In this document: piece after piece, positions 1 through 64,000 of the stretch
Numbering within the stretch: position 1 is the stretch's first letter
How the letters are laid out: each line of letters starts with the position of its first letter
DNA from: Paenibacillus terricola
GTDB lineage: Bacteria > Bacillota > Bacilli > Paenibacillales > Paenibacillaceae
Assembly: GCF_014779765.1 (NCBI RefSeq)
Contig: NZ_JACXZA010000001.1
Span: forward strand, 1,426,001 to 1,490,000
Length of the DNA: 64,000 bases
Direction of reading: 5' to 3'
The notes under the pieces: model-generated
What the model was told of the DNA's origin: nothing
Seen by the model: the letters and a program-made list of their open reading frames with translations, nothing else
Databases searched by the model: none
Made by a program: the position numbers and the translations under genes

Positions 1-1
1 G

Positions 2-853
2 ACGCAGCCGTTGTCGTTCGCCGCCTTTATTGCGGCATCCGAGATGGAAGATGCCGACAGCGAGAGCCGGATTATACTCGCGGCAGATGTTGAAGAAAGC
101 GAGCTGCATGCTTATCATAGCGATCGAATCTCTGAAGAGGCATCGGTCATATGGGATCGCAGCGCGCAAGCGGTTAGGGCGAGACGCAAGCTCATGTTCG
201 GTGCGCTCGTGTTGAAGGAAGAACAGATCGCTAAGCCTGACCCCAACGCCGTAACAGCTGCATTGCTGGATGGTGTAAGGGTGGAGGGTGTCTCAATCCT
301 TCCGTGGAGCAAACAGTCTTCGCAACTGCGGGATCGCATACGCGTCATGCGCCAGTACGATGCAGAATTGCCAGACTTGTCGGAAGAAGCGCTTCTTGCG
401 TCACTCGAAGATTGGCTCGAGCCGCATGTGTCGGGAATACGCAGCCGCGACGGCCTTCAGAAGCTGAATATGATGCATGTACTGGAAGCGATGCTGTCGT
501 GGAGCGACAAACAGCGATTGGATGAGCTAATGCCGACTCACATGACGGTGCCAAGCGGCTCACGAATTGCGATTGATTATACCGATCCGGAGCAGCCAGT
601 GCTCGCGGTCAAGCTGCAGGAATTGTTCGGGTTGCAGGAGACACCGAGGATTGCGAAGGGGAAGCTTCCGCTTACGCTTCACCTGCTGTCACCTGCACAG
701 CGGCCTGTGCAAGTGACGCAGGATCTAGCAAACTTCTGGCGGAATACGTATTTCGAAGTGAAGAAAGAATTAAAGGTTCGTTATCCGAAGCATTATTGGC
801 CGGATGACCCGTTCGCGGCAGTGCCGACGAATCGAGTGCGGCCGAGACCGTAA
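2..853 (+). CDS. hrpB: ATP-dependent helicase HrpB, C-terminal part (5' end outside the window)
   Basis: The reading frame is open from the left edge, so only about the last 283 residues of a DEAH-box helicase are present. The C-terminal HrpB domain is recognisable by its closing block (VTQDLANFWRNTY, then VKKELKVRYPKHYWP and DP), which is highly conserved in HrpB. The helicase motor domains lie upstream of the window. HrpB is an RNA-helicase-like ATPase of poorly defined role. The gene ends in an Arg/Pro-rich tail and is followed by a palindromic repeat array and the convergent LysE gene. The identification is firm; the start cannot be seen. Confidence 0.93.
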   Translation, partial: TQPLSFAAFIAASEMEDADSESRIILAADVEESELHAYHSDRISEEASVIWDRSAQAVRARRKLMFGALVLKEEQIAKPDPNAVTAALLDGVRVEGVSILPWSKQSSQLRDRIRVMRQYDAELPDLSEEALLASLEDWLEPHVSGIRSRDGLQKLNMMHVLEAMLSWSDKQRLDELMPTHMTVPSGSRIAIDYTDPEQPVLAVKLQELFGLQETPRIAKGKLPLTLHLLSPAQRPVQVTQDLANFWRNTYFEVKKELKVRYPKHYWPDDPFAAVPTNRVRPRP

Positions 854-885
854 GTGAACAGCGGAGAGAATAATATGAGTGCCAC

Positions 886-1012
886 TTTGTACGATAATTC
901 ATACAAAATCCCAGCGCTGGGCAGCCACGAGCACCACTTTGTACGATAATTCGTACAAAACCCGAGCGCCGGACTGCTCATAGCGCCCTTTTGTACGATA
1001 ATTCGTACAAAA
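886..1012. repeat. Palindromic repeat array 1 (three copies, 52-bp period)
   Basis: Three 23-bp near-perfect palindromes (TTTGTACGA, short AT core, TCRTACAAAA) begin at 886, 938 and 990, exactly 52 bp apart. The two 29-bp intervals resemble each other (both near CCCAGCGC...). The array lies between convergent genes (hrpB and lysE-like). A related array is at 11445-11621. Bidirectional terminators or protein-binding sites are possible functions. Confidence 0.9.
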
Positions 1013-1030
1013 TCCCAGCGAATGCGCCAT

Positions 1031-1696
1031 CTAGAAATGAAGCAGAACCAAATTCGCGGCAAGCGCTGCATAGATAAGCGCCTCGATAATCGAGAGGCGC
1101 TTATTCCATTTGTTCGATCGGCGCTGGATCGATCCGCCGAGCCATCCCGCAACGATTGATGCGGCACTGAACACAAGAAGTGCTTGTATGATGAACAGTA
1201 AGCCGAGCTGGACCATCTGGAATGGAACATGTCCTTTATCCATCGATACGAATTGGGGCAGCAGAGCAAGGAAGAACAGCGAAACCTTCGGATTGAGTAC
1301 ATTCATCCAGATACCGCGCCGATATAGCGTGCCGAGTGTAACTTCATCCTGTTTCTGATCGGTATCATTGTGGGTATTGATAGCAGTTGTAGTTGTTGGT
1401 TTCGTTGTTTTCTTTCTCGGCCAGGTCTTCCAAGCGAGATAGAGAAGATAGGCAGCCCCGAGCCATTTAACTGCAGTAAAGGCGGCTTCGGAAGACAGTA
1501 CGATGGCGGATATGCCAAGTGCCGCAAGCGATGTATGAACAAGCAGGCCTGTACATAAGCCAAGCGCGACCATAATGCCGCTTCGAGCAGAACGGCTCAT
1601 GCTTTGCGCGATGACGAACAGAATATCAGGTCCCGGCATAAGCGTCAGCGCAATGGCGACGGCAATGAATGAGACAGCAGTTTGTAAATCGATCAT
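1031..1696 (-). CDS. LysE/RhtB family amino-acid exporter
   Basis: 221 residues with about six hydrophobic segments. The N-terminal stretch TLMPGPDILFVI, followed by a small-residue-rich second helix (GLCTGLLVHT), is the LysE/RhtB signature. This is an inner-membrane exporter, probably of amino acids or related small molecules; the substrate cannot be read from sequence. A Thr/Lys/Asn-rich cytoplasmic loop around residues 95-115 replaces the usual short linker. The ATG follows a GGAGG ribosome site by about ten bases. It is a single gene, divergent from the DUF1294 gene. Confidence 0.9.
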   Translation of the reverse strand: MIDLQTAVSFIAVAIALTLMPGPDILFVIAQSMSRSARSGIMVALGLCTGLLVHTSLAALGISAIVLSSEAAFTAVKWLGAAYLLYLAWKTWPRKKTTKPTTTTAINTHNDTDQKQDEVTLGTLYRRGIWMNVLNPKVSLFFLALLPQFVSMDKGHVPFQMVQLGLLFIIQALLVFSAASIVAGWLGGSIQRRSNKWNKRLSIIEALIYAALAANLVLLHF

Positions 1697-1787
1697 AATG
1701 TAGGCTCCTCCATGATAGTCAGCAATGATGTCGTTGTATGATTTGTATGTATCATAATATTTTCAAAGAATTGAGGTTGATTCATCC

Positions 1788-2060
1788 ATGATTCCAATCC
1801 TTATCGCCTATTACGTAGCAGTGAATTTCATTCTATGGGGCATGATGAAATATGACAAGCAGCAAGCTCGCCATCATGGTCGGCGCATTCCAGAGAAACG
1901 GTTGTTAACGCTCGGGATGATTGGCGGTGCTTTCGGCGGCATTGCCGGTATGCAGATGTTCCGTCACAAAACGAAGCATGCAGCTTTTAAGCTTGGTTAT
2001 CCTGCAATGGCAATCGTCCATTTGTACGTGCTGACGGAAGTATTCGGCGTGTGGAAATAA
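1788..2060 (+). CDS. DUF1294 family small membrane protein
   Basis: 90 residues. Two hydrophobic segments flank a basic central stretch (KYDKQQARHHGRRIPE), followed by GMIGGAFGGIAGMQMFRHKT, the conserved core of DUF1294 proteins. The family is of unknown function; some relatives are fused to cold-shock domains. The start is an ATG about ten bases after GAGGTTG. It is monocistronic and divergent from the LysE gene. Confidence 0.85.
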   Translation: MIPILIAYYVAVNFILWGMMKYDKQQARHHGRRIPEKRLLTLGMIGGAFGGIAGMQMFRHKTKHAAFKLGYPAMAIVHLYVLTEVFGVWK

Positions 2061-2205
2061 GTCCTCTAAACGTTACGGAAGTCGTAATTTAGGTTGAGGA
2101 CATTCGACAAGTATATCATGAATAGAGCAGCAACTAAGAGATTCAATGTACTGTCATATATTTGTAAATGCTGATGGCAGTAAAGTTTATCCACAATCTG
2201 CTAGA

Positions 2206-2245
2206 AAACCCCAAAACGAAAATAACAGCCCAAGGGACTGTTATT
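2206..2245 (-). terminator. Intrinsic terminator of the stalk-domain gene
   Basis: Read on the minus strand: AATAACAGTCCC, a short loop, then GGGCTGTTATT followed by TTTCGTTTT. It lies about 15 bases after the stop codon at 2259. Confidence 0.8.
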
Positions 2246-2258
2246 CGATCTTCACCAC

Positions 2259-2873
2259 TTAATTATTAACACGCGGCGTGAAAGTCTCAAGCACCAACGG
2301 CATAACGTTAATTCGGCTGCCATCCTTGGCACTGTATTCGAACAACTCGATCTTAAGTGTTCCACTTAGCGGCAATTGATCAGCGGGAATGACGATGCTT
2401 AAGCTGAATGGGGACCAAGTCGGAGCCCCTTCGTTCAGCATATAGGTACTTTCCGCCAAATCATTGTTCTGAGCGGAAACGACGTAGTTCATGACCGCTT
2501 CGAACACTCTCGCTTCCCCGGTTACGGTGTAATGGCCGTTGGAGCCGGTTACTTGAATATGGCGGAAGGCATTGTTCGCATGGGGCATGCCGCCACCGTA
2601 GGTGATTTCAGACCGGTTTAACTCGCTGTTCCATCTCACATCGGCGCCCAGAATATCGCCGACCGATCTCATCGGAACATAGGTGTTACCTTGATAGTTC
2701 AGAATGGGCTGCTCTCCACTCGTATACTCTTGTCCGTTGACGTACACGGGATAGCCCACTTTGACCAATACATATTGCTTCACCGTGTCGGCAAACGTCG
2801 GCACGGCGAGCATAAGAAGACTACCCGCCAACAAGCCTACCGTAAAACCTCTGATTTCTTTCCGAATTTTCAG
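2259..2873 (-). CDS. Secreted protein with copper-amine-oxidase-type stalk domain
   Basis: A secreted protein of about 204 residues. The N-terminus reads as a signal peptide (basic KIRKEIRG, then FTVGLLAGSLLMLAVPTFA with an Ala-type cleavage site). It is followed by one stalk-domain unit of the 'copper amine oxidase N-terminal' type (NTYVPMRSVGDILGADVRW). The remaining 110 residues look like a beta-rich extracellular domain I do not recognise. I extend the gene to a CTG codon at 2873: it is preceded by AAAGGTGGG at good spacing and completes the signal peptide, whereas the nearest TTG at 2834 has no ribosome site and truncates it. Stalk-domain proteins are abundant in Paenibacillus and usually act at the cell surface. 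Confidence 0.78.
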   Translation of the reverse strand: MKIRKEIRGFTVGLLAGSLLMLAVPTFADTVKQYVLVKVGYPVYVNGQEYTSGEQPILNYQGNTYVPMRSVGDILGADVRWNSELNRSEITYGGGMPHANNAFRHIQVTGSNGHYTVTGEARVFEAVMNYVVSAQNNDLAESTYMLNEGAPTWSPFSLSIVIPADQLPLSGTLKIELFEYSAKDGSRINVMPLVLETFTPRVNN

Positions 2874-3057
2874 ACTGCTCCCACCTTTCTCTTACCACAT
2901 AAGAATGTATAAGTTTTCGAGTTTCTCGAAAGAACGAATTCTTATTGGCGATAAAGCCTACCTCTAAACGCGGTCGCTCTTCTTCGAAATGCTGCGAAAG
3001 AGGTTTTCTCATATTGCTATATTCTATGCGGATGGGATATATAGAAGATATCTTTCT

Positions 3058-4128
3058 CTATATGCTAGGGAAAATAAGCTGTACAGGAATGACGGCGTTC
3101 TTCGGCGAGTATATATTGTCCATCTGTTCACGTAACAGCCTTACGGCGGTTCGTGCCATTTCTTGTTCATCCTGCTGCACATACGCCACGCTTGCTAGAT
3201 GAGGATTATCGAAAGATAGCAATTCGATGTTGGTGTCATTGTTCAATCGACTGATGGCGGCTGAAGTAAGACGAGCAGTTTCCTCAGTCAAGGTGAAGGC
3301 GGCAGTGATTCCGTTGTGCTCCTCTAGGAAGCTGCTAACATAGTCCAATGCCCGTTCACCTCGTAGAATGTCGAGAGGAATGTGACACCACAAGCTCTTG
3401 TCGATCGAGATGCCTTGATCGGTGTACGCTTTCTCGAAGCCGAGCGTGCGATCCTCTATAGCAGAATTGGAGTTCTCAGGTGAAATGAGCGCAATCCGCT
3501 GATGACCCTCGGACAGCAAGTACGAGACTGCCTTGTACGCACCTCCGTAATTATCCGATGTAATCGTGTAAGTCTCAATGTTGCGAAGATACCGATCGAT
3601 GAATACGCATGGGAATTTATCGAGCGACAGACGCAGCAGTGATTCGTTGTACTTCTCATCTTCTGTCGGAAAAACGATTAACCCCTGCGCACCAAGTTCC
3701 GTCAGCGTGCGAATGGCGTTCGATTCAATAGAGGAGGACTCGCGCGTAATGCTCAGTACCATGCTGAGTCCAGCTTCTTGCAGGAATTGTTCCGTGAAGT
3801 CGACAAGCTTCTGTATGACACGGGTTCTCATTGTAGGAATGATGTAGCCGACGAGTGGCAAGGACGATACGCGTGCGGATGGAGTCGGCGTGTCAATGTT
3901 ATAAACATCAAGGTTGGAGGAGACGAATGTTCCTTTGCCTTGTACGCGTATAATTAATCCTTCATCAGCTAGTAGGGTTAAGGCGTTCTTGACTGTGATT
4001 TTGCTTACTTTGTATTCGTCCATCAGTTCTTGCTCAGAAGGGATGCGGTCCGTTGGCCGTAGCAGCCCTGATTTAATCTTCCTCATAATATCTTCTTGAA
4101 TTTGCTTGTAGAGCGCCAGCTTTTTCAA
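3058..4128 (-). CDS. AraR-like transcriptional regulator (GntR helix-turn-helix plus LacI-type sensor)
   Basis: About 356 residues. The first 70 form a GntR winged helix (LYKQIQEDI, IPSEQELMDEYKVSKITVKN, GKGTFV). The rest is a LacI/periplasmic-binding-like effector domain (VGYIIPTM, FIDRYLRN, DNYGGAYKAV, RIALISPENS, LLSFDNPHL). This combination is that of B. subtilis AraR, a sugar-released repressor. A TTG at 4128 lies nine bases after GGGGAGA; an in-frame ATG at 4146 has no ribosome site. The gene diverges from the sugar-transport operon with palindromes in the shared region, so it most likely represses that operon. The sugar is inferred, not shown. Confidence 0.88.
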   Translation of the reverse strand: MKKLALYKQIQEDIMRKIKSGLLRPTDRIPSEQELMDEYKVSKITVKNALTLLADEGLIIRVQGKGTFVSSNLDVYNIDTPTPSARVSSLPLVGYIIPTMRTRVIQKLVDFTEQFLQEAGLSMVLSITRESSSIESNAIRTLTELGAQGLIVFPTEDEKYNESLLRLSLDKFPCVFIDRYLRNIETYTITSDNYGGAYKAVSYLLSEGHQRIALISPENSNSAIEDRTLGFEKAYTDQGISIDKSLWCHIPLDILRGERALDYVSSFLEEHNGITAAFTLTEETARLTSAAISRLNNDTNIELLSFDNPHLASVAYVQQDEQEMARTAVRLLREQMDNIYSPKNAVIPVQLIFPSI

Positions 4129-4211
4129 CTTGCCGCATCTCCCCATAAATTTTATGATTTTATAATCAATTGGGTATATAAAACATATTCCATATATACT
4201 ATAATACAAAA

Positions 4212-4226
4212 TGTAAAGCGCTTACA
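4212..4226. promoter_or_regulatory. Candidate CcpA cre site
   Basis: TGTAAAGCGCTTACA fits the catabolite-responsive element pattern (TGWAARCGYTWNCA) and lies between the regulator and the sugar operon. It suggests carbon catabolite repression of one or both. Confidence 0.65.
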
Positions 4227-4296
4227 ATACAGAATTTGAGAGGGAGTACGCAGGGGGCTTTTTCATTAAACAGTTAGAACAATGTTAAGGAAAGTG

Positions 4297-4366
4297 GTGT
4301 CAATGACACAATTGTAACCGCTTATATTAACATTGCTAACTAGTCAACCCATTTTTAAACGTTTAA
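4297..4366. promoter_or_regulatory. Two palindromes in the sugar-operon leader (candidate regulator operators)
   Basis: GTGTCAATGACAC (4297-4309) is a perfect inverted repeat around one base, and TTAAACGTTTAA (4355-4366) is a perfect 12-bp palindrome 25 bases before the binding-protein start. Either could bind the divergent AraR-like regulator. They are unlike each other and unlike the B. subtilis AraR box. Confidence 0.45.
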
Positions 4367-4391
4367 CAACAAAAGAGAGGATGACGAACAA

Positions 4392-5726
4392 ATGAAAAAA
4401 CGCAGTACTTTAGTTTCCATCGTTACAATCCTTATTTTGACAATGGTTTTGTCGGCATGTGGCAAGTCTGATGATTCAAAAACAACAACGCAGTTAGGCG
4501 CTAATGCTGGTGAGAATGCAACAGAATTGTCGTTCTGGACATTCGTAGATTTGCACGGCAAGCATTTGGATAAAATGCTGGGATTATGGAACAAAGAGAA
4601 CCCAGACAAACAAATTAAGTTGAATGTATCGGTTATGCCTTATGATGATATGCACAATAAGCTCTTGTTGGCTGTTACGAGTGGCAAAGGCGCTCCTGAT
4701 ATCGCGGATATCGAGCTTGGTCAATTCCCTAAATTCTTGGAAGGCGACAACGTTCCGCTGGAGCCTTTGAATGATGTATTCGCACCATACAAAGACGTTG
4801 TCGTTCCGGCACGTGTCGCGATTTACAGCAAAGCAGACCAAGTATATGGCTTTGATTATCACGTAGGCGCTACGCTTGCTTTCTACAACACTGAAATTCT
4901 TGAAGCAGCAGGCGTTGACTACAAGAAGATCATCACTTGGGAAGATTACAAGCAAGCAGGCATCAAAGTGTATGAGAAGACTGGCAAGTACTTAGGTACT
5001 GCTGATACTTCGGCTATGTGGCAAGAGTCGCTGCTGCTTGCTCAGCAAAAATCTGACTTCACAGACGAGAACGGCAATCCTAAAGTTAACTCGCCAGAAA
5101 TGATCAAAGCTCTTGAGATGTTGGTCGACCTGCAGAAGAACAATGTTATCCACACGATCCCAGGCGGACAACCGGATACAGAAGAAGCGAAAGGCGAATA
5201 CAACAAAGGCAACTACGCAAGCGCATTGATGCCTGAATGGTACATGTCCCGTTTCGTAAACGAAATGAAGGATCTTAAAGGCAAGTATGCAATTGCTCCA
5301 CTGCCTGTATTTGAAGTAGGCAACCCACGTTCCGTTGGTTTGGGCGGTACGGGCACAGTCGTCACGAAGAGCGGCAAAAACGTTCAGCTGGCCAAAGAAT
5401 TCGTAGCGTTCGCCAAGCTTTCGAAAGAAGCTACGACTGAAATCTGGAATACGCTTGGATTCGACCCAATCAACATGGATGTATGGAAAGATGAGAAAGT
5501 AACGAAAAACCCTGATAACGAGTACGTTCAATACTTCAAAACAAATGCATTTGATACGTTGAATGAAATCAAAGACGAAATTCAAGCGATCAAATCCGTA
5601 AAAGCTTCACCGACGATCGGCAACGTCCTGAATACGGTTACTTTGAACGCTATCTTCGAAGATGGCAAAGACGTGAAAGAAGCACTCGACGAGGCACAAG
5701 CAGCAATCGAACAAGAATTGAAATAA
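4392..5726 (+). CDS. Sugar ABC transporter substrate-binding lipoprotein (AraN-like)
   Basis: 444 residues. A lipoprotein signal peptide ends in the lipobox LSAC with Cys23. The body is a family-1 extracellular solute-binding protein (ELSFWTFVD near the start, TWEDYKQAG, TSAMWQESLLLAQQ, and a C-terminal helical region). It should be anchored outside the membrane and deliver sugar or oligosaccharide to the two permeases that follow. The combination with an AraR-like regulator and a GH43 enzyme points to arabinose oligomers, as for AraN, but the substrate is inferred. No ATPase gene is present, as is usual for importers sharing an MsmX-type ATPase. AGAGAGG precedes the ATG. Confidence 0.92.
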   Translation: MKKRSTLVSIVTILILTMVLSACGKSDDSKTTTQLGANAGENATELSFWTFVDLHGKHLDKMLGLWNKENPDKQIKLNVSVMPYDDMHNKLLLAVTSGKGAPDIADIELGQFPKFLEGDNVPLEPLNDVFAPYKDVVVPARVAIYSKADQVYGFDYHVGATLAFYNTEILEAAGVDYKKIITWEDYKQAGIKVYEKTGKYLGTADTSAMWQESLLLAQQKSDFTDENGNPKVNSPEMIKALEMLVDLQKNNVIHTIPGGQPDTEEAKGEYNKGNYASALMPEWYMSRFVNEMKDLKGKYAIAPLPVFEVGNPRSVGLGGTGTVVTKSGKNVQLAKEFVAFAKLSKEATTEIWNTLGFDPINMDVWKDEKVTKNPDNEYVQYFKTNAFDTLNEIKDEIQAIKSVKASPTIGNVLNTVTLNAIFEDGKDVKEALDEAQAAIEQELK

Positions 5727-5745
5727 ACCTAATAAGTAAATGATT

Positions 5746-5807
5746 TTGATTAAACCTGTCGGCAGGTATAGTGGTCGGCAGGTTTAATCAATCTCAAGGG
5801 AGATTGA
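5746..5807 (+). promoter_or_regulatory. Two stacked hairpins between binding-protein and permease genes
   Basis: Stem 1 pairs TTGATTAAACCTG (5746-5758) with CAGGTTTAATCAA (5779-5791), 13 perfect bp with a 20-base loop. Stem 2 pairs TCAATCTC with GAGATTGA (5788-5807) around AAGG and contains the ribosome site of the first permease. No U-tract follows. The likely role is mRNA stabilisation and reduced permease expression relative to the binding protein. Confidence 0.75.
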
Positions 5808-5811
5808 GAAT

Positions 5812-6708
5812 ATGATAAAGAAATTTGTATACTCTCAAAAAGTTGCGCCTTATGTGTTTGTATTGCCCTTCATACTCATATTCTTAATATTTTGGTCTTA
5901 TCCGCTTGCCAATTCATTCGTCATGAGTTTCCAAGATCGGATGTTGGGACAGGATCCCAAATGGGTTGGCGAAGCGAACTATTCGAAATTATTTACAGAT
6001 AAAGTGTTTCTGACAGCTATTAAGAATAGCGTTGTGTACATGCTGGGAACTTTAGTGCTGTTGATTCCTTTCCCAATGTTATTCGCCGTTATGATCAACA
6101 GTAAGTTAATGATGGGAAGAGAGTTTTTCAAATCTTCGTTCTTTCTTCCTGCATTGACGTCTGTCGCCGTTGCGGGTACTATTTTCCGCCTTACTTTCGG
6201 CGAAATGGAAGGCTCATTAATGAACAGTTTCCTAGGTTTATTTGGAGTAGAGCCTATTAAATTCTTGAAAAACGGAGAATGGAGTATGGCAGCGCTGTTG
6301 ATCCTTGCATGTTGGAGATGGACAGGCGTTAATATGCTTTATTATCTTTCCGGCTTGAAGAGCATTGACAATGAATATTATGAGGCTGCTTCAATTGACG
6401 GGGCATCAGCATGGCAGAAATTCAAAAACATTACAATGCCATTATTGAAGCCGACCACGATATATGTGACGACCATTAGCGTTTATGCAGGTCTAGCAAT
6501 GTTTACCGAGAGCTTAATGATGTTTAACGGTAACAATTCACCGAAAAATATCGGCTTAACCATTGTCGGATATCTGTATAGACAAGGGATTGAGAAGAAT
6601 AAACTGGGTTACGCAGCGGCAGTTGGTATCGTATTGTTAGTCATTGCAATGGTTATCAATTTAACGCAGCTGAAATTCAGTGGAATGTTCAAGAAGGAGG
6701 AGGATTAA
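5812..6708 (+). CDS. Sugar ABC transporter permease 1 (AraP-like)
   Basis: 298 residues and six predicted membrane spans. The conserved cytoplasmic loop that docks the ATPase is visible as EYYEAASIDGASAWQKFKNITMPLLKP (written EYYEAASIDGA, then WQKFKNITMP). It belongs to the MalF/UgpA-type sugar permeases. It should form the channel with the next gene. The ATG overlaps a hairpin that partly sequesters its ribosome site. The stop is one base before the next start, so the two permeases are translationally coupled. Confidence 0.92.
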   Translation: MIKKFVYSQKVAPYVFVLPFILIFLIFWSYPLANSFVMSFQDRMLGQDPKWVGEANYSKLFTDKVFLTAIKNSVVYMLGTLVLLIPFPMLFAVMINSKLMMGREFFKSSFFLPALTSVAVAGTIFRLTFGEMEGSLMNSFLGLFGVEPIKFLKNGEWSMAALLILACWRWTGVNMLYYLSGLKSIDNEYYEAASIDGASAWQKFKNITMPLLKPTTIYVTTISVYAGLAMFTESLMMFNGNNSPKNIGLTIVGYLYRQGIEKNKLGYAAAVGIVLLVIAMVINLTQLKFSGMFKKEED

Positions 6709-6709
6709 A

Positions 6710-7558
6710 ATGGGCGCAAGTCAATCGAAGAACAACTTAATTGCTAGAATCGTCATGATTTGTTTCTTTATTGTACTATTCGTAATAATTATGATTCCAT
6801 TCTATGCAGTGGCCCTTTCTTCCTTTAAACCAGGTGAATCGTTAATCAGATATGGTCTTAACTTAAGTCTGGATTTTAAAATCATGAGCTTTGATAATTT
6901 CATCTATTTGTTCACTGGATCACATGATTATTTCACATGGTTCTGGAACAGTATGTTTTTAACGATTGCTCAAGTGGTCTTAACCCTATTTGTAAGCGCA
7001 TTTGTTGCTTATGGGTTTGCAGCCTATGATTTTAAAGGGAAGAACTTCCTCTTTATATGCGTTTTGCTCATTATGATGGTGCCTTTCGAAATCTTGCTGG
7101 TTCCTCTGTACAGCTTAATCAATGATTTGCATTTGGTGAATAGCTATTCAGCGATCATTCTGCCAGGTATAGCGAATGCCGGGACGATATTCTTCTTCAG
7201 ACAATATCTAAGAAGCATACCCAAAGAGATTATTCAATCTGGCCGGGTTGATGGCGCTAACGAATATGCGATTTATTTCAGACTGATAATGCCGATTATG
7301 AAGCCTTCCTTTGCGGCAATGGCCATTCTGAACGGTATGAACAGCTGGAACAATCTGCTCTGGCCATTCATGGTGCTTGGCGATCAGAGTAAATTTACGC
7401 TTCCAATCGGTTTGAAAACACTGTTAACGCCTTATGGAAATAACTATGACCTATTGATCGTGGGTTCCTTCTTCTCCATCATTCCAATTTTCATTCTGTT
7501 TATCGCTTTCCAGAGATATTTCATAGACGGTATGACTGCAGGTGCTGTTAAAGGTTAG
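6710..7558 (+). CDS. Sugar ABC transporter permease 2 (AraQ-like)
   Basis: About 282 residues of the MalG/AraQ type, with six membrane spans. The ATPase-docking loop reads IIQSGRVDGANEYAIYFR followed by LIMPIMKPS. The start is the ATG at 6710, preceded by AAGGAGGAGG that overlaps the end of permease 1; an upstream in-frame codon at 6680 lies inside permease 1 and has no ribosome site. It pairs with permease 1 to import the sugar captured by the binding protein. Confidence 0.92.
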   Translation: MGASQSKNNLIARIVMICFFIVLFVIIMIPFYAVALSSFKPGESLIRYGLNLSLDFKIMSFDNFIYLFTGSHDYFTWFWNSMFLTIAQVVLTLFVSAFVAYGFAAYDFKGKNFLFICVLLIMMVPFEILLVPLYSLINDLHLVNSYSAIILPGIANAGTIFFFRQYLRSIPKEIIQSGRVDGANEYAIYFRLIMPIMKPSFAAMAILNGMNSWNNLLWPFMVLGDQSKFTLPIGLKTLLTPYGNNYDLLIVGSFFSIIPIFILFIAFQRYFIDGMTAGAVKG

Positions 7559-7618
7559 TATTTAAACTTACGAATCAATTAATAGGCTGAATAGTCCCTC
7601 AGAAGGAGTTATAACACC

Positions 7619-8572
7619 ATGAAACCTTTGATCGTGCAAAGAGCAGATCCCTATATTCACCGACATTCGGACGGTTATTATTATTTCGTGGCATCCGTAC
7701 CAGAGTATGATCGAATTGAAATCCGTAGAGCACAGGACCTTGAGGGCCTTGTTACAGCAACTCCAGTTGTGGTCTGGAGAAAACGCGAGACGGGTATTCT
7801 TAGTGCCAATATTTGGGCGCCTGAACTGCATTATATCGATGGCAAATGGTACGTTTATTTTGCAGCGGCACATACGACGGAAACGAAGGATGGTCTGTTC
7901 GACCATCGGATGTACGTACTAGAGAATGACAGTGCCAATCCACTGGAAGGCAGCTGGACGGAACGAGGGCAAGTTATTACCGATTGGGAAAGCTTCGCCC
8001 TCGATGCAACTACCTTCGAGCACAATGGCAGCCGCTATTATGTATGGGCACAAAAGGATCCATCAATCGAAGGCAACTCCAATCTGTACATCTCCAAAAT
8101 GAGCAATCCGTGGACGTTGACAGGGCCGCAAACGATGATTTCCACGCCGGAATATGATTGGGAGATCATCGGCTACAAAGTGAATGAAGGCGCGGCATTT
8201 GTTCGCAAGGGGGATCGGGTATTCCTCACATACTCGGCTAGCGCCACTGATTTCAATTATTGCATGGGCCTGCTTGAAGCAGATAGCGATGCGGATTTAC
8301 TCGATGCCGCCTCATGGCGCAAGTCGCAAGAGCCCGTTCTCACGACAGATGAGAGTATCTCGATGTATGGTCCCGGTCATAATAGCTTTTCGGCGTCAGC
8401 CGACGACGAGAAGACGTTGTTTGTGTTCCACGCCAGAACGTACAAGGACATTGTAGGAGATCCTCTATACGATCCGAATCGCCATACATTTGTAGTGGAG
8501 CTATTGTGGACGGATGACGGCAGACCTGATTTCCGCGGCTCAATTGCAGCGCTTGCGCGTTCCGCACAGTGA
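7619..8572 (+). CDS. Family GH43 glycoside hydrolase (probable intracellular arabinofuranosidase)
   Basis: 317 residues of five-bladed beta-propeller type. Recognisable GH43 points are Asp10 in RADPYI (general base), Asp129 in FALDATTF (pKa modulator) and Glu190 in YKVNEGAAF (general acid), plus His254 in YGPGHNSF. There is no signal peptide, so it should cleave imported oligosaccharides in the cytoplasm. It closes the importer operon 60 bases after permease 2 and ends at a strong terminator. Exo-alpha-arabinofuranosidase fits the context best; beta-xylosidase activity is the main alternative within the family. Confidence 0.9.
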   Translation: MKPLIVQRADPYIHRHSDGYYYFVASVPEYDRIEIRRAQDLEGLVTATPVVVWRKRETGILSANIWAPELHYIDGKWYVYFAAAHTTETKDGLFDHRMYVLENDSANPLEGSWTERGQVITDWESFALDATTFEHNGSRYYVWAQKDPSIEGNSNLYISKMSNPWTLTGPQTMISTPEYDWEIIGYKVNEGAAFVRKGDRVFLTYSASATDFNYCMGLLEADSDADLLDAASWRKSQEPVLTTDESISMYGPGHNSFSASADDEKTLFVFHARTYKDIVGDPLYDPNRHTFVVELLWTDDGRPDFRGSIAALARSAQ

Positions 8573-8615
8573 ACGTTTGTTCCAATCGGATATAACTGAA
8601 TAACGGTACGTCATG

Positions 8616-8645
8616 CAGCCTCGAATCTCGAGGCTGTTTATTTTG
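8616..8645 (+). terminator. Terminator of the sugar operon
   Basis: CAGCCTCGA, a three-base loop, TCGAGGCTG and then TTTATTTT: a perfect 9-bp stem followed by a U-rich run, 44 bases after the GH43 stop. Confidence 0.92.
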
Positions 8646-8761
8646 TCCACGGAGCGTATTTTATGGTATTGTCTGTTGCATAGTCCGTTTAATAATGGTA
8701 TTCTATTTATCCTTTTTAAATAGTTACGGTTAGTAAAGACAAACATTTGATGGAGGTAGTT

Positions 8762-10849
8762 ATGTCCGTTCACAGCATTCATCCGGAGGAAGAGCAGCGG
8801 CTAACCCACACTCTTCAAGAAATCGATCGGCAGTTAGGCGGGATCGGTCCCCGGTATCTTGGCAACGACTACACCGAGCAAGTGCTCGACGCGACGCGCG
8901 AGGAGCGTCGTCAACGGCTGGAAGTATCGGCGAGAGAGCCGTATTTTGGCCGTATCGATTATAAGCATGAGAAGGACAGTGATGTGAAGCCGCTTTACAT
9001 TGGCAAAGCCGGCGTAGGCGATGACGAGGGAGTTGACCCGCTCGTCATCGATTGGCGTGCGCCGATCGCAAGCTTGTTCTATTCGTTCAGCGGCGGGGAA
9101 AGTCCGGTGACGTACGAATCGCCTGAGGGTGAAGAGACGGGCGAAATCATGCTGAAGCGCAATATCCTCGTACGCCAGCGTGAACTTGTTCGCGTGGTCG
9201 ACAGCTATGTGCGTGGCGCGGACAACGTTGGGGCGTCCGATGAGTTTCTGTTGTACCGTCTCGGCGAATCAAAAGACAATAAGCTGCGCGACATCGTGTC
9301 AACGATTCAAGAGGAGCAGGACAACATTATTCGTGCCGAGCGTAACAAGGCGCTATTCATTCAAGGGGTAGCGGGCTCGGGTAAAACAACGGTAGCGCTC
9401 CATCGTCTCGCATATCTGCTGTATCGATATGCGGGCCGGATCGCGGCGAACCGCATGATCATTTTTGCACCGAACACCATGTTCCTCGATTATATATCCG
9501 GCGTTCTGCCAGAGCTTGGGGTTGGCGATATCGCGCAAACAACGTTTGCGGATTGGTCAATAGCACTGCTGGATCATGAAGTGAAGCTCGTGAGCGCTGC
9601 AGATACGCTTGAGCATTGGTTCGAGGAGAAACGTACGCAAGTTGAACGTGATGAAGCGCCTGGTCGATACAAGGGACGTGCAGCGTTTCGTGAACTGCTA
9701 GATGAGAAACTGAAGGACGTGGAACGGAGAATGGCTCCGGATGTGCCGTTCGAACCGCATCCAGGTCTTACCTTGTCGCCTGTCCGTATCCGCGAATGGT
9801 TCGAGACCGATTATGGCGGCGACGAACCACTAATGAAACGCCGCGAACGTCTGGCCAGCCGGATGAAGCGGTGGCTGGAATCGGAGTGGAAGGAACGTAG
9901 GCTAACCGATAAGGCAGCGAAGTCGAAGGCAAACTCCAAGCTGAACGCTTATGTAAAGAAAATGCCATCCTACAGCGCACCGCAGCTGTATCGCACTTTG
10001 TTTGATGGCAAGGATGCTCATGCGGATGTGCCGAAGGCAATTGCCAAGCGGACGGTGCAGCAGCTGAAAGCCGGCGTCGTCGATCCGGAGGATTTGGCAC
10101 CGCTTGTATATTTGCACATTCGAATGTATGGTCTCGACACGCCGATGTTCGACCATATCGTCATTGACGAAGCGCAGGACTACTCGCCGATGCAGCTTGA
10201 GGCGCTGGCGCTGTGCCAACGCATGCCTTCGCTTACCGTACTGGGCGACTTGCAGCAGGGTATTCATGATTATGCTGGCGTTCGCCGCTGGAGCGAGCAG
10301 ATGGATCTGTTTGATTCATCGATTGTCGGGTATTACGAGCTCGATCGCAGTTATCGCTCAACCATGGAAATTATCGAGTTCGCGAACCACGTGTTAGCTG
10401 GTATGGATGGCGGCGTGAAGCCGGCGACTCCGGTGTTCCGGAGCGGTGAACCTGTGGATGTGATTCCATGTGAAGAAACTTCATGGGAATCTACGTTGCT
10501 GGCATCTGTACAGGCGATGCTTGGTACGGGAGTCTATCAGACTGTAGCGGTAATTGGACGTACGGCTAAGGAATGCGAAGCGATCTATAACGTGCTGCAG
10601 GATGCGAGTCTTACTCCATCCTTGGTTCAAAGCAAGCAGCCCGCCTATAAGGGCGGTCTGACGGTTGTCCCTGTCTACCTGTCCAAAGGACTTGAGTTTG
10701 ACGCAGTGGTGATTGCAGATGCTGGGGAAGAGGCATATCGCGAAGGTGATGCGAAGCTGCTTTACGTTGGTTGCACGCGTGCGCTTCACAAGCTGCAGCT
10801 GCTTCATCGCGGTGCATTGACGCCGCTCGTGAAGATTGATAATAACTAA
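8762..10849 (+). CDS. helD: RNA polymerase recycling motor HelD (UvrD/Rep-like ATPase)
   Basis: About 695 residues. An N-terminal helical arm is followed by the HelD-specific block PLVIDWRAPIASLFYSF, Walker A GVAGSGKTTVALHR at about residues 202-215, Walker B VIDEAQDYSPMQ, and the C-terminal motif VVPVYLSKGLEFDAV with YVGCTRALHKL. In B. subtilis HelD removes stalled RNA polymerase from DNA and promotes recycling. It acts as a free cytoplasmic protein on RNA polymerase. ATG 8762 is five bases after GGAGG; an in-frame TTG/ATG just upstream lies inside that site. It is a single gene with its own terminator. Confidence 0.95.
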   Translation: MSVHSIHPEEEQRLTHTLQEIDRQLGGIGPRYLGNDYTEQVLDATREERRQRLEVSAREPYFGRIDYKHEKDSDVKPLYIGKAGVGDDEGVDPLVIDWRAPIASLFYSFSGGESPVTYESPEGEETGEIMLKRNILVRQRELVRVVDSYVRGADNVGASDEFLLYRLGESKDNKLRDIVSTIQEEQDNIIRAERNKALFIQGVAGSGKTTVALHRLAYLLYRYAGRIAANRMIIFAPNTMFLDYISGVLPELGVGDIAQTTFADWSIALLDHEVKLVSAADTLEHWFEEKRTQVERDEAPGRYKGRAAFRELLDEKLKDVERRMAPDVPFEPHPGLTLSPVRIREWFETDYGGDEPLMKRRERLASRMKRWLESEWKERRLTDKAAKSKANSKLNAYVKKMPSYSAPQLYRTLFDGKDAHADVPKAIAKRTVQQLKAGVVDPEDLAPLVYLHIRMYGLDTPMFDHIVIDEAQDYSPMQLEALALCQRMPSLTVLGDLQQGIHDYAGVRRWSEQMDLFDSSIVGYYELDRSYRSTMEIIEFANHVLAGMDGGVKPATPVFRSGEPVDVIPCEETSWESTLLASVQAMLGTGVYQTVAVIGRTAKECEAIYNVLQDASLTPSLVQSKQPAYKGGLTVVPVYLSKGLEFDAVVIADAGEEAYREGDAKLLYVGCTRALHKLQLLHRGALTPLVKIDNN

Positions 10850-10870
10850 TTGTTCATAGTAGAGGCAATG

Positions 10871-10903
10871 AAAGCGTACTAAGACTGCTTAGTGCGCTTT
10901 TTC
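10871..10903 (+). terminator. Terminator of helD
   Basis: AAAGCGTACTAAG, loop ACTG, CTTAGTGCGCTTT then TT: 13-bp stem with one mismatch, 21 bases after the helD stop. Confidence 0.9.
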
Positions 10904-10996
10904 GTGAAGTATTCATCAAATTGTGGTTTGATTTTCATCCCCGTGAACATTCATAATTAGAAGAGAATGATCGTTGAGTTAACGCACGCTCACAAC

Positions 10997-11012
10997 AAGA
11001 GCAATTGCTCTT
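10997..11012. promoter_or_regulatory. Perfect 16-bp palindrome before the gene at 11030
   Basis: AAGAGCAATTGCTCTT lies directly before the ribosome site AGGGAGG. It has no loop, so it suits a dimeric protein operator better than an RNA hairpin. Its binding partner is unknown. Confidence 0.5.
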
Positions 11013-11029
11013 AGGGAGGCATGATTGGG

Positions 11030-11323
11030 ATGAAAAAAGAACATATCGTACACTTCAAGGTTATTCACGGTAAAGAGGCCAAGGAATTCCGAGGACTGCT
11101 ATTTCTGGAGGAAGATCAGGAACCAAATGCAGAAGACTATGCTCACTTCTTGAAGGAATACGGACATGAAATTACCGGTTTAATAGATCCCCAGAATTTT
11201 ATTTATGAAGCTATGAGGGATGGGGAAACTTACAAAATCGATGTGCTTGAGAACCATGAGAAGAGCAGTCGTGACCCTGAAGCAGAACATCTGGCAAAAA
11301 GCTTTATGAAGCATGATTATTGA
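11030..11323 (+). CDS. Hypothetical protein of 97 residues
   Basis: A small acidic soluble protein (HIVHFKVIHGKEAKEF, EEDQEPNAEDYAHFLKEYG, and a charged C-terminus). It has no membrane span, no signal peptide and no family I recognise. ATG 11030 lies ten bases after AGGGAGG; the in-frame ATG at 11021 lies only one base from that site. It is preceded by a perfect palindrome and followed by a terminator, so it is probably a single regulated gene. Confidence 0.7.
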   Translation: MKKEHIVHFKVIHGKEAKEFRGLLFLEEDQEPNAEDYAHFLKEYGHEITGLIDPQNFIYEAMRDGETYKIDVLENHEKSSRDPEAEHLAKSFMKHDY

Positions 11324-11362
11324 TTGAAAATGATTGTTGATGAAATAGGGGTTAATGCCAAT

Positions 11363-11390
11363 GGGGAGTGCTTGCTGCTCCCTTATTTTG
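11363..11390 (+). terminator. Terminator of the 97-residue gene
   Basis: GGGGAGTGC, TTGC, then TGCTCCC followed by TTATTTTG, about 40 bases after the stop. Confidence 0.65.
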
Positions 11391-11444
11391 CTATGCGGAA
11401 ATATGCACTACAAAGCGGCGCTCGGGATGGGTGATGGCAGAGGC

Positions 11445-11621
11445 TTTGTACGAAAAATCATACAAATCGGCGCATGAGATGGGCGATGGCAGAGGGTTGT
11501 ACGAAATATCATACAAATCAGCGCACGAGATGGACGGTCGCATAGGTATTGTACGAAATATCATACAAAAGGGCATTGCAGATGGACGATCGCAGAGGTT
11601 TTGTACGAAATATCATACAAA
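11445..11621. repeat. Palindromic repeat array 2 (four copies, 51-52-bp period)
   Basis: Four 22-bp palindromes (TTGTACGA, AT core, TCATACAA) begin at 11445, 11496, 11548 and 11600. The intervals share a GATGG-rich sequence (e.g. GAGATGGACGGTCGCA), so each whole 52-bp unit has been duplicated. The palindrome and period match array 1, 10.5 kb away, while the intervals differ. It lies between a plus-strand gene and minus-strand sequences, again a convergent position. Confidence 0.9.
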
Positions 11622-11669
11622 TCGGCGTAGCAGATGGACGGTTTTATTATGAAGTTTAGCAAGTATAAA

Positions 11670-11830
11670 TATGTGTTGTAGAGCGCACTACTCCATCTGA
11701 TACGTTTGTTTGCAGATCGGTATAAATTAGGCGTTACTCCTTTTTGTTTCTTAAAGAGCTGAGAAAAGTACGGAGCACTAAAACCGCCGATGGTGTTCTC
11801 CCGGTAGGGAGGACGCCTTACCTTTTGAAT
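11670..11830 (-). pseudogene. Relic of an AraC-family regulator (C-terminal helix-turn-helix)
   Basis: On the minus strand, 11770-11717 encodes YFSQLFKKQKGVTPNLYR, the second helix-turn-helix of AraC proteins, preceded by TIGGFSAP. No start codon, no first helix-turn-helix and no sensor domain remain. Downstream the frame runs into AT-rich sequence and then repeat array 2. It is a decayed fragment, not a functional gene. Confidence 0.62.
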
Positions 11831-12018
11831 GTAAATGTCTGGTGAATTTAAAAAGATTAAGTCTGGTCACTGTCATTAAGCAAATAGCAGGATAGTGTGA
11901 TAGAATATTTTTACAGGAGAACATATGTTTTGTACACTTTATTTTGTAATTATCTAGTGTTTATACAAATAAAATCAGTTGGTTACCAATAGCATTAAGC
12001 TATCGGGTGACGAAAGAA

Positions 12019-12042
12019 TAAACCACCTTGTCGAAGGTGGTT
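12019..12042 (-). terminator. Terminator downstream of the ECF sigma gene
   Basis: AACCACCTT, loop GTCG, AAGGTGGTT: a perfect 9-bp stem. On the minus strand it is followed by TATTCTTT, and on the plus strand by TTGTT, so it may work in both directions. Confidence 0.8.
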
Positions 12043-12070
12043 TTGTTATGGTCAGATATTAATTTAGAAT

Positions 12071-13309
12071 TTAAGAAAATCTAGATTTTAAATATTGCAC
12101 CCACATCGCGTGCAACTCAGCTTCCGATACTTGAAATGCGCCTTGAAAATCAGTGGCATCGCTTATGAATTTGTTGAGCGCATCTGAACTGTAAGAATGA
12201 AGGAGATATTCTATGAGTAAATTCGAGAATGCATATCCTCCGATCTTCTCGAAATCCCACGTATCATTCGTTAAAGCTTGAAAGCTAGGGACGGCATCAT
12301 TTTGAATCGCTTCGGAGGTGCTATACTGGATATATTCTTGCGACATTTGTTTGGCTTCATGTCCGCCGAGTCCATGAGTAAGCCATTTCGGTGCCAACGG
12401 ATTGATATCCGTCACTAACCACATCGTAAACAAGCTTATCGTGTGTCGTAGAACCGATTGATACGAATGTTCAGGGCCCGGATTTAGTGGGGATACGATT
12501 TTAATTTTGTTGTGATCATAGGTACCCATGAACCAATTAGGCGCATCCGGTTCGCCTATTGCTTGATGAAAAGTGGACAGATCCGGATAGATTTCGATAG
12601 AGATTTTCTGTGAAGGTCGATGACGAAAGGTTGTAACAATTCGCTCAACATTGTTTTTCAGTTCTTCAAATAAGTCATGGTATACCTTGTTCATACCATC
12701 ATTCTTGGTGGATGCCTCGTTTTTATCTACAATCGATATCATTTCTTTGATAGACATGATAGTTATGTCTCCCCATTCTTTTAATTCTTTTTTTAGTTTG
12801 TTTAAAGCACGGTAAAGTCTGTTCTTAACCGCGCTTTCAGGCATCCCAATGATTTTGGATATCTCCAATAAAGTGCAGTCGACGAAAAAACGCAATGATA
12901 TGATTTGCTGATCTAATGCATTCAATTGGGCCAATGCAGCACTAATATCGATGCGGATATCGACATCTCTAGCTATATCGAGAGAAATCGATTGGGACTG
13001 AAAATCGATAATTTCTTGCATGATTTCTTTATTTCGTGATCTCTTACGATACTCGTTTTTGACAATATTCTGCGCGATTTTGAATATCCAAGTAAATATG
13101 CTGGAGTTATGATTAAATGAGCAATAGTTTTCCATTGCTTTTAAAAAAGCTTGTTGTGTTAAGTCATCGGCCGCTGCCGAATTTGTTTTTACTGCGATAT
13201 AATTTCGAATTCTCTCTCGATATTGATCATAGATGGCTTCGAAATGCTGGATGTGCTCCTGCTCCTCCGGAAGAACAGGGATTTTCGTTTTGTCTTGAGC
13301 TCGTGACAC
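12071..13309 (-). CDS. ECF-type sigma factor with a C-terminal degenerate peptidase-MA-like domain
   Basis: 412 residues. The N-terminal 180 form an ECF sigma factor: region 2 (YDQYRERIRNYIAVKT, DDLTQQAFLKAME, FTWIFKIAQNIVKNEYRKR) and region 4 (LDQQIISLRFFVDCTLLEIS, ESAVKNRLYRALNKLK). Residues about 205-412 resemble the gluzincin fold of peptidase-MA proteins (VLRHTISLF ... PKWLTHGLGGHEA), but the expected HExxH is HTISLF and the third ligand in GLxE is Gly, so it cannot bind zinc normally. I chose GTG 13309, eight bases after AGGAGGAGG; the upstream GTG at 13369 has no ribosome site. No anti-sigma gene is adjacent. The C-terminal domain may replace one. Confidence 0.82.
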   Translation of the reverse strand: MSRAQDKTKIPVLPEEQEHIQHFEAIYDQYRERIRNYIAVKTNSAAADDLTQQAFLKAMENYCSFNHNSSIFTWIFKIAQNIVKNEYRKRSRNKEIMQEIIDFQSQSISLDIARDVDIRIDISAALAQLNALDQQIISLRFFVDCTLLEISKIIGMPESAVKNRLYRALNKLKKELKEWGDITIMSIKEMISIVDKNEASTKNDGMNKVYHDLFEELKNNVERIVTTFRHRPSQKISIEIYPDLSTFHQAIGEPDAPNWFMGTYDHNKIKIVSPLNPGPEHSYQSVLRHTISLFTMWLVTDINPLAPKWLTHGLGGHEAKQMSQEYIQYSTSEAIQNDAVPSFQALTNDTWDFEKIGGYAFSNLLIEYLLHSYSSDALNKFISDATDFQGAFQVSEAELHAMWVQYLKSRFS

Positions 13310-13464
13310 CTGTAGTACCTCCTCCTGAACGTACAATTCCTTAGACACCGAAGGGAGGTAAAAAGCCACATCGTATTAAAATGATTTTTTTTGTGACGCT
13401 TTTCCACTGTTTCTAAACTTCGAAAGAGCGAAGCGGTATAGCAATAATAATGAGGTGATTATTA

Positions 13465-14088
13465 ATGAGTTGGTTACAAGGTGGACCGTTTTTAGAACTT
13501 AGCTTCATATTTCATGAACCAACGATAATTGAAAATGTCATCTCTAAACTGAACAATATTGACGTTAAAATAGAAGTACACAACTCGCCAGAGTATATTC
13601 AGCAATTTTACGAGGGCTATCCTTTTGATGAGGATGATCCCCACAGTAAGATGATCCATCGAATAGAAATCAACTTAACAGTGCACACAACCCGACAACG
13701 GAGAGCTTTACTATTCGTTGAGAAAATAAGTTCGGAGTTATTGTCATTCTCAATGAGTTTTTTCGGAGCTAAAGAAGATGCTTCAGAGTGGAAACAGCCA
13801 GGTATAAGAGATGAAGAAATTGATGAGTTTATCTGTTTATTAATTTCACTTTATAGAACGTTAAATTTTAGCGTGGGTGGTTTAGCAATTGAAGAAGATA
13901 TGATAGGTTTGTTTGATGTTAATGAAGCATGGCCAAATGAAAAATATAACTTTGCAAATCTTACTTTCAAAAATAAATTACATAAGTTTTATGCTATCTT
14001 AATAAATCAATCATTGAATGAAAAATTGCCAGAAGGACAGTGTATCCTTGATAATTCTTGTATGCTATATCGAAACGCATTGAACTAA
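13465..14088 (+). CDS. Hypothetical protein of 207 residues
   Basis: A soluble acidic protein without signal peptide. It has alternating beta and helix segments and an acidic stretch (YPFDEDDPHSKMIHRIEINL). I recognise no family. GAGGTGATTATTA precedes the ATG. It is divergent from the sigma-factor gene and followed by a hairpin. Codon usage is more AT-rich than helD or glpD, which suits an accessory gene. Confidence 0.7.
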   Translation: MSWLQGGPFLELSFIFHEPTIIENVISKLNNIDVKIEVHNSPEYIQQFYEGYPFDEDDPHSKMIHRIEINLTVHTTRQRRALLFVEKISSELLSFSMSFFGAKEDASEWKQPGIRDEEIDEFICLLISLYRTLNFSVGGLAIEEDMIGLFDVNEAWPNEKYNFANLTFKNKLHKFYAILINQSLNEKLPEGQCILDNSCMLYRNALN

Positions 14089-14117
14089 CAGGAGACTTTA
14101 GTTGAATTCCAAAGTCG

Positions 14118-14147
14118 AAGCTACCGGCATGAGTGGCAGCTTTTTGT
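14118..14147 (+). terminator. Probable terminator after the 207-residue gene
   Basis: AAGCTACC, loop, GGCAGCTT followed by TTTG. One A-C mismatch in an 8-bp stem. Confidence 0.6.
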
Positions 14148-14222
14148 TCAACTGCAGGAAAGTTCAACCGGTTCACCGAATAGTTAGCTCAAACCTTAAG
14201 TCGTAAGATTGCGGAGGGATTT

Positions 14223-14480
14223 ATGGCACAGTTCCAAGTAATCCAAACATTGAAGACAGTTAATGCTTTTATCTTTCAAGGGGTTTTGTTAGAAGGGCAA
14301 ATAAATAAAGGAATGGAAATCCATGTCTCCCTTAATAAATCTATGGATGTTGCTGGCGTAATAACTGAAATAAATAAATCTAATTGTCAATATGAAATCG
14401 TTATTGGATGTTCAGACTTAGAAGAGATAGACCTTTGGGATATGTTGAATTTGAAAGATGATGTAATACAAATAAAATAA
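14223..14480 (+). CDS. Small protein resembling domain 2 of EF-Tu-type translation factors
   Basis: 85 residues after GGAGGGATTT. The order of beta segments (FIFQGVLLEGQINKGMEIHV, AGVITEIN, YEIVIGCSDLEEIDLWDML) recalls the small beta-barrel of translation GTPase domain 2, where 'G.v..G.i..G..v' and a final 'v...G....i..Gd.l' are typical. The GTPase domain is absent. Function is unknown and the resemblance is by eye only. Confidence 0.6.
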   Translation: MAQFQVIQTLKTVNAFIFQGVLLEGQINKGMEIHVSLNKSMDVAGVITEINKSNCQYEIVIGCSDLEEIDLWDMLNLKDDVIQIK

Positions 14481-14482
14481 GG

Positions 14483-14710
14483 ATGATTGAACTAAAGGAG
14501 AACTATAGCTCAACATGTTCGGGGAATGAAATTGAAGAAATATTTTGGCGTAGAAAATTCGGTTGGTTTAGCCTACTCACAGTTGGAGTGAAAGATACGG
14601 TGTATGTTGCTGGACAAGGTCCCAATACCCTAGAGTGTTCAGAAGAGGAACAAATTAAGCAAACCATATTCATTAAAGATAGATTTGCACTTGAACCTTA
14701 CCTAACGTAA
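14483..14710 (+). CDS. Hypothetical protein of 75 residues
   Basis: The start lies two bases after the previous stop, suggesting coupling, but the ribosome site is weak (AAGG). The product is small and soluble with aromatic and Trp-rich segments (IFWRRKFGWFSLLTVGVKD). I recognise no family. It could be a real partner of the preceding gene or a chance frame. Confidence 0.5.
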   Translation: MIELKENYSSTCSGNEIEEIFWRRKFGWFSLLTVGVKDTVYVAGQGPNTLECSEEEQIKQTIFIKDRFALEPYLT

Positions 14711-14798
14711 TGATTTATGATAAACATAACATCAGGATGAAATACGGTCTAACGACCAAATAAACGAACAAAAATTCGTAATCGGAGGAGAAATAATA

Positions 14799-15374
14799 AT
14801 GAGAAAGCTCGTTCTATTTTTGCACGCATCGCTTGACGGTTTTGTAGAAGGACCGAATGGTGAAATGGACATTGGCTGGATTTCCTATGATGCTGATTTG
14901 GAGAAACATGCGAAAGAAATTCTGAGTACTGCCGACACTGTCATTTGGGGACGTGGGACTTATCAGATGATGCACAGTTACTGGCCATCTGTACCTTCGG
15001 ACCCATCCGCTTCACAGCATGAACGGGATCATGCCGAGTGGATCGAAAAAACGGCCAAGATCGTTTTTTCCACGACGCTGGAGCATGTCGAATGGAATAA
15101 TTCCAGACTCGTGAAAGAAGATGTCGAGGAAGAGATCAAGAATCTCAAACAGCAACCAGGCAAGGATATGGTCATCCTCGGAAGTCCTAGGTTAGCACAC
15201 CACCTAATGCAGCTTGATTTAATTGATGAGTATAAAATTACGGTTTCTCCCGTCCTGATCGGTAAGGGATTGCCGTTATTCCAAGGTGTTAAGGAGAAGA
15301 TCAATCTTAAACTAATCGAAAACAAAACCTTTGATTCTGGAGCCATAGGCCTCGCTTACCAGACGGTTAGATGA
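14799..15374 (+). CDS. Dihydrofolate-reductase-like protein (RibD C-terminal domain family)
   Basis: 191 residues of the RibD-C/YyaP type. Seen are KLVLFLHASLDGFVEGPNG at the N-terminus, VIWGRGTYQMM, the NADPH-site stretch DMVILGSPRLAHHLM and VSPVLIGKGLPLF. The fold is a bifunctional-type reductase that binds NADPH; the substrate of such stand-alone members is mostly unknown and true folate reduction is unlikely. GGAGGAG precedes the ATG. It ends at a terminator shared with the convergent MFS gene. Confidence 0.88.
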   Translation: MRKLVLFLHASLDGFVEGPNGEMDIGWISYDADLEKHAKEILSTADTVIWGRGTYQMMHSYWPSVPSDPSASQHERDHAEWIEKTAKIVFSTTLEHVEWNNSRLVKEDVEEEIKNLKQQPGKDMVILGSPRLAHHLMQLDLIDEYKITVSPVLIGKGLPLFQGVKEKINLKLIENKTFDSGAIGLAYQTVR

Positions 15375-15454
15375 CCTTGTTTCTTTAGGTGATTACGCTA
15401 GTAACTGTTTAATATATGAGTTATTGATGAGCGTGCACATTCGTGACTTGTGAA

Positions 15455-15502
15455 AAGAAGCCTGCAGCCTACTTGTCAAAACGGTAGCTGCGGGCTTCTT
15501 CT
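15455..15502. terminator. Bidirectional terminator between convergent genes
   Basis: AAGAAGCCTGCAGC pairs with GCTGCGGGCTTCTT (one G-T pair) around an 18-base loop. A-rich and T-rich flanks allow termination in both directions. Confidence 0.82.
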
Positions 15503-15514
15503 TGAGATGATGGG

Positions 15515-16726
15515 TCAGGAGCGTTCGGTGCTGCCAGGTTGGTCTATTTGAGGACTTGAGCCTACCCGGGAAGCCGCGCCGGCGCTGAAGTAACCGAAGG
15601 CCCCGGCCGATATGAGCGCGGCGACGGCGACGCCGGCGGCACCAATCCATGTGATGGCGGTCAATGAAGCACTTTCCACGATGATGCCGCCGATACCCGC
15701 GCCGGCAGCCATGGCCAACTGCAGGACGGAGCTGTTGAGACTAAGCATAATGCTGGTCGCTTCAGGCGCGAGTGAGATCAGATGATACTGTTGCGTCGGG
15801 CCAGACGACCAGGCGGATAGTGACCAGAGCATGAGCAGGGGGAACATCAGCGACGGCGAATGCGCGGCAAACGAAATCACGACTAGCCAGACTGAATGGA
15901 ACAGCATGCCGGTCACGAGAGTACGCTTGAATCCCCAACGGTCGGTACTAAAGCCGCCCAGCTTGGAGCCGATCAGACTGGCGATTCCGAACGCAAGCAG
16001 TGCGATGCTTACGAGTTTCTCGCTCATTCCAGTAATATCAAGCAGGAAGGGAGAAATGTACGTATAAGTGATGGAGTAACCGCCGAGCCAGAAAAATGTA
16101 ATGCCAAGTGCGACGGCGATTTTCGGATTCTTGAGTAGCTTGAGTTGGTCGCGCAGCGGTACAGGCTGCTCACCATCCGTCCTCGGAATCGCAAAGACGA
16201 TGAGCAGAAGCGCTAACAGTCCGAGAAATCCGATGCCGCCGAAAACCAGTTTCCAGTCATAAGCAGAAGCGACTAGTCTGCCGAGGGGTACGCCGACGAT
16301 CAGCGCGGTACTGAAGCCCATGACGAGCGTGGCGATGGCGCTGCCCTGCTTCTCCGCTGGGGCGAGCTTCGAAGCGACCGTGAGTGCAGTGACGACAAAT
16401 ACGCCACTGCTGAGCGCTACGATAACGCGGGAAACGATGAGGGCGGCGAAGCCGGAGAAAAAGTAAGCCGCGACGTTGCCAACGATAAATACCGAGAGCG
16501 CGTATAGCATCAGCTTTTTGCGGTCGACTTTGGCGGCGGCTGCCATCAGGAATGGCGTCCCGAACCCGTAAGCAAGGGAGAAGACGGTGATTAGCTGTCC
16601 TGCCGCAGAAACCGAGACACCGATATCGTCGGATACTTTATCCAGAATGCCGGCAATAATGAATTCTGATGTGCCGACCAGAAAGCTGACTAAAGCCAGC
16701 ATATATATTTTCAAATTGTAAGACAA
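15515..16726 (-). CDS. Major facilitator drug-efflux-type transporter (DHA1 family)
   Basis: About 403 residues and 12 membrane spans. Family marks are FLVGTSEFIIAGIL in span 1, the loop PFLMAAAAKVDRKKLML after span 2 and SGVFVVTALTVASKLAP in span 4. It is an inner-membrane proton-coupled exporter, probably of drugs or small metabolites. I favour TTG 16726, nine bases after AAGGAG; the TTG at 16735 touches the ribosome site. It lies behind the ArsR gene on the same strand, with two copies of a likely ArsR operator between them, so ArsR probably controls it. Confidence 0.88.
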   Translation of the reverse strand: MSYNLKIYMLALVSFLVGTSEFIIAGILDKVSDDIGVSVSAAGQLITVFSLAYGFGTPFLMAAAAKVDRKKLMLYALSVFIVGNVAAYFFSGFAALIVSRVIVALSSGVFVVTALTVASKLAPAEKQGSAIATLVMGFSTALIVGVPLGRLVASAYDWKLVFGGIGFLGLLALLLIVFAIPRTDGEQPVPLRDQLKLLKNPKIAVALGITFFWLGGYSITYTYISPFLLDITGMSEKLVSIALLAFGIASLIGSKLGGFSTDRWGFKRTLVTGMLFHSVWLVVISFAAHSPSLMFPLLMLWSLSAWSSGPTQQYHLISLAPEATSIMLSLNSSVLQLAMAAGAGIGGIIVESASLTAITWIGAAGVAVAALISAGAFGYFSAGAASRVGSSPQIDQPGSTERS

Positions 16727-16737
16727 ACGTTCCAACT

Positions 16738-16888
16738 CCTTATCCTTATCTCTTTTTAAAATAATAATTTTATATTTCTAGATATATAGAAATAAACTGC
16801 AAACGATAAACGCATATCCCATAAGACTACGGTTCCTTATCCGTATTTCTCTTCATAATAATTTCGTATTTCTAAATATATCGAAATA
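16738..16888 (-). promoter_or_regulatory. Duplicated operator region between ArsR and MFS genes
   Basis: Two inverted repeats of 22 bp (TATTTCTA-N6-TAGAAATA at 16773-16794; TATTTCTA-N6-TCGAAATA at 16867-16888) lie in two diverged direct copies of a segment of about 95 bp, each beginning CCTTATCC (16738, 16835) and ending near TATCCCA. A weaker relative (TATTTCGAAATTTATGG) is at 17211 before the ArsR gene. They fit ArsR-family operators. Confidence 0.75.
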
Positions 16889-16904
16889 ATGAATGCAAAA
16901 AGGG

Positions 16905-17186
16905 CTATCCCAGAAGATAAGGGGCATACTTCAGAGCAATTTCTTTATTGACACTGTAATAAATATACGTACCGTCTTTTCGCAGCGAGAGAAGGCCGCA
17001 TTCTGTGAGCTGTTTCAAGTGATGAGACAGCGTTGAATTTGGAACGGAATCAAGTTTATTACCGATGTCGGAACAACAGAGACTCGTTTCTTCCTTAAGA
17101 AGCATCGCTATTTTGATCCGGGTCGGCTCTCCGAGTGCTTTGTACACTTTCACTGCTTGTTTGATTTCCTCGTTATCCTCGACCAT
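16905..17186 (-). CDS. ArsR family transcriptional regulator
   Basis: 93 residues forming a winged helix: YKALGEPTRIKIAMLL, then recognition region PNSTLSHHLKQLTECGLLSLRKDG and the wing THR/TYIYYSVN. The pair CCSDIG near residues 37-42 (ETSLCCSDIG) is at the place where many ArsR proteins have metal-binding cysteines, but the canonical ELCVCDL motif is not present. It is probably a repressor released by a small molecule or thiol stress. It is encoded upstream of the MFS exporter and flanked by its likely operators. Confidence 0.9.
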   Translation of the reverse strand: MVEDNEEIKQAVKVYKALGEPTRIKIAMLLKEETSLCCSDIGNKLDSVPNSTLSHHLKQLTECGLLSLRKDGTYIYYSVNKEIALKYAPYLLG

Positions 17187-17324
17187 GGGTTCTCACCGCC
17201 TTTGCAAATGTATTTCGAAATTTATGGAAACAAGAATAACATACCTCGGCAGCCGTTGTAAATAGTTGATTCGAGTTAGTGGGTTCTACGTTCTTACTTG
17301 CATATAGATTCATTTCGAATTTAG

Positions 17325-18590
17325 TCATTTGAGGCGGCGGGTTAATGCCCAGAATAGAAGAGCCGAAGCACTGACAATTGCGCCTAACAAGCACACTCCG
17401 TTCCAACCTGTGTAAGCATAGACACTGGTAGATGCGATTGACCCGGTGGCGCTGCCAATAGAATAGAAAATCATGTAACCAGCAGTAAGCCTGCTGCGTG
17501 CCTCGGGAACTAACGGAAGGATCATGCTCTGGTTAGTGACATGTACGGCCTGTACTGCCAAGTCAAGAAGGACAATACCGATGATTAATGCGAGCAGCGA
17601 ATGTTGAGTATAACTTATTGGCAACCATGATATAAGCAATAGTATCAATGCCACGCCTGTTGTCCTTTGCCCTAAACCTCGATCGGCAAGGCGACCTGCT
17701 CGTGCTGCTGCTAGTGCCCCTGTAACTCCAGCGAGACCAAACGCTCCAATCGCAGTATGTGAAAGAGAGAGCGGTGGAGTGCTGAGAGGCAGCACTAGGG
17801 AAGTCCATAATATACTGAAAGCGGTAAAAATCATAAGACATAATGCAGCACGGATTCTCAGGATTCGTTCTTGTGCGAACAACGTGAGCAGTGAACGAAG
17901 TAACTGCAGGTAGGACAATGATTCTTTGCTGCGCTCATCATGCGGCAGCACCCGAAACAATACACATGCCATGATTAGCGTTAATAGCGCAGAGACAAGG
18001 TAGACAGAACGCCAGCCGGCTAAATCCGTTAATATTCCAGCGAAAGTTCGCGCCAGTAGAATACCAATTACGATGCCACTTGTCACAACTCCTACAGTAC
18101 GCCCACGTTCGGATGGGGCAGCTAAAGTTGCCGCGAATGCAACGAGCGTCTGTGTCACTACAGCAAGCAATCCAATCGCAGCTATACCTATGAATAACAC
18201 TATGTTGTTGGGGGCGGTGCCAACGACAATTAAAGCCACCACAGACACTAGCATCTGTCCAGCTATTAGCCAACGTCGATTTAATAAATCACCGAGTGGC
18301 ACTAGCAATAGCAGTCCAATTGCGTAACAAGCTTGAGTGATTGTAACAACAATGCCGACGGATGAATGAGTAATGCCAAATTCGTTTGAAATAGCGTCCA
18401 GCAGCGGTTGCGCATAATATATGTTGGCGACTGCCAGTCCGCAGGCGATTGCAAATAAGAATGCCATTTTACGAGACATTAAAGATACGGGCATTGATCC
18501 TGATGCTATTAGCGTGTCTTGAGCTAGGTCAACATGATTGTCTTTGTCATCCATGGTAATGATAGCTGGTTCTTCAACAACCTTTTCCAA
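17325..18590 (-). CDS. Major facilitator transporter (divergent from TetR)
   Basis: About 421 residues and 12 membrane spans (AFLFAIACGLAVANIYYAQP in span 1; LLVPLGDLLNRRWLI after span 2; FAATLAAPSERGRTVG before span 5). The cytoplasmic N-terminus is unusually acidic. It belongs to a drug-exporter-like MFS group; substrate unknown. The best start is TTG 18590, seven bases after AAGGAGG. It faces a TetR gene across 200 bp holding mirrored promoters and operators, so it is very likely repressed by that TetR protein and induced by its substrate. Confidence 0.9.
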   Translation of the reverse strand: MEKVVEEPAIITMDDKDNHVDLAQDTLIASGSMPVSLMSRKMAFLFAIACGLAVANIYYAQPLLDAISNEFGITHSSVGIVVTITQACYAIGLLLLVPLGDLLNRRWLIAGQMLVSVVALIVVGTAPNNIVLFIGIAAIGLLAVVTQTLVAFAATLAAPSERGRTVGVVTSGIVIGILLARTFAGILTDLAGWRSVYLVSALLTLIMACVLFRVLPHDERSKESLSYLQLLRSLLTLFAQERILRIRAALCLMIFTAFSILWTSLVLPLSTPPLSLSHTAIGAFGLAGVTGALAAARAGRLADRGLGQRTTGVALILLLISWLPISYTQHSLLALIIGIVLLDLAVQAVHVTNQSMILPLVPEARSRLTAGYMIFYSIGSATGSIASTSVYAYTGWNGVCLLGAIVSASALLFWALTRRLK

Positions 18591-18621
18591 ACATAACGCC
18601 TCCTTAGATTTCCTGTTATAA

Positions 18622-18681
18622 CATACTGATTGGTATGAAATTATGTTTGGCAAATATAACTCCAAAAAAGATTTCTGTCAA
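18622..18681 (-). promoter_or_regulatory. Promoter and TetR operator of the MFS gene
   Basis: Minus strand: -35 TTGACA (18681-18676), 17-base spacer, -10 TATATT (18658-18653). Downstream of the start point lies the 16-bp inverted repeat CATACTGATTGGTATG (18622-18637). Confidence 0.82.
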
Positions 18682-18728
18682 CAAATTCCTATATAGACCA
18701 GGGTGTAAACTGTATAAGCTTAATTTAA

Positions 18729-18778
18729 TTGACAGGTTTGTCTTATTTTCATAAAATAATATTATACCAATAAGTATG
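18729..18778 (+). promoter_or_regulatory. Promoter and operator of the tetR-type gene
   Basis: -35 TTGACA (18729-18734), 17-base spacer, -10 TAAAAT (18752-18757). At the expected start point lies TATACCAATAAGTATG (18763-18778), matching the reverse complement of the MFS operator at 14 of 16 positions. Autoregulation is likely. Confidence 0.82.
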
Positions 18779-18794
18779 AAAAGAGGGGGACGAT

Positions 18795-19376
18795 ATGGCT
18801 CGACAACGCGAATTTGATAGGGAAAAGGCATTGGATGCAGCTATGCATCTATTTTGGGAAAAAGGGTTTGAAGCTGCCTCTTTAAGCGACTTAACATCAA
18901 GAATGGGCATTCAGAGACCAAGCATATACTCCACCTTTGGAGACAAAAAAGGACTATTCGAAGCTGCTTTGCGCAAATATACAAGCGCCCATGCTGCATA
19001 TGTTCGCGCCAATCTTCAGAATAATTCTTCTGTTAAAGAGGCATTCCGTGCTTTTTTTGAAAATATAGTGGCAAAGGAATATGGAAAAAGTCCAAACTGG
19101 GGTTGTTTTTGCATCAATTCGATGGTGGAACTCTCGCCACATGATGAGAAATTTGAAATCCTAACAAGGGAACATCAGATGTATCTATCGGTAATATTTC
19201 AAGAAACGATTGAGCGAGGTTTGCGCTCAGGGGAGCTTGAAAGCGGTATAAACGCTAAGCGTTTAGCACAAACATTAGTCGTTTCTTTGATAGGACTTAC
19301 AGTGTTTATGAAATCTCGTCCAGAACGATTGTTTGTTGATAATTCGGTAAAGGAAATACTTACATTATTAAGATGA
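18795..19376 (+). CDS. TetR/AcrR family transcriptional repressor
   Basis: 193 residues. The N-terminal helix-turn-helix reads EKALDAAMHLFWEKGFEAASLSDLTSRMGIQRPSIYSTFGDKKGLF (residues 8-55, in short: FWEKGFEAASLSDL then PSIYSTFGDKK). The C-terminal TetR ligand domain contains PNWGCFCINSMVEL, which is common in the TetR_C group with Cys residues. It should repress the divergent MFS gene and itself through the paired operators. AGAGGGGG precedes the ATG. A terminator follows. Confidence 0.93.
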   Translation: MARQREFDREKALDAAMHLFWEKGFEAASLSDLTSRMGIQRPSIYSTFGDKKGLFEAALRKYTSAHAAYVRANLQNNSSVKEAFRAFFENIVAKEYGKSPNWGCFCINSMVELSPHDEKFEILTREHQMYLSVIFQETIERGLRSGELESGINAKRLAQTLVVSLIGLTVFMKSRPERLFVDNSVKEILTLLR

Positions 19377-19437
19377 TTTCTGCAAATAGGTGCTTCAACA
19401 TCTATTCGCGAAATAATCGGCTTCAAGGAAGTTTGGT

Positions 19438-19482
19438 AAAAAGGAAAATAATCCACGGGATTCGTGGATCATTTTCCTTTTT
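19438..19482 (+). terminator. Terminator of the tetR-type gene
   Basis: AAGGAAAATAATCCACG, loop GGATT, CGTGGATCATTTTCCTT then TTT. Long stem with one mismatch. Confidence 0.88.
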
Positions 19483-19618
19483 ATATAGGAGAGTATTCGA
19501 TTGCCGAACAGAAGGAGCGGATCAGCCACGACGCGTAAGCTCTGCCCTTGATAACGTAACTTTTCAGAGTCTTTTTACGTCATGATTTTATAAAATGGGA
19601 ATTTACTGGAGGGATAGC

Positions 19619-19954
19619 TTGAGAAAGACTACAATACTACTTTTTTTAGTATTGACTATGACGAGCTGTGGTTTAATTGAATCTAAACAAGAAACCCCTA
19701 TTGAGATGGTAGCATATGCTGCTCTTACTGATGAAGAATCGGAATTAATACCTGTAAGCCCTAAAGATTCTATTGTAAATAAAGTAACGGTGAATGACGA
19801 AATAAAAGCTGTGATTGATAAAAAATATAATAAAGAAGAAGTATACTCCGTTACTTTTAAACACACTGAAAATAATTCTTCAGGGAACCTTGTAGTTTTT
19901 GTTGATTTGGATAAAAAAACTATTGTCGGTAAAATTAAACAAGGCCTTACATAA
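19619..19954 (+). CDS. Small lipoprotein of about 111 residues
   Basis: The start TTG 19619 is six bases after GGAGG. The signal peptide (RKTTILLFLVLTMTSC) ends in a lipobox with Cys at about residue 17. The mature part of about 95 residues is acidic with a C-terminal beta pattern (SGNLVVFVDLDKKTIVGKI). I recognise no family. It should be membrane-anchored outside the cell. A terminator follows, so it is a single gene. Confidence 0.75.
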   Translation: MRKTTILLFLVLTMTSCGLIESKQETPIEMVAYAALTDEESELIPVSPKDSIVNKVTVNDEIKAVIDKKYNKEEVYSVTFKHTENNSSGNLVVFVDLDKKTIVGKIKQGLT

Positions 19955-19983
19955 AATATGATTTATTAAGCCATTAGCGCCAT

Positions 19984-20014
19984 AAACCGCCTTATACATC
20001 AAGGCGGTTTTCTT
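19984..20014 (+). terminator. Terminator of the small lipoprotein gene
   Basis: AAACCGCCTT, loop ATACATC, AAGGCGGTTT then TCTT. It may also serve the convergent aldo/keto reductase gene. Confidence 0.88.
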
Positions 20015-20048
20015 ATGCTTAAAAATCAACATTAGAGCTTAATCAAGT

Positions 20049-20918
<870 letters not shown>

Positions 20919-21002
20919 TCAAATGTATAACAGCAAACGGCGTTCCCCCTAAATCGGACGCTGTAGCGGGGGTTCCAGTTACGACCCGTTTGCGTTACAC
21001 TA

Positions 21003-21033
21003 AGCTTAGAACCTTCGTGTAACACGAAGTCAA
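21003..21033 (-). promoter_or_regulatory. MerR-type promoter of the aldo/keto reductase gene
   Basis: Minus strand: -35 TTGACT (21033-21028) and -10 TAAGCT (21008-21003) are 19 bp apart, and the spacer holds the perfect inverted repeat CTTCGTGT-A-ACACGAAG (21013-21029). This is the layout of AdhR/MerR-activated promoters. Confidence 0.85.
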
Positions 21034-21069
21034 GCTATTATAATATTTATTTTCCAAGGGGGGATTCAC

Positions 21070-21507
21070 ATGTATACAGTCAAAGAAGCCGTTCAAATAA
21101 CGGGACTCACCGAGCACGCAGTACGCTTTTACACGGATAAAGGTCTGGTGCCAAGCGTACAACGTAATAAAAACAATATTCGGATGTTTGATGATGAATC
21201 GATCAACTGGCTGCATGGCATCAAATGCCTCAAGCAATCCGGGATGCCGATTGAAGTTATCAAAATGTACGTTGATCTCTGTCTTGAAGGGGATACGACC
21301 CTCTCACAACGTTATTCACTCATGATGGAGCATAAAAAGGAGGCGATCGCTAGGCTTGAAGAAGCCAAACAGCACGTTGCCCATTTGGAACAAAAAACCC
21401 TACTATATCAGGCCATTCTGGAGCACAACTCTCCAGACACGATGAATCCTGGTAACTGGGACAAAATCAAGCATATGCATAGTGACGTATTTTACTCGAA
21501 GAGGTAA
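21070..21507 (+). CDS. MerR family regulator (AdhR-like)
   Basis: 145 residues. The N-terminal MerR helix-turn-helix and wing read YTVKEAVQITGLTEHAVRFYTDKGLV and then FDDESINWLHGIKCLKQSGMPIEVIK; a coiled-coil dimerisation helix follows (KKEAIARLEEAKQHVAHLEQKT). It has the size and form of AdhR-type regulators of aldehyde response, which activate a divergent reductase gene. A GGGGGGATT ribosome site precedes the ATG. It ends 7 bases before the N-acetyltransferase gene, so the two are probably co-transcribed. Confidence 0.92.
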   Translation: MYTVKEAVQITGLTEHAVRFYTDKGLVPSVQRNKNNIRMFDDESINWLHGIKCLKQSGMPIEVIKMYVDLCLEGDTTLSQRYSLMMEHKKEAIARLEEAKQHVAHLEQKTLLYQAILEHNSPDTMNPGNWDKIKHMHSDVFYSKR

Positions 21508-21514
21508 TTGACTT

Positions 21515-22300
21515 ATGAACAAATTAATTCGTCCAATCCTTCGTCAAAGACTAGGAATTCCAGAAAATGAACCAATTACGTTCGAGAAATTAGATGATGT
21601 CTTAATCAAGATGGCCAAAGAAATACCCTTTGAAAATCTGAGCATTATTGAGAATCGAAACACTCCTATCACTATGGACAATCTATATAACAAAATGATC
21701 CTTCGTAAAGAGGGAGGCTTGTGCTATGAACTGAATACGGTTCTTTATTACTTCCTATGCGAGAACGGATTTCATGCAACGATGATTAGAGGTATCACCT
21801 ATGACCATAATGAAAACCAATGGAGCGCTAGTGGAAGAACGCATATCATCAATTTAATTGAACACAATGGGCAACCGTATATTGTCGACTCTGGATTTGG
21901 AGGGAACCTCCCTTTAAAACCGGTTCCTTTAAATGGGGATGTCGTTGTATCGGACAACGGCGAATTTAGAGTGGAAAAAGTAAACAATGAGCACGGAGAT
22001 TGCCTGCTGCATATGAAGTTGAAGCATAAACATGATGATTGGAATGTAGGATATGCATTTGATTCAACCAAGGAGATAAAGGACTTGTCAGAATTAGATG
22101 ACGTACAGAGCATAATCACTCACCATCCGCAATCACGCTTTAACAAGAAACCCTTATTGACTAAACGAACAGATCGAGGGACTATTACGTTAACGAATTC
22201 TTCCTTTACGCAGTGGATAGATGGTATCGAACATAAACAAGAGGTTAATGATGAAATGTTTAAAGAGTTACTGAAGACGCATTTTGACTGGAAGTTCTAA
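21515..22300 (+). CDS. Arylamine N-acetyltransferase
   Basis: 261 residues. The Cys-His-Asp triad of the NAT family is present: Cys70 in RKEGGLCYELN, His110 in GRTHIINLIE and Asp125 in YIVDSGFGG. The enzyme transfers acetyl from acetyl-CoA to arylamines, hydrazines or related natural-product intermediates in the cytoplasm. It follows the MerR gene at 7 bases and ends at a terminator, which suggests a shared role in chemical detoxification. Confidence 0.93.
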   Translation: MNKLIRPILRQRLGIPENEPITFEKLDDVLIKMAKEIPFENLSIIENRNTPITMDNLYNKMILRKEGGLCYELNTVLYYFLCENGFHATMIRGITYDHNENQWSASGRTHIINLIEHNGQPYIVDSGFGGNLPLKPVPLNGDVVVSDNGEFRVEKVNNEHGDCLLHMKLKHKHDDWNVGYAFDSTKEIKDLSELDDVQSIITHHPQSRFNKKPLLTKRTDRGTITLTNSSFTQWIDGIEHKQEVNDEMFKELLKTHFDWKF

Positions 22301-22310
22301 ATCAATTTAA

Positions 22311-22344
22311 AAAAGGCGTTCTCTCCATTGAGAGGGCGCCTTTT
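22311..22344 (+). terminator. Terminator of the MerR/NAT operon
   Basis: AAAAGGCG, CTCTC, short loop, GAGAG, CGCCTTTT: a two-part stem ending in a T run. Confidence 0.9.
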
Positions 22345-22692
22345 ACATATCAATATTGATGATGACTACGGACACAAAACCAAGCGCTCAGAAGGTTTCA
22401 ACTCCTTACTGTTTCGCCTTTCGAGCGCTTCTAAAGATTGATTTCGGGGAGGTACAAGGAGATATAAGACTGAGGTTTACTGGAACAATAGTCATTCTAT
22501 TGCCCGATTTGACAAAAAAAGCCGCAATTCGCGGTTTTTTTATGCTGTTCAGAGCCTCATTGAGGTAAAATTGACCTGTACGAGAATAAGAATGAAAGAT
22601 ATTTATTTTTATGTCGAATATCAGGCAGGCAAACCTTGGAATATAGTCGAATTATAGAAGGCGGGCGTAGTTAAATTTACCTAGGTGTTGAG
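22345..22692. other. Intergenic stretch without a convincing gene
   Basis: I see an interrupted inverted repeat (AAGCGCTC near 22381 and GAGCGCTT near 22427) and a terminator-like hairpin at 22514-22541 (AAAAAA, CCGC, GCGG, TTTTTT). A short frame over 22356-22568 has no ribosome site and no protein-like pattern. Confidence 0.6.
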
Positions 22693-24624
22693 GTGTCGGC
22701 AGGAATGAGTTTAAACATATTCATCCGGATTTTTCTGATCATAGCGACTATCTTCCTGATCTTGCCGAATCCCGCGGGAGCATACCCGGCTTCGGCAGAT
22801 TCTTCAATCTCATCCTGGCAGATCAAATGGGAGACGAAAGCGGATCGGCTTGCAGTGCCCGATCAGGCGTTGAAAGCTGATGGGTGGCAGGACATACAGG
22901 CATCGGAGCCGGCAGTATCCAAACCGGAACATGCGGTGTCCGCATGGATCCGAATCAAGCTTCCCGAATTCGGAAAGAACCAAGGGGTGTTCTTTCATTC
23001 GATTTATGCGCAGAACATCACCGTTTTTCTGGGTGGGGAAGAGGTCTTTCATTCGGAACGCAAACATTGGTTCGATCTGAACCGCGTTTTGATTCCGCTT
23101 GAGAATTATAATACCGGCCAAGAGCTAGTCATGCATCTGGAAAGCCAAACGGACAGATTGGGCCTCGGACGCGGAATTAATATCTCGGATTACCAGGATC
23201 TCATGCGTTTGTACGCGAAATTCGATTTACTCGACATCATCTTGGGCAGCGCTTTTGTATTCATCGCCTTTGTCATGCTCGTATGCTCGGTTTTTCTCGA
23301 TCGGAATCTGTTGAAGATCTGGCTCGCGCTGTGCTTTATCATTCTGCCGATCGGCGGGTTATTGATCGGGTACTCGCCGTTCCTGTACACCTTCTACGGA
23401 GAGTACGGTTTCATTTATCAAGGGATGTTCGATCTGTCTTTATACTTGTTCTTGCCGTCCTTGATGATATTTTTTGAGCTGTTGTTCGGAAGCGGCTATC
23501 GAGGCATCGTCAAGCATTTCCGCCGGCTCCAGATCGCCTATTCCAGCTTTGGAATCATTGCGTTGACCGTCAACTGGGCGTCGGTTTATGCGTTTCAGCA
23601 CTTTTACTTTTTCGTATCGGTTACGTTTATCGGCATGATCATGCTGGCCCAATTTATCCTGATAATCATCATTCTGGTCAGGCAACTGTGGAATCGTAAT
23701 ATCGATTCGATTATCCTCTCTATCGGATTGGCTATTTTTGCATCGGTCAGCGTGGCGGAATTGTTGAAATTCTACGCGTCTTCCAAGACGTACGACCTGT
23801 CGTGGTGGAAATGGGGGCTGGTTGCCTTCGTGCTATCGCTCATCGTGCTGCTCGGGCGTCGAATCTCCTATCAACATAAATTGATCATTACCTACTCGCG
23901 GGATTTGGAAAATTACAACTCCGAGCTGCAGCGTTCGGAGAAAATGGAGATTATCAGCCAGCTAGCGGCTTCCGTAGCGCACGAGGTCCGCAACCCGCTT
24001 CAGGTCACGCGCGGCATGCTGCAAATACTCGAGAAACGCCACGTCATCGCGCCGAATACCGAAAACTTTTACAAGCTTGCCATCGACGAGCTTGACCGAG
24101 CTTCGACGATCATTACCGATTTCCTTACCTTTGCGAAGCCGCAGATGGAACAGGTGCACGAATTGGATTTAGCGGATGAATTCAAGCACGTGGAAGGCAT
24201 TATCGTCCCCCTGGCCAACCTTCAGGGCGGCCGCTTGGAGATGAGCGTGCCTCGTTCGCTGCGGATCATAGGTAATTCCTCGAAGTTGAAGCAGGCATTG
24301 ATTAACATCATTAAGAATAGCATCGAAGCGCTGGAAGGCTCCGGCGTCGTGAAGATTTGGGCATACGAGGAACGCGAACAGGTCGTCATTCATATTGCGG
24401 ACAGTGGCGCCGGGATGGATGAGCGTATACTCGAAAGGTTGGGGGAACCATATTTCACCAACAAAACCAAGGGAACCGGTCTTGGGCTCATGGTGACGTT
24501 CAGGATCATCGAGGTCATGCAGGGGACGATAAAATTCAAGAGTCAGAAGGGCGTCGGCACCGAAGCGATGATTCGTTTCCCGGCTGCGCGCTATATAGAA
24601 ACAAACGCGAAGGTCTCTATATGA
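22693..24624 (+). CDS. Multi-span membrane sensor histidine kinase
   Basis: 643 residues. A signal-like N-terminal span is followed by an extracellular beta-rich domain (about 35-175; AVSAWIRIKLPEF, GVFFHSIYAQNITVFLGG), about seven membrane spans (180-390) and a short coiled coil. The H-box AASVAHEVRNPLQVTRG has His430, and the ATPase domain contains NIIKNSIEAL, DSGAGMDERIL and KGTGLGLMV. The layout resembles 7TMR-DISM-type receptors. No response-regulator gene is adjacent, so it is an orphan. GTG 22693 and ATG 22705 are both possible starts. It is convergent with the RiPP precursor gene 126 bp away and is a candidate receptor for that product, but this rests on position only. Confidence 0.9.
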   Translation: MSAGMSLNIFIRIFLIIATIFLILPNPAGAYPASADSSISSWQIKWETKADRLAVPDQALKADGWQDIQASEPAVSKPEHAVSAWIRIKLPEFGKNQGVFFHSIYAQNITVFLGGEEVFHSERKHWFDLNRVLIPLENYNTGQELVMHLESQTDRLGLGRGINISDYQDLMRLYAKFDLLDIILGSAFVFIAFVMLVCSVFLDRNLLKIWLALCFIILPIGGLLIGYSPFLYTFYGEYGFIYQGMFDLSLYLFLPSLMIFFELLFGSGYRGIVKHFRRLQIAYSSFGIIALTVNWASVYAFQHFYFFVSVTFIGMIMLAQFILIIIILVRQLWNRNIDSIILSIGLAIFASVSVAELLKFYASSKTYDLSWWKWGLVAFVLSLIVLLGRRISYQHKLIITYSRDLENYNSELQRSEKMEIISQLAASVAHEVRNPLQVTRGMLQILEKRHVIAPNTENFYKLAIDELDRASTIITDFLTFAKPQMEQVHELDLADEFKHVEGIIVPLANLQGGRLEMSVPRSLRIIGNSSKLKQALINIIKNSIEALEGSGVVKIWAYEEREQVVIHIADSGAGMDERILERLGEPYFTNKTKGTGLGLMVTFRIIEVMQGTIKFKSQKGVGTEAMIRFPAARYIETNAKVSI

Positions 24625-24640
24625 CCTTCGCGTTTGTTTG
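24599..24640. terminator. Terminator overlapping the histidine kinase stop
   Basis: AAACAAACGCGAAGGTC, loop, GACCTTCGCGTTTGTTT: a perfect 17-bp stem. The kinase stop codon lies in the loop. It could also stop transcription from the precursor gene. Confidence 0.88.
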
Positions 24641-24749
24641 TATGAATATTAGACTGTAACAAAACGATCACGTATGCTGATAGCCTGGCTTTAAAGGAAC
24701 TCACCGCGCCGCTAAAGGACAGCACAATTGTCTCGTCTTCCACTGAGCA

Positions 24750-24983
24750 TTACCAAGTACTGAGTTCGCTTTCCGTTGTAGCGGTGTCACCCGGATTCGG
24801 AGGGATGACGAGCGCGAGCTTGGAAGGCGTTTCTTCGATGACGACCAGTTCCACGTCTTCCGGCAAAGTCAGATTGAAAGCTTCTTTCAACGCTGCTTTG
24901 GGGTCCGCCAGCAATTTGGCTTTGAAAGATTCGTCGGACCATGCTTTCTCGATAATCTGTTGCTGCAACTCTTGTTCAGACAT
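24750..24983 (-). CDS. NHLP-type RiPP precursor peptide with C-terminal Trp
   Basis: 77 residues. Positions 1-62 match the nitrile-hydratase-like leader peptide pattern: an initial helix (SEQELQQQIIEKAWSDESFK), the hallmark AKLLADPKAALKEAFN, then LPEDVELVVIEETPSKLALV and IPPNP. The tail of about 15 residues (NPGDTATTESELSTW) is the presumed core: rich in Thr, Ser and acidic residues, without Cys, and ending in Trp next to the stop codon. The Gly-Gly end usual in this leader family is missing. GAGGTG lies seven bases before the ATG. Upstream on the same strand are an isoprenoid-synthase-like enzyme and a methyltransferase. The leader family is confident; the modification is inferred. Confidence 0.88.
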   Translation of the reverse strand: MSEQELQQQIIEKAWSDESFKAKLLADPKAALKEAFNLTLPEDVELVVIEETPSKLALVIPPNPGDTATTESELSTW

Positions 24984-25187
24984 CGGGCTGCACCTCTTTA
25001 ATAGGAATATACTACCATGAAAAAGTTTATCACTATTATTAGGACAAATCTACCATGAATCGCTAGAATGTGACAATTATTGCGCTGAAAAAAGGGAAAT
25101 TTGACGGAAACCTCCGCTGCCGATCGTGCTGTTGTCATCATCCAATGCCACTTTTCCGGCAAATTTTCAACATCGTTATTTAGCATG
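24984..25187 (-). promoter_or_regulatory. Leader of the precursor gene: direct repeats and a hairpin
   Basis: CTACCATGAA occurs twice, at 25013-25022 and 25051-25060, 38 bp apart. TTTCCGGCAA (25153-25162) and TTGCCGGAAA (25192-25201) form a perfect 10-bp stem covering the stop of the upstream enzyme gene. No U-tract follows. A 204-bp gap suggests that the precursor has its own promoter, but no strong -35/-10 pair is evident. Confidence 0.5.
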
Positions 25188-26129
25188 TTAATTGCCGGAA
25201 ATGGAAGGTTTATTTTGCGAAAGCCAGTACGTAAATCCGCCACCGAGCAGTTGTAACTTCATTTGGCTTAAATGATCGCCCGCCTCCGTCAGCTTGTCAG
25301 CTAAATGAGAATGGAACGCGGCCAAATGGGGAAGAGAAAGCTCCAGTCTAACAAAAGCCTCGCCATTCGCTTGCGTAATCTGCGAGTAACGGCTTAAGGC
25401 GTTGTCGATGTAGATGGCATTCCTGATATCGGTTCTAGTAATCAGGGAAGGGGACACCGCTTTCTCGGAAGCAATCATGCCGATCAGGCTGTTGGCGTTA
25501 TGCAAGTCGAAGTCCTCTTCCCAATCGGCCCAATCGTCAGACAGTTGCAGCGTAGCCAATACAAGATCGACTGCCTCGGAAACGGCGGGTTCAAGCTCGC
25601 GGCGACCGGCGAGAAGCAAGGCGCCGGTGCTCGCCAATTTGACGGGCGCCGCCTTTTGCGCGAGCTTGGCCGGAGATAGGCTGACGGAAGTACTCTCATA
25701 GGCAACTTCAATGGACCAGTCCGTCACGTAAGAGCGGTAATAGTTCCAAAAAGGGGAGCTGCTTTCAAACATCGCGCGGTACAGGTCCAGCATGCTTAGA
25801 TGAAACAAATTACCAAGTGCCAGCTGTTCTTTCCAATCGGACGGGGCGGTATCCATGAGATCGTCCTGGATGAAAAAATATAGCATGACGAATACGTTGG
25901 CGAGCGACAAATCGCGATAACACCGTGAATCCAACTCTGTAATGGGCTGCATCCAAAACGGAAGCAAGTAGCAGATATGGTTCTTCGTTCCGGAAGGATT
26001 CAGCGGGTTGAAGGCTTGCAAATATTCGCGCCCTTTGTCATTTAGCGGTGCCGGGAAGGCATCGATCAGCCGTTCCGCTTCCCGGAACACGTGGGCAAGT
26101 TCATGTTCGTAATCGGATCTCCATGACAT
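25188..26129 (-). CDS. ComQ-like class I isoprenoid synthase
   Basis: 313 residues, nearly all helical. Two aspartate-rich motifs are at the spacing expected for polyprenyl/terpene synthases: FFIQDDLMDTAP (Asp89, Asp90, Asp93) and LQLSDDWADWEEDFDLH (Asp198, Asp199). Such motifs bind Mg-diphosphate substrates. In B. subtilis ComQ has this fold and attaches a prenyl group to Trp of the ComX pheromone. Here the next gene is a peptide precursor ending in Trp, so peptide prenylation is the attractive inference; a small-molecule terpene synthase is the alternative. It lies 27 bp after the methyltransferase gene, in one operon. GGGAGG precedes the ATG. Confidence 0.72.
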   Translation of the reverse strand: MSWRSDYEHELAHVFREAERLIDAFPAPLNDKGREYLQAFNPLNPSGTKNHICYLLPFWMQPITELDSRCYRDLSLANVFVMLYFFIQDDLMDTAPSDWKEQLALGNLFHLSMLDLYRAMFESSSPFWNYYRSYVTDWSIEVAYESTSVSLSPAKLAQKAAPVKLASTGALLLAGRRELEPAVSEAVDLVLATLQLSDDWADWEEDFDLHNANSLIGMIASEKAVSPSLITRTDIRNAIYIDNALSRYSQITQANGEAFVRLELSLPHLAAFHSHLADKLTEAGDHLSQMKLQLLGGGFTYWLSQNKPSISGN

Positions 26130-26156
26130 CGTATCCTGGTCCTCCCTGATGGATAA

Positions 26157-27002
26157 TCAAATGCGTTGAAACGATAAGGCGAACATGCCGGCCCCATAGG
26201 AGAAAGACTTCTCTCTAAGCCAGTGGTTCAATTCCTGCTTTCGCTCATCGGACAGATGATCGCTTTGCATGATCCGGGTCACAGTTTCCATGTAGCGGTG
26301 CATCAGCCGCTTCGTTTCGCCGTCTTCAGCCAGGATGCGATAAGGCTGCAGCTTCGTTCGCCAGCCACCGAAGGCCGCCGTTAATTCAACCAGCCGATTG
26401 CCGACTGGCTTCGGGAAGCGATCCAGCAGCGGCTTGCGCGAAGCCCGGAATAACGATTCGAATCGAGGCAGGCAGTCAGCGGGCAAGGGACCGGTTGCGT
26501 CGTCGTCCAAATCGATGACGATGATCAAGGAATCGGCATGGGTAACGGTTCGCAGCCAAGTCAGAAAATGCCCGAAGTCAGGGAGATGTAGGGCGACCAG
26601 CCTAGCGATGACGACATCGAACGGCTCGGCCCATGGCGTCCGTTCCCGATAATCCGAATTAACAAATTGCAGGCCTGGTGCGGTTCTTGCCGCAGCAAAA
26701 CGGTAAATGCGTTCGTCCTTCTCGAGACCGATGCAACTTAAGTGCGGGTAGTCCTGTTTGACCGCCTCCAAATAGGCACCGTTTCCGCAGCCAATATCGA
26801 GTACGGACGAAGCAACTTGAAGCGGCTCATGCAGGACCAGCGAACGCTCGCGCTCATAGAAGAGCTGCACGGTCAGAGAAAGCATATCGTTGAACAACTT
26901 CGTAGAATCGTCAATGCCCAGCGTTACCAGCTCCTTATCGGCTATATGTTTGACTAGATTAAGTATAAGGTGAAGGATGCGTTCGAAGTAGGTCCGGTAC
27001 AT
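26157..27002 (-). CDS. Class I SAM-dependent methyltransferase of the RiPP cluster
   Basis: 281 residues. An N-terminal helical region of 60 residues precedes the SAM fold, with motif I VLDIGCGNGAYLEA (residues 67-80), the acidic residue after beta 2 (CIGLEKDE) and FDVVIARLVALHLPDF as the post-III region. The substrate is unknown. As first gene of the operon with the isoprenoid-synthase-like gene and the RiPP precursor, it may methylate the peptide or the isoprenoid. GGAAAG is a weak ribosome site eight bases before the ATG. Confidence 0.85.
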   Translation of the reverse strand: MYRTYFERILHLILNLVKHIADKELVTLGIDDSTKLFNDMLSLTVQLFYERERSLVLHEPLQVASSVLDIGCGNGAYLEAVKQDYPHLSCIGLEKDERIYRFAAARTAPGLQFVNSDYRERTPWAEPFDVVIARLVALHLPDFGHFLTWLRTVTHADSLIIVIDLDDDATGPLPADCLPRFESLFRASRKPLLDRFPKPVGNRLVELTAAFGGWRTKLQPYRILAEDGETKRLMHRYMETVTRIMQSDHLSDERKQELNHWLREKSFSYGAGMFALSFQRI

Positions 27003-27370
27003 TCATCTGGCTTTCCATGATTTCAAATATTCGTTAGGCAGCATTCATTTCCTGCCCGAAGGGATGGCGATCCAACAAACGTACATGACTTAGATGGCAT
27101 TCTGAGAAGATGAAAAAGAAAGAAGGGCACCCTGTACTCGTATTCGAGGTAGCATCAGGTATGATATTCTATCAAAGATAACCATAATTTTAGATATCAA
27201 GTTAAACATCTAGAGACTAGTGATCAATACAATGGGGCGTATGTAAGATTCAAGTCGTGATCCGTCACCAGAGGAAGGAAAAATATTTTCTACCAATGTA
27301 GAAATCGGTCCATCTGAAACGACATCATAGTGTAACCACAATCAAGTTATAACTTTAAGGAGGAATTTGT
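27003..27370. other. Divergent intergenic region between the RiPP operon and the YCII/sigma operon
   Basis: 368 bases carrying promoters for both sides. I see no clear -35/-10 pair, no long inverted repeat and no credible short gene. The sequence is AT-rich and not obviously repeated elsewhere in the window. TTAAGGAGGAATT at the right end is the ribosome site of the YCII gene. Confidence 0.5.
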
Positions 27371-27718
27371 ATGAGTTACACGTTGATGTTGTTCGAGAGC
27401 CATGAAGATTTTGAGGCAAGAAAGGATCCGGCAAGGCAGGAACAATATTTGGCAGGATGGAGGCATTATACACGTGCTATGCAGGAGGCTGGAATTGTCG
27501 TGTATGGTGCAGGTCTCTACGCGCCAGAAACAGCTGCAACGATGAAGCGGCATGGCGGCGAGACGGTCGTTCAGGACGGTCCGTTCGCTGAGACGAAAGA
27601 ACAGCTCGGCGGAATTATGGTGATTGATGTTCCAGACATAGACACTGCATTAGAGTGGGCGGCTCGAGCACCTGTCGCTACGGTTGAGGTTAGACAGAAC
27701 ATTCCACAGTTGAAGTAA
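27371..27718 (+). CDS. YCII (DGPF-domain) family protein
   Basis: 115 residues of the YciI-like fold: SYTLMLFESHEDFEAR at the start, AGWRHYTRAMQEAGIVVYGAGL, and the family hallmark VQDGPFAETKEQLGGIMVIDV. DGPF proteins are linked genetically to ECF42 sigma factors, here encoded 7 bp downstream, where they are thought to be targets or partners. The biochemical role is unknown. A strong AAGGAGG precedes the ATG. Confidence 0.92.
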   Translation: MSYTLMLFESHEDFEARKDPARQEQYLAGWRHYTRAMQEAGIVVYGAGLYAPETAATMKRHGGETVVQDGPFAETKEQLGGIMVIDVPDIDTALEWAARAPVATVEVRQNIPQLK

Positions 27719-27725
27719 ATAGGCT

Positions 27726-28949
27726 ATGGAAATTAATCAGGTCATTGAGAAAACAGCGCGTGATGCTTATGGCCGATTGCTCTCTTATATGGCCGTTAAT
27801 TGGCGGGATCTTCAGGCTGTTGAGGATGCGATCGGGGATGCTTTTCTCGCCGCGCTAGAAACTTGGCCTAAGGTCGGTATTCCTGATAAGCCGGAAGCAT
27901 GGCTCGTTACTGCCGCCCATAGGAGGTTAATCGACCGAGCGCGACGAGCTCGTATATCTGAGAATGCGCTGCCGACACTCCATGCCATGTCGGAGGATGC
28001 TCAGTATCTGACTTCGTCTAACGCGGCTTTTCCAGACGAACGGCTGAAGATGATGTTTCTGTGCACGCATCCAACTATTGATGCTGTGATGCGAACGCCT
28101 CTTATGCTGCAGACGGTGCTCGGCATTGATGCAGCTCGAATCGCGTCCGCATTCGTCACTAAGCCTTCCACCATGAGTCAGCGACTTACCCGGGCAAAAG
28201 CCAAAATCCGTGCCGAACGCCTCACTTTTGAAATGCCTGATGCAGAAGAGATTCCAGATCGTCTCGAGCCTGTATTGGAGGCTATCTATGCTGCTTATGG
28301 GAGCGGGTGGGATGAGGCAACAATTGCTGATTCCCCTCGTAAGGGATTGACGGAGGAAGCTATTTATCTAGGAAAGCTGCTTCTTGGATTCGCACCTCGC
28401 GAACCTGAAGTTTACGGTCTTCTGGCTCTTATGCTGCACTGTGAGGCTCGCCGTGCGGCGCGGCATGACGATGAGGGGAACTATATTCCCCTCTCCGAGC
28501 AAGATTGCACGCGATGGGATCAACGTCTCATCATGGAGGCAGAGCATTATCTACATACCGCTTCTCAAGGCGGTCGGATTGGCCGTTTTCAACTTATGGC
28601 TGCGATCCAATCGGTACATGCACATCGTTCATGGACGGGGTGTATCGAGTGGGCTGCCATTGCGCAGTTGTACGAGGGCCTCGTTCGTAATCACCCCACA
28701 CTGGGAGCGATGGTCGGTCGGGCAGCTGCGGTCGCGGAAGCTTACGGACCCGAACACGGAGTTACCTTGTTAGAAGCTATACCGTTTGAAGATGTGGTGA
28801 ACTATCAGCCCTATTGGGCGCTTTCCGGTCATCTGTACAAGCAGATGAATCGCAACGAGGTTGCCCTTGCTGCCTATAGCCGTGCGATTGGACTTAGCAC
28901 CGATAGGTCCGTTCGACAATTTTTAAGCCGACAAGCTTCCGTATTATAA
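27726..28949 (+). CDS. ECF42-type RNA polymerase sigma factor with C-terminal extension
   Basis: 407 residues. Region 2 is NWRDLQAVEDAIGDAFLAALETWPKVG with AWLVTAAHRRLIDRARRAR; region 4 is LMLQTVLGIDAARIASAFVTKPSTMSQRLTRAKAKIR. A helical C-terminal extension of about 220 residues (LLALMLHCEARRAAR, GRIGRFQLMAAIQSVHA, YQPYWALSGHLYKQM) is the tetratricopeptide-like part typical of ECF42. That group has no classical anti-sigma factor and is coupled to DGPF proteins, as here. The ribosome site is weak and lies in the 3' end of the YCII gene. Confidence 0.92.
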   Translation: MEINQVIEKTARDAYGRLLSYMAVNWRDLQAVEDAIGDAFLAALETWPKVGIPDKPEAWLVTAAHRRLIDRARRARISENALPTLHAMSEDAQYLTSSNAAFPDERLKMMFLCTHPTIDAVMRTPLMLQTVLGIDAARIASAFVTKPSTMSQRLTRAKAKIRAERLTFEMPDAEEIPDRLEPVLEAIYAAYGSGWDEATIADSPRKGLTEEAIYLGKLLLGFAPREPEVYGLLALMLHCEARRAARHDDEGNYIPLSEQDCTRWDQRLIMEAEHYLHTASQGGRIGRFQLMAAIQSVHAHRSWTGCIEWAAIAQLYEGLVRNHPTLGAMVGRAAAVAEAYGPEHGVTLLEAIPFEDVVNYQPYWALSGHLYKQMNRNEVALAAYSRAIGLSTDRSVRQFLSRQASVL

Positions 28950-28975
28950 AGATGCAACTATATATTTGGTCATCT

Positions 28976-29000
28976 TAGGGTACCCTGTGGGTGCCCTATT
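28976..29000 (+). terminator. Hairpin after the YCII/sigma operon
   Basis: TAGGGTACCC, loop TGT, GGGTGCCCTA then TTTG. The T run is short, so termination may be weak. Confidence 0.6.
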
Positions 29001-29163
29001 TGCCGTAAAAGATAGTGTGAAGATTCAACGACCCTTCATGTAAAATTTTAGTTGACCAGTGTGATACAAATAATTAATCTAAAATAAGGAAAATAATTCC
29101 GATTATAAAGGAAGGTTGGGGATATGGCAGAATGCCAAGTCTACTAGTGAATAATAGGTCCAT

Positions 29164-29601
29164 ATGCTGATACGACAAGCGGTTACGAATGATATCACGC
29201 AGTTTATTTATTTTCGTAAGTTACTGTTGGGCGGGGAAGACAACAATGGTATGGATGAAGCATTCAGAAGCCATTTTCAATCGGGATTATCAGATGGGTC
29301 ACTTGTTGCATGGGTTGCTGATGATAAAGGGGTTGTTATTTCAACCGTATGTTTTTCCCTATGCCGATTGATGCCACGGTTTGATAACCCTTCTGGAATA
29401 GTTGCATACATGAGTAATGTTTACACTTTACCGGACTTTCGTCGTCAAGGCATAGCATCCAAGCTTATTAGTGAAGCAATAGGGGATTTGAAGATGCAAG
29501 GGATAAGAAAGATTCTGCTGCATTCGTCAGACATGGCTAAACCGGTATATGAAGGTCTTGGGTTTATTGAAGGCAAGAACTATATGTCCATCAATATTTA
29601 A
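29164..29601 (+). CDS. GNAT family N-acetyltransferase
   Basis: 145 residues. The acetyl-CoA-binding motif A reads NVYTLPDFRRQGIASKLISEAIG (NVYTLPDFRRQGIASKL), followed by KILLHSSDMAKPVYEGLGF, the usual C-terminal GNAT segment. It acetylates an unknown amine or peptide N-terminus. The ribosome site is weak (TAGG). It is followed at 33 bases by a VOC gene and may be co-transcribed with it. Confidence 0.88.
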   Translation: MLIRQAVTNDITQFIYFRKLLLGGEDNNGMDEAFRSHFQSGLSDGSLVAWVADDKGVVISTVCFSLCRLMPRFDNPSGIVAYMSNVYTLPDFRRQGIASKLISEAIGDLKMQGIRKILLHSSDMAKPVYEGLGFIEGKNYMSINI

Positions 29602-29634
29602 TGCTAGACCTACACCTAATAAGGGGGCATTAAC

Positions 29635-30030
29635 ATGGAACGTTTGAATGATGAAGTGGGTACCTTTGGTCGGACGGGCAGCAGGATTGAAAAAAGAGTA
29701 GGTTCGATTTTTATCCATGTTTCGGATATGAAGAGATCAGTGGAATGGTATAGCCATGTGTTGGAACTGCCTTTCAACGATGATTATTTGGAGAAGCGGC
29801 TGTCTACGGTTTACTCCTTACCTGTCGATGGAACGGAGATCCTGTTGGATTCCAATCACGGTGCGTCACCTGGCCCTCAACCTTTGATGTTCTTCAAGTC
29901 AGATGATATTCAGCAGTCGCTTCAATTTTTGAAAGAAAACGACATTGTCATTCATCATGAGGCACTAGAGCACAACATCATCATTATCGAGGACCCTGAT
30001 GGAAACAAATTAATGTTGATTGAGATGTAG
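29635..30030 (+). CDS. VOC (glyoxalase/bleomycin-resistance) family protein
   Basis: 131 residues in one VOC module pair: SIFIHVSDMKRSVEWYSHVL at the N-terminus and HNIIIIEDPDGNKLMLIEM at the C-terminus, whose Glu is a usual metal ligand. AAGGGGGCATTAAC precedes the ATG. The role may be metal-dependent lyase, dioxygenase or antibiotic-binding protein; sequence alone does not decide. It heads a group of VOC genes in 29.6-41 kb. Confidence 0.88.
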   Translation: MERLNDEVGTFGRTGSRIEKRVGSIFIHVSDMKRSVEWYSHVLELPFNDDYLEKRLSTVYSLPVDGTEILLDSNHGASPGPQPLMFFKSDDIQQSLQFLKENDIVIHHEALEHNIIIIEDPDGNKLMLIEM

Positions 30031-30058
30031 TAACTAAAAAAAGGAGTTGATTCCGTTG

Positions 30059-30442
30059 ATGGAGCAGTCTCTTGAACAAGACGTAAAGATGAAAATAAAC
30101 ACGGGTCCAACTTTGTTGCTTGTATCCAATTTGATTAATTCGAGAAGATATTATGAAGAGGTTCTAGGATGTCAGCATGATGATTGTGGTCATACAACAC
30201 GCGAAGGATTATTTCTATTAATGTACGAAGCGGATAATGATCGAGATGTAAAGCCAATCAGTAATATCGCCGGCGGTCCGCCGTGGGATATATTGGTTTA
30301 CACGAATTCTCAAGAAGAGCTTTATGAAGAATTCAAAGCAAAAGGAGCCGTCTTTGCTTCAGAACTTAATATATCGGAATCGGGTTGGAAGGAATTTATC
30401 GTTCAAGATTTAGATGGTTATAAGATTGGTTTTGGAAGTTAA
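30059..30442 (+). CDS. VOC family protein
   Basis: About 127 residues with the VOC pattern (TLLLVSNLINSRRYYEEVLG, later WKEFIVQDLDGYKIGFGS). It is closest within the window to the VOC protein at 38728, sharing the end 'RDLNGYQI' and 'EVKPIS' in the middle. ATG 30059 is 12 bases after AAGGAG, with a TTG at 30056 as alternative start. The C-terminal Glu metal ligand is Gly here, which argues for a binding or resistance protein rather than an enzyme. Confidence 0.8.
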   Translation: MEQSLEQDVKMKINTGPTLLLVSNLINSRRYYEEVLGCQHDDCGHTTREGLFLLMYEADNDRDVKPISNIAGGPPWDILVYTNSQEELYEEFKAKGAVFASELNISESGWKEFIVQDLDGYKIGFGS

Positions 30443-30482
30443 TATTCAAAGGTTAACAGTAGATTGATCACCGGAGGTTATG

Positions 30483-31464
30483 ATGAACAAAGAACCCGTC
30501 ACACTTAACATTTTGCTGTACGAGCATTGAACTTATCTAGATATTTCTGAAAGCCGTCTACCATCCAGAGACCTTCAGAATAGGTGAACAAACCTATGCT
30601 CTTCCCGTATTTTTAGACACGTATTGGTTTTATGTGAATACCGATTTGTTGAAAAAATTAAATCTGCAGATGCCGTCTAACGATTGGACATATGATGAAA
30701 TGGTTGAACTTGCGACTAAGGCGACAGATGTTTCGATACAGCAATACGGTCTTGATTTTAGTCCGCCTATCACGTGGTATGTCAAATGTTTATATTCAAT
30801 CGCGAATGGTCATGCGGAACATCCTTTCTTCATGAACGGGGATTTGACGGAAAGCGTTATTGATACACCTGAAGTCATTGCGGACCTTCAATGGCTTTAC
30901 GATCTTGTCAACAAACACCAGGTGATTATTAATGAGAAGTTAATAGGCACTTTTCCGATTCAGCCGTTTTTTGAAGGGAAAACATTGTTACTTGCCGCAG
31001 AGTACCCGCCAGATCCGAGTTGGAAGTTCGACTGGGACGTATTGCCGATGCCGAGAGGGACTAAGAAGCAAGCTACCATGCATCAAATTACACCAATGGG
31101 AATACTTCAAGCCTCGCAATACAAAGAAGAGGCTTACAAATTCATTAGCTTCTTCTATGAGTTAGAAACACAAAAGTTTCTAGCGGATGAGGCAAAAGTG
31201 ACAACTGTTCGTCACCCAGAGCTGGATCATTACTACGATGAAATCAGCCACTGGAAAGGGAAGAATGTAGAGGCGATTAAACTTTCCAATACGATAGGTT
31301 ATTTGGACCCGATTGTAATGGATACGGTTTATCATAAACAATATCTGCCGCTTTATCATGACAATAGCTGGAAGTTGTTTTCTGGAGAATTTAGTTTCAG
31401 TGATGTAACAAAAGAAATTGATAATTGGAGTAAAAATAAAGTTAAGTTTAATACAAATAGCTAG
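30483..31464 (+). pseudogene. Broken extracellular solute-binding protein gene
   Basis: An intact ribosome site (GGAGG) and ATG at 30483 start a peptide MNKEPVTLNILLYEH that stops at once; the rest of the N-terminal half is missing. From about 30568 the frame continues as a family-1 sugar-binding protein (YHPETFRIGEQTYALPVFLD, then WDVLPMPRG and ITPMGILQASQYKEEAYKF). There is no signal peptide. An internal deletion with frame loss has removed roughly the first third, so no functional lipoprotein is possible. No permease genes are near. Confidence 0.82.
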
Positions 31465-31501
31465 CGGCGTTGTTGCGCTCATGAGAAGGAGGAATGAGAA
31501 T

Positions 31502-31981
31502 ATGCGAACGAATGAAGATATTAAACCGGAGGAAAGAATGGAGGACATCACCGGAATCACATGTATATACGTCCCGGTGAATGATGTTTACGAGTCTATT
31601 AAGTGGTATCAACAGAACTTCGGATGTCAACCAACAGCCCACAATGAAGTGAAACCTGGGATGGAAATTGCTATATTGAGATTTCCCGATCAGAATGGCC
31701 AGTTCCAAGAAGCCGGTATGAGGTCAACAGTACCCGCTATTTTTCTTATGGGAGGCGGAGGAGGGGCAACGCAAGCAGCGGGGAGTTATGGCTTTACATA
31801 TGACAACGGTTACCGACAACCACTAGCTTGTTTCATTACTCCTCGTATTCAAGAAATGTACAATCGTTTTAAGGAAAACGGGGTCAATATCATAACCGAG
31901 ATTCCAGAAAACGGACCTGTTGGACCTATCTTTAGTTTTACTGATTTGGAAGGGAATCTGTTCGAGTTATGGCAACCTTGA
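31502..31981 (+). CDS. VOC family protein with glycine-rich insertion
   Basis: 159 residues. VOC segments are ITCIYVPVNDVYESIKWYQQ at the start and GPIFSFTDLEGNLFELWQP at the end, with the terminal Glu that usually binds metal. An insertion MGGGGGATQAAG in the middle is unusual. ATG 31502 is nine bases after AAGGAGG; it overlaps nothing in the broken binding-protein gene. It ends at a strong terminator. Confidence 0.85.
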   Translation: MRTNEDIKPEERMEDITGITCIYVPVNDVYESIKWYQQNFGCQPTAHNEVKPGMEIAILRFPDQNGQFQEAGMRSTVPAIFLMGGGGGATQAAGSYGFTYDNGYRQPLACFITPRIQEMYNRFKENGVNIITEIPENGPVGPIFSFTDLEGNLFELWQP

Positions 31982-32018
31982 TGTTCTAACGAACAGGAAC
32001 ATTCATTCAACTACAGAA

Positions 32019-32057
32019 GGAGCAGTTGCCACCGTGGCAACTGCTCCTTTGTTTTTA
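32019..32057 (+). terminator. Terminator with 14-bp perfect stem (repeat family)
   Basis: GGAGCAGTTGCC...GGCAACTGCTCC followed by TTTGTTTTT. Near-identical hairpins occur at 39170 and 49447. Confidence 0.93.
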
Positions 32058-32109
32058 GTGAAAAGACAGAATTCATTAGATTAATACTAGATAATCTACA
32101 TGAACCGCA

Positions 32110-33804
32110 TCACAGAGACTTGTCGTCCACGCTTTCCAGCCAATCCTCGATGGTGCCGATGACGGAGGATAAGCAGCTATCTTCGAACGGCGAGATCAGG
32201 CCGGCTGCGCTGACGAGTTCCGTGAAGGAGAGGCTGCCGCCGAGACGACATAGGCCGAGGTAGTCGTTCCATGCGGCTTCGCGGTCTTCGCGGGACTTCT
32301 TCCAGAATTGGAACGCACAGATCTGTGCCAGCGTGTAGTCGATGTAGTAGAACGGCGAGTTGAAAATATGTCCCTGCTTATGCCAGAAGCCGCCTGCCGA
32401 CAGGTATGCGTTGTCCGCGTAATCGCGATGGGGGAGGTATTTCTTCTCGATTTCACGCCACGCCTGCTTCCGCTCGGTTGGCGTCGCATCCGGATTCGCA
32501 TACACGTAATGTTGAAATTCATCCACGGTCACGCCGTACGGAATGAAGATGAGCGAGCTGGCAAGATGGTCGAATCGGTATTTGTCAGCGTCCTCCTTGA
32601 AGAACAGTTCCATCCACGGCCAAGTTAGAAACTCCATGCTCATGGAATGGATCTCGCACGCTTCGTAGGTCGGGAAGGCATACTCCGGCACCGCGTAGCC
32701 ACGGCTCTCGTACACCTGGAACGCATGCCCCGCCTCGTGCGTCAGTACGTCGATATCGCCGGAGGTGCCATTGAAGTTCGAGAAAATGTACGGCGACTTG
32801 TGCTCGCTGATATACGTGCAGTAACCGCCGCCTTGCTTACCCTTCTTGGCGACAAGGTCCATCAGCTCGTTGTCCTGCATGAACCGGAAGAACGCGCCCG
32901 TCTCCGGCGACAGCTCTGCGTACATCTTCGCGCCTCCGGCCACGATCCAGTCAGGGTCGCCCTTCGGCGTCGCGTTGCCGGACAGGAAGGCGAGGTTCTC
33001 GTCGTAATAGAGCAGATTGTCGACCCCAATGCGGCTCCGCTGACGTTCCTTGAGATTCGTCACAGCCGGCACAATATGGTCCTGTACCTGTTTGCGGAAG
33101 TTCGCAATCATATTCGCGTCGTAGTCGGTCCGACTCATACGGGCGTAGCCGAGCTCGATGAAGTTGTCGAAGCCGAGCTTCTTGGCGATGCGAGTACGTA
33201 CCTTAACCAGATCATCATAGATGCGGTCGAAGGTCGCTTCGTTCTCCGCCATGAAGCCGGAGGACGCTTCGGCAGCGCGTCTGCGCATATCGCGGTCGGT
33301 CGATTGCTGGAACGGACCGAGTTGTGCGAGAGTTCGTTCTTCGCCTTCGAATCGTATTTTTGCAGAAGCGATAAGCTTGGAATATTCCGTCGTTAATTTG
33401 TTCTCCTGCTGGAGATCTTCGATAACCTCTGGGCTGAACGTATTCAGTGACAGTTCGGCTAGCCGGAACAGCTGTCGTCCCCATTTGTCCTCTAATTCGG
33501 AACGGAACTTCGAACCGACAAGGGCTCGGTAATAGTCTGTCAAGAATTCCTGCACAATCGGGCCGTTCTCGTCGAAGAAGTCCTGTTCGGCTTTGTAGAA
33601 TTCGTCGTTCGTATCGATGGAGTGGCGAATGCTTGCGATCGTCTGCATCGTGTCGAACTCGCTGCGGAGCTTGTTCATGCCTGCCATCGCTGCGTCCTGC
33701 TCCTCGTAGCTGCCCGCTGAGGCGAATGCGCCCAACAGCTCCTTGAACTTCACCTCGAACGCCTTCACATCCGGCCTCTCGTATGTATACTCGCTAAATC
33801 TCAT
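32110..33804 (-). CDS. M3 family oligoendopeptidase (PepF-like zinc peptidase)
   Basis: 564 residues, the usual size of M3 oligopeptidases. The zinc motif HEAGH is at 356-360 (IDVLTHEAGHAFQVYES) with the third ligand Glu384 in CEIHSMSMEF. Other family marks are TKYISEHKSPYI-like CTYISEHKSPYIFSN and the C-terminal FYYIDYTLAQICAFQFW. It is a cytoplasmic enzyme degrading oligopeptides, without signal peptide. GGAGGG lies 13 bases before the ATG. It is a single gene; GC content is higher than in its neighbours. Confidence 0.94.
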   Translation of the reverse strand: MRFSEYTYERPDVKAFEVKFKELLGAFASAGSYEEQDAAMAGMNKLRSEFDTMQTIASIRHSIDTNDEFYKAEQDFFDENGPIVQEFLTDYYRALVGSKFRSELEDKWGRQLFRLAELSLNTFSPEVIEDLQQENKLTTEYSKLIASAKIRFEGEERTLAQLGPFQQSTDRDMRRRAAEASSGFMAENEATFDRIYDDLVKVRTRIAKKLGFDNFIELGYARMSRTDYDANMIANFRKQVQDHIVPAVTNLKERQRSRIGVDNLLYYDENLAFLSGNATPKGDPDWIVAGGAKMYAELSPETGAFFRFMQDNELMDLVAKKGKQGGGYCTYISEHKSPYIFSNFNGTSGDIDVLTHEAGHAFQVYESRGYAVPEYAFPTYEACEIHSMSMEFLTWPWMELFFKEDADKYRFDHLASSLIFIPYGVTVDEFQHYVYANPDATPTERKQAWREIEKKYLPHRDYADNAYLSAGGFWHKQGHIFNSPFYYIDYTLAQICAFQFWKKSREDREAAWNDYLGLCRLGGSLSFTELVSAAGLISPFEDSCLSSVIGTIEDWLESVDDKSL

Positions 33805-33984
33805 GCACCATGCACCACCCTCCGATTTTTAAGACTAATGCGTCTAACCTCAGGCCATGTTGTTCGAACGGCTTGCTCACCAGCAAGTCCATAGCCTAGC
33901 CCAATATACGCAGCAGCCATGGTTCCATTATACCGCATTCCCTGCAGGCTAGGTTAACGTATCCAATTTTGGGCCAATAACCAG

Positions 33985-34035
33985 TTGACTTCCAAAAACC
34001 GTCTGTGGTACATTGTGTATGCACAACATGCACAA
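33985..34035 (+). promoter_or_regulatory. Promoter and probable YtrA-type operator of the ABC operon
   Basis: -35 TTGACT (33985) and -10 TACATT (34009) with an 18-base spacer. Over the start point lies TTGTGTATG-CACAA-CATGCACAA (34013-34035), an inverted repeat with one mismatch, a likely site for the GntR protein encoded by the operon. Confidence 0.65.
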
Positions 34036-34054
34036 TTTGATGAGGAGGTACGGT

Positions 34055-34909
34055 ATGCTGGCAATGGATATTCGAAATTTAAATAAGAAATATCCTAACT
34101 TTGAGTTGAAAGACGTATCGTTTCAGCTGGAGAAGGGGTACATTATGGGATTTATCGGCGCCAATGGCGCAGGGAAAACAACGACGATTAAATCTATCCT
34201 GAATATGATTCATATCGATGGCGGCGAGGTACACATTCTGGGCAAGAATATCGCTGAACACGAAATCGAATTGAAGCAAGAAATCGGTTATGCATTCGGC
34301 GGGAGCGATTTCTATACACGCAGCAAGCTCAAGACGTTGACCGATGTTGTTAAGAAATTCTACACGAATTGGAATGATGAGACCTACCGCAGCTATCTAA
34401 GAAGGTTCAAATTGGATGAAAACAAGAAAATTGCGGAATTGTCCACGGGGATGAAAGTGAAGTATAGTTTAGCCCTTGCTTTATCTCATGGCGCTAAATT
34501 GCTTGTCCTGGATGAACCGACTAGTGGACTTGACCCGGTCGCAAGGGTCGATCTGCTAGAAATTTTTCAAGAGCTCGTCCTTGATGGCGAGATCAGCATT
34601 TTATTCTCGACTCACATTACATCTGATTTAGAGAAATGCGCTGATTTTATAACCTTCATTGATAACGGGCAAATCATCGCCAGCGCTGAGAAACATGGTT
34701 TTATGGAATCCTACCGATTACTTAGTGGCAGCGAGAGCCAGTTGGAGCAAGTGAAAGAACACCTGATATCCTATAAAATCAATTCATTCGGCTTTACAGG
34801 ATTGATCCATGCCAAGGACTTCGATCCTTCTTCCGACATTAAAGCTGCTACACCGAGTCTTGAGGAGATCATGATTTATTACGCGAAAAAGGTGGATGCG
34901 CATGTATAA
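34055..34909 (+). CDS. ABC transporter ATP-binding protein
   Basis: 284 residues. Walker A is GANGAGKTTTIKSIL, the signature is the divergent ELSTGMKVKYSLALALSH (LSTGM instead of LSGGQ), Walker B is LLVLDEPTSGLDPV and the H-loop STHI. This form is typical of YtrB/EcsA-type exporters without known substrate. ATG 34055 is six bases after GAGGAGG. The stop overlaps the permease start. The operon with a YtrA-type regulator recalls cell-envelope or antimicrobial-peptide response systems. Confidence 0.92.
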   Translation: MLAMDIRNLNKKYPNFELKDVSFQLEKGYIMGFIGANGAGKTTTIKSILNMIHIDGGEVHILGKNIAEHEIELKQEIGYAFGGSDFYTRSKLKTLTDVVKKFYTNWNDETYRSYLRRFKLDENKKIAELSTGMKVKYSLALALSHGAKLLVLDEPTSGLDPVARVDLLEIFQELVLDGEISILFSTHITSDLEKCADFITFIDNGQIIASAEKHGFMESYRLLSGSESQLEQVKEHLISYKINSFGFTGLIHAKDFDPSSDIKAATPSLEEIMIYYAKKVDAHV

Positions 34910-35558
34910 CTTGGTGATGAAGGATTTGAAATTAGGAATAAATCCTTGGTTCTTGGTATTTCCTTTCTTCATAAATGCGCTAATGCTCGTGCCTGGTTGG
35001 ATCTATTTTATTCTCCCTTTGTATTTTTGCTGGATCACGGTGCCGAACATGCTCGGTGGATTTAGATCTCAGAACGATTTGATTTTTACAACAATGATGC
35101 CCGTTACCAAGAAAGACATTGTGAAAGCAAGGGTAACCGTAATTGGTATCATGGAGTTATTGCACCTTGCAACGGCAATGATATATGGTATATTTACACT
35201 TTACCTATACCCGAATCTGACCTATTATTTCTTCGCGCCGCATATGGGTTTTTGGGGATTATGTTTTGTAATGCTCGCGATCTTCAACCTTGTGCTAATC
35301 CCTATGTATTACAAGACTGCTTATAAATACGGTGGCGCAATGGTCGCATCCATTACGGCCACGATTCTTTTTGCCGGGATTGCTCAATGGGTTGGCATCC
35401 AGAGTCCGTTTGTGTCCGATATTTTCAATGGTTCCGGCGCTGACAATACGCTGCTTCAACTATCTATTCTCATAGCAGGAATCGTGATATTTGTTGCATG
35501 CACGATCATTGCCTATCGAATTGCGGTGAAACGTTTTATGAAAGTGGAGATTCTATGA
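34902..35558 (+). CDS. ABC-2 type membrane permease
   Basis: About 218 residues and six hydrophobic segments (WFLVFPFFINALMLVPGWIY, then several spans up to IAGIVIFVACTIIAYRIAV). The internal FTTMMPVTKKDIVKARV is the cytoplasmic loop of ABC-2/YtrC-type permeases. It partners the ATPase whose gene it overlaps. ATG 34902, six bases after AAGGTGG, is preferred over the ATG at 34896, which touches the ribosome site. Substrate unknown. Confidence 0.88.
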   Translation: MYNLVMKDLKLGINPWFLVFPFFINALMLVPGWIYFILPLYFCWITVPNMLGGFRSQNDLIFTTMMPVTKKDIVKARVTVIGIMELLHLATAMIYGIFTLYLYPNLTYYFFAPHMGFWGLCFVMLAIFNLVLIPMYYKTAYKYGGAMVASITATILFAGIAQWVGIQSPFVSDIFNGSGADNTLLQLSILIAGIVIFVACTIIAYRIAVKRFMKVEIL

Positions 35559-35920
35559 ATGTATCGATTTCAAACACATCAGACAAACCGATTTATCAGC
35601 AGCTTATTGAACAAATCAGTGCTCAAATTCTGAAGGGGGAGTTAGAAAACGGATTTTGTTTGCCACCCATTCGACAAGCTGCCCTGGAGCTTGGTGTTAG
35701 TGTTATCACCGTAAAGAAGGCCTGGGAAGAACTCGAACGAAGCGGGTTGATCAATACCGTAACAGGTAAGGGATGTTTTGTAGCTGAATTCTCATCTGAT
35801 GAGATGCTGCGCATACGGAACGAGATGATTCTGAAGCAAATGACAAGCGACACTTTATACTACAAATCTTTTGGACTCACGCTAGATGAGGTTGTGGAGT
35901 TGCTGACAAAGATTTATTAG
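35555..35920 (+). CDS. GntR family regulator of the YtrA type
   Basis: 121 residues: a GntR winged helix (KPIYQQLIEQISAQILKGEL, LPPIRQAALELGVSVITVKKAWEELERSG, TGKGCFV) with a short C-terminal helical tail, the YtrA form. It starts in an ATGA overlap with the permease stop, after GTGGAG. Members usually sit in the operon they repress, and a matching inverted repeat lies at the operon promoter (34013-34035). Unlike most YtrA operons it comes last here, not first. Confidence 0.9.
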   Translation: MNVSISNTSDKPIYQQLIEQISAQILKGELENGFCLPPIRQAALELGVSVITVKKAWEELERSGLINTVTGKGCFVAEFSSDEMLRIRNEMILKQMTSDTLYYKSFGLTLDEVVELLTKIY

Positions 35921-36007
35921 CAGCTTCTTTACTTTGAAAGAAGAGTGGATGACTGTCGTCAGGAACTATGAGAACTTTTGCAAGGAACGATGAAAGGGTG
36001 GGGATTC

Positions 36008-36649
36008 ATGGAAGTGAATGTGGTAGAACGTTTACCAAATCCAATTATCTTAAAAAAGCTGATGAAAATCCAAGCAGCACTTAATATTATTCTTTGTCAA
36101 GATGAATGGCTTCGTTACCATAGCTATGTTCAAGATTGGGATGAGGGTGTTTGTATGGCGAAGATAGATAATGGAGCAGGTGATCATCTAATTATATTGT
36201 TTTCCCCTGAAGGCTCCATAATAAAAGGTTTCGATCATGAATCCGAGTTAAGCCCATATGCGCAGGATGAACATAAAGTATGGCAAGGGATTTATGAGGC
36301 CGTTCCAAAGGAATTAATCTCTTTACTTGAAGACGATGCAATTGAACAAGACGATGTGACCTTTTGTATTTGGCGTGAAAACAGTGATACATTCTGGCAC
36401 AAGGGAAAAGTTGAGATTCCAGAAGGCGGAAGCGATGGTTCTGATTTTTTAGTGGGCTGTATATTCCATACACCAGACGATTTTGTGGAATTTGCAAGAG
36501 ATTATTATGAATTATCGCTATCATTAGATGTTGTTGCACAAATTTACGATAATGTTCCCATTACGGCAGAGATAATCAATATCTTAAATCCCGACTGTGA
36601 TGCAAAGGAAGTTCTTCAAGAATTAGAGTTATTACGCCTAAGAAGTTAG
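36008..36649 (+). CDS. Hypothetical protein of 213 residues
   Basis: A soluble acidic protein (LPNPIILKKLMKIQAALNIIL, WDEGVCMAKIDNGAGDHLIILF, FHTPDDFVEFARDYYELSL, IINILNPDCDAKEVLQEL). ATG 36008 is four bases after GGGTGGGG. The alternation of beta strands and helices, with the final acidic helix, is reminiscent of small cytoplasmic immunity-like proteins, but I cannot assign a family. It is a single gene before the purC riboswitch. Confidence 0.7.
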   Translation: MEVNVVERLPNPIILKKLMKIQAALNIILCQDEWLRYHSYVQDWDEGVCMAKIDNGAGDHLIILFSPEGSIIKGFDHESELSPYAQDEHKVWQGIYEAVPKELISLLEDDAIEQDDVTFCIWRENSDTFWHKGKVEIPEGGSDGSDFLVGCIFHTPDDFVEFARDYYELSLSLDVVAQIYDNVPITAEIINILNPDCDAKEVLQELELLRLRS

Positions 36650-36733
36650 TGAAGATAAAATAGCCGCAATGTAAAATATATACAAAACAGTATTGGGAAT
36701 TTTGGAATTGTCTGATATTATTAAATTGAATCA

Positions 36734-36842
36734 AAATATGTGTGACTGGCGTAACGTAGGCTAACTACGGGGGAGCACATATTTCATAAGCCGTACGCCT
36801 GGGCAAAGTATTTGATCGTAGATCAGATGCTTTTTTTGTTTC
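36734..36842 (+). ncRNA. ZTP (pfl) riboswitch with terminator
   Basis: P1 pairs AAATATGTG (36734) with CACATATTT (36776). The conserved pfl elements are GTGACTGGCG after P1, a CGTAG/CTACG hairpin, GGGGGAGC, and the pseudoknot-forming CCGTACGCCTGGGCA at 36791-36805. A hairpin AGTATTTGATC/GATCAGATGCT with seven T follows (36807-36838). ZTP/AICAR binding should prevent termination and turn on purC. Confidence 0.9.
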
Positions 36843-36898
36843 AATTGTCGAATGGTTTATGTGCATAATTCAAAGAATTATAAATCAAGGAGGCTTCC

Positions 36899-37867
36899 AT
36901 GATAACCAAAGAAACTATTCAAGAAAACCTAACGAACTGCCTCGATGATACCTCATTTCTGAATGTACCCGGGTTCAGGAGAGATAAAGTTCGCGACACA
37001 TATGATCTAGGTGATTCTCTAATTCTGATCACCACAGACCGCCAAAGCGCATTTGACAGGGTTCTTGCCAATATTCCGTTTAAAGGGCAAGTATTGAACC
37101 AACTTAGCGCATTTTGGTTTGAACATACCTCGGATATAGTAAGTAACCACGTTATAAATATCCCGGACCCGAATGTTACTATAGGAAAAAAGTGCAAGGT
37201 ATTTCCGGTCGAATTCGTAGTGCGCGCCTATCTTACGGGTTCAACTGACACCTCGGCATGGGTCCAATACTCACAAGGTATCCGAGACCTATGCGGCAAT
37301 ATTCTACCCGATGGAATGAAGAGAAATCAGAAGTTCGAGGAACCGATTCTGACTCCTTCAAAGAAATCAGCAGCACATGACGAATCGATTTCGGCTGCCC
37401 AAATCGTTGAAGAAGGTCTAATTGACCAAGAGACCTGGGAGCATTTGCGGAAAATTGCATTCTCGCTATTTGCCAGGGGCACAGAGATCGCAGCTAGAAA
37501 CGGATTAATCCTTGTAGATACCAAATATGAATTTGGTATTGATGACAAAGGAGAGATTCTACTCATCGACGAGATACATACACCTGACTCTTCCCGCTAT
37601 TGGATGCAAGAGACATACGAATCGAGGTTAGCCGAGGGCAAGGAACCTGAGAATATCGACAAAGAATTCCTGCGACTTTGGTTCAGGGAGCACTGCGACC
37701 CTTATAAAGATAAAATCCTGCCTGCCGCACCTGATGACCTTGTTATCGAACTATCGCATCGCTATATCCGCCTCTACGAAATGATCACCGGCAAGGAATT
37801 TTCGGTCGACAGTACGCATTCTATAAAAGATCGGCTTAAAAAGAATTTACATGCCTATCTTTTCTAA
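36899..37867 (+). CDS. purC: Phosphoribosylaminoimidazole-succinocarboxamide synthase (long form)
   Basis: 322 residues, longer than the usual bacterial PurC of about 240 and close to the yeast-type SAICAR synthetases. Family marks: GKVRDTYDLG (as RDKVRDTYDLGDSLILITTDR), SAFDRVLANIPFKGQVLNQLS, VEFVVRAYLTGS, ILTPSKKSAAHDE and ILVDTKYEFGID, IDEIHTPDSSRYW. It joins aspartate to CAIR with ATP in purine synthesis. It stands alone, outside any pur operon, behind a ZTP riboswitch, so it is induced when ZTP/AICAR accumulate under folate stress. It is probably a second, stress-induced or acquired PurC. Confidence 0.94.
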   Translation: MITKETIQENLTNCLDDTSFLNVPGFRRDKVRDTYDLGDSLILITTDRQSAFDRVLANIPFKGQVLNQLSAFWFEHTSDIVSNHVINIPDPNVTIGKKCKVFPVEFVVRAYLTGSTDTSAWVQYSQGIRDLCGNILPDGMKRNQKFEEPILTPSKKSAAHDESISAAQIVEEGLIDQETWEHLRKIAFSLFARGTEIAARNGLILVDTKYEFGIDDKGEILLIDEIHTPDSSRYWMQETYESRLAEGKEPENIDKEFLRLWFREHCDPYKDKILPAAPDDLVIELSHRYIRLYEMITGKEFSVDSTHSIKDRLKKNLHAYLF

Positions 37868-37970
37868 GCGAAATTCCCAAACAGGGCGTAATTTGAAATT
37901 ACGTTGCACAAATTTGCAGACAGCTTGAATACGCTCATGGTTGCCGCAGATGCGAAAGGAGAACGCAACA

Positions 37971-38608
37971 ATGAAAAAGTACATTCTCTTCGATCACGAT
38001 GGGGTGCTGGTTGATGGTATTACAAAGCGGGAGAACGGGCTCTGGCTGACATTGGATTTACCTTGGATAAAGATCAGTACATGCGCGACATGACTCAGTC
38101 ATTCGGAACTTGGTCCCAAGCTAGGGTGGCAGGTATTGATGAACAGATCATCAACAAGCAGCGTGAGGTACGCAACGTCTATTATCAGGAATATCTAAGA
38201 ACAGAAGCCATAGAGATCGAAGGCGTAGTTGAAACGCTAGCCGAACTGTCAAAGTATGTCCGCATGGCCATCGTGACGACTGCAAAACGTGCGGATTTTC
38301 AACTAATTCACGAAAACCGCCAGATTGTACAGTTCATGGAATTCGTCCTTGTTCGCGAAGACTACGAGCGCACCAAACCGCACCCGGAACCTTACTTGAC
38401 CGGCCTAAAGCGCTTCGGCGCTGCCAAAGAAGAGACCTTGGTTGTGGAGGATTCAAACAGAGGGTTAAACGCAGCCGTGGCGGCTGGTATCGACTGTGCT
38501 ATTGTCCATAACGACTTTACACAAACACATGACTTCTCACAGGCCAGCTATCGAATCAAAACTCTAATTGAACTTAAAGATATTATCATGGGCAGCCACC
38601 TGGTATGA
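37971..38608 (+). pseudogene. HAD-family phosphatase gene with a frameshift
   Basis: ATG 37971, after AAAGGAG, encodes KKYILFDHDGVLVD (motif I DxDG) and then runs out of frame after about 16 codons. The correct continuation (WYYKAGERALADIGFTLDKD...) is in another frame and is open to 38608, with motif II VTTAK, motif III region RTKPHPEPY and motif IV VVEDSNRGLNAAVAAG. A small deletion near 38016 fits. Either the gene is dead or the sequence has an error there. Otherwise it is a phosphoglycolate-phosphatase-like HAD. Confidence 0.82.
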
Positions 38609-38727
38609 GGCAGGGTAATTAGCAAAATTAGCAACAAGCAGATTGCCTCAACAGGAAAAACTTTACATGGGAACAAGTGTTCCTTATACTTAGAGGGAAA
38701 CATAACTTAATATTGGGAGTGTTCACT

Positions 38728-39126
38728 TTGTCAGAGATTATCGGTGGTTCTTCTTTCGTCTTGTTAGTCAAAAATTTGGAACAAACAGTTCAGTTTTATT
38801 CCGATCTAGGCTTTAATTATGAAGTGATCGGTGACAAGGTACCTCACCACCATGTTTCGAGAGGTAAGCTGACTCTCATTCTTGTTGAAGCTAAACAAGA
38901 AGACGAGGTGAAACCAATCAGTTCCAGATACGAGGAACAATATTTTGATGTATTTTGTTATACGGATGCCGTTGACTTAATAGCTAAAGAAGTTATGGAT
39001 AAAAATATAACCATCATTAGAGATCCGAATTACACAAATCATTGGAGCGAGTTTACATTCCGTGATCTCAACGGCTATCAAATTACCGTTGGTGGACAAG
39101 TTGTAAATAAAGAACTTATTTCATAA
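38728..39126 (+). CDS. VOC family protein
   Basis: 132 residues. VOC pattern: SSFVLLVKNLEQTVQFYSDLGF and HWSEFTFRDLNGYQITVGGQ. TTG 38728 is six bases after GGGAGTG; the in-frame ATG at 38677 has no ribosome site. The C-terminal acidic ligand of VOC enzymes is Thr/Val here, so catalysis is doubtful. It ends at a hairpin of the GGAGTAGTTTGCC repeat type. Confidence 0.82.
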   Translation: MSEIIGGSSFVLLVKNLEQTVQFYSDLGFNYEVIGDKVPHHHVSRGKLTLILVEAKQEDEVKPISSRYEEQYFDVFCYTDAVDLIAKEVMDKNITIIRDPNYTNHWSEFTFRDLNGYQITVGGQVVNKELIS

Positions 39127-39169
39127 TAAACTCGGGAGAGTTTAAACTAACGGCTTAAACGTTTATTCA

Positions 39170-39204
39170 GGAGTAGTTTGCCGGCGGCAACTGCTCCATT
39201 TTTC
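39170..39204 (+). terminator. Terminator of the repeat-type GGAGTAGTTTGCC family
   Basis: GGAGTAGTTTGCC, GGC, GGCAACTGCTCC then ATTTTTC. Similar to those at 32019 and 49447. Confidence 0.85.
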
Positions 39205-39334
39205 ATTAAGCTAAAGAGCAGTAAAACGGAGCAAACAATGTTTTCTGTTATTGTTTTTAAAAAAGGAATTAATCAACTTTCTTGAATGATTACTTATCAC
39301 TTATGACAATGATCTTGTGGGGTGCTCTTGATCA

Positions 39335-40111
39335 ATGAAGTTATCCATCAATCAATTTTCCGATCTGACTGGCATCAGCAAAAGTACGCTACGATTCTAT
39401 GATGATAAGGGTTTGCTGTGTCCGCAGGAAAGGCTGAACAACGGATATCGTGTCTACACGTTAGGGCAAATGAGTGACGCGAAACTCATCAACAGCTTAA
39501 GGCAAGCCGGAATCAGCTTATCGGATATTTCGGGCTTTCTTGAAAGCGATTGTGATCGCCAGGAATCCATTATCGAAGCGTGGCGTGAGGAAACGGAACG
39601 GAAATTGTTGACGATAAAACTGGCCAAGCAATATTTGAACCAATTTCGGCCTGAGTATAATGACCTTCATTTGTTGAATTGGAGCGAACCCAAAACATTT
39701 ATATGGATTCGTGATAAAATCCCGGCAGCTAGCGAGCTTCCTTTTAAAGAGAAAGTGAATGAACATCGCTTTTCATTAGAGAAACTCGGCGTCAACGTGG
39801 TGAGTCATGGCTATGCACTTATTCATGATCTTGAGAACGAATGGTTGTTAGGTGAGGTTGGATTCGAGATTGCATCGCAAAACTCTGTGATGAAGATTGA
39901 TTTCAATAATATGGATTTGCGTATCGAAAGCATGCAACCCATGATGTGGGTATCGTTAACTAGTCACAAATCCCTCAAACATAGTTGTCAACGGGTGTTC
40001 TCTTTTATTTCAAAGAATGGATTTATTCCCGCAGGCAGTAGAATTCAACGCTATTACGACCATTTAGATGATTACTACGAACTCATGATACCTATTGTAA
40101 AAAAAGATTGA
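39335..40111 (+). CDS. MerR family regulator with effector-binding domain
   Basis: 258 residues. The MerR helix-turn-helix is LSINQFSDLTGISKSTLRFYDDKGLL with the wing NGYRVYTLGQMSDAKLINSLRQAG; a coiled coil spans about 75-105. The C-terminal 140 residues fit a GyrI-like/BmrR-type ligand-binding domain (LLGEVGFEIASQN, HSCQRVFSFISKNGF, RIQRYYDHLDDYYELMIPI). It probably senses a hydrophobic or cationic drug. The next gene, a two-domain VOC protein 68 bp downstream, is a plausible target. Confidence 0.88.
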   Translation: MKLSINQFSDLTGISKSTLRFYDDKGLLCPQERLNNGYRVYTLGQMSDAKLINSLRQAGISLSDISGFLESDCDRQESIIEAWREETERKLLTIKLAKQYLNQFRPEYNDLHLLNWSEPKTFIWIRDKIPAASELPFKEKVNEHRFSLEKLGVNVVSHGYALIHDLENEWLLGEVGFEIASQNSVMKIDFNNMDLRIESMQPMMWVSLTSHKSLKHSCQRVFSFISKNGFIPAGSRIQRYYDHLDDYYELMIPIVKKD

Positions 40112-40179
40112 CCTTCAGGTTACTTGAACGTTTATTGTTATCTCAGACAATATAGATATTCATCCTGGGAGGATATAGC

Positions 40180-40944
40180 ATGAACAAACTTGGAGTAAAT
40201 CGTTACGATGGCGGTTGGATCAAAGTAGGAAGTAACCGCAAGGAAGCTATTGAATGGTACTGCATAACACTGGGACTCAAAGTAAGCTGGGACTTACCAG
40301 AGGAAAAAATGACCCATCTCAACTTCCCGACAGAAGGTGGAATCACGCTGAAAGGCTTAAATGACGGTGAGTCGGTGCTTCCAGAGGCAAACGTACGCTT
40401 TTGCTTCGAGACGCTTCGACTGCAAGATGCCTACGATGCGGTGAAACGGTCAGGAACTCGCGTATCTGAAATCTATGAAGGTCCGGGTTACGTGCAATCG
40501 TTCGACTTTTACGATCTGGACAACACGCGCTTGACTGCTGTAGATACTCGCCAAGTGATCCGAGATCGGTTTCCTGATGCATTGTTCGCGTCGGACTCGA
40601 TTCGCATCGGCGTGTCAGATCTACAGAAATCGATTCAATGGTATGCCGATTACCTTGGTTTTGAGGCGATTCAGCAGGACGCTACATATGCACTCTTGAA
40701 GAACGAAGAGGGGTCTGTAATTACGTTGGAGAAATTACCAGCTGATGCTTTCAACGGCATACAGGATCCGGCTGTGCGACCATTCTTCGTCATCGAGAGC
40801 AGCAATCAGTTCTTGGCTGCTCATGAGTTGCTGCGTAACGAAGGCATTGAAGTTTCATCGATAGAAGGCAATGTCAATACGCTGGCTATCTATCATCTAT
40901 ACGATCTCGACGGAAATCGTATTAATATTTGGACATTTGGCTAA
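40180..40944 (+). CDS. Two-domain VOC family protein
   Basis: 254 residues with two VOC halves: GGWIKVGSNRKEAIEWYCITLGL to DFYDLDNTRLTAVDTR (1-125), and SIRIGVSDLQKSIQWYADYLGF to IYHLYDLDGNRINIWTFG (135-254). GGGAGGATATAGC precedes the ATG. Tandem VOC proteins include ring-cleaving dioxygenases and drug-binding proteins; neither can be chosen here. It follows the MerR gene on the same strand. Confidence 0.87.
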   Translation: MNKLGVNRYDGGWIKVGSNRKEAIEWYCITLGLKVSWDLPEEKMTHLNFPTEGGITLKGLNDGESVLPEANVRFCFETLRLQDAYDAVKRSGTRVSEIYEGPGYVQSFDFYDLDNTRLTAVDTRQVIRDRFPDALFASDSIRIGVSDLQKSIQWYADYLGFEAIQQDATYALLKNEEGSVITLEKLPADAFNGIQDPAVRPFFVIESSNQFLAAHELLRNEGIEVSSIEGNVNTLAIYHLYDLDGNRINIWTFG

Positions 40945-40978
40945 GTGGTGTCATACCTAAAACATTAAGTTAACGAGA

Positions 40979-41060
40979 GGCTATAGTTCAACCAATAAAG
41001 CTGCAGTAGATCGGAGGATCAGCTGCAGCTTTTGTTTTAGTGAAGGGCAGGATAGTTATT
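40979..41060 (+). repeat. Hairpin repeat element (terminator flanked by GATAGTT-type direct repeats)
   Basis: GGCTATAGTTCAACC, then the stem AGCTGCAG...CTGCAGCT with TTTTGTTTT, then AGTGAAGGGCAGGATAGTTA. It terminates the VOC gene and belongs to a family of elements listed under findings. Confidence 0.75.
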
Positions 41061-41116
41061 TGTTGAGATGTGTTTGGTAAGCAAGTCACTACAAGATGAA
41101 CTTGATGGAGGTATAG

Positions 41117-41695
41117 ATGATGAATTCTGATTTGGAAGTACTTAATTCCTCGATAAAAAAAGAAGCAGATGAAATACTGAACGGAAATGGTTTATTGAGA
41201 ATTTTAGAGGGATATGGGAAAGTATCTGTAAGCGGAAGCTACTTGTTGGACCTTGGAGAGATTTAGATATATATTTAACCAACGATAGAATGAACGAAAA
41301 AACTTTTTTGAATTAGGCAAGGATATTTCGTTATGTATTAAACCTTCAAAAATGAATTATCGAAATGAACTGATCGGGCGTAAAGAACACTTGCCAAAAA
41401 TATACTATTGGGGATGTTACACAGACATTAATTCAAATGCTTGGAAGGTTGATGTTTGGGCGATTTCTCAAGAGGAATTAATGAAAAAGAGAAGGCAATT
41501 CATGATTTAAAATCTCAAATTGATGTAGTTCAAAGAATTGCTATTATGAACTTAAAGAATAGTGTATATAATCATCCATTATATCGCAAAAAATTCTTTA
41601 GTGTTGATATCTATAATGCAGTAATCAATGATAAGGTTAATAATGATGACGACTTTAGAGAATGGTTACTACATAACAGAGAAATCAGATTATAA
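41117..41695 (+). pseudogene. Nucleotidyltransferase gene broken by several frameshifts
   Basis: GGAGG and ATG 41117 start MMNSDLEVLNSSIKKEADEI, leading to VSVSGSYLLDL, the start of a polymerase-beta-type nucleotidyltransferase motif (G-S...). The required WRDLDIYLTNDRM is in a second frame, FELGKDISLCIKPSK to KVDVWAISQEE in a third, and NEKEKAIHDLKSQIDVVQRI to the end in a fourth segment. At least three small indels are needed. The original was probably a minimal nucleotidyltransferase of about 190 residues. Confidence 0.8.
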
Positions 41696-41717
41696 AAACG
41701 ATCGTTGCGCTATCATC

Positions 41718-41800
41718 GGAACGATAGCTCAACAAACAATGACGGCAGCCGGTCAGCAAGATCGGCTGTCGTCGCTGTGCAAACGGGCAGCATCGTTCAA
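41718..41800. repeat. Hairpin repeat element
   Basis: GGAACGATAGCTCAACAAA, the stem GACGGCAGCCG/CGGCTGTCGTC (41741-41773), then CAAACGGGCAGCATCGTTCAA. Same design as the element at 40979. Confidence 0.7.
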
Positions 41801-41870
41801 TAAGAAAGCTCCCAATCGATTTCCAAGTACTTCATGGAACCTTATTTACTTTTTGCTTGATTTAGTTGTA

Positions 41871-42050
41871 TTACTGCTCGTCATTGTTTGTTAAATTGTT
41901 TATTGTGTCAGTTGTTGCATCAACAGCATTCATTGCAGCATTTTCAGTTGCTTCTAACCCTTTATGAACAGAATGAAATACAGCCCCGGCGGTATCCTTT
42001 ACTTTCTTCGAGACATTTTGGGAATCTCGTTTGTTGGTTTGATTAGACAT
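41871..42050 (-). CDS. Small amphipathic protein of 59 residues
   Basis: GGAGGTG lies six bases before the ATG. The hydrophilic start (SNQTNKRDSQNVSKKVKD) leads into repeated 'TAGAVFHSVHKGLEATENAAMNAVDATTD', which suggests an amphipathic helix with an 11-residue-like pattern similar to LEA/YtxH-type stress proteins. There is no signal peptide. The function is unknown; a stress or spore role is a guess. Confidence 0.7.
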   Translation of the reverse strand: MSNQTNKRDSQNVSKKVKDTAGAVFHSVHKGLEATENAAMNAVDATTDTINNLTNNDEQ

Positions 42051-42130
42051 TATATTCACCTCCTACACGTCTTTAATTTGTGTAAAAAAAAATATGTTAT
42101 TCAGCAACGATGGAAAACTAATAAATTGGC

Positions 42131-42249
42131 CCCCTGCAGATTATTAAATCATTCAAGGTATGCTCGGTCATGAGAAAGCATCGACCACTCAAATCTACGC
42201 ACAGCTCCACTGCGAACGTCGGAGAGAGCTTTATCGACGGTTCTTTTAA
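42131..42249 (+). pseudogene. C-terminal fragment of a tyrosine recombinase (phage-type integrase)
   Basis: From 42151 the plus strand reads IQGMLGHEKASTTQIYAQLH and then CERRRELYRRFF to a stop at 42249. LGHxxxxTTxxY is the end of the XerC/D/phage integrase catalytic domain with its His and Tyr. The 20 bases before continue the protein in another frame (LQIIK), so even this remnant is frameshifted. It is a trace of a lost mobile element in this accessory region. Confidence 0.7.
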
Positions 42250-42502
42250 GTTTTTATTTGTGTTGGTGGCGATCCCATTTAGAAAACCGCCGCTGTCCAA
42301 CTAAAGGGCAGGATAGTGAGTGACAGTACTTTTGAGATGCCGAGGGACGGGCAGAAGAGTTGAGCTACAGTATCCATCGGTAACTTCAACTTGTTAGAGT
42401 AGTAACAAATTGAAAGAATGTTTAAGTATAAGTGTTGCATGCATCTGAGTTGAAGGATAGAATTGGAAAAAATAATATTCAGGAAATGGATGGGAGAGTA
42501 TT
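42250..42502. other. Intergenic stretch with one repeat-element end
   Basis: ACTAAAGGGCAGGATAGTGAG (42300-42320) is the right end of the hairpin repeat family without a recognisable left half. The rest up to the HAD gene contains no gene or clear promoter that I can support. Confidence 0.5.
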
Positions 42503-43237
42503 ATGTATCCAATTAAAATGGTATTGTTTGATCTAGATGATACACTCTTACAATTTGACGACTATTGGGAAAATAGTGTTAAGGACGCGTTCAGAAATCA
42601 TTTTTTCACCAGTGAAATGAATAGTGACGATTTATTTGAAGTCTTTTGTAATGTAGAACAATTCTTAGTAAAGAAATTAGATAGCAAACAAATTTCTTTT
42701 GACGAATATCGGACTAAACGTTTTCTCTATTCTATGGATCAAATGGGGAAAACAACGGATGTAGAAACGGCAATTAACTTTGAAATGTTCTACCAATCAA
42801 TAAGTAAAAAGCATATGAAGCCTAATGTGATGATAAACAAAACCATTAAGGATCTTAGTAATTATTATCAAATAGGAGTATTGACGAATGGAAGCAAAGG
42901 GTGGCAGGATGATAAATTGGAGGCAATCGGATTAGATGGTATCATTCCAAAAGAGTATGTTTTCATATCCGAAGTTATCGGTTATGAAAAACCAAGCCCA
43001 GAAATTTATCATTATGTTCTAAGTATAACTTCTTTACCACCAGAACAGGTACTTGTCGTGGGCGACTCTTGGACAAATGATGTTGCGGCTCCAATACAAT
43101 TAGGGTTGAAAGCCATATGGTTAAATAAGAGGAATTATCAAGTACCTCAAGAGCCTCGCCCTCTAGCAGTGATTACCGAAATAGAGGAGTTACGTGCGAT
43201 TTTGTTGTCACACGTAGGGGACTGTCCCCATGATTGA
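42503..43237 (+). CDS. HAD superfamily hydrolase (YjjG-like)
   Basis: 244 residues. Motif I is VLFDLDDTLLQFDD, motif II LTNGSKGWQ, motif III EVIGYEKPSPEIY and motif IV VLVVGDSWTNDVAAP, with the helical C1 cap of the YjjG/haloacid type between. It is a cytoplasmic phosphatase, possibly for nucleotides or sugar phosphates. GGGAGAG precedes the ATG. It is a single gene upstream of the guanine-type riboswitch. Confidence 0.92.
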   Translation: MYPIKMVLFDLDDTLLQFDDYWENSVKDAFRNHFFTSEMNSDDLFEVFCNVEQFLVKKLDSKQISFDEYRTKRFLYSMDQMGKTTDVETAINFEMFYQSISKKHMKPNVMINKTIKDLSNYYQIGVLTNGSKGWQDDKLEAIGLDGIIPKEYVFISEVIGYEKPSPEIYHYVLSITSLPPEQVLVVGDSWTNDVAAPIQLGLKAIWLNKRNYQVPQEPRPLAVITEIEELRAILLSHVGDCPHD

Positions 43238-43375
43238 GTACCTTATTCGCGGTATTCCAACGGGAGAACGTTAGTTGAACATTGACACAGCTGCTGCCGA
43301 CATCAGTTGACAAGTGCTAGCGAGCGCCATATTATTGTTATGTTGCTTTGCTTTAGTTTGATAAATCATCAATAC

Positions 43376-43443
43376 ATTCGTATAACCCCACGAAAAACAG
43401 GGTGGGGGTCTCTACAGGAAGCCTTAACTTCCTTGCTACGAAT
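43376..43443 (+). ncRNA. Purine riboswitch aptamer, guanine type
   Basis: P1 ATTCGTA/TACGAAT; J1/2 TAA; P2 CCCCAC/GTGGGG; J2/3 GTCTCTAC; P3 AGGAAG/CTTCCT with loop CCTTAA; J3/1 TGC. The base before the 3' strand of P1 (position 43436, equivalent to 74 in xpt) is C, which specifies guanine/hypoxanthine rather than adenine. Confidence 0.88.
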
Positions 43444-43496
43444 ATGGAATCGAGTTTCAACGATTCTATATTCGATAGTAAGGAAGTTTTTTTGTT
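43428..43496 (+). terminator. Expression-platform terminator of the purine riboswitch
   Basis: A long stem pairs the region from 43426 (AACTTCCTTGCTACGAAT) with 43468-43491 (ATTCGATAGTAAGGAAGTT), followed by a T run. It uses the 3' strands of P3 and P1, so aptamer folding and terminator are exclusive: ligand should switch the gene on. Confidence 0.8.
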
Positions 43497-43538
43497 TCCA
43501 ATATAAGGCGGAGAAAACCCAAGGAAGGAATCATAAAG

Positions 43539-44486
43539 ATGAAATACAGATTTTTGGTTTTGTTAGGCGCAGTCTGTTACGGCATTCTATCCACGATCGT
43601 TACGAAGGCGTACGCAAAAGGTTATACGCTCGGAGAGGTCGTGGGAAGCCAATTGTTGATAGGGTTCGTATTGGCTTGGACTCTCGTTCTATTCATGACG
43701 TGGAAGGGAAGATGGAGCGGAAACGTTAGGACGGCGTCTTCATCCGCGACGGCTGCCACAAAGTTATCGTGGAGGAATCGAGTCATCCTGATGATCGCTG
43801 GTGTGCCTACAGCTGTAACAGGTTTGTTGTATTACCAATCCCTGCGATATATTCCCAATTCGCTAGCCATTTTGTTGCTATTCCAATTCACATGGATGGG
43901 GGTTTTGATCAATTCGGTCGAACAGAGGAGGCGTCCGAACGGCATCATGTTGATCACGCTGACCGTCCTGTTTGGTGGGACATTACTAGCGGCAGGCATA
44001 CTTAATCAAGGTTTGTCCGAGTTTAACTGGAAGGGAGTCATATTGGGCTTTATGTCCGCGATAAGCTATTCGTTGTTTATTCTGTTCAGTGGCAAAGCAG
44101 TGCCATCCATGCATCCGTCATACCGAAGCGCCTGGATGGTTACAGGGGGGATGTTATTTGTATTTCTCTTGTTCCCACCCAGCTTCCTGTTCAACCACGC
44201 GCTTTTGGAGGGACTGCTTCCGTTTGGGGTAATGCTCGGCTTGTTTGGCGCGTTCTTGCCTCCAGTATTGTTCGCGATAGGAGTTCCGCACATTGGAGAA
44301 GGTTTGACAGGCATCCTCGGCGCCGCCGAGTTGCCTGTCGCAGTTATGCTGTCATCCATCGTTCTACACGAGCACGTAAGCTTGCTCCAATGGGCTGGGG
44401 TCTTGTTGGTACTGCTAGCGGTTGCGTTTCCGGAGCTGATGAAGCGAACGAGATGGGCCGGTCGCAAAGATACCGTATCCGGTTGA
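43539..44486 (+). CDS. EamA/DMT family transporter, probable purine exporter
   Basis: 315 residues and ten membrane spans in two EamA repeats (KYRFLVLLGAVCYGILSTIV at the start; FNWKGVILGFMSAISYSLFIL at the second repeat; AAELPVAVMLSSIVLHEHVS near the end). It is an inner-membrane drug/metabolite transporter. The guanine-type riboswitch before it, wired as an ON switch, suggests efflux of a purine base or analogue, as PbuE does for adenine with another transporter family. GGAAGGAATC precedes the ATG. Confidence 0.9.
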   Translation: MKYRFLVLLGAVCYGILSTIVTKAYAKGYTLGEVVGSQLLIGFVLAWTLVLFMTWKGRWSGNVRTASSSATAATKLSWRNRVILMIAGVPTAVTGLLYYQSLRYIPNSLAILLLFQFTWMGVLINSVEQRRRPNGIMLITLTVLFGGTLLAAGILNQGLSEFNWKGVILGFMSAISYSLFILFSGKAVPSMHPSYRSAWMVTGGMLFVFLLFPPSFLFNHALLEGLLPFGVMLGLFGAFLPPVLFAIGVPHIGEGLTGILGAAELPVAVMLSSIVLHEHVSLLQWAGVLLVLLAVAFPELMKRTRWAGRKDTVSG

Positions 44487-44502
44487 CACAAAAGTGCCTG
44501 CG

Positions 44503-44548
44503 AAATTAGCGTTGCATCATCGTTTATGGATGATTGCAGCGCTTTTTT
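44503..44548 (+). terminator. Terminator of the EamA gene
   Basis: AGCGTTGCATCATC, loop, GATGATTGCAGCGCT then TTTTT. Stem with a few mismatches. Confidence 0.8.
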
Positions 44549-44573
44549 GCGTCTATCGGCGGTTACTGTCGGG

Positions 44574-44676
44574 TGACAAGAACATAGTAACATTGAAAGC
44601 AGCATTCACTGCGGCTTTTTTGTTTGATGTTATCAAGTTCTTGTCAAAATCGAATGACAAGAACTTGATAACATTC
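44574..44676. repeat. Inverted and direct repeats of a 19-22-bp unit
   Basis: ATGTTATCAAGTTCTTGTC (44627-44645) and its exact complement (44656-44674) form a 19-bp perfect stem with a ten-base loop. A direct relative of the right arm, TGACAAGAACATAGTAACATT, is at 44574. A small terminator-like hairpin (AAGCAGCA/TGCGGCTT, then six T) lies between at 44597-44622. Confidence 0.82.
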
Positions 44677-44770
44677 GGTCAGGTTAATTTCAAGATATGG
44701 TAATATATAGACAGTTGCAAAAAGTTGAAATCCAATTTAATAGCAAAGATCGGCAAAGGAGCGCTGTGAC

Positions 44771-45547
44771 ATGAGCCAATTCGTGAGATCCGACATCCTG
44801 GCGGGCCTGGATGCGGAGCGCCGGGCGATGGGCACGACGTCTTCCAGCGGTGACGTAGTCGTGGAGCGTACCGAGGACGGATCGGAGTGCAGGATTGTGT
44901 TCGCCAGTTGTCCAGCGGACGGGATCGATGAACTGATCCGCCGGGAGCGGGACGCCGCTATAGCCGGTGGCTATAGTCTGGAGTGGAAGTACTACGGCCA
45001 CGACACGCCCGAAGACCTGCCCGAGCGGCTCGTCGCCGCCGGGTTCGAGGCCGACGACGAGGAGGAGGTACTGGTTCTGCTGCTGGACGAGGCATCGCTA
45101 GCCACCTTCGGGGATGTCGATAGGTACGATATCAGAATCGTCCGGGACGAGCGCGACCTGGCTGACTACGCCGAGGTGTCACGCGAGATTGGCAGGCGAA
45201 ACGTGGAGGAAGAGCGGCGGGCGCTGGCTCTAAAGTTGAAGGGGAGTCTGAACGAGATGAGCATCCACATCGCTTACGTGGACGGCGAGCCCGTCGCCTG
45301 TGGGCGAGTCTACTTCCGAACCGGCGGGTCATACGCCGAACTGACCGGGGGCCGCACCAAGATCACCCACCGGCGACAAGGCCATTTTACCGCGCTGGTC
45401 GCCTCGAGGCTGCAGGAGGCCCGTGACCGCGGTCTGACTCATGCTTTCGTCGACGCGCTGCCGACTTCCGCGCCGATTCTGCGGAAGCAGGGCTTCCAGT
45501 TCGTGACGCGGACACGGCCGTTCGTGTTGGAACAACCGCCGAAGTGA
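44771..45547 (+). CDS. GNAT-type acetyltransferase, GC-rich and probably acquired
   Basis: 258 residues. The first 115 form a degenerate GNAT-like half (ECRIVFASCPADGIDELIRRE, GGYSLEWKYYGHD); the second half is a GNAT domain with ELTGGRTKITHRRQGHFTALVASRLQEARDRG as the acetyl-CoA loop. Base composition is far richer in G and C than the flanks, with codons such as CTG, GCC and GAC dominating. This fits transfer from a high-GC donor, for example an actinobacterium. The start follows AAAGGAG. Substrate unknown. Confidence 0.87.
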   Translation: MSQFVRSDILAGLDAERRAMGTTSSSGDVVVERTEDGSECRIVFASCPADGIDELIRRERDAAIAGGYSLEWKYYGHDTPEDLPERLVAAGFEADDEEEVLVLLLDEASLATFGDVDRYDIRIVRDERDLADYAEVSREIGRRNVEEERRALALKLKGSLNEMSIHIAYVDGEPVACGRVYFRTGGSYAELTGGRTKITHRRQGHFTALVASRLQEARDRGLTHAFVDALPTSAPILRKQGFQFVTRTRPFVLEQPPK

Positions 45548-45597
45548 GCGGATCTTTTTTTGCACTGACAGAAGGTTTTAGCATAATAAGTAAGTGA

Positions 45598-45630
45598 AGC
45601 ATCCGTTCACTATGAACGGATGCTGTTTGC
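45598..45630 (+). terminator. Terminator of the GC-rich acetyltransferase gene
   Basis: AGCATCCGTTC, ACTAT, GAACGGATGCT then GTTTGC: a perfect 11-bp stem, with only a short T run. Confidence 0.7.
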
Positions 45631-45773
45631 ATAATTAAAGGGTAATTTTACACAAATTCCAATAAAAGGAATAGTATACATAACTATATAGTGATGATAA
45701 AGAGTTTTACTTAGTACTTTGTTTTAGAGTGAAGGGCAATGAACAACATTTGGACAAATTGAGGTGTTTTGTA

Positions 45774-46495
45774 TTGCAAATAGACTGGCATTATTCCTGG
45801 AATGTAGTAGATGCTGCTGCAGGATTGCTAGGTTGGCTCATTGTGCTTGGTCTGGTAATCCGCCAACGCCAGAAGCAAGAGACTGAGCGCCCAATCTGGA
45901 AGATACTTCTCGTGACACTCGCCGGCTTTTTGTCGTTATCATTCAAAATCCATTTATTCGGGCAGATCGTAAATATTGCCTTATTGCCGATTGGTCTCTG
46001 GGCTGCGTACCTCTTTCTACGAAATCGCTCCTGGCCCCACTATCGTAAATTTGCTTGGATTGGCTTCACGGCAAACTACTTGTTTCTAGCGACAGCTCTG
46101 CTTGCTGGATTCATTTATGGTTCCTTATACGACCGCAATGACCCTCCACTTACTTGGCCCATTTGGAGAAAGCGAAGCTTGTTGTCATTCATCCGTCAGC
46201 AAGGGAGGCAACCTTCGAGAAAGAGCTGTTCTCGAGGTCGTTGGCAGAGGTAAAGGCATCCGATATGTCGGGTACGCTGGACTGGTACCGTGAATCCAAA
46301 TTAGAGGACGGCACTCAGTATCAGCATGAACGTTTCCCTTATGCACTGATCGGAGCAGAAGCTCGCTGGGGGAGCGGTCTGCATGCCTCAGCTTACTTGG
46401 AAGCTGACGGAAAGGGGTTATTGCTCGCTGCGAAGGATCGATATTACTACTACCGTTCTGAGAAGCTGATGTTGAGAATGGAGGTAAGAGAATGA
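45774..46495 (+). pseudogene. Membrane protein gene with one frameshift
   Basis: TTG 45774 is seven bases after GAGGTG and starts QIDWHYSWNVVDAAAGLLGWL. Four or five membrane spans follow to about 46120. Near 46142 the frame is lost: the hydrophobic protein turns to an unlike tail, whereas a second frame continues sensibly (STYLAHLEKAKLVVIHPSAR to LMLRMEVRE) and ends at 46495 in an ATGA overlap with the next gene. One missing base in GACCCTCC explains this. It is either a decaying gene or a sequence error. The family is unknown to me. Confidence 0.72.
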
Positions 46496-47238
46496 GAAGA
46501 AGAAGATTGGTAATAGTCGTAATCCTTATAATTGCGGCTGCGGTGATCGTCTTCTTCCGTACTTATGACGGCAAGCCGGGTCCGCTTCCGAATGTGGACG
46601 AAATTATGGCGGAGTTAAACGAGTTCGACTCTAAAGCCGACGCGGCAGTCGTTCTCAACAATGTTAAGCTGACTGAACAACAAGTTTTTATCCCATTTGT
46701 ATCTAGTCAAGGTATTCACGGGATGGGATTCCTGAAATGGGAGAAGCGGAAATGGAGCGTGGTCAGAGTTGATATGAGCGGCAGGCCCGAAGTAAGAATC
46801 ACCGATCATTCCGATCCATCCGGCCGTTATGTGGTATGGAATAATAATCCTCTTGAGAAAGTGAAGGAATTTCGCTTTTACCTTATTCGGGATCGAAATG
46901 CCGGTATGTCGAATGGAGTATATTACTATGTACCGCGCGTGCAAATGGAAATGCTCGTCAATGTCACGGAGCATCCTTATGGTGCAATGCCGTTTCCTGA
47001 TGAATGGGCAGGCATTATGCGTGAGGACGAGAAGCTGAACAAGGCGCCTGCCGCCAATATCATGGATAATCTATTCATGCAGTCTTATTCTCAGCCATCC
47101 ACGATGTATGTCGGGTACTTTCCCGTCTACGCCAATGACGCACCTCTGCTCGGCAGCTCTTCCAAGAGCGGCGATGAGGATACGGAGTTTCTGATGATTA
47201 TGAACGAGACGGATTTGGAGAGGCCACAAAGTGATTGA
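46492..47238 (+). CDS. Membrane-anchored extracellular protein of 248 residues
   Basis: A single N-terminal span (RRRRLVIVVILIIAAAVIVFF) with basic start anchors a soluble domain of about 220 residues (HGMGFLKWEKRKWSVVRVDM, YVVWNNNPLEKVKEFRFYL, YYYVPRVQMEMLVNV). The domain probably lies outside the cell. I know no family for it. GGAGGTAAGAGA precedes the ATG, which overlaps the stop of the preceding membrane-protein gene, so the two likely work together. Confidence 0.78.
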   Translation: MRRRRLVIVVILIIAAAVIVFFRTYDGKPGPLPNVDEIMAELNEFDSKADAAVVLNNVKLTEQQVFIPFVSSQGIHGMGFLKWEKRKWSVVRVDMSGRPEVRITDHSDPSGRYVVWNNNPLEKVKEFRFYLIRDRNAGMSNGVYYYVPRVQMEMLVNVTEHPYGAMPFPDEWAGIMREDEKLNKAPAANIMDNLFMQSYSQPSTMYVGYFPVYANDAPLLGSSSKSGDEDTEFLMIMNETDLERPQSD

Positions 47239-47344
47239 TTCACTAGAAACTGCAAACTAAGCGAGTGAAACTATATCTACAATCTACGTGTTTGAAGAGT
47301 GTATCATTGAGCTAGCGGGTAACAATACCGTAACAAAGACACCA

Positions 47345-47402
47345 GGCAGACGGTCAGTAAATGATCGACTGCCGTTGTTCGTTGAAGTATCGGGCAGCAT
47401 AC
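47345..47402 (+). repeat. Hairpin repeat element after the membrane-protein pair
   Basis: Imperfect stem GGCAGACGGTCA/TGATCGACTGCC, then GTTGTTC and GTTGAAGTATCGGGCAGCATAC, the right-end module of the repeat family. It may act as terminator for the upstream pair. Confidence 0.6.
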
Positions 47403-47468
47403 TTTAAGAACATGCATAATGAATCGTGTCATAGATAACGGCATGCTTAACGATGAACGACGTTGGCT

Positions 47469-48431
47469 TCAGAGTTGAATAATCACGTTACCCCTTTTAC
47501 GTTCGGTCTCTACATATTGGTGGGCATCTGGCAGACGCTCCAAAGGATACCGACGATCGATCACGGCATGCAGAGTGCCATTGTTGGTAAGATCCATGAG
47601 GAAGTCCAAATTCGATTTGTTTTGCAAAAGCCCGGCGGTTGTAAAAACAGCTCTTTTGCCTTTAAACATAGATGTCCACATCATTTGCATGAGGGTAGAC
47701 AATCTGGGGGCGGTAGTCAGAAACATGCCCTTGTCGGTAAGCACGCGCCTACAATCTGAGAATGAGCATTTGCCTACAGCATCAAATATGATATCGTAAG
47801 CTTTGCCTGCTTTCGTAAAATCTTCCTTCTTGTAGTCAAGGACGAAGTTTGCACCTGCATTTCTTACCAGACCTTCGTTGGCACCCGAGCATACACCGGT
47901 TACTTCAGCGCCATAGTATCTGGCCAATTGCACAGCGTAGATACCAACCGAACCTGACGCCCCATAGATTAATATTTTCTGTCCTTCTCGTAAATGTGCC
48001 TTATCTCGCAGGAACGTCAATGCGGTGGCGCCACCGTCACAGACACCAACGGCTTCTTCAAAGGTAATGTTGTCCGGTATTACCGCAAGAGGGTTATCAG
48101 CGGAGAGACACTTATATTCGGCGAATGCCCCAAAATTTTTGACACTCATCCCCAGGACGCGATCCCCTGGCTTGAAATGCTGTACTTCCTCTCCAACCGC
48201 TTCAATAACACCAGCTAGTTCGGTTCCTCCTATTGCAAATTTCGGTCTGGACAATCCGTATAACAGCCTAATCATAAACGGATTGCCCTTGCGAAAAGCG
48301 CAGTCCGACGGCCCTACTTTGGCAGCTTTAATACGTATGAGAAGCTCCTTGTTTCCAGGCGACGGTTTCGCAACTTCTTGCATAACAATCACTTCAGGTG
48401 AACCATACGATAGTTGAACCATTGCTCTCAT
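47469..48431 (-). CDS. NAD(P)-dependent medium-chain dehydrogenase/quinone oxidoreductase
   Basis: About 320 residues of the MDR superfamily, zinc-free type. Marks: GTELAGVIEAVGEEVQHFKPGDRVLGM, the nucleotide site ILIYGASGSVGIYAVQLARYYGAEVTGVCS (GASGSVGIYA) and DIIFDAVGKCSF. Catalytic-zinc residues are not in place. It is a cytoplasmic NADPH oxidoreductase of quinones or enones. ATG 48431 is ten bases after AGGAGG; the ATG at 48440 is directly at that site. It is divergent from a Crp-type regulator. Confidence 0.9.
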   Translation of the reverse strand: MRAMVQLSYGSPEVIVMQEVAKPSPGNKELLIRIKAAKVGPSDCAFRKGNPFMIRLLYGLSRPKFAIGGTELAGVIEAVGEEVQHFKPGDRVLGMSVKNFGAFAEYKCLSADNPLAVIPDNITFEEAVGVCDGGATALTFLRDKAHLREGQKILIYGASGSVGIYAVQLARYYGAEVTGVCSGANEGLVRNAGANFVLDYKKEDFTKAGKAYDIIFDAVGKCSFSDCRRVLTDKGMFLTTAPRLSTLMQMMWTSMFKGKRAVFTTAGLLQNKSNLDFLMDLTNNGTLHAVIDRRYPLERLPDAHQYVETERKRGNVIIQL

Positions 48432-48547
48432 TGACTTCATTCCTCCTAACGGTAATTTCACTGCTAAAGCTATTTACAAGAGGCCTCCCCATGCTTGAAA
48501 ATGGATAGGGAACGTAATGACAGACAACGAGACGAGGGTAAGAGTTA

Positions 48548-49120
48548 ATGGAAGACATTCTGTACAAATACATGTCGAGATGGACTTCTCTTACCAAGGA
48601 AGATCAGGAAACCATAGTGAACGAACTACGTGTAGAAAAGTTCGCGAAAGATGAGGTTCTCTTTCAACAAGGAGATACCCCTGCCGCATGTTATTTCATC
48701 TTAAAAGGTTGCGTAAGGCAATACTCGATTGATGAGGATGGCAGAGAGGTCACGTCTAATTTCTACACCGAAGAGCAGGCTATTGCGATTTTCAATCACC
48801 ACAAGCTTGATAATTCTTCCGATTACACTTTTGTTTGCGCAGAAGATTCGATAATGGTCATTGGCGATCTGGATAAAGAAAGGGATATGTACAATAAACA
48901 CCCTCAATTGGAATCCATGACTCGCAGGATGATGGAGGAGAATTTTAGTCAGGTCCAAGAAGACTTCGCTGCTTTTATCGCTTCTTCACCTGAAGATCGC
49001 GTCAAGACACTTCTAATGAAACGCCCCTCTCTTATCAACCGAGTACCGCAACATCAACTGGCCAGTTATCTCGGCATTACACCGGAATCGCTAAGTCGAA
49101 TAAAGAAGAGAATTCAGTAA
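48548..49120 (+). CDS. Crp/Fnr family regulator
   Basis: 190 residues. The cyclic-nucleotide-binding-type beta barrel (KFAKDEVLFQQGDTPAACYFILKGCVRQY) is followed by the dimer helix and a helix-turn-helix (RVPQHQLASYLGITPESLSRIKKRI). The residues that bind cAMP in Crp are not conserved, and no Cys cluster as in Fnr is present. Ligand unknown. The position next to an oxidoreductase on the opposite strand suggests that it may control that gene. Confidence 0.9.
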   Translation: MEDILYKYMSRWTSLTKEDQETIVNELRVEKFAKDEVLFQQGDTPAACYFILKGCVRQYSIDEDGREVTSNFYTEEQAIAIFNHHKLDNSSDYTFVCAEDSIMVIGDLDKERDMYNKHPQLESMTRRMMEENFSQVQEDFAAFIASSPEDRVKTLLMKRPSLINRVPQHQLASYLGITPESLSRIKKRIQ

Positions 49121-49519
49121 GGTCCTAACTGGCTCGAACATCACCATTGTATCCGGGGAATGTTTTCTTTGCATTGACTTAAGTCAATGCAGGAAACTTG
49201 ATAAACAGAAAGGGCACTCTCCCAAGTGTCCTTTTATGCATAATCAGTCCTCATTACGCTCAAGGGAAACGATAGTTCAAAAAATAAACAAAAACAGGGA
49301 GCGAACCGCGGCGGCGTTGCTCCCTGTTTCATTGAAGTAGAGCAGGTAACGAGCGGGATAGTTGAATAGCGGAACTAATCAGGCGGCCTTGCATGCCAAA
49401 TAATTACAAAAAATGAGGGAGTGATTCTCTTTAGTTCAAAATCCCAGGAGTAGTTTGCTGCCGCGGCAGCTGCTCTTTGTGTCGGAATCCAATGCGGTCA
49501 ACAAATGGAGGTGCCTCTT
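49121..49519. other. Intergenic region with three hairpins and a repeat element
   Basis: AAAGGGCACT/AGTGTCCTTTT (49209-49235) terminates the Crp-type gene. The element 49261-49368 has AAACGATAGTTCAAAAA, the stem AAACAGGGAGC/GCTCCCTGTTT and GAGCGGGATAGTTGAA. GGAGTAGTTTGCTGCC/GGCAGCTGCTC (49447-49475) then CTTTG is the third member of the terminator family at 32019 and 39170. No gene is seen. Confidence 0.75.
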
Positions 49520-49993
49520 TTGAAGAAGTTTCGTGGTAAAAAAAGATACTTCAGAAAACTATGGTCATCGGTTGAGAATTTTCAGGCACATGCTGACGAT
49601 GATTCTTGGTATGATTATTGGCATAAACATCTCGACTTCTGGGGTTTAGGAAATGACAGTTTAAAAATAAGAAGGGCACACATTAAAGCGCATATCTTAC
49701 TATATACGAGAATTTTAAAACAACTTGAGCAACTAAATAAGCCGTATCAATCATGGGTATGTATTCATGATGAAGATACGGGAGCAGATGCGGTCTACTT
49801 ACACACACCAAACCCTAGTGCGGACGATTTTCCAACGAACTTTGATTTTCTTAAATTGGATTGTAAGCTTCCAAATACCTTTTCTGACCTTATTGATACT
49901 GCTCAATTCAATGTTGGATATTATGAATCTGAGATTGAACGTGTGTATTACATACAATCAAAAATCTTCAAAGCTCGTGAAGCTACTATATAG
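49520..49993 (+). CDS. Hypothetical protein of about 157 residues
   Basis: TTG 49520 is seven bases after GGAGGT. The product begins very basic (KKFRGKKRYFRKLW) and is then soluble, with Trp/His-rich segments (DDDSWYDYWHKHLDFWGLG, QSWVCIHDEDTGADAVYLHTPNP). It reads like the small SMI1/YxxF-type or 'colicin-immunity-like' orphans common in Bacilli, but I cannot assign it. The YjbR gene follows at 12 bases. Confidence 0.7.
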   Translation: MKKFRGKKRYFRKLWSSVENFQAHADDDSWYDYWHKHLDFWGLGNDSLKIRRAHIKAHILLYTRILKQLEQLNKPYQSWVCIHDEDTGADAVYLHTPNPSADDFPTNFDFLKLDCKLPNTFSDLIDTAQFNVGYYESEIERVYYIQSKIFKAREATI

Positions 49994-50005
49994 AGGTGAT
50001 CTTGA

Positions 50006-50356
50006 ATGTTATCAATAACCGAAATTCGTGAATTGGCTCTATCGATGCCTGGAGCCGAAGAGGTGGAGCACTGGGGTAAACCCTCTTTTCGAATGAATAA
50101 CAAGATCTTTGCTGTGATCCAGGACGATAAGAAGACTCTTACCGTAAAAACTACCAAGGAAGAAAGAGCTTTCTATATCCAGAATGACCCTGATAGCTAC
50201 AGTATCCCGGATACATTCTCCAACCTGAATTATATGCATATCAAACTTGAATCAGCGAAGGATGCTGAAGTGAAGGACTGTATCCGAGATGCATGGGGGT
50301 GCGTTGCTCCAAAGAAAATAGCAAAAGCTTTTTTTGAAAACCGCTCGGCTTTATAA
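50006..50356 (+). CDS. MmcQ/YjbR family DNA-binding-like protein
   Basis: 116 residues of the CyaY-like YjbR fold: LSITEIRELALSMPGAEEVEHWGKPSFRMNNKIFAVI at the start (MPGAEEVEHWGKPSFR is diagnostic) and EVKDCIRDAWGCVAPKKIAKAF at the end. The family is annotated as DNA-binding from structure, but function is not established. GAGGTGATCTTGA precedes the ATG. It ends before the glp promoter. Confidence 0.92.
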   Translation: MLSITEIRELALSMPGAEEVEHWGKPSFRMNNKIFAVIQDDKKTLTVKTTKEERAFYIQNDPDSYSIPDTFSNLNYMHIKLESAKDAEVKDCIRDAWGCVAPKKIAKAFFENRSAL

Positions 50357-50486
50357 GAGACTGTCTTTTCAACACTTAACAATAACAGAACTAAAATAAT
50401 AAAAATCGTTCGAAGATGGATAATAAGGAAAATCTGAGTTGTCTTTACAACAAGACGGAACAATATCACAAAAATTCGTTCTCATG

Positions 50487-50600
50487 TAGACACTCCTTTC
50501 CGTATCGTTTATAATGGACCCAAGTTAATAGATGTGGCGGAGACAAGGAGAACACGCGAATTAGGCCCTAAGGGTCAGTTCGTCGTTCTCCTTTTTTGTC
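50487..50600 (+). promoter_or_regulatory. Promoter and GlpP-type leader terminator of glpP-glpK
   Basis: -35 TAGACA (50487-50492), 17-base spacer, -10 TATAAT (50510-50515). The leader forms AAGGAGAAC (50545-50553)/GTTCTCCTT (50585-50593) with an inner stem, then TTTTT. GGAGAAC at the 5' side is shared with the glpD leader, consistent with GlpP antitermination in the presence of glycerol-3-phosphate. Confidence 0.85.
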
Positions 50601-50643
50601 ATATAAGTGAGCCAATCCGTGAGAAGCGGAAGGGGAGGACAAC

Positions 50644-52720
<2,077 letters not shown>

Positions 52721-52796
52721 TAGGCTAGGCCGTCTAAAGAGTATCGTATAAAAAATGCATTCATCACTTTCACAAGTTAATATTCGGTAGGAGATC

Positions 52797-52856
52797 GGGA
52801 GAACCACGAAAGTTCCCGCTGCGCTTGCGCGGCGGGATGAATGTGGTTCTTTTTTA
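52797..52856 (+). promoter_or_regulatory. GlpP-type leader terminator of glpD
   Basis: AGAACCAC (52800-52807)/GTGGTTCT (52843-52850) with an inner CCCGC/GCGGG stem, then TTTTTT. The 5' side GGGAGAACCACGAAAG resembles the glpP leader, as expected for a common GlpP target. Confidence 0.82.
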
Positions 52857-52885
52857 TATAACATAATACAAATGAGGGATAACAG

Positions 52886-54556
52886 ATGAATAGAAACCTT
52901 GCAACGGATCGTAGAAAACGGCTTTCTAATTTGGATAATGAAACTTTTGACGTACTTATTGTCGGTGGTGGGATTACAGGCGCAGGGATTGCACTGGATG
53001 CTCGGAAACGGGGCATGTCCACCGCATTGATCGAGATGCAGGATTTCGCAGCTGGAACTTCAAGCCGTTCGACGAAGCTTGTCCATGGCGGACTGCGGTA
53101 TCTGAAGCAGTTCGAGGTGAAGATGGTTGCCGAAGTCGGCAAGGAGCGCGCCGTTGTCTACGAGAACGGTCCGCATGTGACGACGCCGGAGTGGATGCTG
53201 CTGCCGTTCTACAAGGGAGGTACGTTCGGGGCGTTCTCCACGTCGATCGGTCTGCGTGTATACGACTTCCTCGCTGGGGTCAAGCGTGAGGAACGGCGCA
53301 AAATGTTAAGCAAAGAAGCGACGCTGGCTAAAGAACCGCTGCTTCGTCGTGATGGCTTGAAGGGCGGCGGTTACTATGTGGAATATAGGACCGATGATGC
53401 TCGTCTGACCATCGAGGTCATGAAGAAAGCCGTAGAAGCGGGGGCGCAAGCTGCAAACTATGTGAAGGCGGAGGAGCTTCTCTATGATGGAGGCAAGCTC
53501 ATTGGGGTCCTCGCCCGAGACTTGATTACAGGGGCAACGTATCGAATCAAGGCGCGCCAGATCGTTAATGCAACAGGCCCTTGGGTAGATACGCTTCGCG
53601 AGCTGGATCGTTCGAAACAGGGCAAGACGCTGCGACTTACGAAAGGCGTTCATCTCGTATTCGATGGAAGCCGGTTCCCGCTGCGCCAGGCAATCTACTT
53701 TGATACGCCAGACGGACGTATGGTGTTCGCTATTCCGCGCGATGGCAAAACGTACGTCGGCACCACGGATACGGATTATAAAGGAGACACCGTTCATCCG
53801 CGCATGAGCGAAGAGGATCGGGATTATATACTGGGTGCTGCGAATGGCATGTTCCCAGACCTGAATCTGACGGCGGAGGATGTGGAGTCCAGCTGGGCAG
53901 GATTACGACCTCTGATTTACGAAGAGGGCAAATCTCCGTCGGAAGTATCCAGACGTGACGAGATTTTTGTGTCCCCTTCCGGACTCATTACAATCGCGGG
54001 CGGCAAATTGACTGGCTATCGCAAAATGGCTGAAACGGTAACCGACCTACTGGCAACCAAGCTTCATGAATCCAATGGCAGAACGTTTAAACCATGCAGC
54101 ACGAAGACGCTGCCGATATCCGGAGGCGATGTAGGCGGATCTCGCCAATTCCTCTCGTTCGTCAATCGAATGACTACGGCAGGTGTAAATCTCGGCCTGA
54201 CGAAGGAGTTGTCCGAGAAGCTTGCCCGCCGTTATGGTTCGAACGTAAATGTTATTCATGATTTGATTCAGAGTGCGAAGGGGAAAGCGAATTCGTCTGA
54301 TCTTCCGCTTGATCTGCGGGCGGAGCTGCTATATGCAATTGAAGAGGAGATGGCCGTCAAACCCGTCGATTTCCTCATGCGGAGAACAGGGGCTATTCTG
54401 TTCGATATCGAGTGGGCAAGACAATGGAAAGCAGCTGTGATCGAATTCATGGCTGAATATCTGGCATATTCCGATGAGCAGAAGCAAGAGTATGCGCAAG
54501 AGGTAGAGCAAGAACTGGCCGCAGCATCCAAGGCAAGCGAATCGCAAAGGATTTAA
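52886..54556 (+). CDS. glpD: Aerobic glycerol-3-phosphate dehydrogenase
   Basis: 556 residues. The FAD-binding start is [24 protein letters not shown]; then [26 protein letters not shown], a hallmark of Glp[18 protein letters not shown], and [18 protein letters not shown] near the end of the FAD part, followed by the C-terminal helical domain. It oxidises glycerol-3-phosphate to dihydroxyacetone phosphate at the membrane and feeds quinones. It follows glpK at 165 bp with its own leader, under the same GlpP control. Confidence 0.96.
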
Positions 54557-54580
54557 GTAAATGATGTCGGAACGATTCGA

Positions 54581-54685
54581 TTGACAGCATCAACGAATAC
54601 GTGTTATTTTCGCAATAGGAATATAAAGGCAATGTAACCTTAGGGTTCAACCTCGCTGAGAAGTGTGGGGTTGGGCCCTTTTTGC
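54581..54685 (+). promoter_or_regulatory. Promoter-like sequence and leader hairpin before the nucleotidyltransferase gene
   Basis: TTGACA (54581-54586) with TTATTT 17 bases later is a weak promoter candidate. AGGGTTCAACC (54642-54652)/GGTTGGGCCCT (54669-54679) then TTTTT is a terminator, placed 26 bases before the gene. It ends glpD transcription or forms an attenuator for the next gene. Confidence 0.65.
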
Positions 54686-54710
54686 ATTCCAAACCCAAGG
54701 AGGAATCGTG

Positions 54711-55487
54711 ATGAAGAGAACAGAATCGCTGCTTCAACGGCTCAATGAAATTGGGAGGACGCTTGAGCGCAAAGGGGGAGCGTTTGTATTACTAGGTGTA
54801 GGTTCTGTAGGGATCGAAATGGAACGATTAGATGAATATTCGGATTTGGATTTCTTTGTCATTGTGAAACCAGGGGAGAAGAGCAGATATATCGATCAAT
54901 TGGATTGGCTCGAAGAGACTCACCCGCTTGCCTACTCGTTTAAGAATACGGATGATGGTTACAAAATATTGTTCGAGGACGGTATTTACGGCGAATATGC
55001 TGTGTTTGAAGAATGGGAGTTGGCGAACGTCTCCTATAAAGGGGGACGAATCGTATGGAAGGATCCGGTGTATGGTCAATTCATACCCGCTAACTCATCC
55101 AATCCAATTATTAGTGTAAGAAAGGATTCATTGGACTTTCCACTGAACGAAGCTTTGACGAATCTATACGTAGGTCTGGGTCGCTTTGCACGTGGTGAGC
55201 GTCTATCAGCAATGAGATTTGTTCAAAGCTACGCGATCGACAGTATTCTATCCGTTCTCCACCTGTTGGAGCAAGAAGTGGATTACTATCCTGACCCATT
55301 CGGGAATGAGAGACGGTTAGAGAAGCGATTTCCACGTTTTGCGACACGCATCAGTGGGATGATGCAGGGGTATGATCGTGTTCCCGAGTCCGCGCTGTGC
55401 ATATTAAATTACCTGGAAGAAGTGTATCCGGTTAATCGAAGGTTAAGTGAAGAAATACGGGGATTGGCGGCAAATCTAGAGATTTAA
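54711..55487 (+). CDS. Nucleotidyltransferase-fold protein
   Basis: 258 residues. The polymerase-beta-type active site is visible at residues 25-50: FVLLGVGSVGIEMERLDEYSDLDFFVIV (GSVG, then SDLDFF with two Asp). The C-terminal helical part (EALTNLYVGLGRFARGERLSAMRFVQ) is like the aminoglycoside-nucleotidyltransferase C-terminal domain. It may adenylate a small molecule; a resistance function is possible but unproved. AAGGAGGAATCGTG precedes the ATG. A leader hairpin lies upstream. Confidence 0.82.
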   Translation: MKRTESLLQRLNEIGRTLERKGGAFVLLGVGSVGIEMERLDEYSDLDFFVIVKPGEKSRYIDQLDWLEETHPLAYSFKNTDDGYKILFEDGIYGEYAVFEEWELANVSYKGGRIVWKDPVYGQFIPANSSNPIISVRKDSLDFPLNEALTNLYVGLGRFARGERLSAMRFVQSYAIDSILSVLHLLEQEVDYYPDPFGNERRLEKRFPRFATRISGMMQGYDRVPESALCILNYLEEVYPVNRRLSEEIRGLAANLEI

Positions 55488-55667
55488 AAAAAGGAGGATA
55501 ATTTAACCATTTAAAGAATAAATTAAAGATCTTTATATGCTTAATCGTAGTAAGTGATGGACCAAAATTTATTTCTAATGGGGAATGAAACTAATGGGAG
55601 AACTATTCAATAGTGAAATTACACCCTGGCAATATGTGGAGGATCTTGATGCAAAGGAGCCGTCGAA

Positions 55668-56495
55668 ATGCAAAAACCATTATTTGACCCCATGCAGCAT
55701 CCGTATTGGATTCCACCCCAAACGGCAGAGTGGCACGCCAATGTGGCGCTTGAAAGTGGAGTTTATAAATACCCATGGAAATCCGTGTTTGATGAACCGA
55801 GAGCAGAAACCATTTTCGCAGACAAAATCTCTGCTTTTCTCAATGAGGATACGCGAGTATTAGACGTCGGGTGCGGTCATGGCGAATTCACGATGACTTT
55901 TGCTGATAAAACCCAAGAAGTTATTGGTATCGACGTCGTTCCTGCGTACATATCGACTGCAAATGGAAATGCCAGTCAATCTACTCGATTTCTTGTTGTA
56001 GATGCTGACGGGAAGATGCCGTTTCTTGATGATACTTTTGATGTCATCTATACGAAGAAAGGTCCATGGCTATTTCACAGAGGGTTAGATGAGGGACATC
56101 GGATCTTAAAGCCTGGCGGAATTGTGCTCGGTTTATATCACTGTGGTACGGATGGTGGACTTAGACGATTATTTCCAGGATTGTACACACCACTTCCAGA
56201 CAATTACCTAGCCGATATTCAGTCTCGATATGATAGACAACTTTCTGAGAGCAATCTGAAGAGGATAGACCTCCAAATCTTTGAAGAGGTTGAATTTCTG
56301 TCGAGCCCTGAGGATGTATTGATTAAGAAATGTTTTGGTCAGAAGGAATCGCTGAAGAAGATTGTATGGGATGAATGCTTAAGAGAAGTGGAAGACATAT
56401 TTGCCCGGCATTCCACTCCGAAAGGGCTGCGAGTCGTGAACTATCATGCATTAATGATCGGACAGGCGGATGAAATGAAAGGAGGATCCGTGTGA
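55668..56495 (+). CDS. Class I SAM-dependent methyltransferase
   Basis: 275 residues. Motif I is RVLDVGCGHGEFTMTFA (residues 63-79), motif II VIGIDVVPAYIS and the post-motif region RILKPGGIVLGLYH. The N-terminus (MQHPYWIPPQTAEWHANVALE) is reminiscent of rRNA-guanine or tRNA-type orphans, with no Cys zinc cluster. Substrate unknown. ATG 55668 is eight bases after AAGGAG. A short frame before it (ATG 55594, product starting GELFNSEITPWQYVEDLDAK) looks protein-like for 25 residues and may be a remnant. The stop overlaps the next start. Confidence 0.88.
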   Translation: MQKPLFDPMQHPYWIPPQTAEWHANVALESGVYKYPWKSVFDEPRAETIFADKISAFLNEDTRVLDVGCGHGEFTMTFADKTQEVIGIDVVPAYISTANGNASQSTRFLVVDADGKMPFLDDTFDVIYTKKGPWLFHRGLDEGHRILKPGGIVLGLYHCGTDGGLRRLFPGLYTPLPDNYLADIQSRYDRQLSESNLKRIDLQIFEEVEFLSSPEDVLIKKCFGQKESLKKIVWDECLREVEDIFARHSTPKGLRVVNYHALMIGQADEMKGGSV

Positions 56496-57166
56496 ACGCA
56501 TATGAAGAGGTATGTCATTGGGAAAAGACGGAGGCCGTGCAAACATTACGCAGATGTGGTCTTGCAAACGGGATGACAGCTATGGATCTTGGCTGTGGTC
56601 TTGCTCATTATACAATCCCCGCCGCTATAGCTGTAGGAGTGGAAGGTCGCGTCATTGCCGTGGATAAAGACAAGAAACCGCTCAAAGCAGCCCATCAACG
56701 CATCCAGGATGCTGAGTTGTCTAATGTTGAAGTACTGTGCGCCAATCATTTGGACCTAGCTCATATTCCAGACAGCAGCATCGATTTCATAATGATCTAC
56801 GATATGATTCATACGAACGCAAGGGTCGAGATGTATCCTGTAATAAAACGATTGCTTAAGCCTAGCGGAATATTATCTTTTCTAGCCTTTGGGGAGATTC
56901 GTATTCGCAAGAATCCACAAGGTGTTTTGGTGAAGTCTGACAATGGTAAGAATATTACAGATTCATTCGACGATGCATTGAATCAATTGCGCGGTGAAAT
57001 TGAATCGTTCGAATTCGAACCTCACTCGATTATAGAGAATGAAGGAGTGCATTTTGATCACTTTCATAGTCCCTATCATTGGAAGAGGTATGGCGAAGTT
57101 CGACTGCATTCACTCGAACGTGGGAACATACATAATTACTTGAATGTGAAGGAAGTACGAGTTTGA
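56492..57166 (+). CDS. Class I SAM-dependent methyltransferase
   Basis: 224 residues. Motif I is GMTAMDLGCGLAHYTIPAA (27-45), followed by GRVIAVDKDKKPLKAAHQR and DSSIDFIMIYDMIHTNARVE. It begins at a GTG that overlaps the stop of the previous methyltransferase (GTGTGA) after AAAGGAGG. It is only distantly similar to that protein. The two methyltransferases and the P-loop kinase behind them form one operon; the shared substrate is unknown. Confidence 0.88.
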   Translation: MNAYEEVCHWEKTEAVQTLRRCGLANGMTAMDLGCGLAHYTIPAAIAVGVEGRVIAVDKDKKPLKAAHQRIQDAELSNVEVLCANHLDLAHIPDSSIDFIMIYDMIHTNARVEMYPVIKRLLKPSGILSFLAFGEIRIRKNPQGVLVKSDNGKNITDSFDDALNQLRGEIESFEFEPHSIIENEGVHFDHFHSPYHWKRYGEVRLHSLERGNIHNYLNVKEVRV

Positions 57167-57177
57167 AAGGAGCAATC

Positions 57178-57738
57178 ATGTTCTTTCTACAAATGTCTGG
57201 ATTCCCTGGCTCGGGGAAATCAACGCTCGCCAGGGAAATAGCGAAGATCACGAAAGCCGTTATTATAGACCATGATATTGTGAAATCAGGCTTAATAGAG
57301 GGACTGGAGCTAGAGGGAGTCCACGATGTAGATCCCAAACGTGCAGGCGGAGCTGCCTACCATTTGGAATGGTCATTAGTCGATTTCTATCTCTCTCAAG
57401 GACATAACGTTATTCTGGATAGTCCATGTTTGTATGATGTTCTGGTTGAGAAAGGTACCGGATTGGCACTGAAACATGATGCAAATTATAAGTATGTGGA
57501 GTGTATTTTGAACGATATTCATGAACTCAACAATAGGTTGACCAAGCGTGAACGAATGATGACCCAGATTGGTCCGGTTGATATACCTGAAGAAAGATGG
57601 CAGGAAGTCATCAATCGTGCGAAGAAGCCAGCCCATCTGCCATGTATGAAAGTGGACACTTCGCAGCCTTTGGATGATTACCTCGGCGCTGTTATAGCTT
57701 ACATCAATAAACCCGATCATAATGACCGGGTAGGGTAA
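57178..57738 (+). CDS. P-loop kinase (AAA/zeta-toxin-like small-molecule kinase)
   Basis: 186 residues. Walker A is MSGFPGSGKSTLAREIA (residues 6-22); DHDIVKSGLIEG follows as the base-binding Asp region, NVILDSPCLYDVLVEKG as Walker B-like strand, and NNRLTKRERMM as the Arg-rich lid. This is the form of kinases of small molecules such as AAA_33/chloramphenicol phosphotransferase-like proteins. ATG 57178 is five bases after AAAGGAG; the TTG at 57163 is too early. It closes the methyltransferase operon. Confidence 0.85.
   Translation: MFFLQMSGFPGSGKSTLAREIAKITKAVIIDHDIVKSGLIEGLELEGVHDVDPKRAGGAAYHLEWSLVDFYLSQGHNVILDSPCLYDVLVEKGTGLALKHDANYKYVECILNDIHELNNRLTKRERMMTQIGPVDIPEERWQEVINRAKKPAHLPCMKVDTSQPLDDYLGAVIAYINKPDHNDRVG
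57708..57732 (-). terminator. Terminator of the 32-residue gene (inside the kinase 3' end)
   Basis: Minus strand: ACCCGGTCATTATGATCGGGT then TTATT. It lies within the last codons of the convergent kinase gene. Confidence 0.55.
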
Positions 57739-57765
57739 TGCAATTTAGGCAAAGTGATCCTCGGA

Positions 57766-57864
57766 CTATTTCTGCACATTTGGTTTCCCTTGATCGTTCG
57801 GATCGTTGGAACGAGACGGGTTGCTTTTCGGCTTGTGTTTATTAGGATTTGTTTTTGTGCTCAT
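57766..57864 (-). CDS. Tiny basic hydrophilic protein of 32 residues
   Basis: The minus strand carries AGGAGGTGATC, an exact long match to the end of 16S rRNA, six bases before the ATG at 57864. The product begins MSTKTNPNKHKPKSNPSRSN and ends GKPNVQK: rich in Lys, Asn, Pro and Ser, with no hydrophobic core. This composition and the very strong ribosome site recall small acid-soluble spore proteins, but it does not match a class I can name. Confidence 0.62.
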   Translation of the reverse strand: MSTKTNPNKHKPKSNPSRSNDPNDQGKPNVQK

Positions 57865-57977
57865 ATGATGGATCACCTCCTGTATTTATCCTGCAATCAG
57901 TATTTCACCGAACTGATATCCTTATTAGAATGAATTTGTAGTTCGTAAGCATGCATGAAATTTGGCGAGCTTAATAT

Positions 57978-58557
57978 TTATTGAACTGAGTTTGCGATCT
58001 CGGGATGGATTTTTAACAGGGTATGAACAAGTCTAAGGTGCGGGTAAGGTTCCAAAGGTAGATTTAGCGGAAGGTTGTGCTCGACGATCGCTTTCCCGCC
58101 GTTCTCTAGGAAATGCCCAAGGGATAAATTGCCCGACGTAATTGTTGCAATTTCAGTCGGGGTGAGAAGCAATAGACCTTTTGTTTCGGCTGCTGGTCGT
58201 GGAGTATCATGGGAGTATGCCAAATAGATCGGTGTGACATAGCGGCTATCCTTACGTTTCCCAACAAGAATAGGTTGAACGTCATCTACTTGCCAGCCTA
58301 TTTTCTTCAAAGAAGGTTGGTCCGATGATTCAAACCAGTATGTAGCTGGTGGTTTAAGCGCTGTTAATGCAATGGATGCTTCTTCGAACACCTCACGTGA
58401 GGCACATTCCCATCCTGTTTCGCCATTTTCTCTGCGCCCGCCTAATCTAACGACACCCAGAGTTGTTCCTTTCTTTGTAGGGCCCACTTGAAATGGGAAA
58501 AGTCCGTCAAATTCACATAAACTCCAGCCGTAATAATCGCATCGTGCACCAACTCAT
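57978..58557 (-). CDS. Nudix hydrolase with a frameshift near its start
   Basis: About 190 residues. The Nudix box is LGGRRENGETGWECASREVFEEASI. The N-terminal part CDYYGWSLCEFDGLFPFQVGP is in frame with it but has no start codon; the well-placed ATG 58557 (after AAGGAGGG) is in another frame and ends after 14 codons. One extra or missing base near 58545 would join them. The GTG at 58487 would give a shorter protein without ribosome site. The enzyme would cleave a nucleoside-diphosphate-linked compound. Confidence 0.78.
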
Positions 58558-58695
58558 ATTATACCCTCCTTTTTGATGCAAACTCTTTGTGATGAAGGAA
58601 ACAATATCACTATTACAATTAACCGCTTTTCCATTGTTTGAATTGGATGCACTAATCTCTATTCTGGTAATTCATCGAAACAGAGGTTTGAAATT

Positions 58696-59523
58696 ATGAC
58701 TAATAAGATTGTATTGCGATTGCTCGCAGTAAGCTTCATTCTGCTCCTTAGTTCCTGCAGTTTAGGTATACAGAGTAATTCAGGTACTAACGAGCGATTG
58801 CCAGCAGGATACACGATGGCGAATATTGAGAGCGCGATCGATGAGTGCATAAATTACATAATGTGGTCTAATCCGAATCAAGATTATTCTCGAACGGAAG
58901 ATTCGGCGCCTTATATCGGACAACAGGTTTCAGCTGAAGTGAGAGTATACACGGACTCTTCTGGCGATCGTAAAGTATACGTACAATCAAACATAGACAT
59001 CTGGAATAATGCATTGTTCCAATTTAAACGATTGGATGGAAGCGTATATTGCACAGGTCATACGACTCCGGCAAAGCGATCTTGGCCAACAGGTGATTAC
59101 GATGTAATTGATACTTTTTGGCTTCAAGTACAGCCCTCTCGAGATCCCCATTTTGGAAATTCGCCAGATAAAGACCGTATGATCGAGTCGATGGAGATCA
59201 AATTAACGGCAGATTGCCAAGACTACTTAGCAGGTTCGGACTGGGCATTATGGGTAGATACGGATTTTTACCTAGTGGACTTCTTTGAGTATGAAGCGAC
59301 TGCTACAATCTGGGCTGTCCGTAACAATGGGGATGCTTATCTTAAAGGGTTAATAGCTGAATTAGATCCAATAAGAAACGAATATACAGCTACAAGCTTG
59401 AAAGGATATGGTGTGGAGAATATCTTAAATAACAATGACGCTGATAGAGTGCAATTTGATATTCAAACACGGAATGCAATCAAGCACTATCAATGCACGG
59501 AATCCGGATTAAAGTCGATATGA
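58696..59523 (+). CDS. Lipoprotein of 275 residues
   Basis: Signal peptide with lipobox (VLRLLAVSFILLLSSC, Cys21). The mature protein of about 255 residues is acidic and aromatic-rich (INYIMWSNPNQDYSRTE, FKRLDGSVYCTGH, DQYLAGSDWALWVDTDFYL as CQDYLAGSDWALWVDT). Three further Cys could form disulfides outside the cell. I recognise no family. GAGGTTTGAAATT precedes the ATG. The murE-like gene follows 38 bases later. Confidence 0.72.
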   Translation: MTNKIVLRLLAVSFILLLSSCSLGIQSNSGTNERLPAGYTMANIESAIDECINYIMWSNPNQDYSRTEDSAPYIGQQVSAEVRVYTDSSGDRKVYVQSNIDIWNNALFQFKRLDGSVYCTGHTTPAKRSWPTGDYDVIDTFWLQVQPSRDPHFGNSPDKDRMIESMEIKLTADCQDYLAGSDWALWVDTDFYLVDFFEYEATATIWAVRNNGDAYLKGLIAELDPIRNEYTATSLKGYGVENILNNNDADRVQFDIQTRNAIKHYQCTESGLKSI

Positions 59524-59560
59524 CCTGTACCTACTGATTAATTTGAGGAGGTTTGCTTAG

Positions 59561-61066
59561 ATGAAATTGCGTGAATTGACAGCACTAATTCCTAATGCGG
59601 TAATTCAAGGAGATACAGAGATCGAGATTACTGGTGTTTCTAATCATTCGCAGCGTGTGAAGCCCGGTGATCTATTCGTGTGTATTTCCGAGATCCCTGG
59701 TTACCAGGAAGATCGGCACCCTTACGCTCTTAACGCTGTTCAAGCGGGAGCGGCTGCTGTTGTTGCCGAACGACCTATAGAAGTCGATGTTCCAATGATT
59801 CTTGTGAAGAATTCGCGGCATGCGCTCGCGGTACTTTCAGCGCATTTCCACCGATACCCGAGCAGTGAACTGAAGTTGATTGGAGTTACAGGCACGAACG
59901 GCAAAACAACGACAGCCCACATGATCGAAGCGATTCTGCGGCACGCCGGAAACATCGCGGGCCTGATGGGGAATATAGGGACGAGAATCGGAGACACGAC
60001 TTTCACAACGGACATCAATACGCAGGAACCGCCAGTACTGCAGGCGAATCTCAGACGAATGGTTGATGCGAACTGTACATATGCCGTAATGGAAGTGACA
60101 TCGCAGGGAATTGATGCCGGTCGGGTGCTGGGCTGTGATTTTCGGACTGCGGTATTTACGAACATTACACAGGATCATCTGGACTATCACGGAACGATGG
60201 ATAATTATATTGCGGCTAAGGGGCATTTCTTCTCTCGACTTGGCAATCGGTTCTCTGCCGATCCTAATGCTTGCAAGTTTGCGGTATTAAATGCGGATGA
60301 TCAAGCGTCGGCCGTTTTCAAGCAACTGACCGCGGCTCATATCCTTACGTACGGTATCCAAACAGACGCAGATGTGAAGGCAGAGGATATTCGTATGACT
60401 GCACAGGGTACGGCATTCCGTGCTGTCACTTATAAAGGAACTATTGAAATGCAGATGGCTATGGTAGGAACGTTTAACGTTTATAATGCACTTGCAGCAA
60501 TTACGACTGCGCTTGCAGAGGGTTTGACTCTGGAAACGATTCGCGATGGCCTCGCTTCGCTGCCTGGCGTTCCAGGACGCTTAGAGATTGTAGACGAGGG
60601 TCAGCCATTTCTTGTGCTCGTTGATTACGCCCATACACCAGATGGGTTGGATAATGTGCTTCGGGCAGTAAAGGCATTCGCCGAGAACAAAATAATTACA
60701 GTGTTCGGATGCGGAGGCGATCGCGACCGGACGAAACGACCGATCATGGGCGGCATCTCGGCTGAATATAGCGACTATGTGATTGTAACTTCCGATAATC
60801 CTCGTTCAGAGGATCCGACGCGTATTTTATCCGACATCGAGGAAGGACTGCGAGAGAAATTATATCCGTCAGATCAGTATGTATTAATCGAGAACCGTGC
60901 TGCAGCAATCTTGCATGCAATCACAATGGCGACTCCGGGGGACGTCGTCGTAATCGCGGGTAAAGGACATGAGACGTACCAGATTACGACAGATGAAACG
61001 ATTCATTTTGACGATCGTGAGGTTGCGAGGGAAGCAATTCGGGAGAGAAACGGTTCGACTAATTAG
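59561..61066 (+). CDS. murE: UDP-MurNAc-tripeptide synthetase, meso-diaminopimelate-adding
   Basis: 501 residues. ATP site GVTGTNGKTTTAHMIEAIL; substrate positions TTDINTQEPPVLQANLRRM, VMEVTSQGIDAGRVLG; the Mur ligase C-terminal domain with PGVPGRLEIVDEG and VDYAHTPDGLDNVL; and the specificity motif DNPRSEDP, which selects meso-diaminopimelate. It makes the third step of the peptidoglycan stem peptide in the cytoplasm. It stands outside a dcw cluster, so it may be a second MurE copy. GAGGAGGTTTGCTTAG precedes the ATG. The palindrome TTCGACTAATTAGTCGAA covers its stop. Confidence 0.94.
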   Translation: MKLRELTALIPNAVIQGDTEIEITGVSNHSQRVKPGDLFVCISEIPGYQEDRHPYALNAVQAGAAAVVAERPIEVDVPMILVKNSRHALAVLSAHFHRYPSSELKLIGVTGTNGKTTTAHMIEAILRHAGNIAGLMGNIGTRIGDTTFTTDINTQEPPVLQANLRRMVDANCTYAVMEVTSQGIDAGRVLGCDFRTAVFTNITQDHLDYHGTMDNYIAAKGHFFSRLGNRFSADPNACKFAVLNADDQASAVFKQLTAAHILTYGIQTDADVKAEDIRMTAQGTAFRAVTYKGTIEMQMAMVGTFNVYNALAAITTALAEGLTLETIRDGLASLPGVPGRLEIVDEGQPFLVLVDYAHTPDGLDNVLRAVKAFAENKIITVFGCGGDRDRTKRPIMGGISAEYSDYVIVTSDNPRSEDPTRILSDIEEGLREKLYPSDQYVLIENRAAAILHAITMATPGDVVVIAGKGHETYQITTDETIHFDDREVAREAIRERNGSTN

Positions 61067-61093
61067 TCGAATCTGTTGTGTAAAAAAGATAGA

Positions 61094-61123
61094 TTGAGTC
61101 TGGATTGACATCAAAACTATAAT
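61094..61123 (+). promoter_or_regulatory. Promoter with MarR-like half-operator before the lipoprotein gene
   Basis: -35 TTGAGT (61094-61099), 18-base spacer, -10 TATAAT (61118-61123). The spacer carries TTGACATCAA (61105-61114), akin to the operators at 61849 and 62314, and the stretch to AATGAGC repeats that before the MarR gene. Confidence 0.6.
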
Positions 61124-61191
61124 GAGCTTACGGAGATTCATTGACACCTCCATGGTTTGTGTACCCTACTTCATATGGGAGTGAATACAGC

Positions 61192-61757
61192 ATGAAATAC
61201 AGAATCGCATTTATATTCATTCTGGCGGTTATCGCTATCACGGGCTGTACCGAGCAGTCCGATATGGCCGATGATAAAGCGACTGCTTTTAGTGAGAAGG
61301 TCGATTTAGAAGAGAAGATAGCTAGTGGCGGGATGCAAACGAAGTACTCTCTTAAATACGAGCTTACAGCAACTATTAGCCTGAGAAAAGACGAAGATGC
61401 CGATCGAATTGTCTATGAATATTTTATAAAAAAATCAAAGAACCAATGAAAAACATTGTGATGTCTTTCTCGCTGGATAAATGGATGCAGCAACATTTAC
61501 TTACAAGCGATGTGTTTACGACAAATGCAATCAACGAAGCACCCGTAAATTTAATACCTGGTCAAGAGCCACTCGGAATAAGTTTAGCCCGTGCATTCGT
61601 ACTCGATAAACAGAAGATCAATGTCAGTATGGAACGAATTTATACAACGATGAATGTCAAACTAACCTATACGGATAACGAAGGAAGAAAGTCGGAATAC
61701 TATCAGATACAAGCTGTGCCTTCTAAGGAACTACAAGAGTATATTGCTCTAAAGTGA
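61192..61757 (+). pseudogene. Lipoprotein gene with a frameshift in a run of seven A
   Basis: ATG 61192, after GGGAGTG, starts a lipoprotein (RIAFIFILAVIAITGC, Cys18) and is open to 61449. A second frame from 61446 continues with a globular domain (FSLDKWMQQHLLTSD to VPSKELQEYIALK) and stops at 61757. One extra base in the A7 run 61428-61434 (FIKK then IKEPMKNIVM) would join the two into about 188 residues. It may be a sequencing error, slippage-dependent expression or decay. Family unknown. Confidence 0.7.
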
Positions 61758-61765
61758 TTGGATGA

Positions 61766-61794
61766 GAAAGCCGTGGGAAATTCCCCGGCTTTTT
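61766..61794 (+). terminator. Terminator of the lipoprotein gene
   Basis: AAAGCCGTGGGAA, ATTCCCCGGCTTT then TT: nearly perfect stem with T run. Confidence 0.85.
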
Positions 61795-61839
61795 GTTGTA
61801 GAAGATAAAATTAGGGTGGTGAAAAGTTTACTTAGCGTC

Positions 61840-61868
61840 TTGAATTTGGTTTGACGTCAAACTATAAT
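61840..61868 (+). promoter_or_regulatory. Promoter and operator of the MarR-type gene
   Basis: -35 TTGAAT (61840-61845), 17-base spacer, -10 TATAAT (61863-61868). The perfect palindrome GTTTGACGTCAAAC (61849-61862) fills the spacer, so bound repressor blocks polymerase. Confidence 0.85.
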
Positions 61869-61874
61869 GAGCGT

Positions 61875-62297
61875 ATGGAAACCAGAGACGCGATTTCATT
61901 GATTTCGAATATTAGAGAGAAAGTTAACCGGTTTATTGTCGCCGAGATGGTGAAGCGCGGAGTAGACGGTATTGGTACTTCGCATGGCGATATTTTTTAT
62001 TCGCTATTTAAGTCCACTAGGCTCACGATGGCTGATATTGCGAAGCGAATCAAGAAGGATAAATCTACAGTCACGGCGCTTGTTGAGAAGTTGGTTCGGC
62101 TCGGCTATGTGACGAAAGAAAGGGATATTGAAGATACTAGAGTTGTTTATGTTGCTTTGACCGACAAGGGGCAGGAGTTGGAACCAATCTTTGAACAGAT
62201 ATCCCAAGAAGTGTTAAACCTGTTCTACATGAACATTACGGAAACAGAGAAGGAAAGTCTGCTGCAAATTCTTAAAAAGATTCATGTTAACTTTTAA
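61875..62297 (+). CDS. MarR family regulator
   Basis: 140 residues: helix NIREKVNRFIVAEMVKRGV, then the winged helix LTMADIAKRIKKDKSTVTALVEKLVRLGYVTKERDIEDTRVVYVALTDKG and the C-terminal dimer helices. ATG 61875 lies exactly where transcription from the strong promoter should begin, and there is no ribosome site, so the mRNA is probably leaderless. Perfect palindromes before this gene and before the hydrolase gene suggest autorepression and control of the hydrolase. Confidence 0.92.
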   Translation: METRDAISLISNIREKVNRFIVAEMVKRGVDGIGTSHGDIFYSLFKSTRLTMADIAKRIKKDKSTVTALVEKLVRLGYVTKERDIEDTRVVYVALTDKGQELEPIFEQISQEVLNLFYMNITETEKESLLQILKKIHVNF

Positions 62298-62313
62298 TTT
62301 TTTTAACCATATA

Positions 62314-62327
62314 GTTTGATATCAAAC
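62314..62327 (+). promoter_or_regulatory. Operator before the alpha/beta hydrolase gene
   Basis: GTTTGATATCAAAC is a perfect 14-bp palindrome, differing from the MarR operator only in the two central base pairs. It lies 23 bases before the hydrolase start. Confidence 0.78.
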
Positions 62328-62349
62328 CAAATATCAAGGAGTGAATAAC

Positions 62350-63171
62350 ATGAGAGATTTCGTAAAAGAATTGCCTATCCACACAGAGAAGTATGTTGGC
62401 GACAATGATTTGTTTCTAGAGATCTATGAAGGGGAGAAACTCTTGCAAGCTGCGGAAAAAAGGCCGCCATTGCTCTTGGTTCACGGTGCTTACACAGGCA
62501 GTTGGATGTGGAGCAAATACATTCCTCACTTTATCCGTGAAGGATGGAAATGTTATGTCATGAACATGAGAAGTCACTATAAAAGTAGGCTAATGGATAT
62601 GACGAACATTACATTCGAGGACTATCTGGAGGATGTTAAAGAGATTATTGAAGAGTGCGGGAGTCCACCGATTATGATCGGATTCAGCATGGGAGGGATC
62701 CTAAGCGAGAAGCTGGCAGAAACCGTTGAGATTGCAGGGCTCGTGTTAATCGATTCTGTCATTAGCCGGGAAGTGTATGAAGCTGTTCCTTACCACCAAG
62801 CAGGCCAATTGTTCCAAGGACTAGTCGCACCTGCTCCTGCCCGTGAAGAACTTACAACCATTGATGAATCGGAAGAGGACATAGCATTCCAACGAAAGTA
62901 TCTGGCGATGGAGTCAGCTAAGGCGTTTAATGCTTTTATCCTCACACCGGAAAGTAAAGGGATATCGATCGACAGCAGTTTGATTACTTGTCCATGTCTT
63001 GATGTCAATGCGGTGAACTGTGAAGATGACGATCGTAGAGGTAGAGTGACAGCCGAGCACCTCCGTGCTGAATACAAAGGGCTCTGGCATACCACTCATA
63101 CTGGTGTTCTAATCGGTCAGAGATATGAGGAAGCAGTAGGTACGATTCTGAAATGGTTAGAAAGCTTCTAA
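62350..63171 (+). CDS. Alpha/beta hydrolase
   Basis: 273 residues. Oxyanion strand PPLLLVHGAYTGSWMW, nucleophile elbow MIGFSMGGIL (Ser113), and the closing His in HTTHTGVLIGQRYEE. The acid is probably Asp in CLDVNAVNCEDDDR. It is an esterase- or lipase-like hydrolase without signal peptide. ATG 62350 is eight bases after AAGGAG. It lies behind the MarR gene with a matching operator, so induction by a MarR ligand is likely. Confidence 0.9.
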   Translation: MRDFVKELPIHTEKYVGDNDLFLEIYEGEKLLQAAEKRPPLLLVHGAYTGSWMWSKYIPHFIREGWKCYVMNMRSHYKSRLMDMTNITFEDYLEDVKEIIEECGSPPIMIGFSMGGILSEKLAETVEIAGLVLIDSVISREVYEAVPYHQAGQLFQGLVAPAPAREELTTIDESEEDIAFQRKYLAMESAKAFNAFILTPESKGISIDSSLITCPCLDVNAVNCEDDDRRGRVTAEHLRAEYKGLWHTTHTGVLIGQRYEEAVGTILKWLESF

Positions 63172-63178
63172 TAGATGT

Positions 63179-64000
63179 TTACCCGTTTCCGTATTGAGCG
63201 AGATATTGCGGATAAGCTCGAAGATGGATCGATTTAGCCTTGTTTTGAAATGCTTCCCGGTGCTCCGGTACCCGCTCAGCTTCGATATAATCGGCGAGTA
63301 CATCAATAACCTCATCAAGCAGCTTTGCCCGAAAATATAGCTCTAACCGTTCCAAGGTTGCCGCATCTGATCCTGTGAGATTCTTCTCCCTCCATATTGA
63401 CCATGATTCGTCATGCTTATAAGGCCATAACAATACGGAGTAATCCATTGCTGCATCGCCTTGACCCGAGATGTCGTCCCAGTCGATGATACGGAATCCG
63501 TCGCGTCCATACGCCAGAACATTATTACCGTTTAAGTCATTGTGAACCACATCAATAGCAGGCAGAAGAAATGCAGGAGTCTGCCGAACGATTGCATTCA
63601 ATCTTGCGATCTCATCTCCGAACCATGCAATCATCTCGTCCGAGACAAAATCTCTAAGTAATTCACGAGATTCTCGTATTCCTTCAAGATCCTCCGTGAG
63701 CCGATTAATGTACTCTTCCTCGAATGCGTCCGCATATGTAACCGAATTGACTGTAGGCAGCATGGAGCGGAGTTGATCGTCATGGTGGAGTTTTGCTATG
63801 GTCTCTAGTATTCTGGGCAGCACGGCTTCAGGGTTTTCAGTATTCTCAAGTGGAGTCGCATCCTTAATATATTCAAAAACAAGGCCATACGAATATCCCG
63901 GCACTACTTCGTGATCAATCGCCTGAACTAGCTTAGGCGCTGTATAGTGATCTGTTAAGTAGCTGCTGACGTCCGCCCATTGCTGAAGCCGAGCGGCTTT
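63179..64000 (-). CDS. Aminoglycoside phosphotransferase family kinase (5' end outside the window)
   Basis: 274 residues are visible; the frame is open to the right edge. The kinase core reads YSYGLVFEYIKDATPLE (hinge), IDVVHNDLNGNNVLAYG (catalytic HNDLN) and FRIIDWDDISGQGDAAMD (metal-binding DWD). This is the APH/choline-kinase fold; the first catalytic Lys lies beyond the edge. It may phosphorylate a small molecule or antibiotic. It converges with the hydrolase gene with 7 bp between the stops. Confidence 0.9.
   Translation of the reverse strand, partial: KAARLQQWADVSSYLTDHYTAPKLVQAIDHEVVPGYSYGLVFEYIKDATPLENTENPEAVLPRILETIAKLHHDDQLRSMLPTVNSVTYADAFEEEYINRLTEDLEGIRESRELLRDFVSDEMIAWFGDEIARLNAIVRQTPAFLLPAIDVVHNDLNGNNVLAYGRDGFRIIDWDDISGQGDAAMDYSVLLWPYKHDESWSIWREKNLTGSDAATLERLELYFRAKLLDEVIDVLADYIEAERVPEHREAFQNKAKSIHLRAYPQYLAQYGNG

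Follow-up and report, generated by a model that had tools for sequence, protein, structure and literature searches.

The window, the whole 64,000-nucleotide stretch of the Paenibacillus terricola genome that was analysed, most probably (we put the probability at about 0.85) carries a PalQ/PalX/PalP system extended by a pathway methyltransferase, with a prenylated Trp, a methylated product and a sensing kinase. Very probably, the encoded system attaches an isoprenoid chain to the final residue of its peptide. The core of precursor, enzyme and kinase is already published, and the methyltransferase, which looks new in comparison with it, is the real addition. The first-pass annotation of this DNA knew of no published counterpart to these genes; for the precursor, enzyme and kinase this has to be corrected, since they were described in Paenibacillus alvei by Miyata et al. 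in 2023 (PMC10853753), in a main text that does not mention such a methyltransferase. No description of a methyltransferase at a pal-type cluster was found in the literature searched, which covered the main text, not the supplement, of the PalQ paper. The word "methyltransferase" occurs there once, and the use seen concerns eukaryotes; in the main text of a 2026 review (PMC13290415) it is absent, as are "histidine kinase" and "NHLP".

The pal locus of P. terricola and its known relatives

On the minus strand, the methyltransferase gene is followed by the gene of the isoprenoid-synthase-like enzyme and then by that of a 77-aa NHLP precursor, and the places and strand of these three ORFs agree with the first-pass annotation. 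It had left out the histidine kinase gene on the plus strand and a second pal-type locus (L034) in the same genome. The locus comprises the following features:

22693..24624, plus strand: palP-type histidine kinase, 643 aa (Pfam HisKA and HATPase_c, hydropathy, identity to the P. alvei-like kinase)
24599..24639, no strand: inverted repeat of two perfect 17-nt arms around a 7-nt loop (found by visual inspection)
24750..24983, minus strand: palX-type precursor, 77 aa, with NHLP leader and C-terminal Trp (TIGR03793; near-terminal Trp in all counted relatives)
25188..26129, minus strand: predicted palQ-type C-terminal Trp prenyltransferase, 313 aa, trans-isoprenyl-diphosphate-synthase fold (FARM D89/D90/D93, Q195, SARM D198/D199/D202)
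26157..27002, minus strand: class I SAM methyltransferase, start codon uncertain (Pfam; close relatives at pal loci only; model pLDDT 85.6)

The gap between the end of the methyltransferase gene and palQ is 27 nt and that between the end of palQ and the precursor gene 204 nt; palP lies on the opposite strand, convergent with the precursor gene. Between the convergent ends of palP and palX, overlapping the palP stop, the inverted repeat is a possible bidirectional terminator. It was absent from the output of the terminator scan, which gave another weak site at 24728-24703, below the shuffled expectation. Divergent from the pal operon and seemingly unrelated to it are genes for a YCII-domain protein and then a sigma factor with DUF6596 (27371-28949, plus strand). 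Elsewhere in the window, a 700-aa UvrD-like helicase (8747-10849, plus strand) gave partial PADLOC matches to a DRT-associated helicase (2e-18) and GajB (3.4e-16).

The precursor matched the NCBIfam leader_NHLP model TIGR03793 (9.3e-20, 70.3 bits, cut-off 50.9) and ends in ESELSTW with the Trp adjoining the stop. By analogy with P. alvei PalX, for which a cut at T72/D73 was reported (PMC10853753), these last seven residues perhaps form the mature core. The enzyme, with its Asp-rich motifs QDDLMD (88-93) and DDWADWEED (198-206), had no counterpart among Pfam, NCBIfam and PHROG models at E values of 1 or less, and its profile matched none of the sequences of solved structures. It is 42% identical to the apparent PalQ of P. 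alvei (locus L143), and its D89, D93, Q195, D198 and D202 align with the PalQ motif residues D89, D93, Q197, D200 and D204. Foldseek with the enzyme model returned no match under 0.001 (best 1.6e-3), and the fold was compared again with VIA-align; in the fold comparison polyprenyl synthases were closest.

P. alvei PalQ was shown in vitro to prenylate an NHLP precursor at its C-terminal Trp with C5, C10 and C15 chains, the C5 product having, by NMR, a forward attachment at indole C3 and a pyrroloindole; the leader was helpful but not essential, and residues added after the Trp abolished activity (PMC10853753). The findings are repeated in the 2026 review (PMC13290415). The published system and the window share an NHLP precursor with a conserved C-terminal Trp, an isoprenoid-synthase-fold enzyme with equal FARM/SARM spacing and a histidine kinase; they differ in that the published cluster has three genes, whereas the window has a fourth, that of the methyltransferase, immediately ahead of palQ. 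The first-pass proposal of a Trp prenyltransferase of isoprenoid-synthase fold acting on an NHLP precursor is supported by the chemistry of this orthologue (PMC10853753). Forward C3 prenylation is shown for P. alvei PalQ only, and by homology it probably holds for the window enzyme.

ComQXPA of Bacillus resembles the window in its isoprenoid-synthase-fold Trp prenyltransferase, its peptide and its membrane histidine kinase, but differs in the internal Trp, the ComA response regulator within the locus and the arrangement of all four genes on one strand (PMC4008528). The one-strand layout with a linked regulator is not that of the window, where the kinase gene is convergent and no response regulator stands beside it. 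To our knowledge, ComX has no NHLP leader. Related literature includes a comQXPA census that reports an atypical com-like locus in Paenibacillus curdlanolyticus (PMC4008528) and a report on brominated lanthipeptides (PMC11791876).

Precursor, enzyme and kinase across the family

A profile built from 20 enzymes matched (E ≤ 1e-8) in 326 of the 394 family genomes, and in 154 of 246 genomes sampled evenly across the order, three further families included. Mapping gave 88 loci, 79 of them distinct after removal of nine duplicates, and an NHLP precursor and the kinase accompany the enzyme at 78 of the 79; the pairing of enzyme and precursor is therefore far above chance. The set was not random: it held 23 named loci, 21 of the 22 methyltransferase genomes (the 22nd being the window itself, looked at directly), L007 as one further methyltransferase locus, the rest of the genus and mostly high-scoring others. 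In one genome (L096 and L095, tallied as one locus) palX lies 8-17 kb from palQ. The sole mapped palQ with no precursor or kinase in view, that of L110 (12-kb stretch), is directly followed by other genes, which suggests an insertion or rearrangement. These are opposite-strand regulator-like and sugar-metabolism-like ORFs (GntR, ROK, NanE and sialidase, by eye) at L110:5637-11141.

All 90 counted precursors of the mapped loci carried a Trp within three residues of the C-terminus (the last residue in 59, position -1 in 26, -2 in 4 and -3 in 1), while at none of the 13 positions ahead of it did the commonest residue exceed 32/90. Two conditions that the first-pass annotation had named as refuting its reading, relatives of the enzyme mostly without a precursor and neighbouring precursors without a conserved C-terminal aromatic residue, were checked, and neither refuted it. 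Of 91 precursors found, that of L143 was omitted from the Trp counts: it matches the published peptide as far as DNVRRF, beyond which the reading frame differs and the stop comes later (L143:6274-6559), through a strain difference or sequencing error. The published P. alvei core octapeptide had an exact match in none of the 394 family genomes.

As a control, 22 NHLP loci of the window's family were examined in a draw of 250 genomes of the class, both loci of the window's genome among them. A near-terminal Trp was present in 22/22 and the enzyme, within a 1.5-kb flank, in 21/22, L151 lying at a contig end; the count leaves out the second NHLP place of G151, and L173 was without an ORF match. 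The nine NHLP loci of other families in this control had no enzyme in view, and none of the ten NHLP precursors detected at eight other-family loci without the enzyme had a near-terminal Trp.

In 31 of the 90 precursors one to three residues follow the Trp, a place that P. alvei PalQ rejects, so enzyme specificity may differ between clades. On the palQ tree, four separate groups pair the enzyme with a non-last Trp, one of them including the second locus of the window's genome, in which each of two NHLP matches lies beside a palQ. That second locus is complete (L034, G000:C15:135435-136782), with a palQ 34% identical to that of the window, a precursor ending in FIWV (Trp penultimate) and a convergent kinase, and is without the methyltransferase. 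At L035:7302-8781, five tandem palX genes stand behind one palQ, the residues after the Trp being V, I, L, F and T, as if diversified.

The window kinase has HisKA (4.6e-12) and HATPase_c (1.5e-20) domains by Pfam, and its hydropathy indicates an N-terminal hydrophobic segment, an extracytoplasmic-like stretch and several transmembrane-like segments. Over 624 aa it shares 43% identity with the kinase encoded next to the P. alvei-like palQ (L143); it is likely a receptor. At 76 of 77 loci a palP-type kinase gene is convergent with palX; at the odd one (L139) it lies upstream instead of right after palX. Two ORFs matched the kinase model in 24 of the 79 mapped stretches, and L032, L033, L100 and L140 have two palP-type kinases, one of them between palQ and palX.

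No protease or exporter gene was conserved across the 79 mapped loci, and the gap that the first-pass annotation had conceded here stands. Nor was there a conserved immunity gene at these loci, and no conserved response regulator was recognised in the 14 neighbour clusters that occur most often (assessed in part by eye). An ABC cluster at 12 loci was rejected as a linked exporter, being a mix with pairwise identity down to 19% and scattered positions. A gene for a C92-like protein (permuted papain amidase, below the Pfam cut-off) stands upstream of palQ in divergent orientation at L021 (7099-7668) and 20 others, where it could be a protease or mere synteny; with all 21 loci in one genus (code g16), it was taken as local synteny and rejected as a linked protease.

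The mature peptide might instead be antimicrobial or membrane-active, the kinase then sensing only stress or the cell's own product and not a quorum signal; in engineered settings, antimicrobial peptides do become more active when PalQ prenylates them (PMC13290415). We regard this as unlikely, though worth keeping in mind, because convergence of one kinase type on palX at nearly all loci and the lack of a conserved immunity or export gene resemble ComX/ComP signalling more.

The methyltransferase and its candidate substrates

The methyltransferase is of the class I SAM type (Pfam Methyltransf_25, 1.4e-9), with a Rossmann-like fold, the SAM motif DIGCGNG and a conserved part that starts near residue 30-40. 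Its close relatives were located at pal loci in 22/22 cases among the 394 family genomes (E ≤ 1.2e-58) and in 7/7 in the 246-genome order sample (E ≤ 1e-20), two overlapping sets that both count the window. Weaker generic matches (2.7e-21 to 1e-12) occur away from pal loci in many family genomes, 74 of the 394 matching at 1e-12 in all, and the subfamily itself is in 22 of the 394, each time at a pal locus. At 19 of the 21 loci with both genes in one stretch (L096/L095 and L110 being omitted from the gap counts), the methyltransferase-palQ gap is -131 to 28 nt, the negative values stemming from generous start choice. In three genomes (L033, L100 and L095) the gene is directly upstream of palX, apart from palQ. 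The protein looks like a distinct subfamily and a dedicated part of the pal system; the link to the pathway is strong, and the enzyme may add a second mark to the peptide.

The gene is dispensable, being missing from 57 of the 79 mapped loci, and on the palQ tree it switches between presence and absence 12 times or more. A stop-bearing remnant directly upstream of palQ at L011 (G282:C15:48447-48617) is a recent loss. An exactly terminal Trp was found at 22/22 loci with the methyltransferase versus 31/56 without (Fisher 3.6e-5, L143 counted as non-terminal). On the tree, however, only four independent pairs lay on supported branches, with a median sign-test p of 1; because it was not significant there, the correlation was dropped as evidence. 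Mantel similarity is likewise expected from shared species history.

Comparison with the sequences of solved structures placed the profile nearest, among named proteins, to BpumL (2.1e-11), with matches also to plant N-methyltransferases (9.1e-11), the plantazolicin methyltransferase BamL (7.1e-7), an FPP methyltransferase (24uw, 1.7e-6, SAM-binding core only) and LahSB (6uak, 6.4e-5, over the SAM core only). The best 50 fold matches held only general O-, N- and S-methyltransferases; LahSB and FPP methyltransferases were absent from these 50, which excludes nothing.

Our leading single guess among several, tentative and also the most daring one, is that the free C-terminal carboxylate would be converted to a methyl ester. 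C-terminal methyl esters occur in aeruginosamide-type linear cyanobactins and in LahSB lanthipeptides (PMC11285071, PMC10373908). Aeruginosamides combine the ester with prenylation, but through another prenyltransferase type and at another site, with no Trp prenylation. AgeMTPT chemistry is part of this comparison. The window methyltransferase would resemble the enzymes of these methyl-ester RiPP groups in its putative chemistry and is at most a candidate member of either.

N-methylation of the peptide, at the free N-terminus of the mature core or at the indole nitrogen, appears clearly less probable than the ester. BpumL and BamL point that way, and BamL/PznL places two methyl groups on the N-terminus of a different RiPP (PMC11285071), but the likeness is confined to the SAM core, other methyltransferases score about equally, and the core residues ahead of the Trp are not conserved.

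Still less probable is C-methylation of the prenyl diphosphate donor, after which PalQ would move an unusual methylated chain. FPP methyltransferases work beside isoprenoid-synthase-fold partners, and the profile does match a solved one. That match is confined to the SAM-binding core and is weaker than those to BpumL and the plant enzymes; a gene that sits beside palX and away from palQ in three genomes fits a peptide substrate better.

The patchy presence and general class I fold could also be those of an accidental neighbour with a separate job, which we consider very improbable given the exclusive occurrence of close members at pal loci in both samples, the tight gaps to palQ and the company of palX where palQ is apart. 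Finally, an enzyme acting as a small-molecule terpene synthase, next to an unrelated precursor, is hardly credible: PalQ did once bear that annotation (PMC10853753, where a separate similarity cluster is reported) and a pentalenene synthase is at rank 50 of the fold list, the superfamily fold being common to both, but the reading was rejected on synteny and Trp conservation, and the activity of the orthologue is proven. Grouping with terpene synthases, which the first-pass annotation had named as grounds for refutation, was seen neither by family models, which gave no match, nor by fold, the two bases on which this was judged.

Proposed pathway and its significance

Returning to the PalQ/PalX/PalP system with its added methyltransferase, we propose that PalX would be made with its NHLP leader, on which PalQ would dock. 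With Mg2+, PalQ would ionise the allylic diphosphate and transfer the chain, in the forward mode, to C3 of the indole of the last Trp, to form a tricyclic pyrroloindole as reported for P. alvei PalX. The methyltransferase would modify the same product, before or after prenylation. Unlinked proteases and an unlinked exporter would then free a short lipopeptide, which the convergent membrane histidine kinase may sense, passing the signal on through an unlinked regulator.

That bacteria of this taxonomic order make a lipopeptide signal with both a C-terminal prenyl-Trp and a methyl ester is doubtful, a shade more so than the ester itself; such a product would be a counterpart of independent origin to eukaryotic CaaX processing. 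CaaX proteins undergo C-terminal prenylation and then carboxyl methylation, alike if the ester reading holds (PMC10853753), but on Cys rather than Trp and by unrelated enzymes. If true, the methyl group would mask the terminal charge, some clades would change the polarity of the peptide by gain or loss of one gene, and this would perhaps alter who hears the signal.

Altogether, a system for prenylating peptides that was reported only recently is common across one large bacterial family, and the dedicated methyltransferase adds a testable second tailoring step to it. Among natural PalQ relatives are some whose precursors have one to three residues after the Trp, an arrangement that the one characterised PalQ rejects. 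This provides new enzymes for the lipidation of peptides, as well as a candidate signalling system that is common yet little studied.
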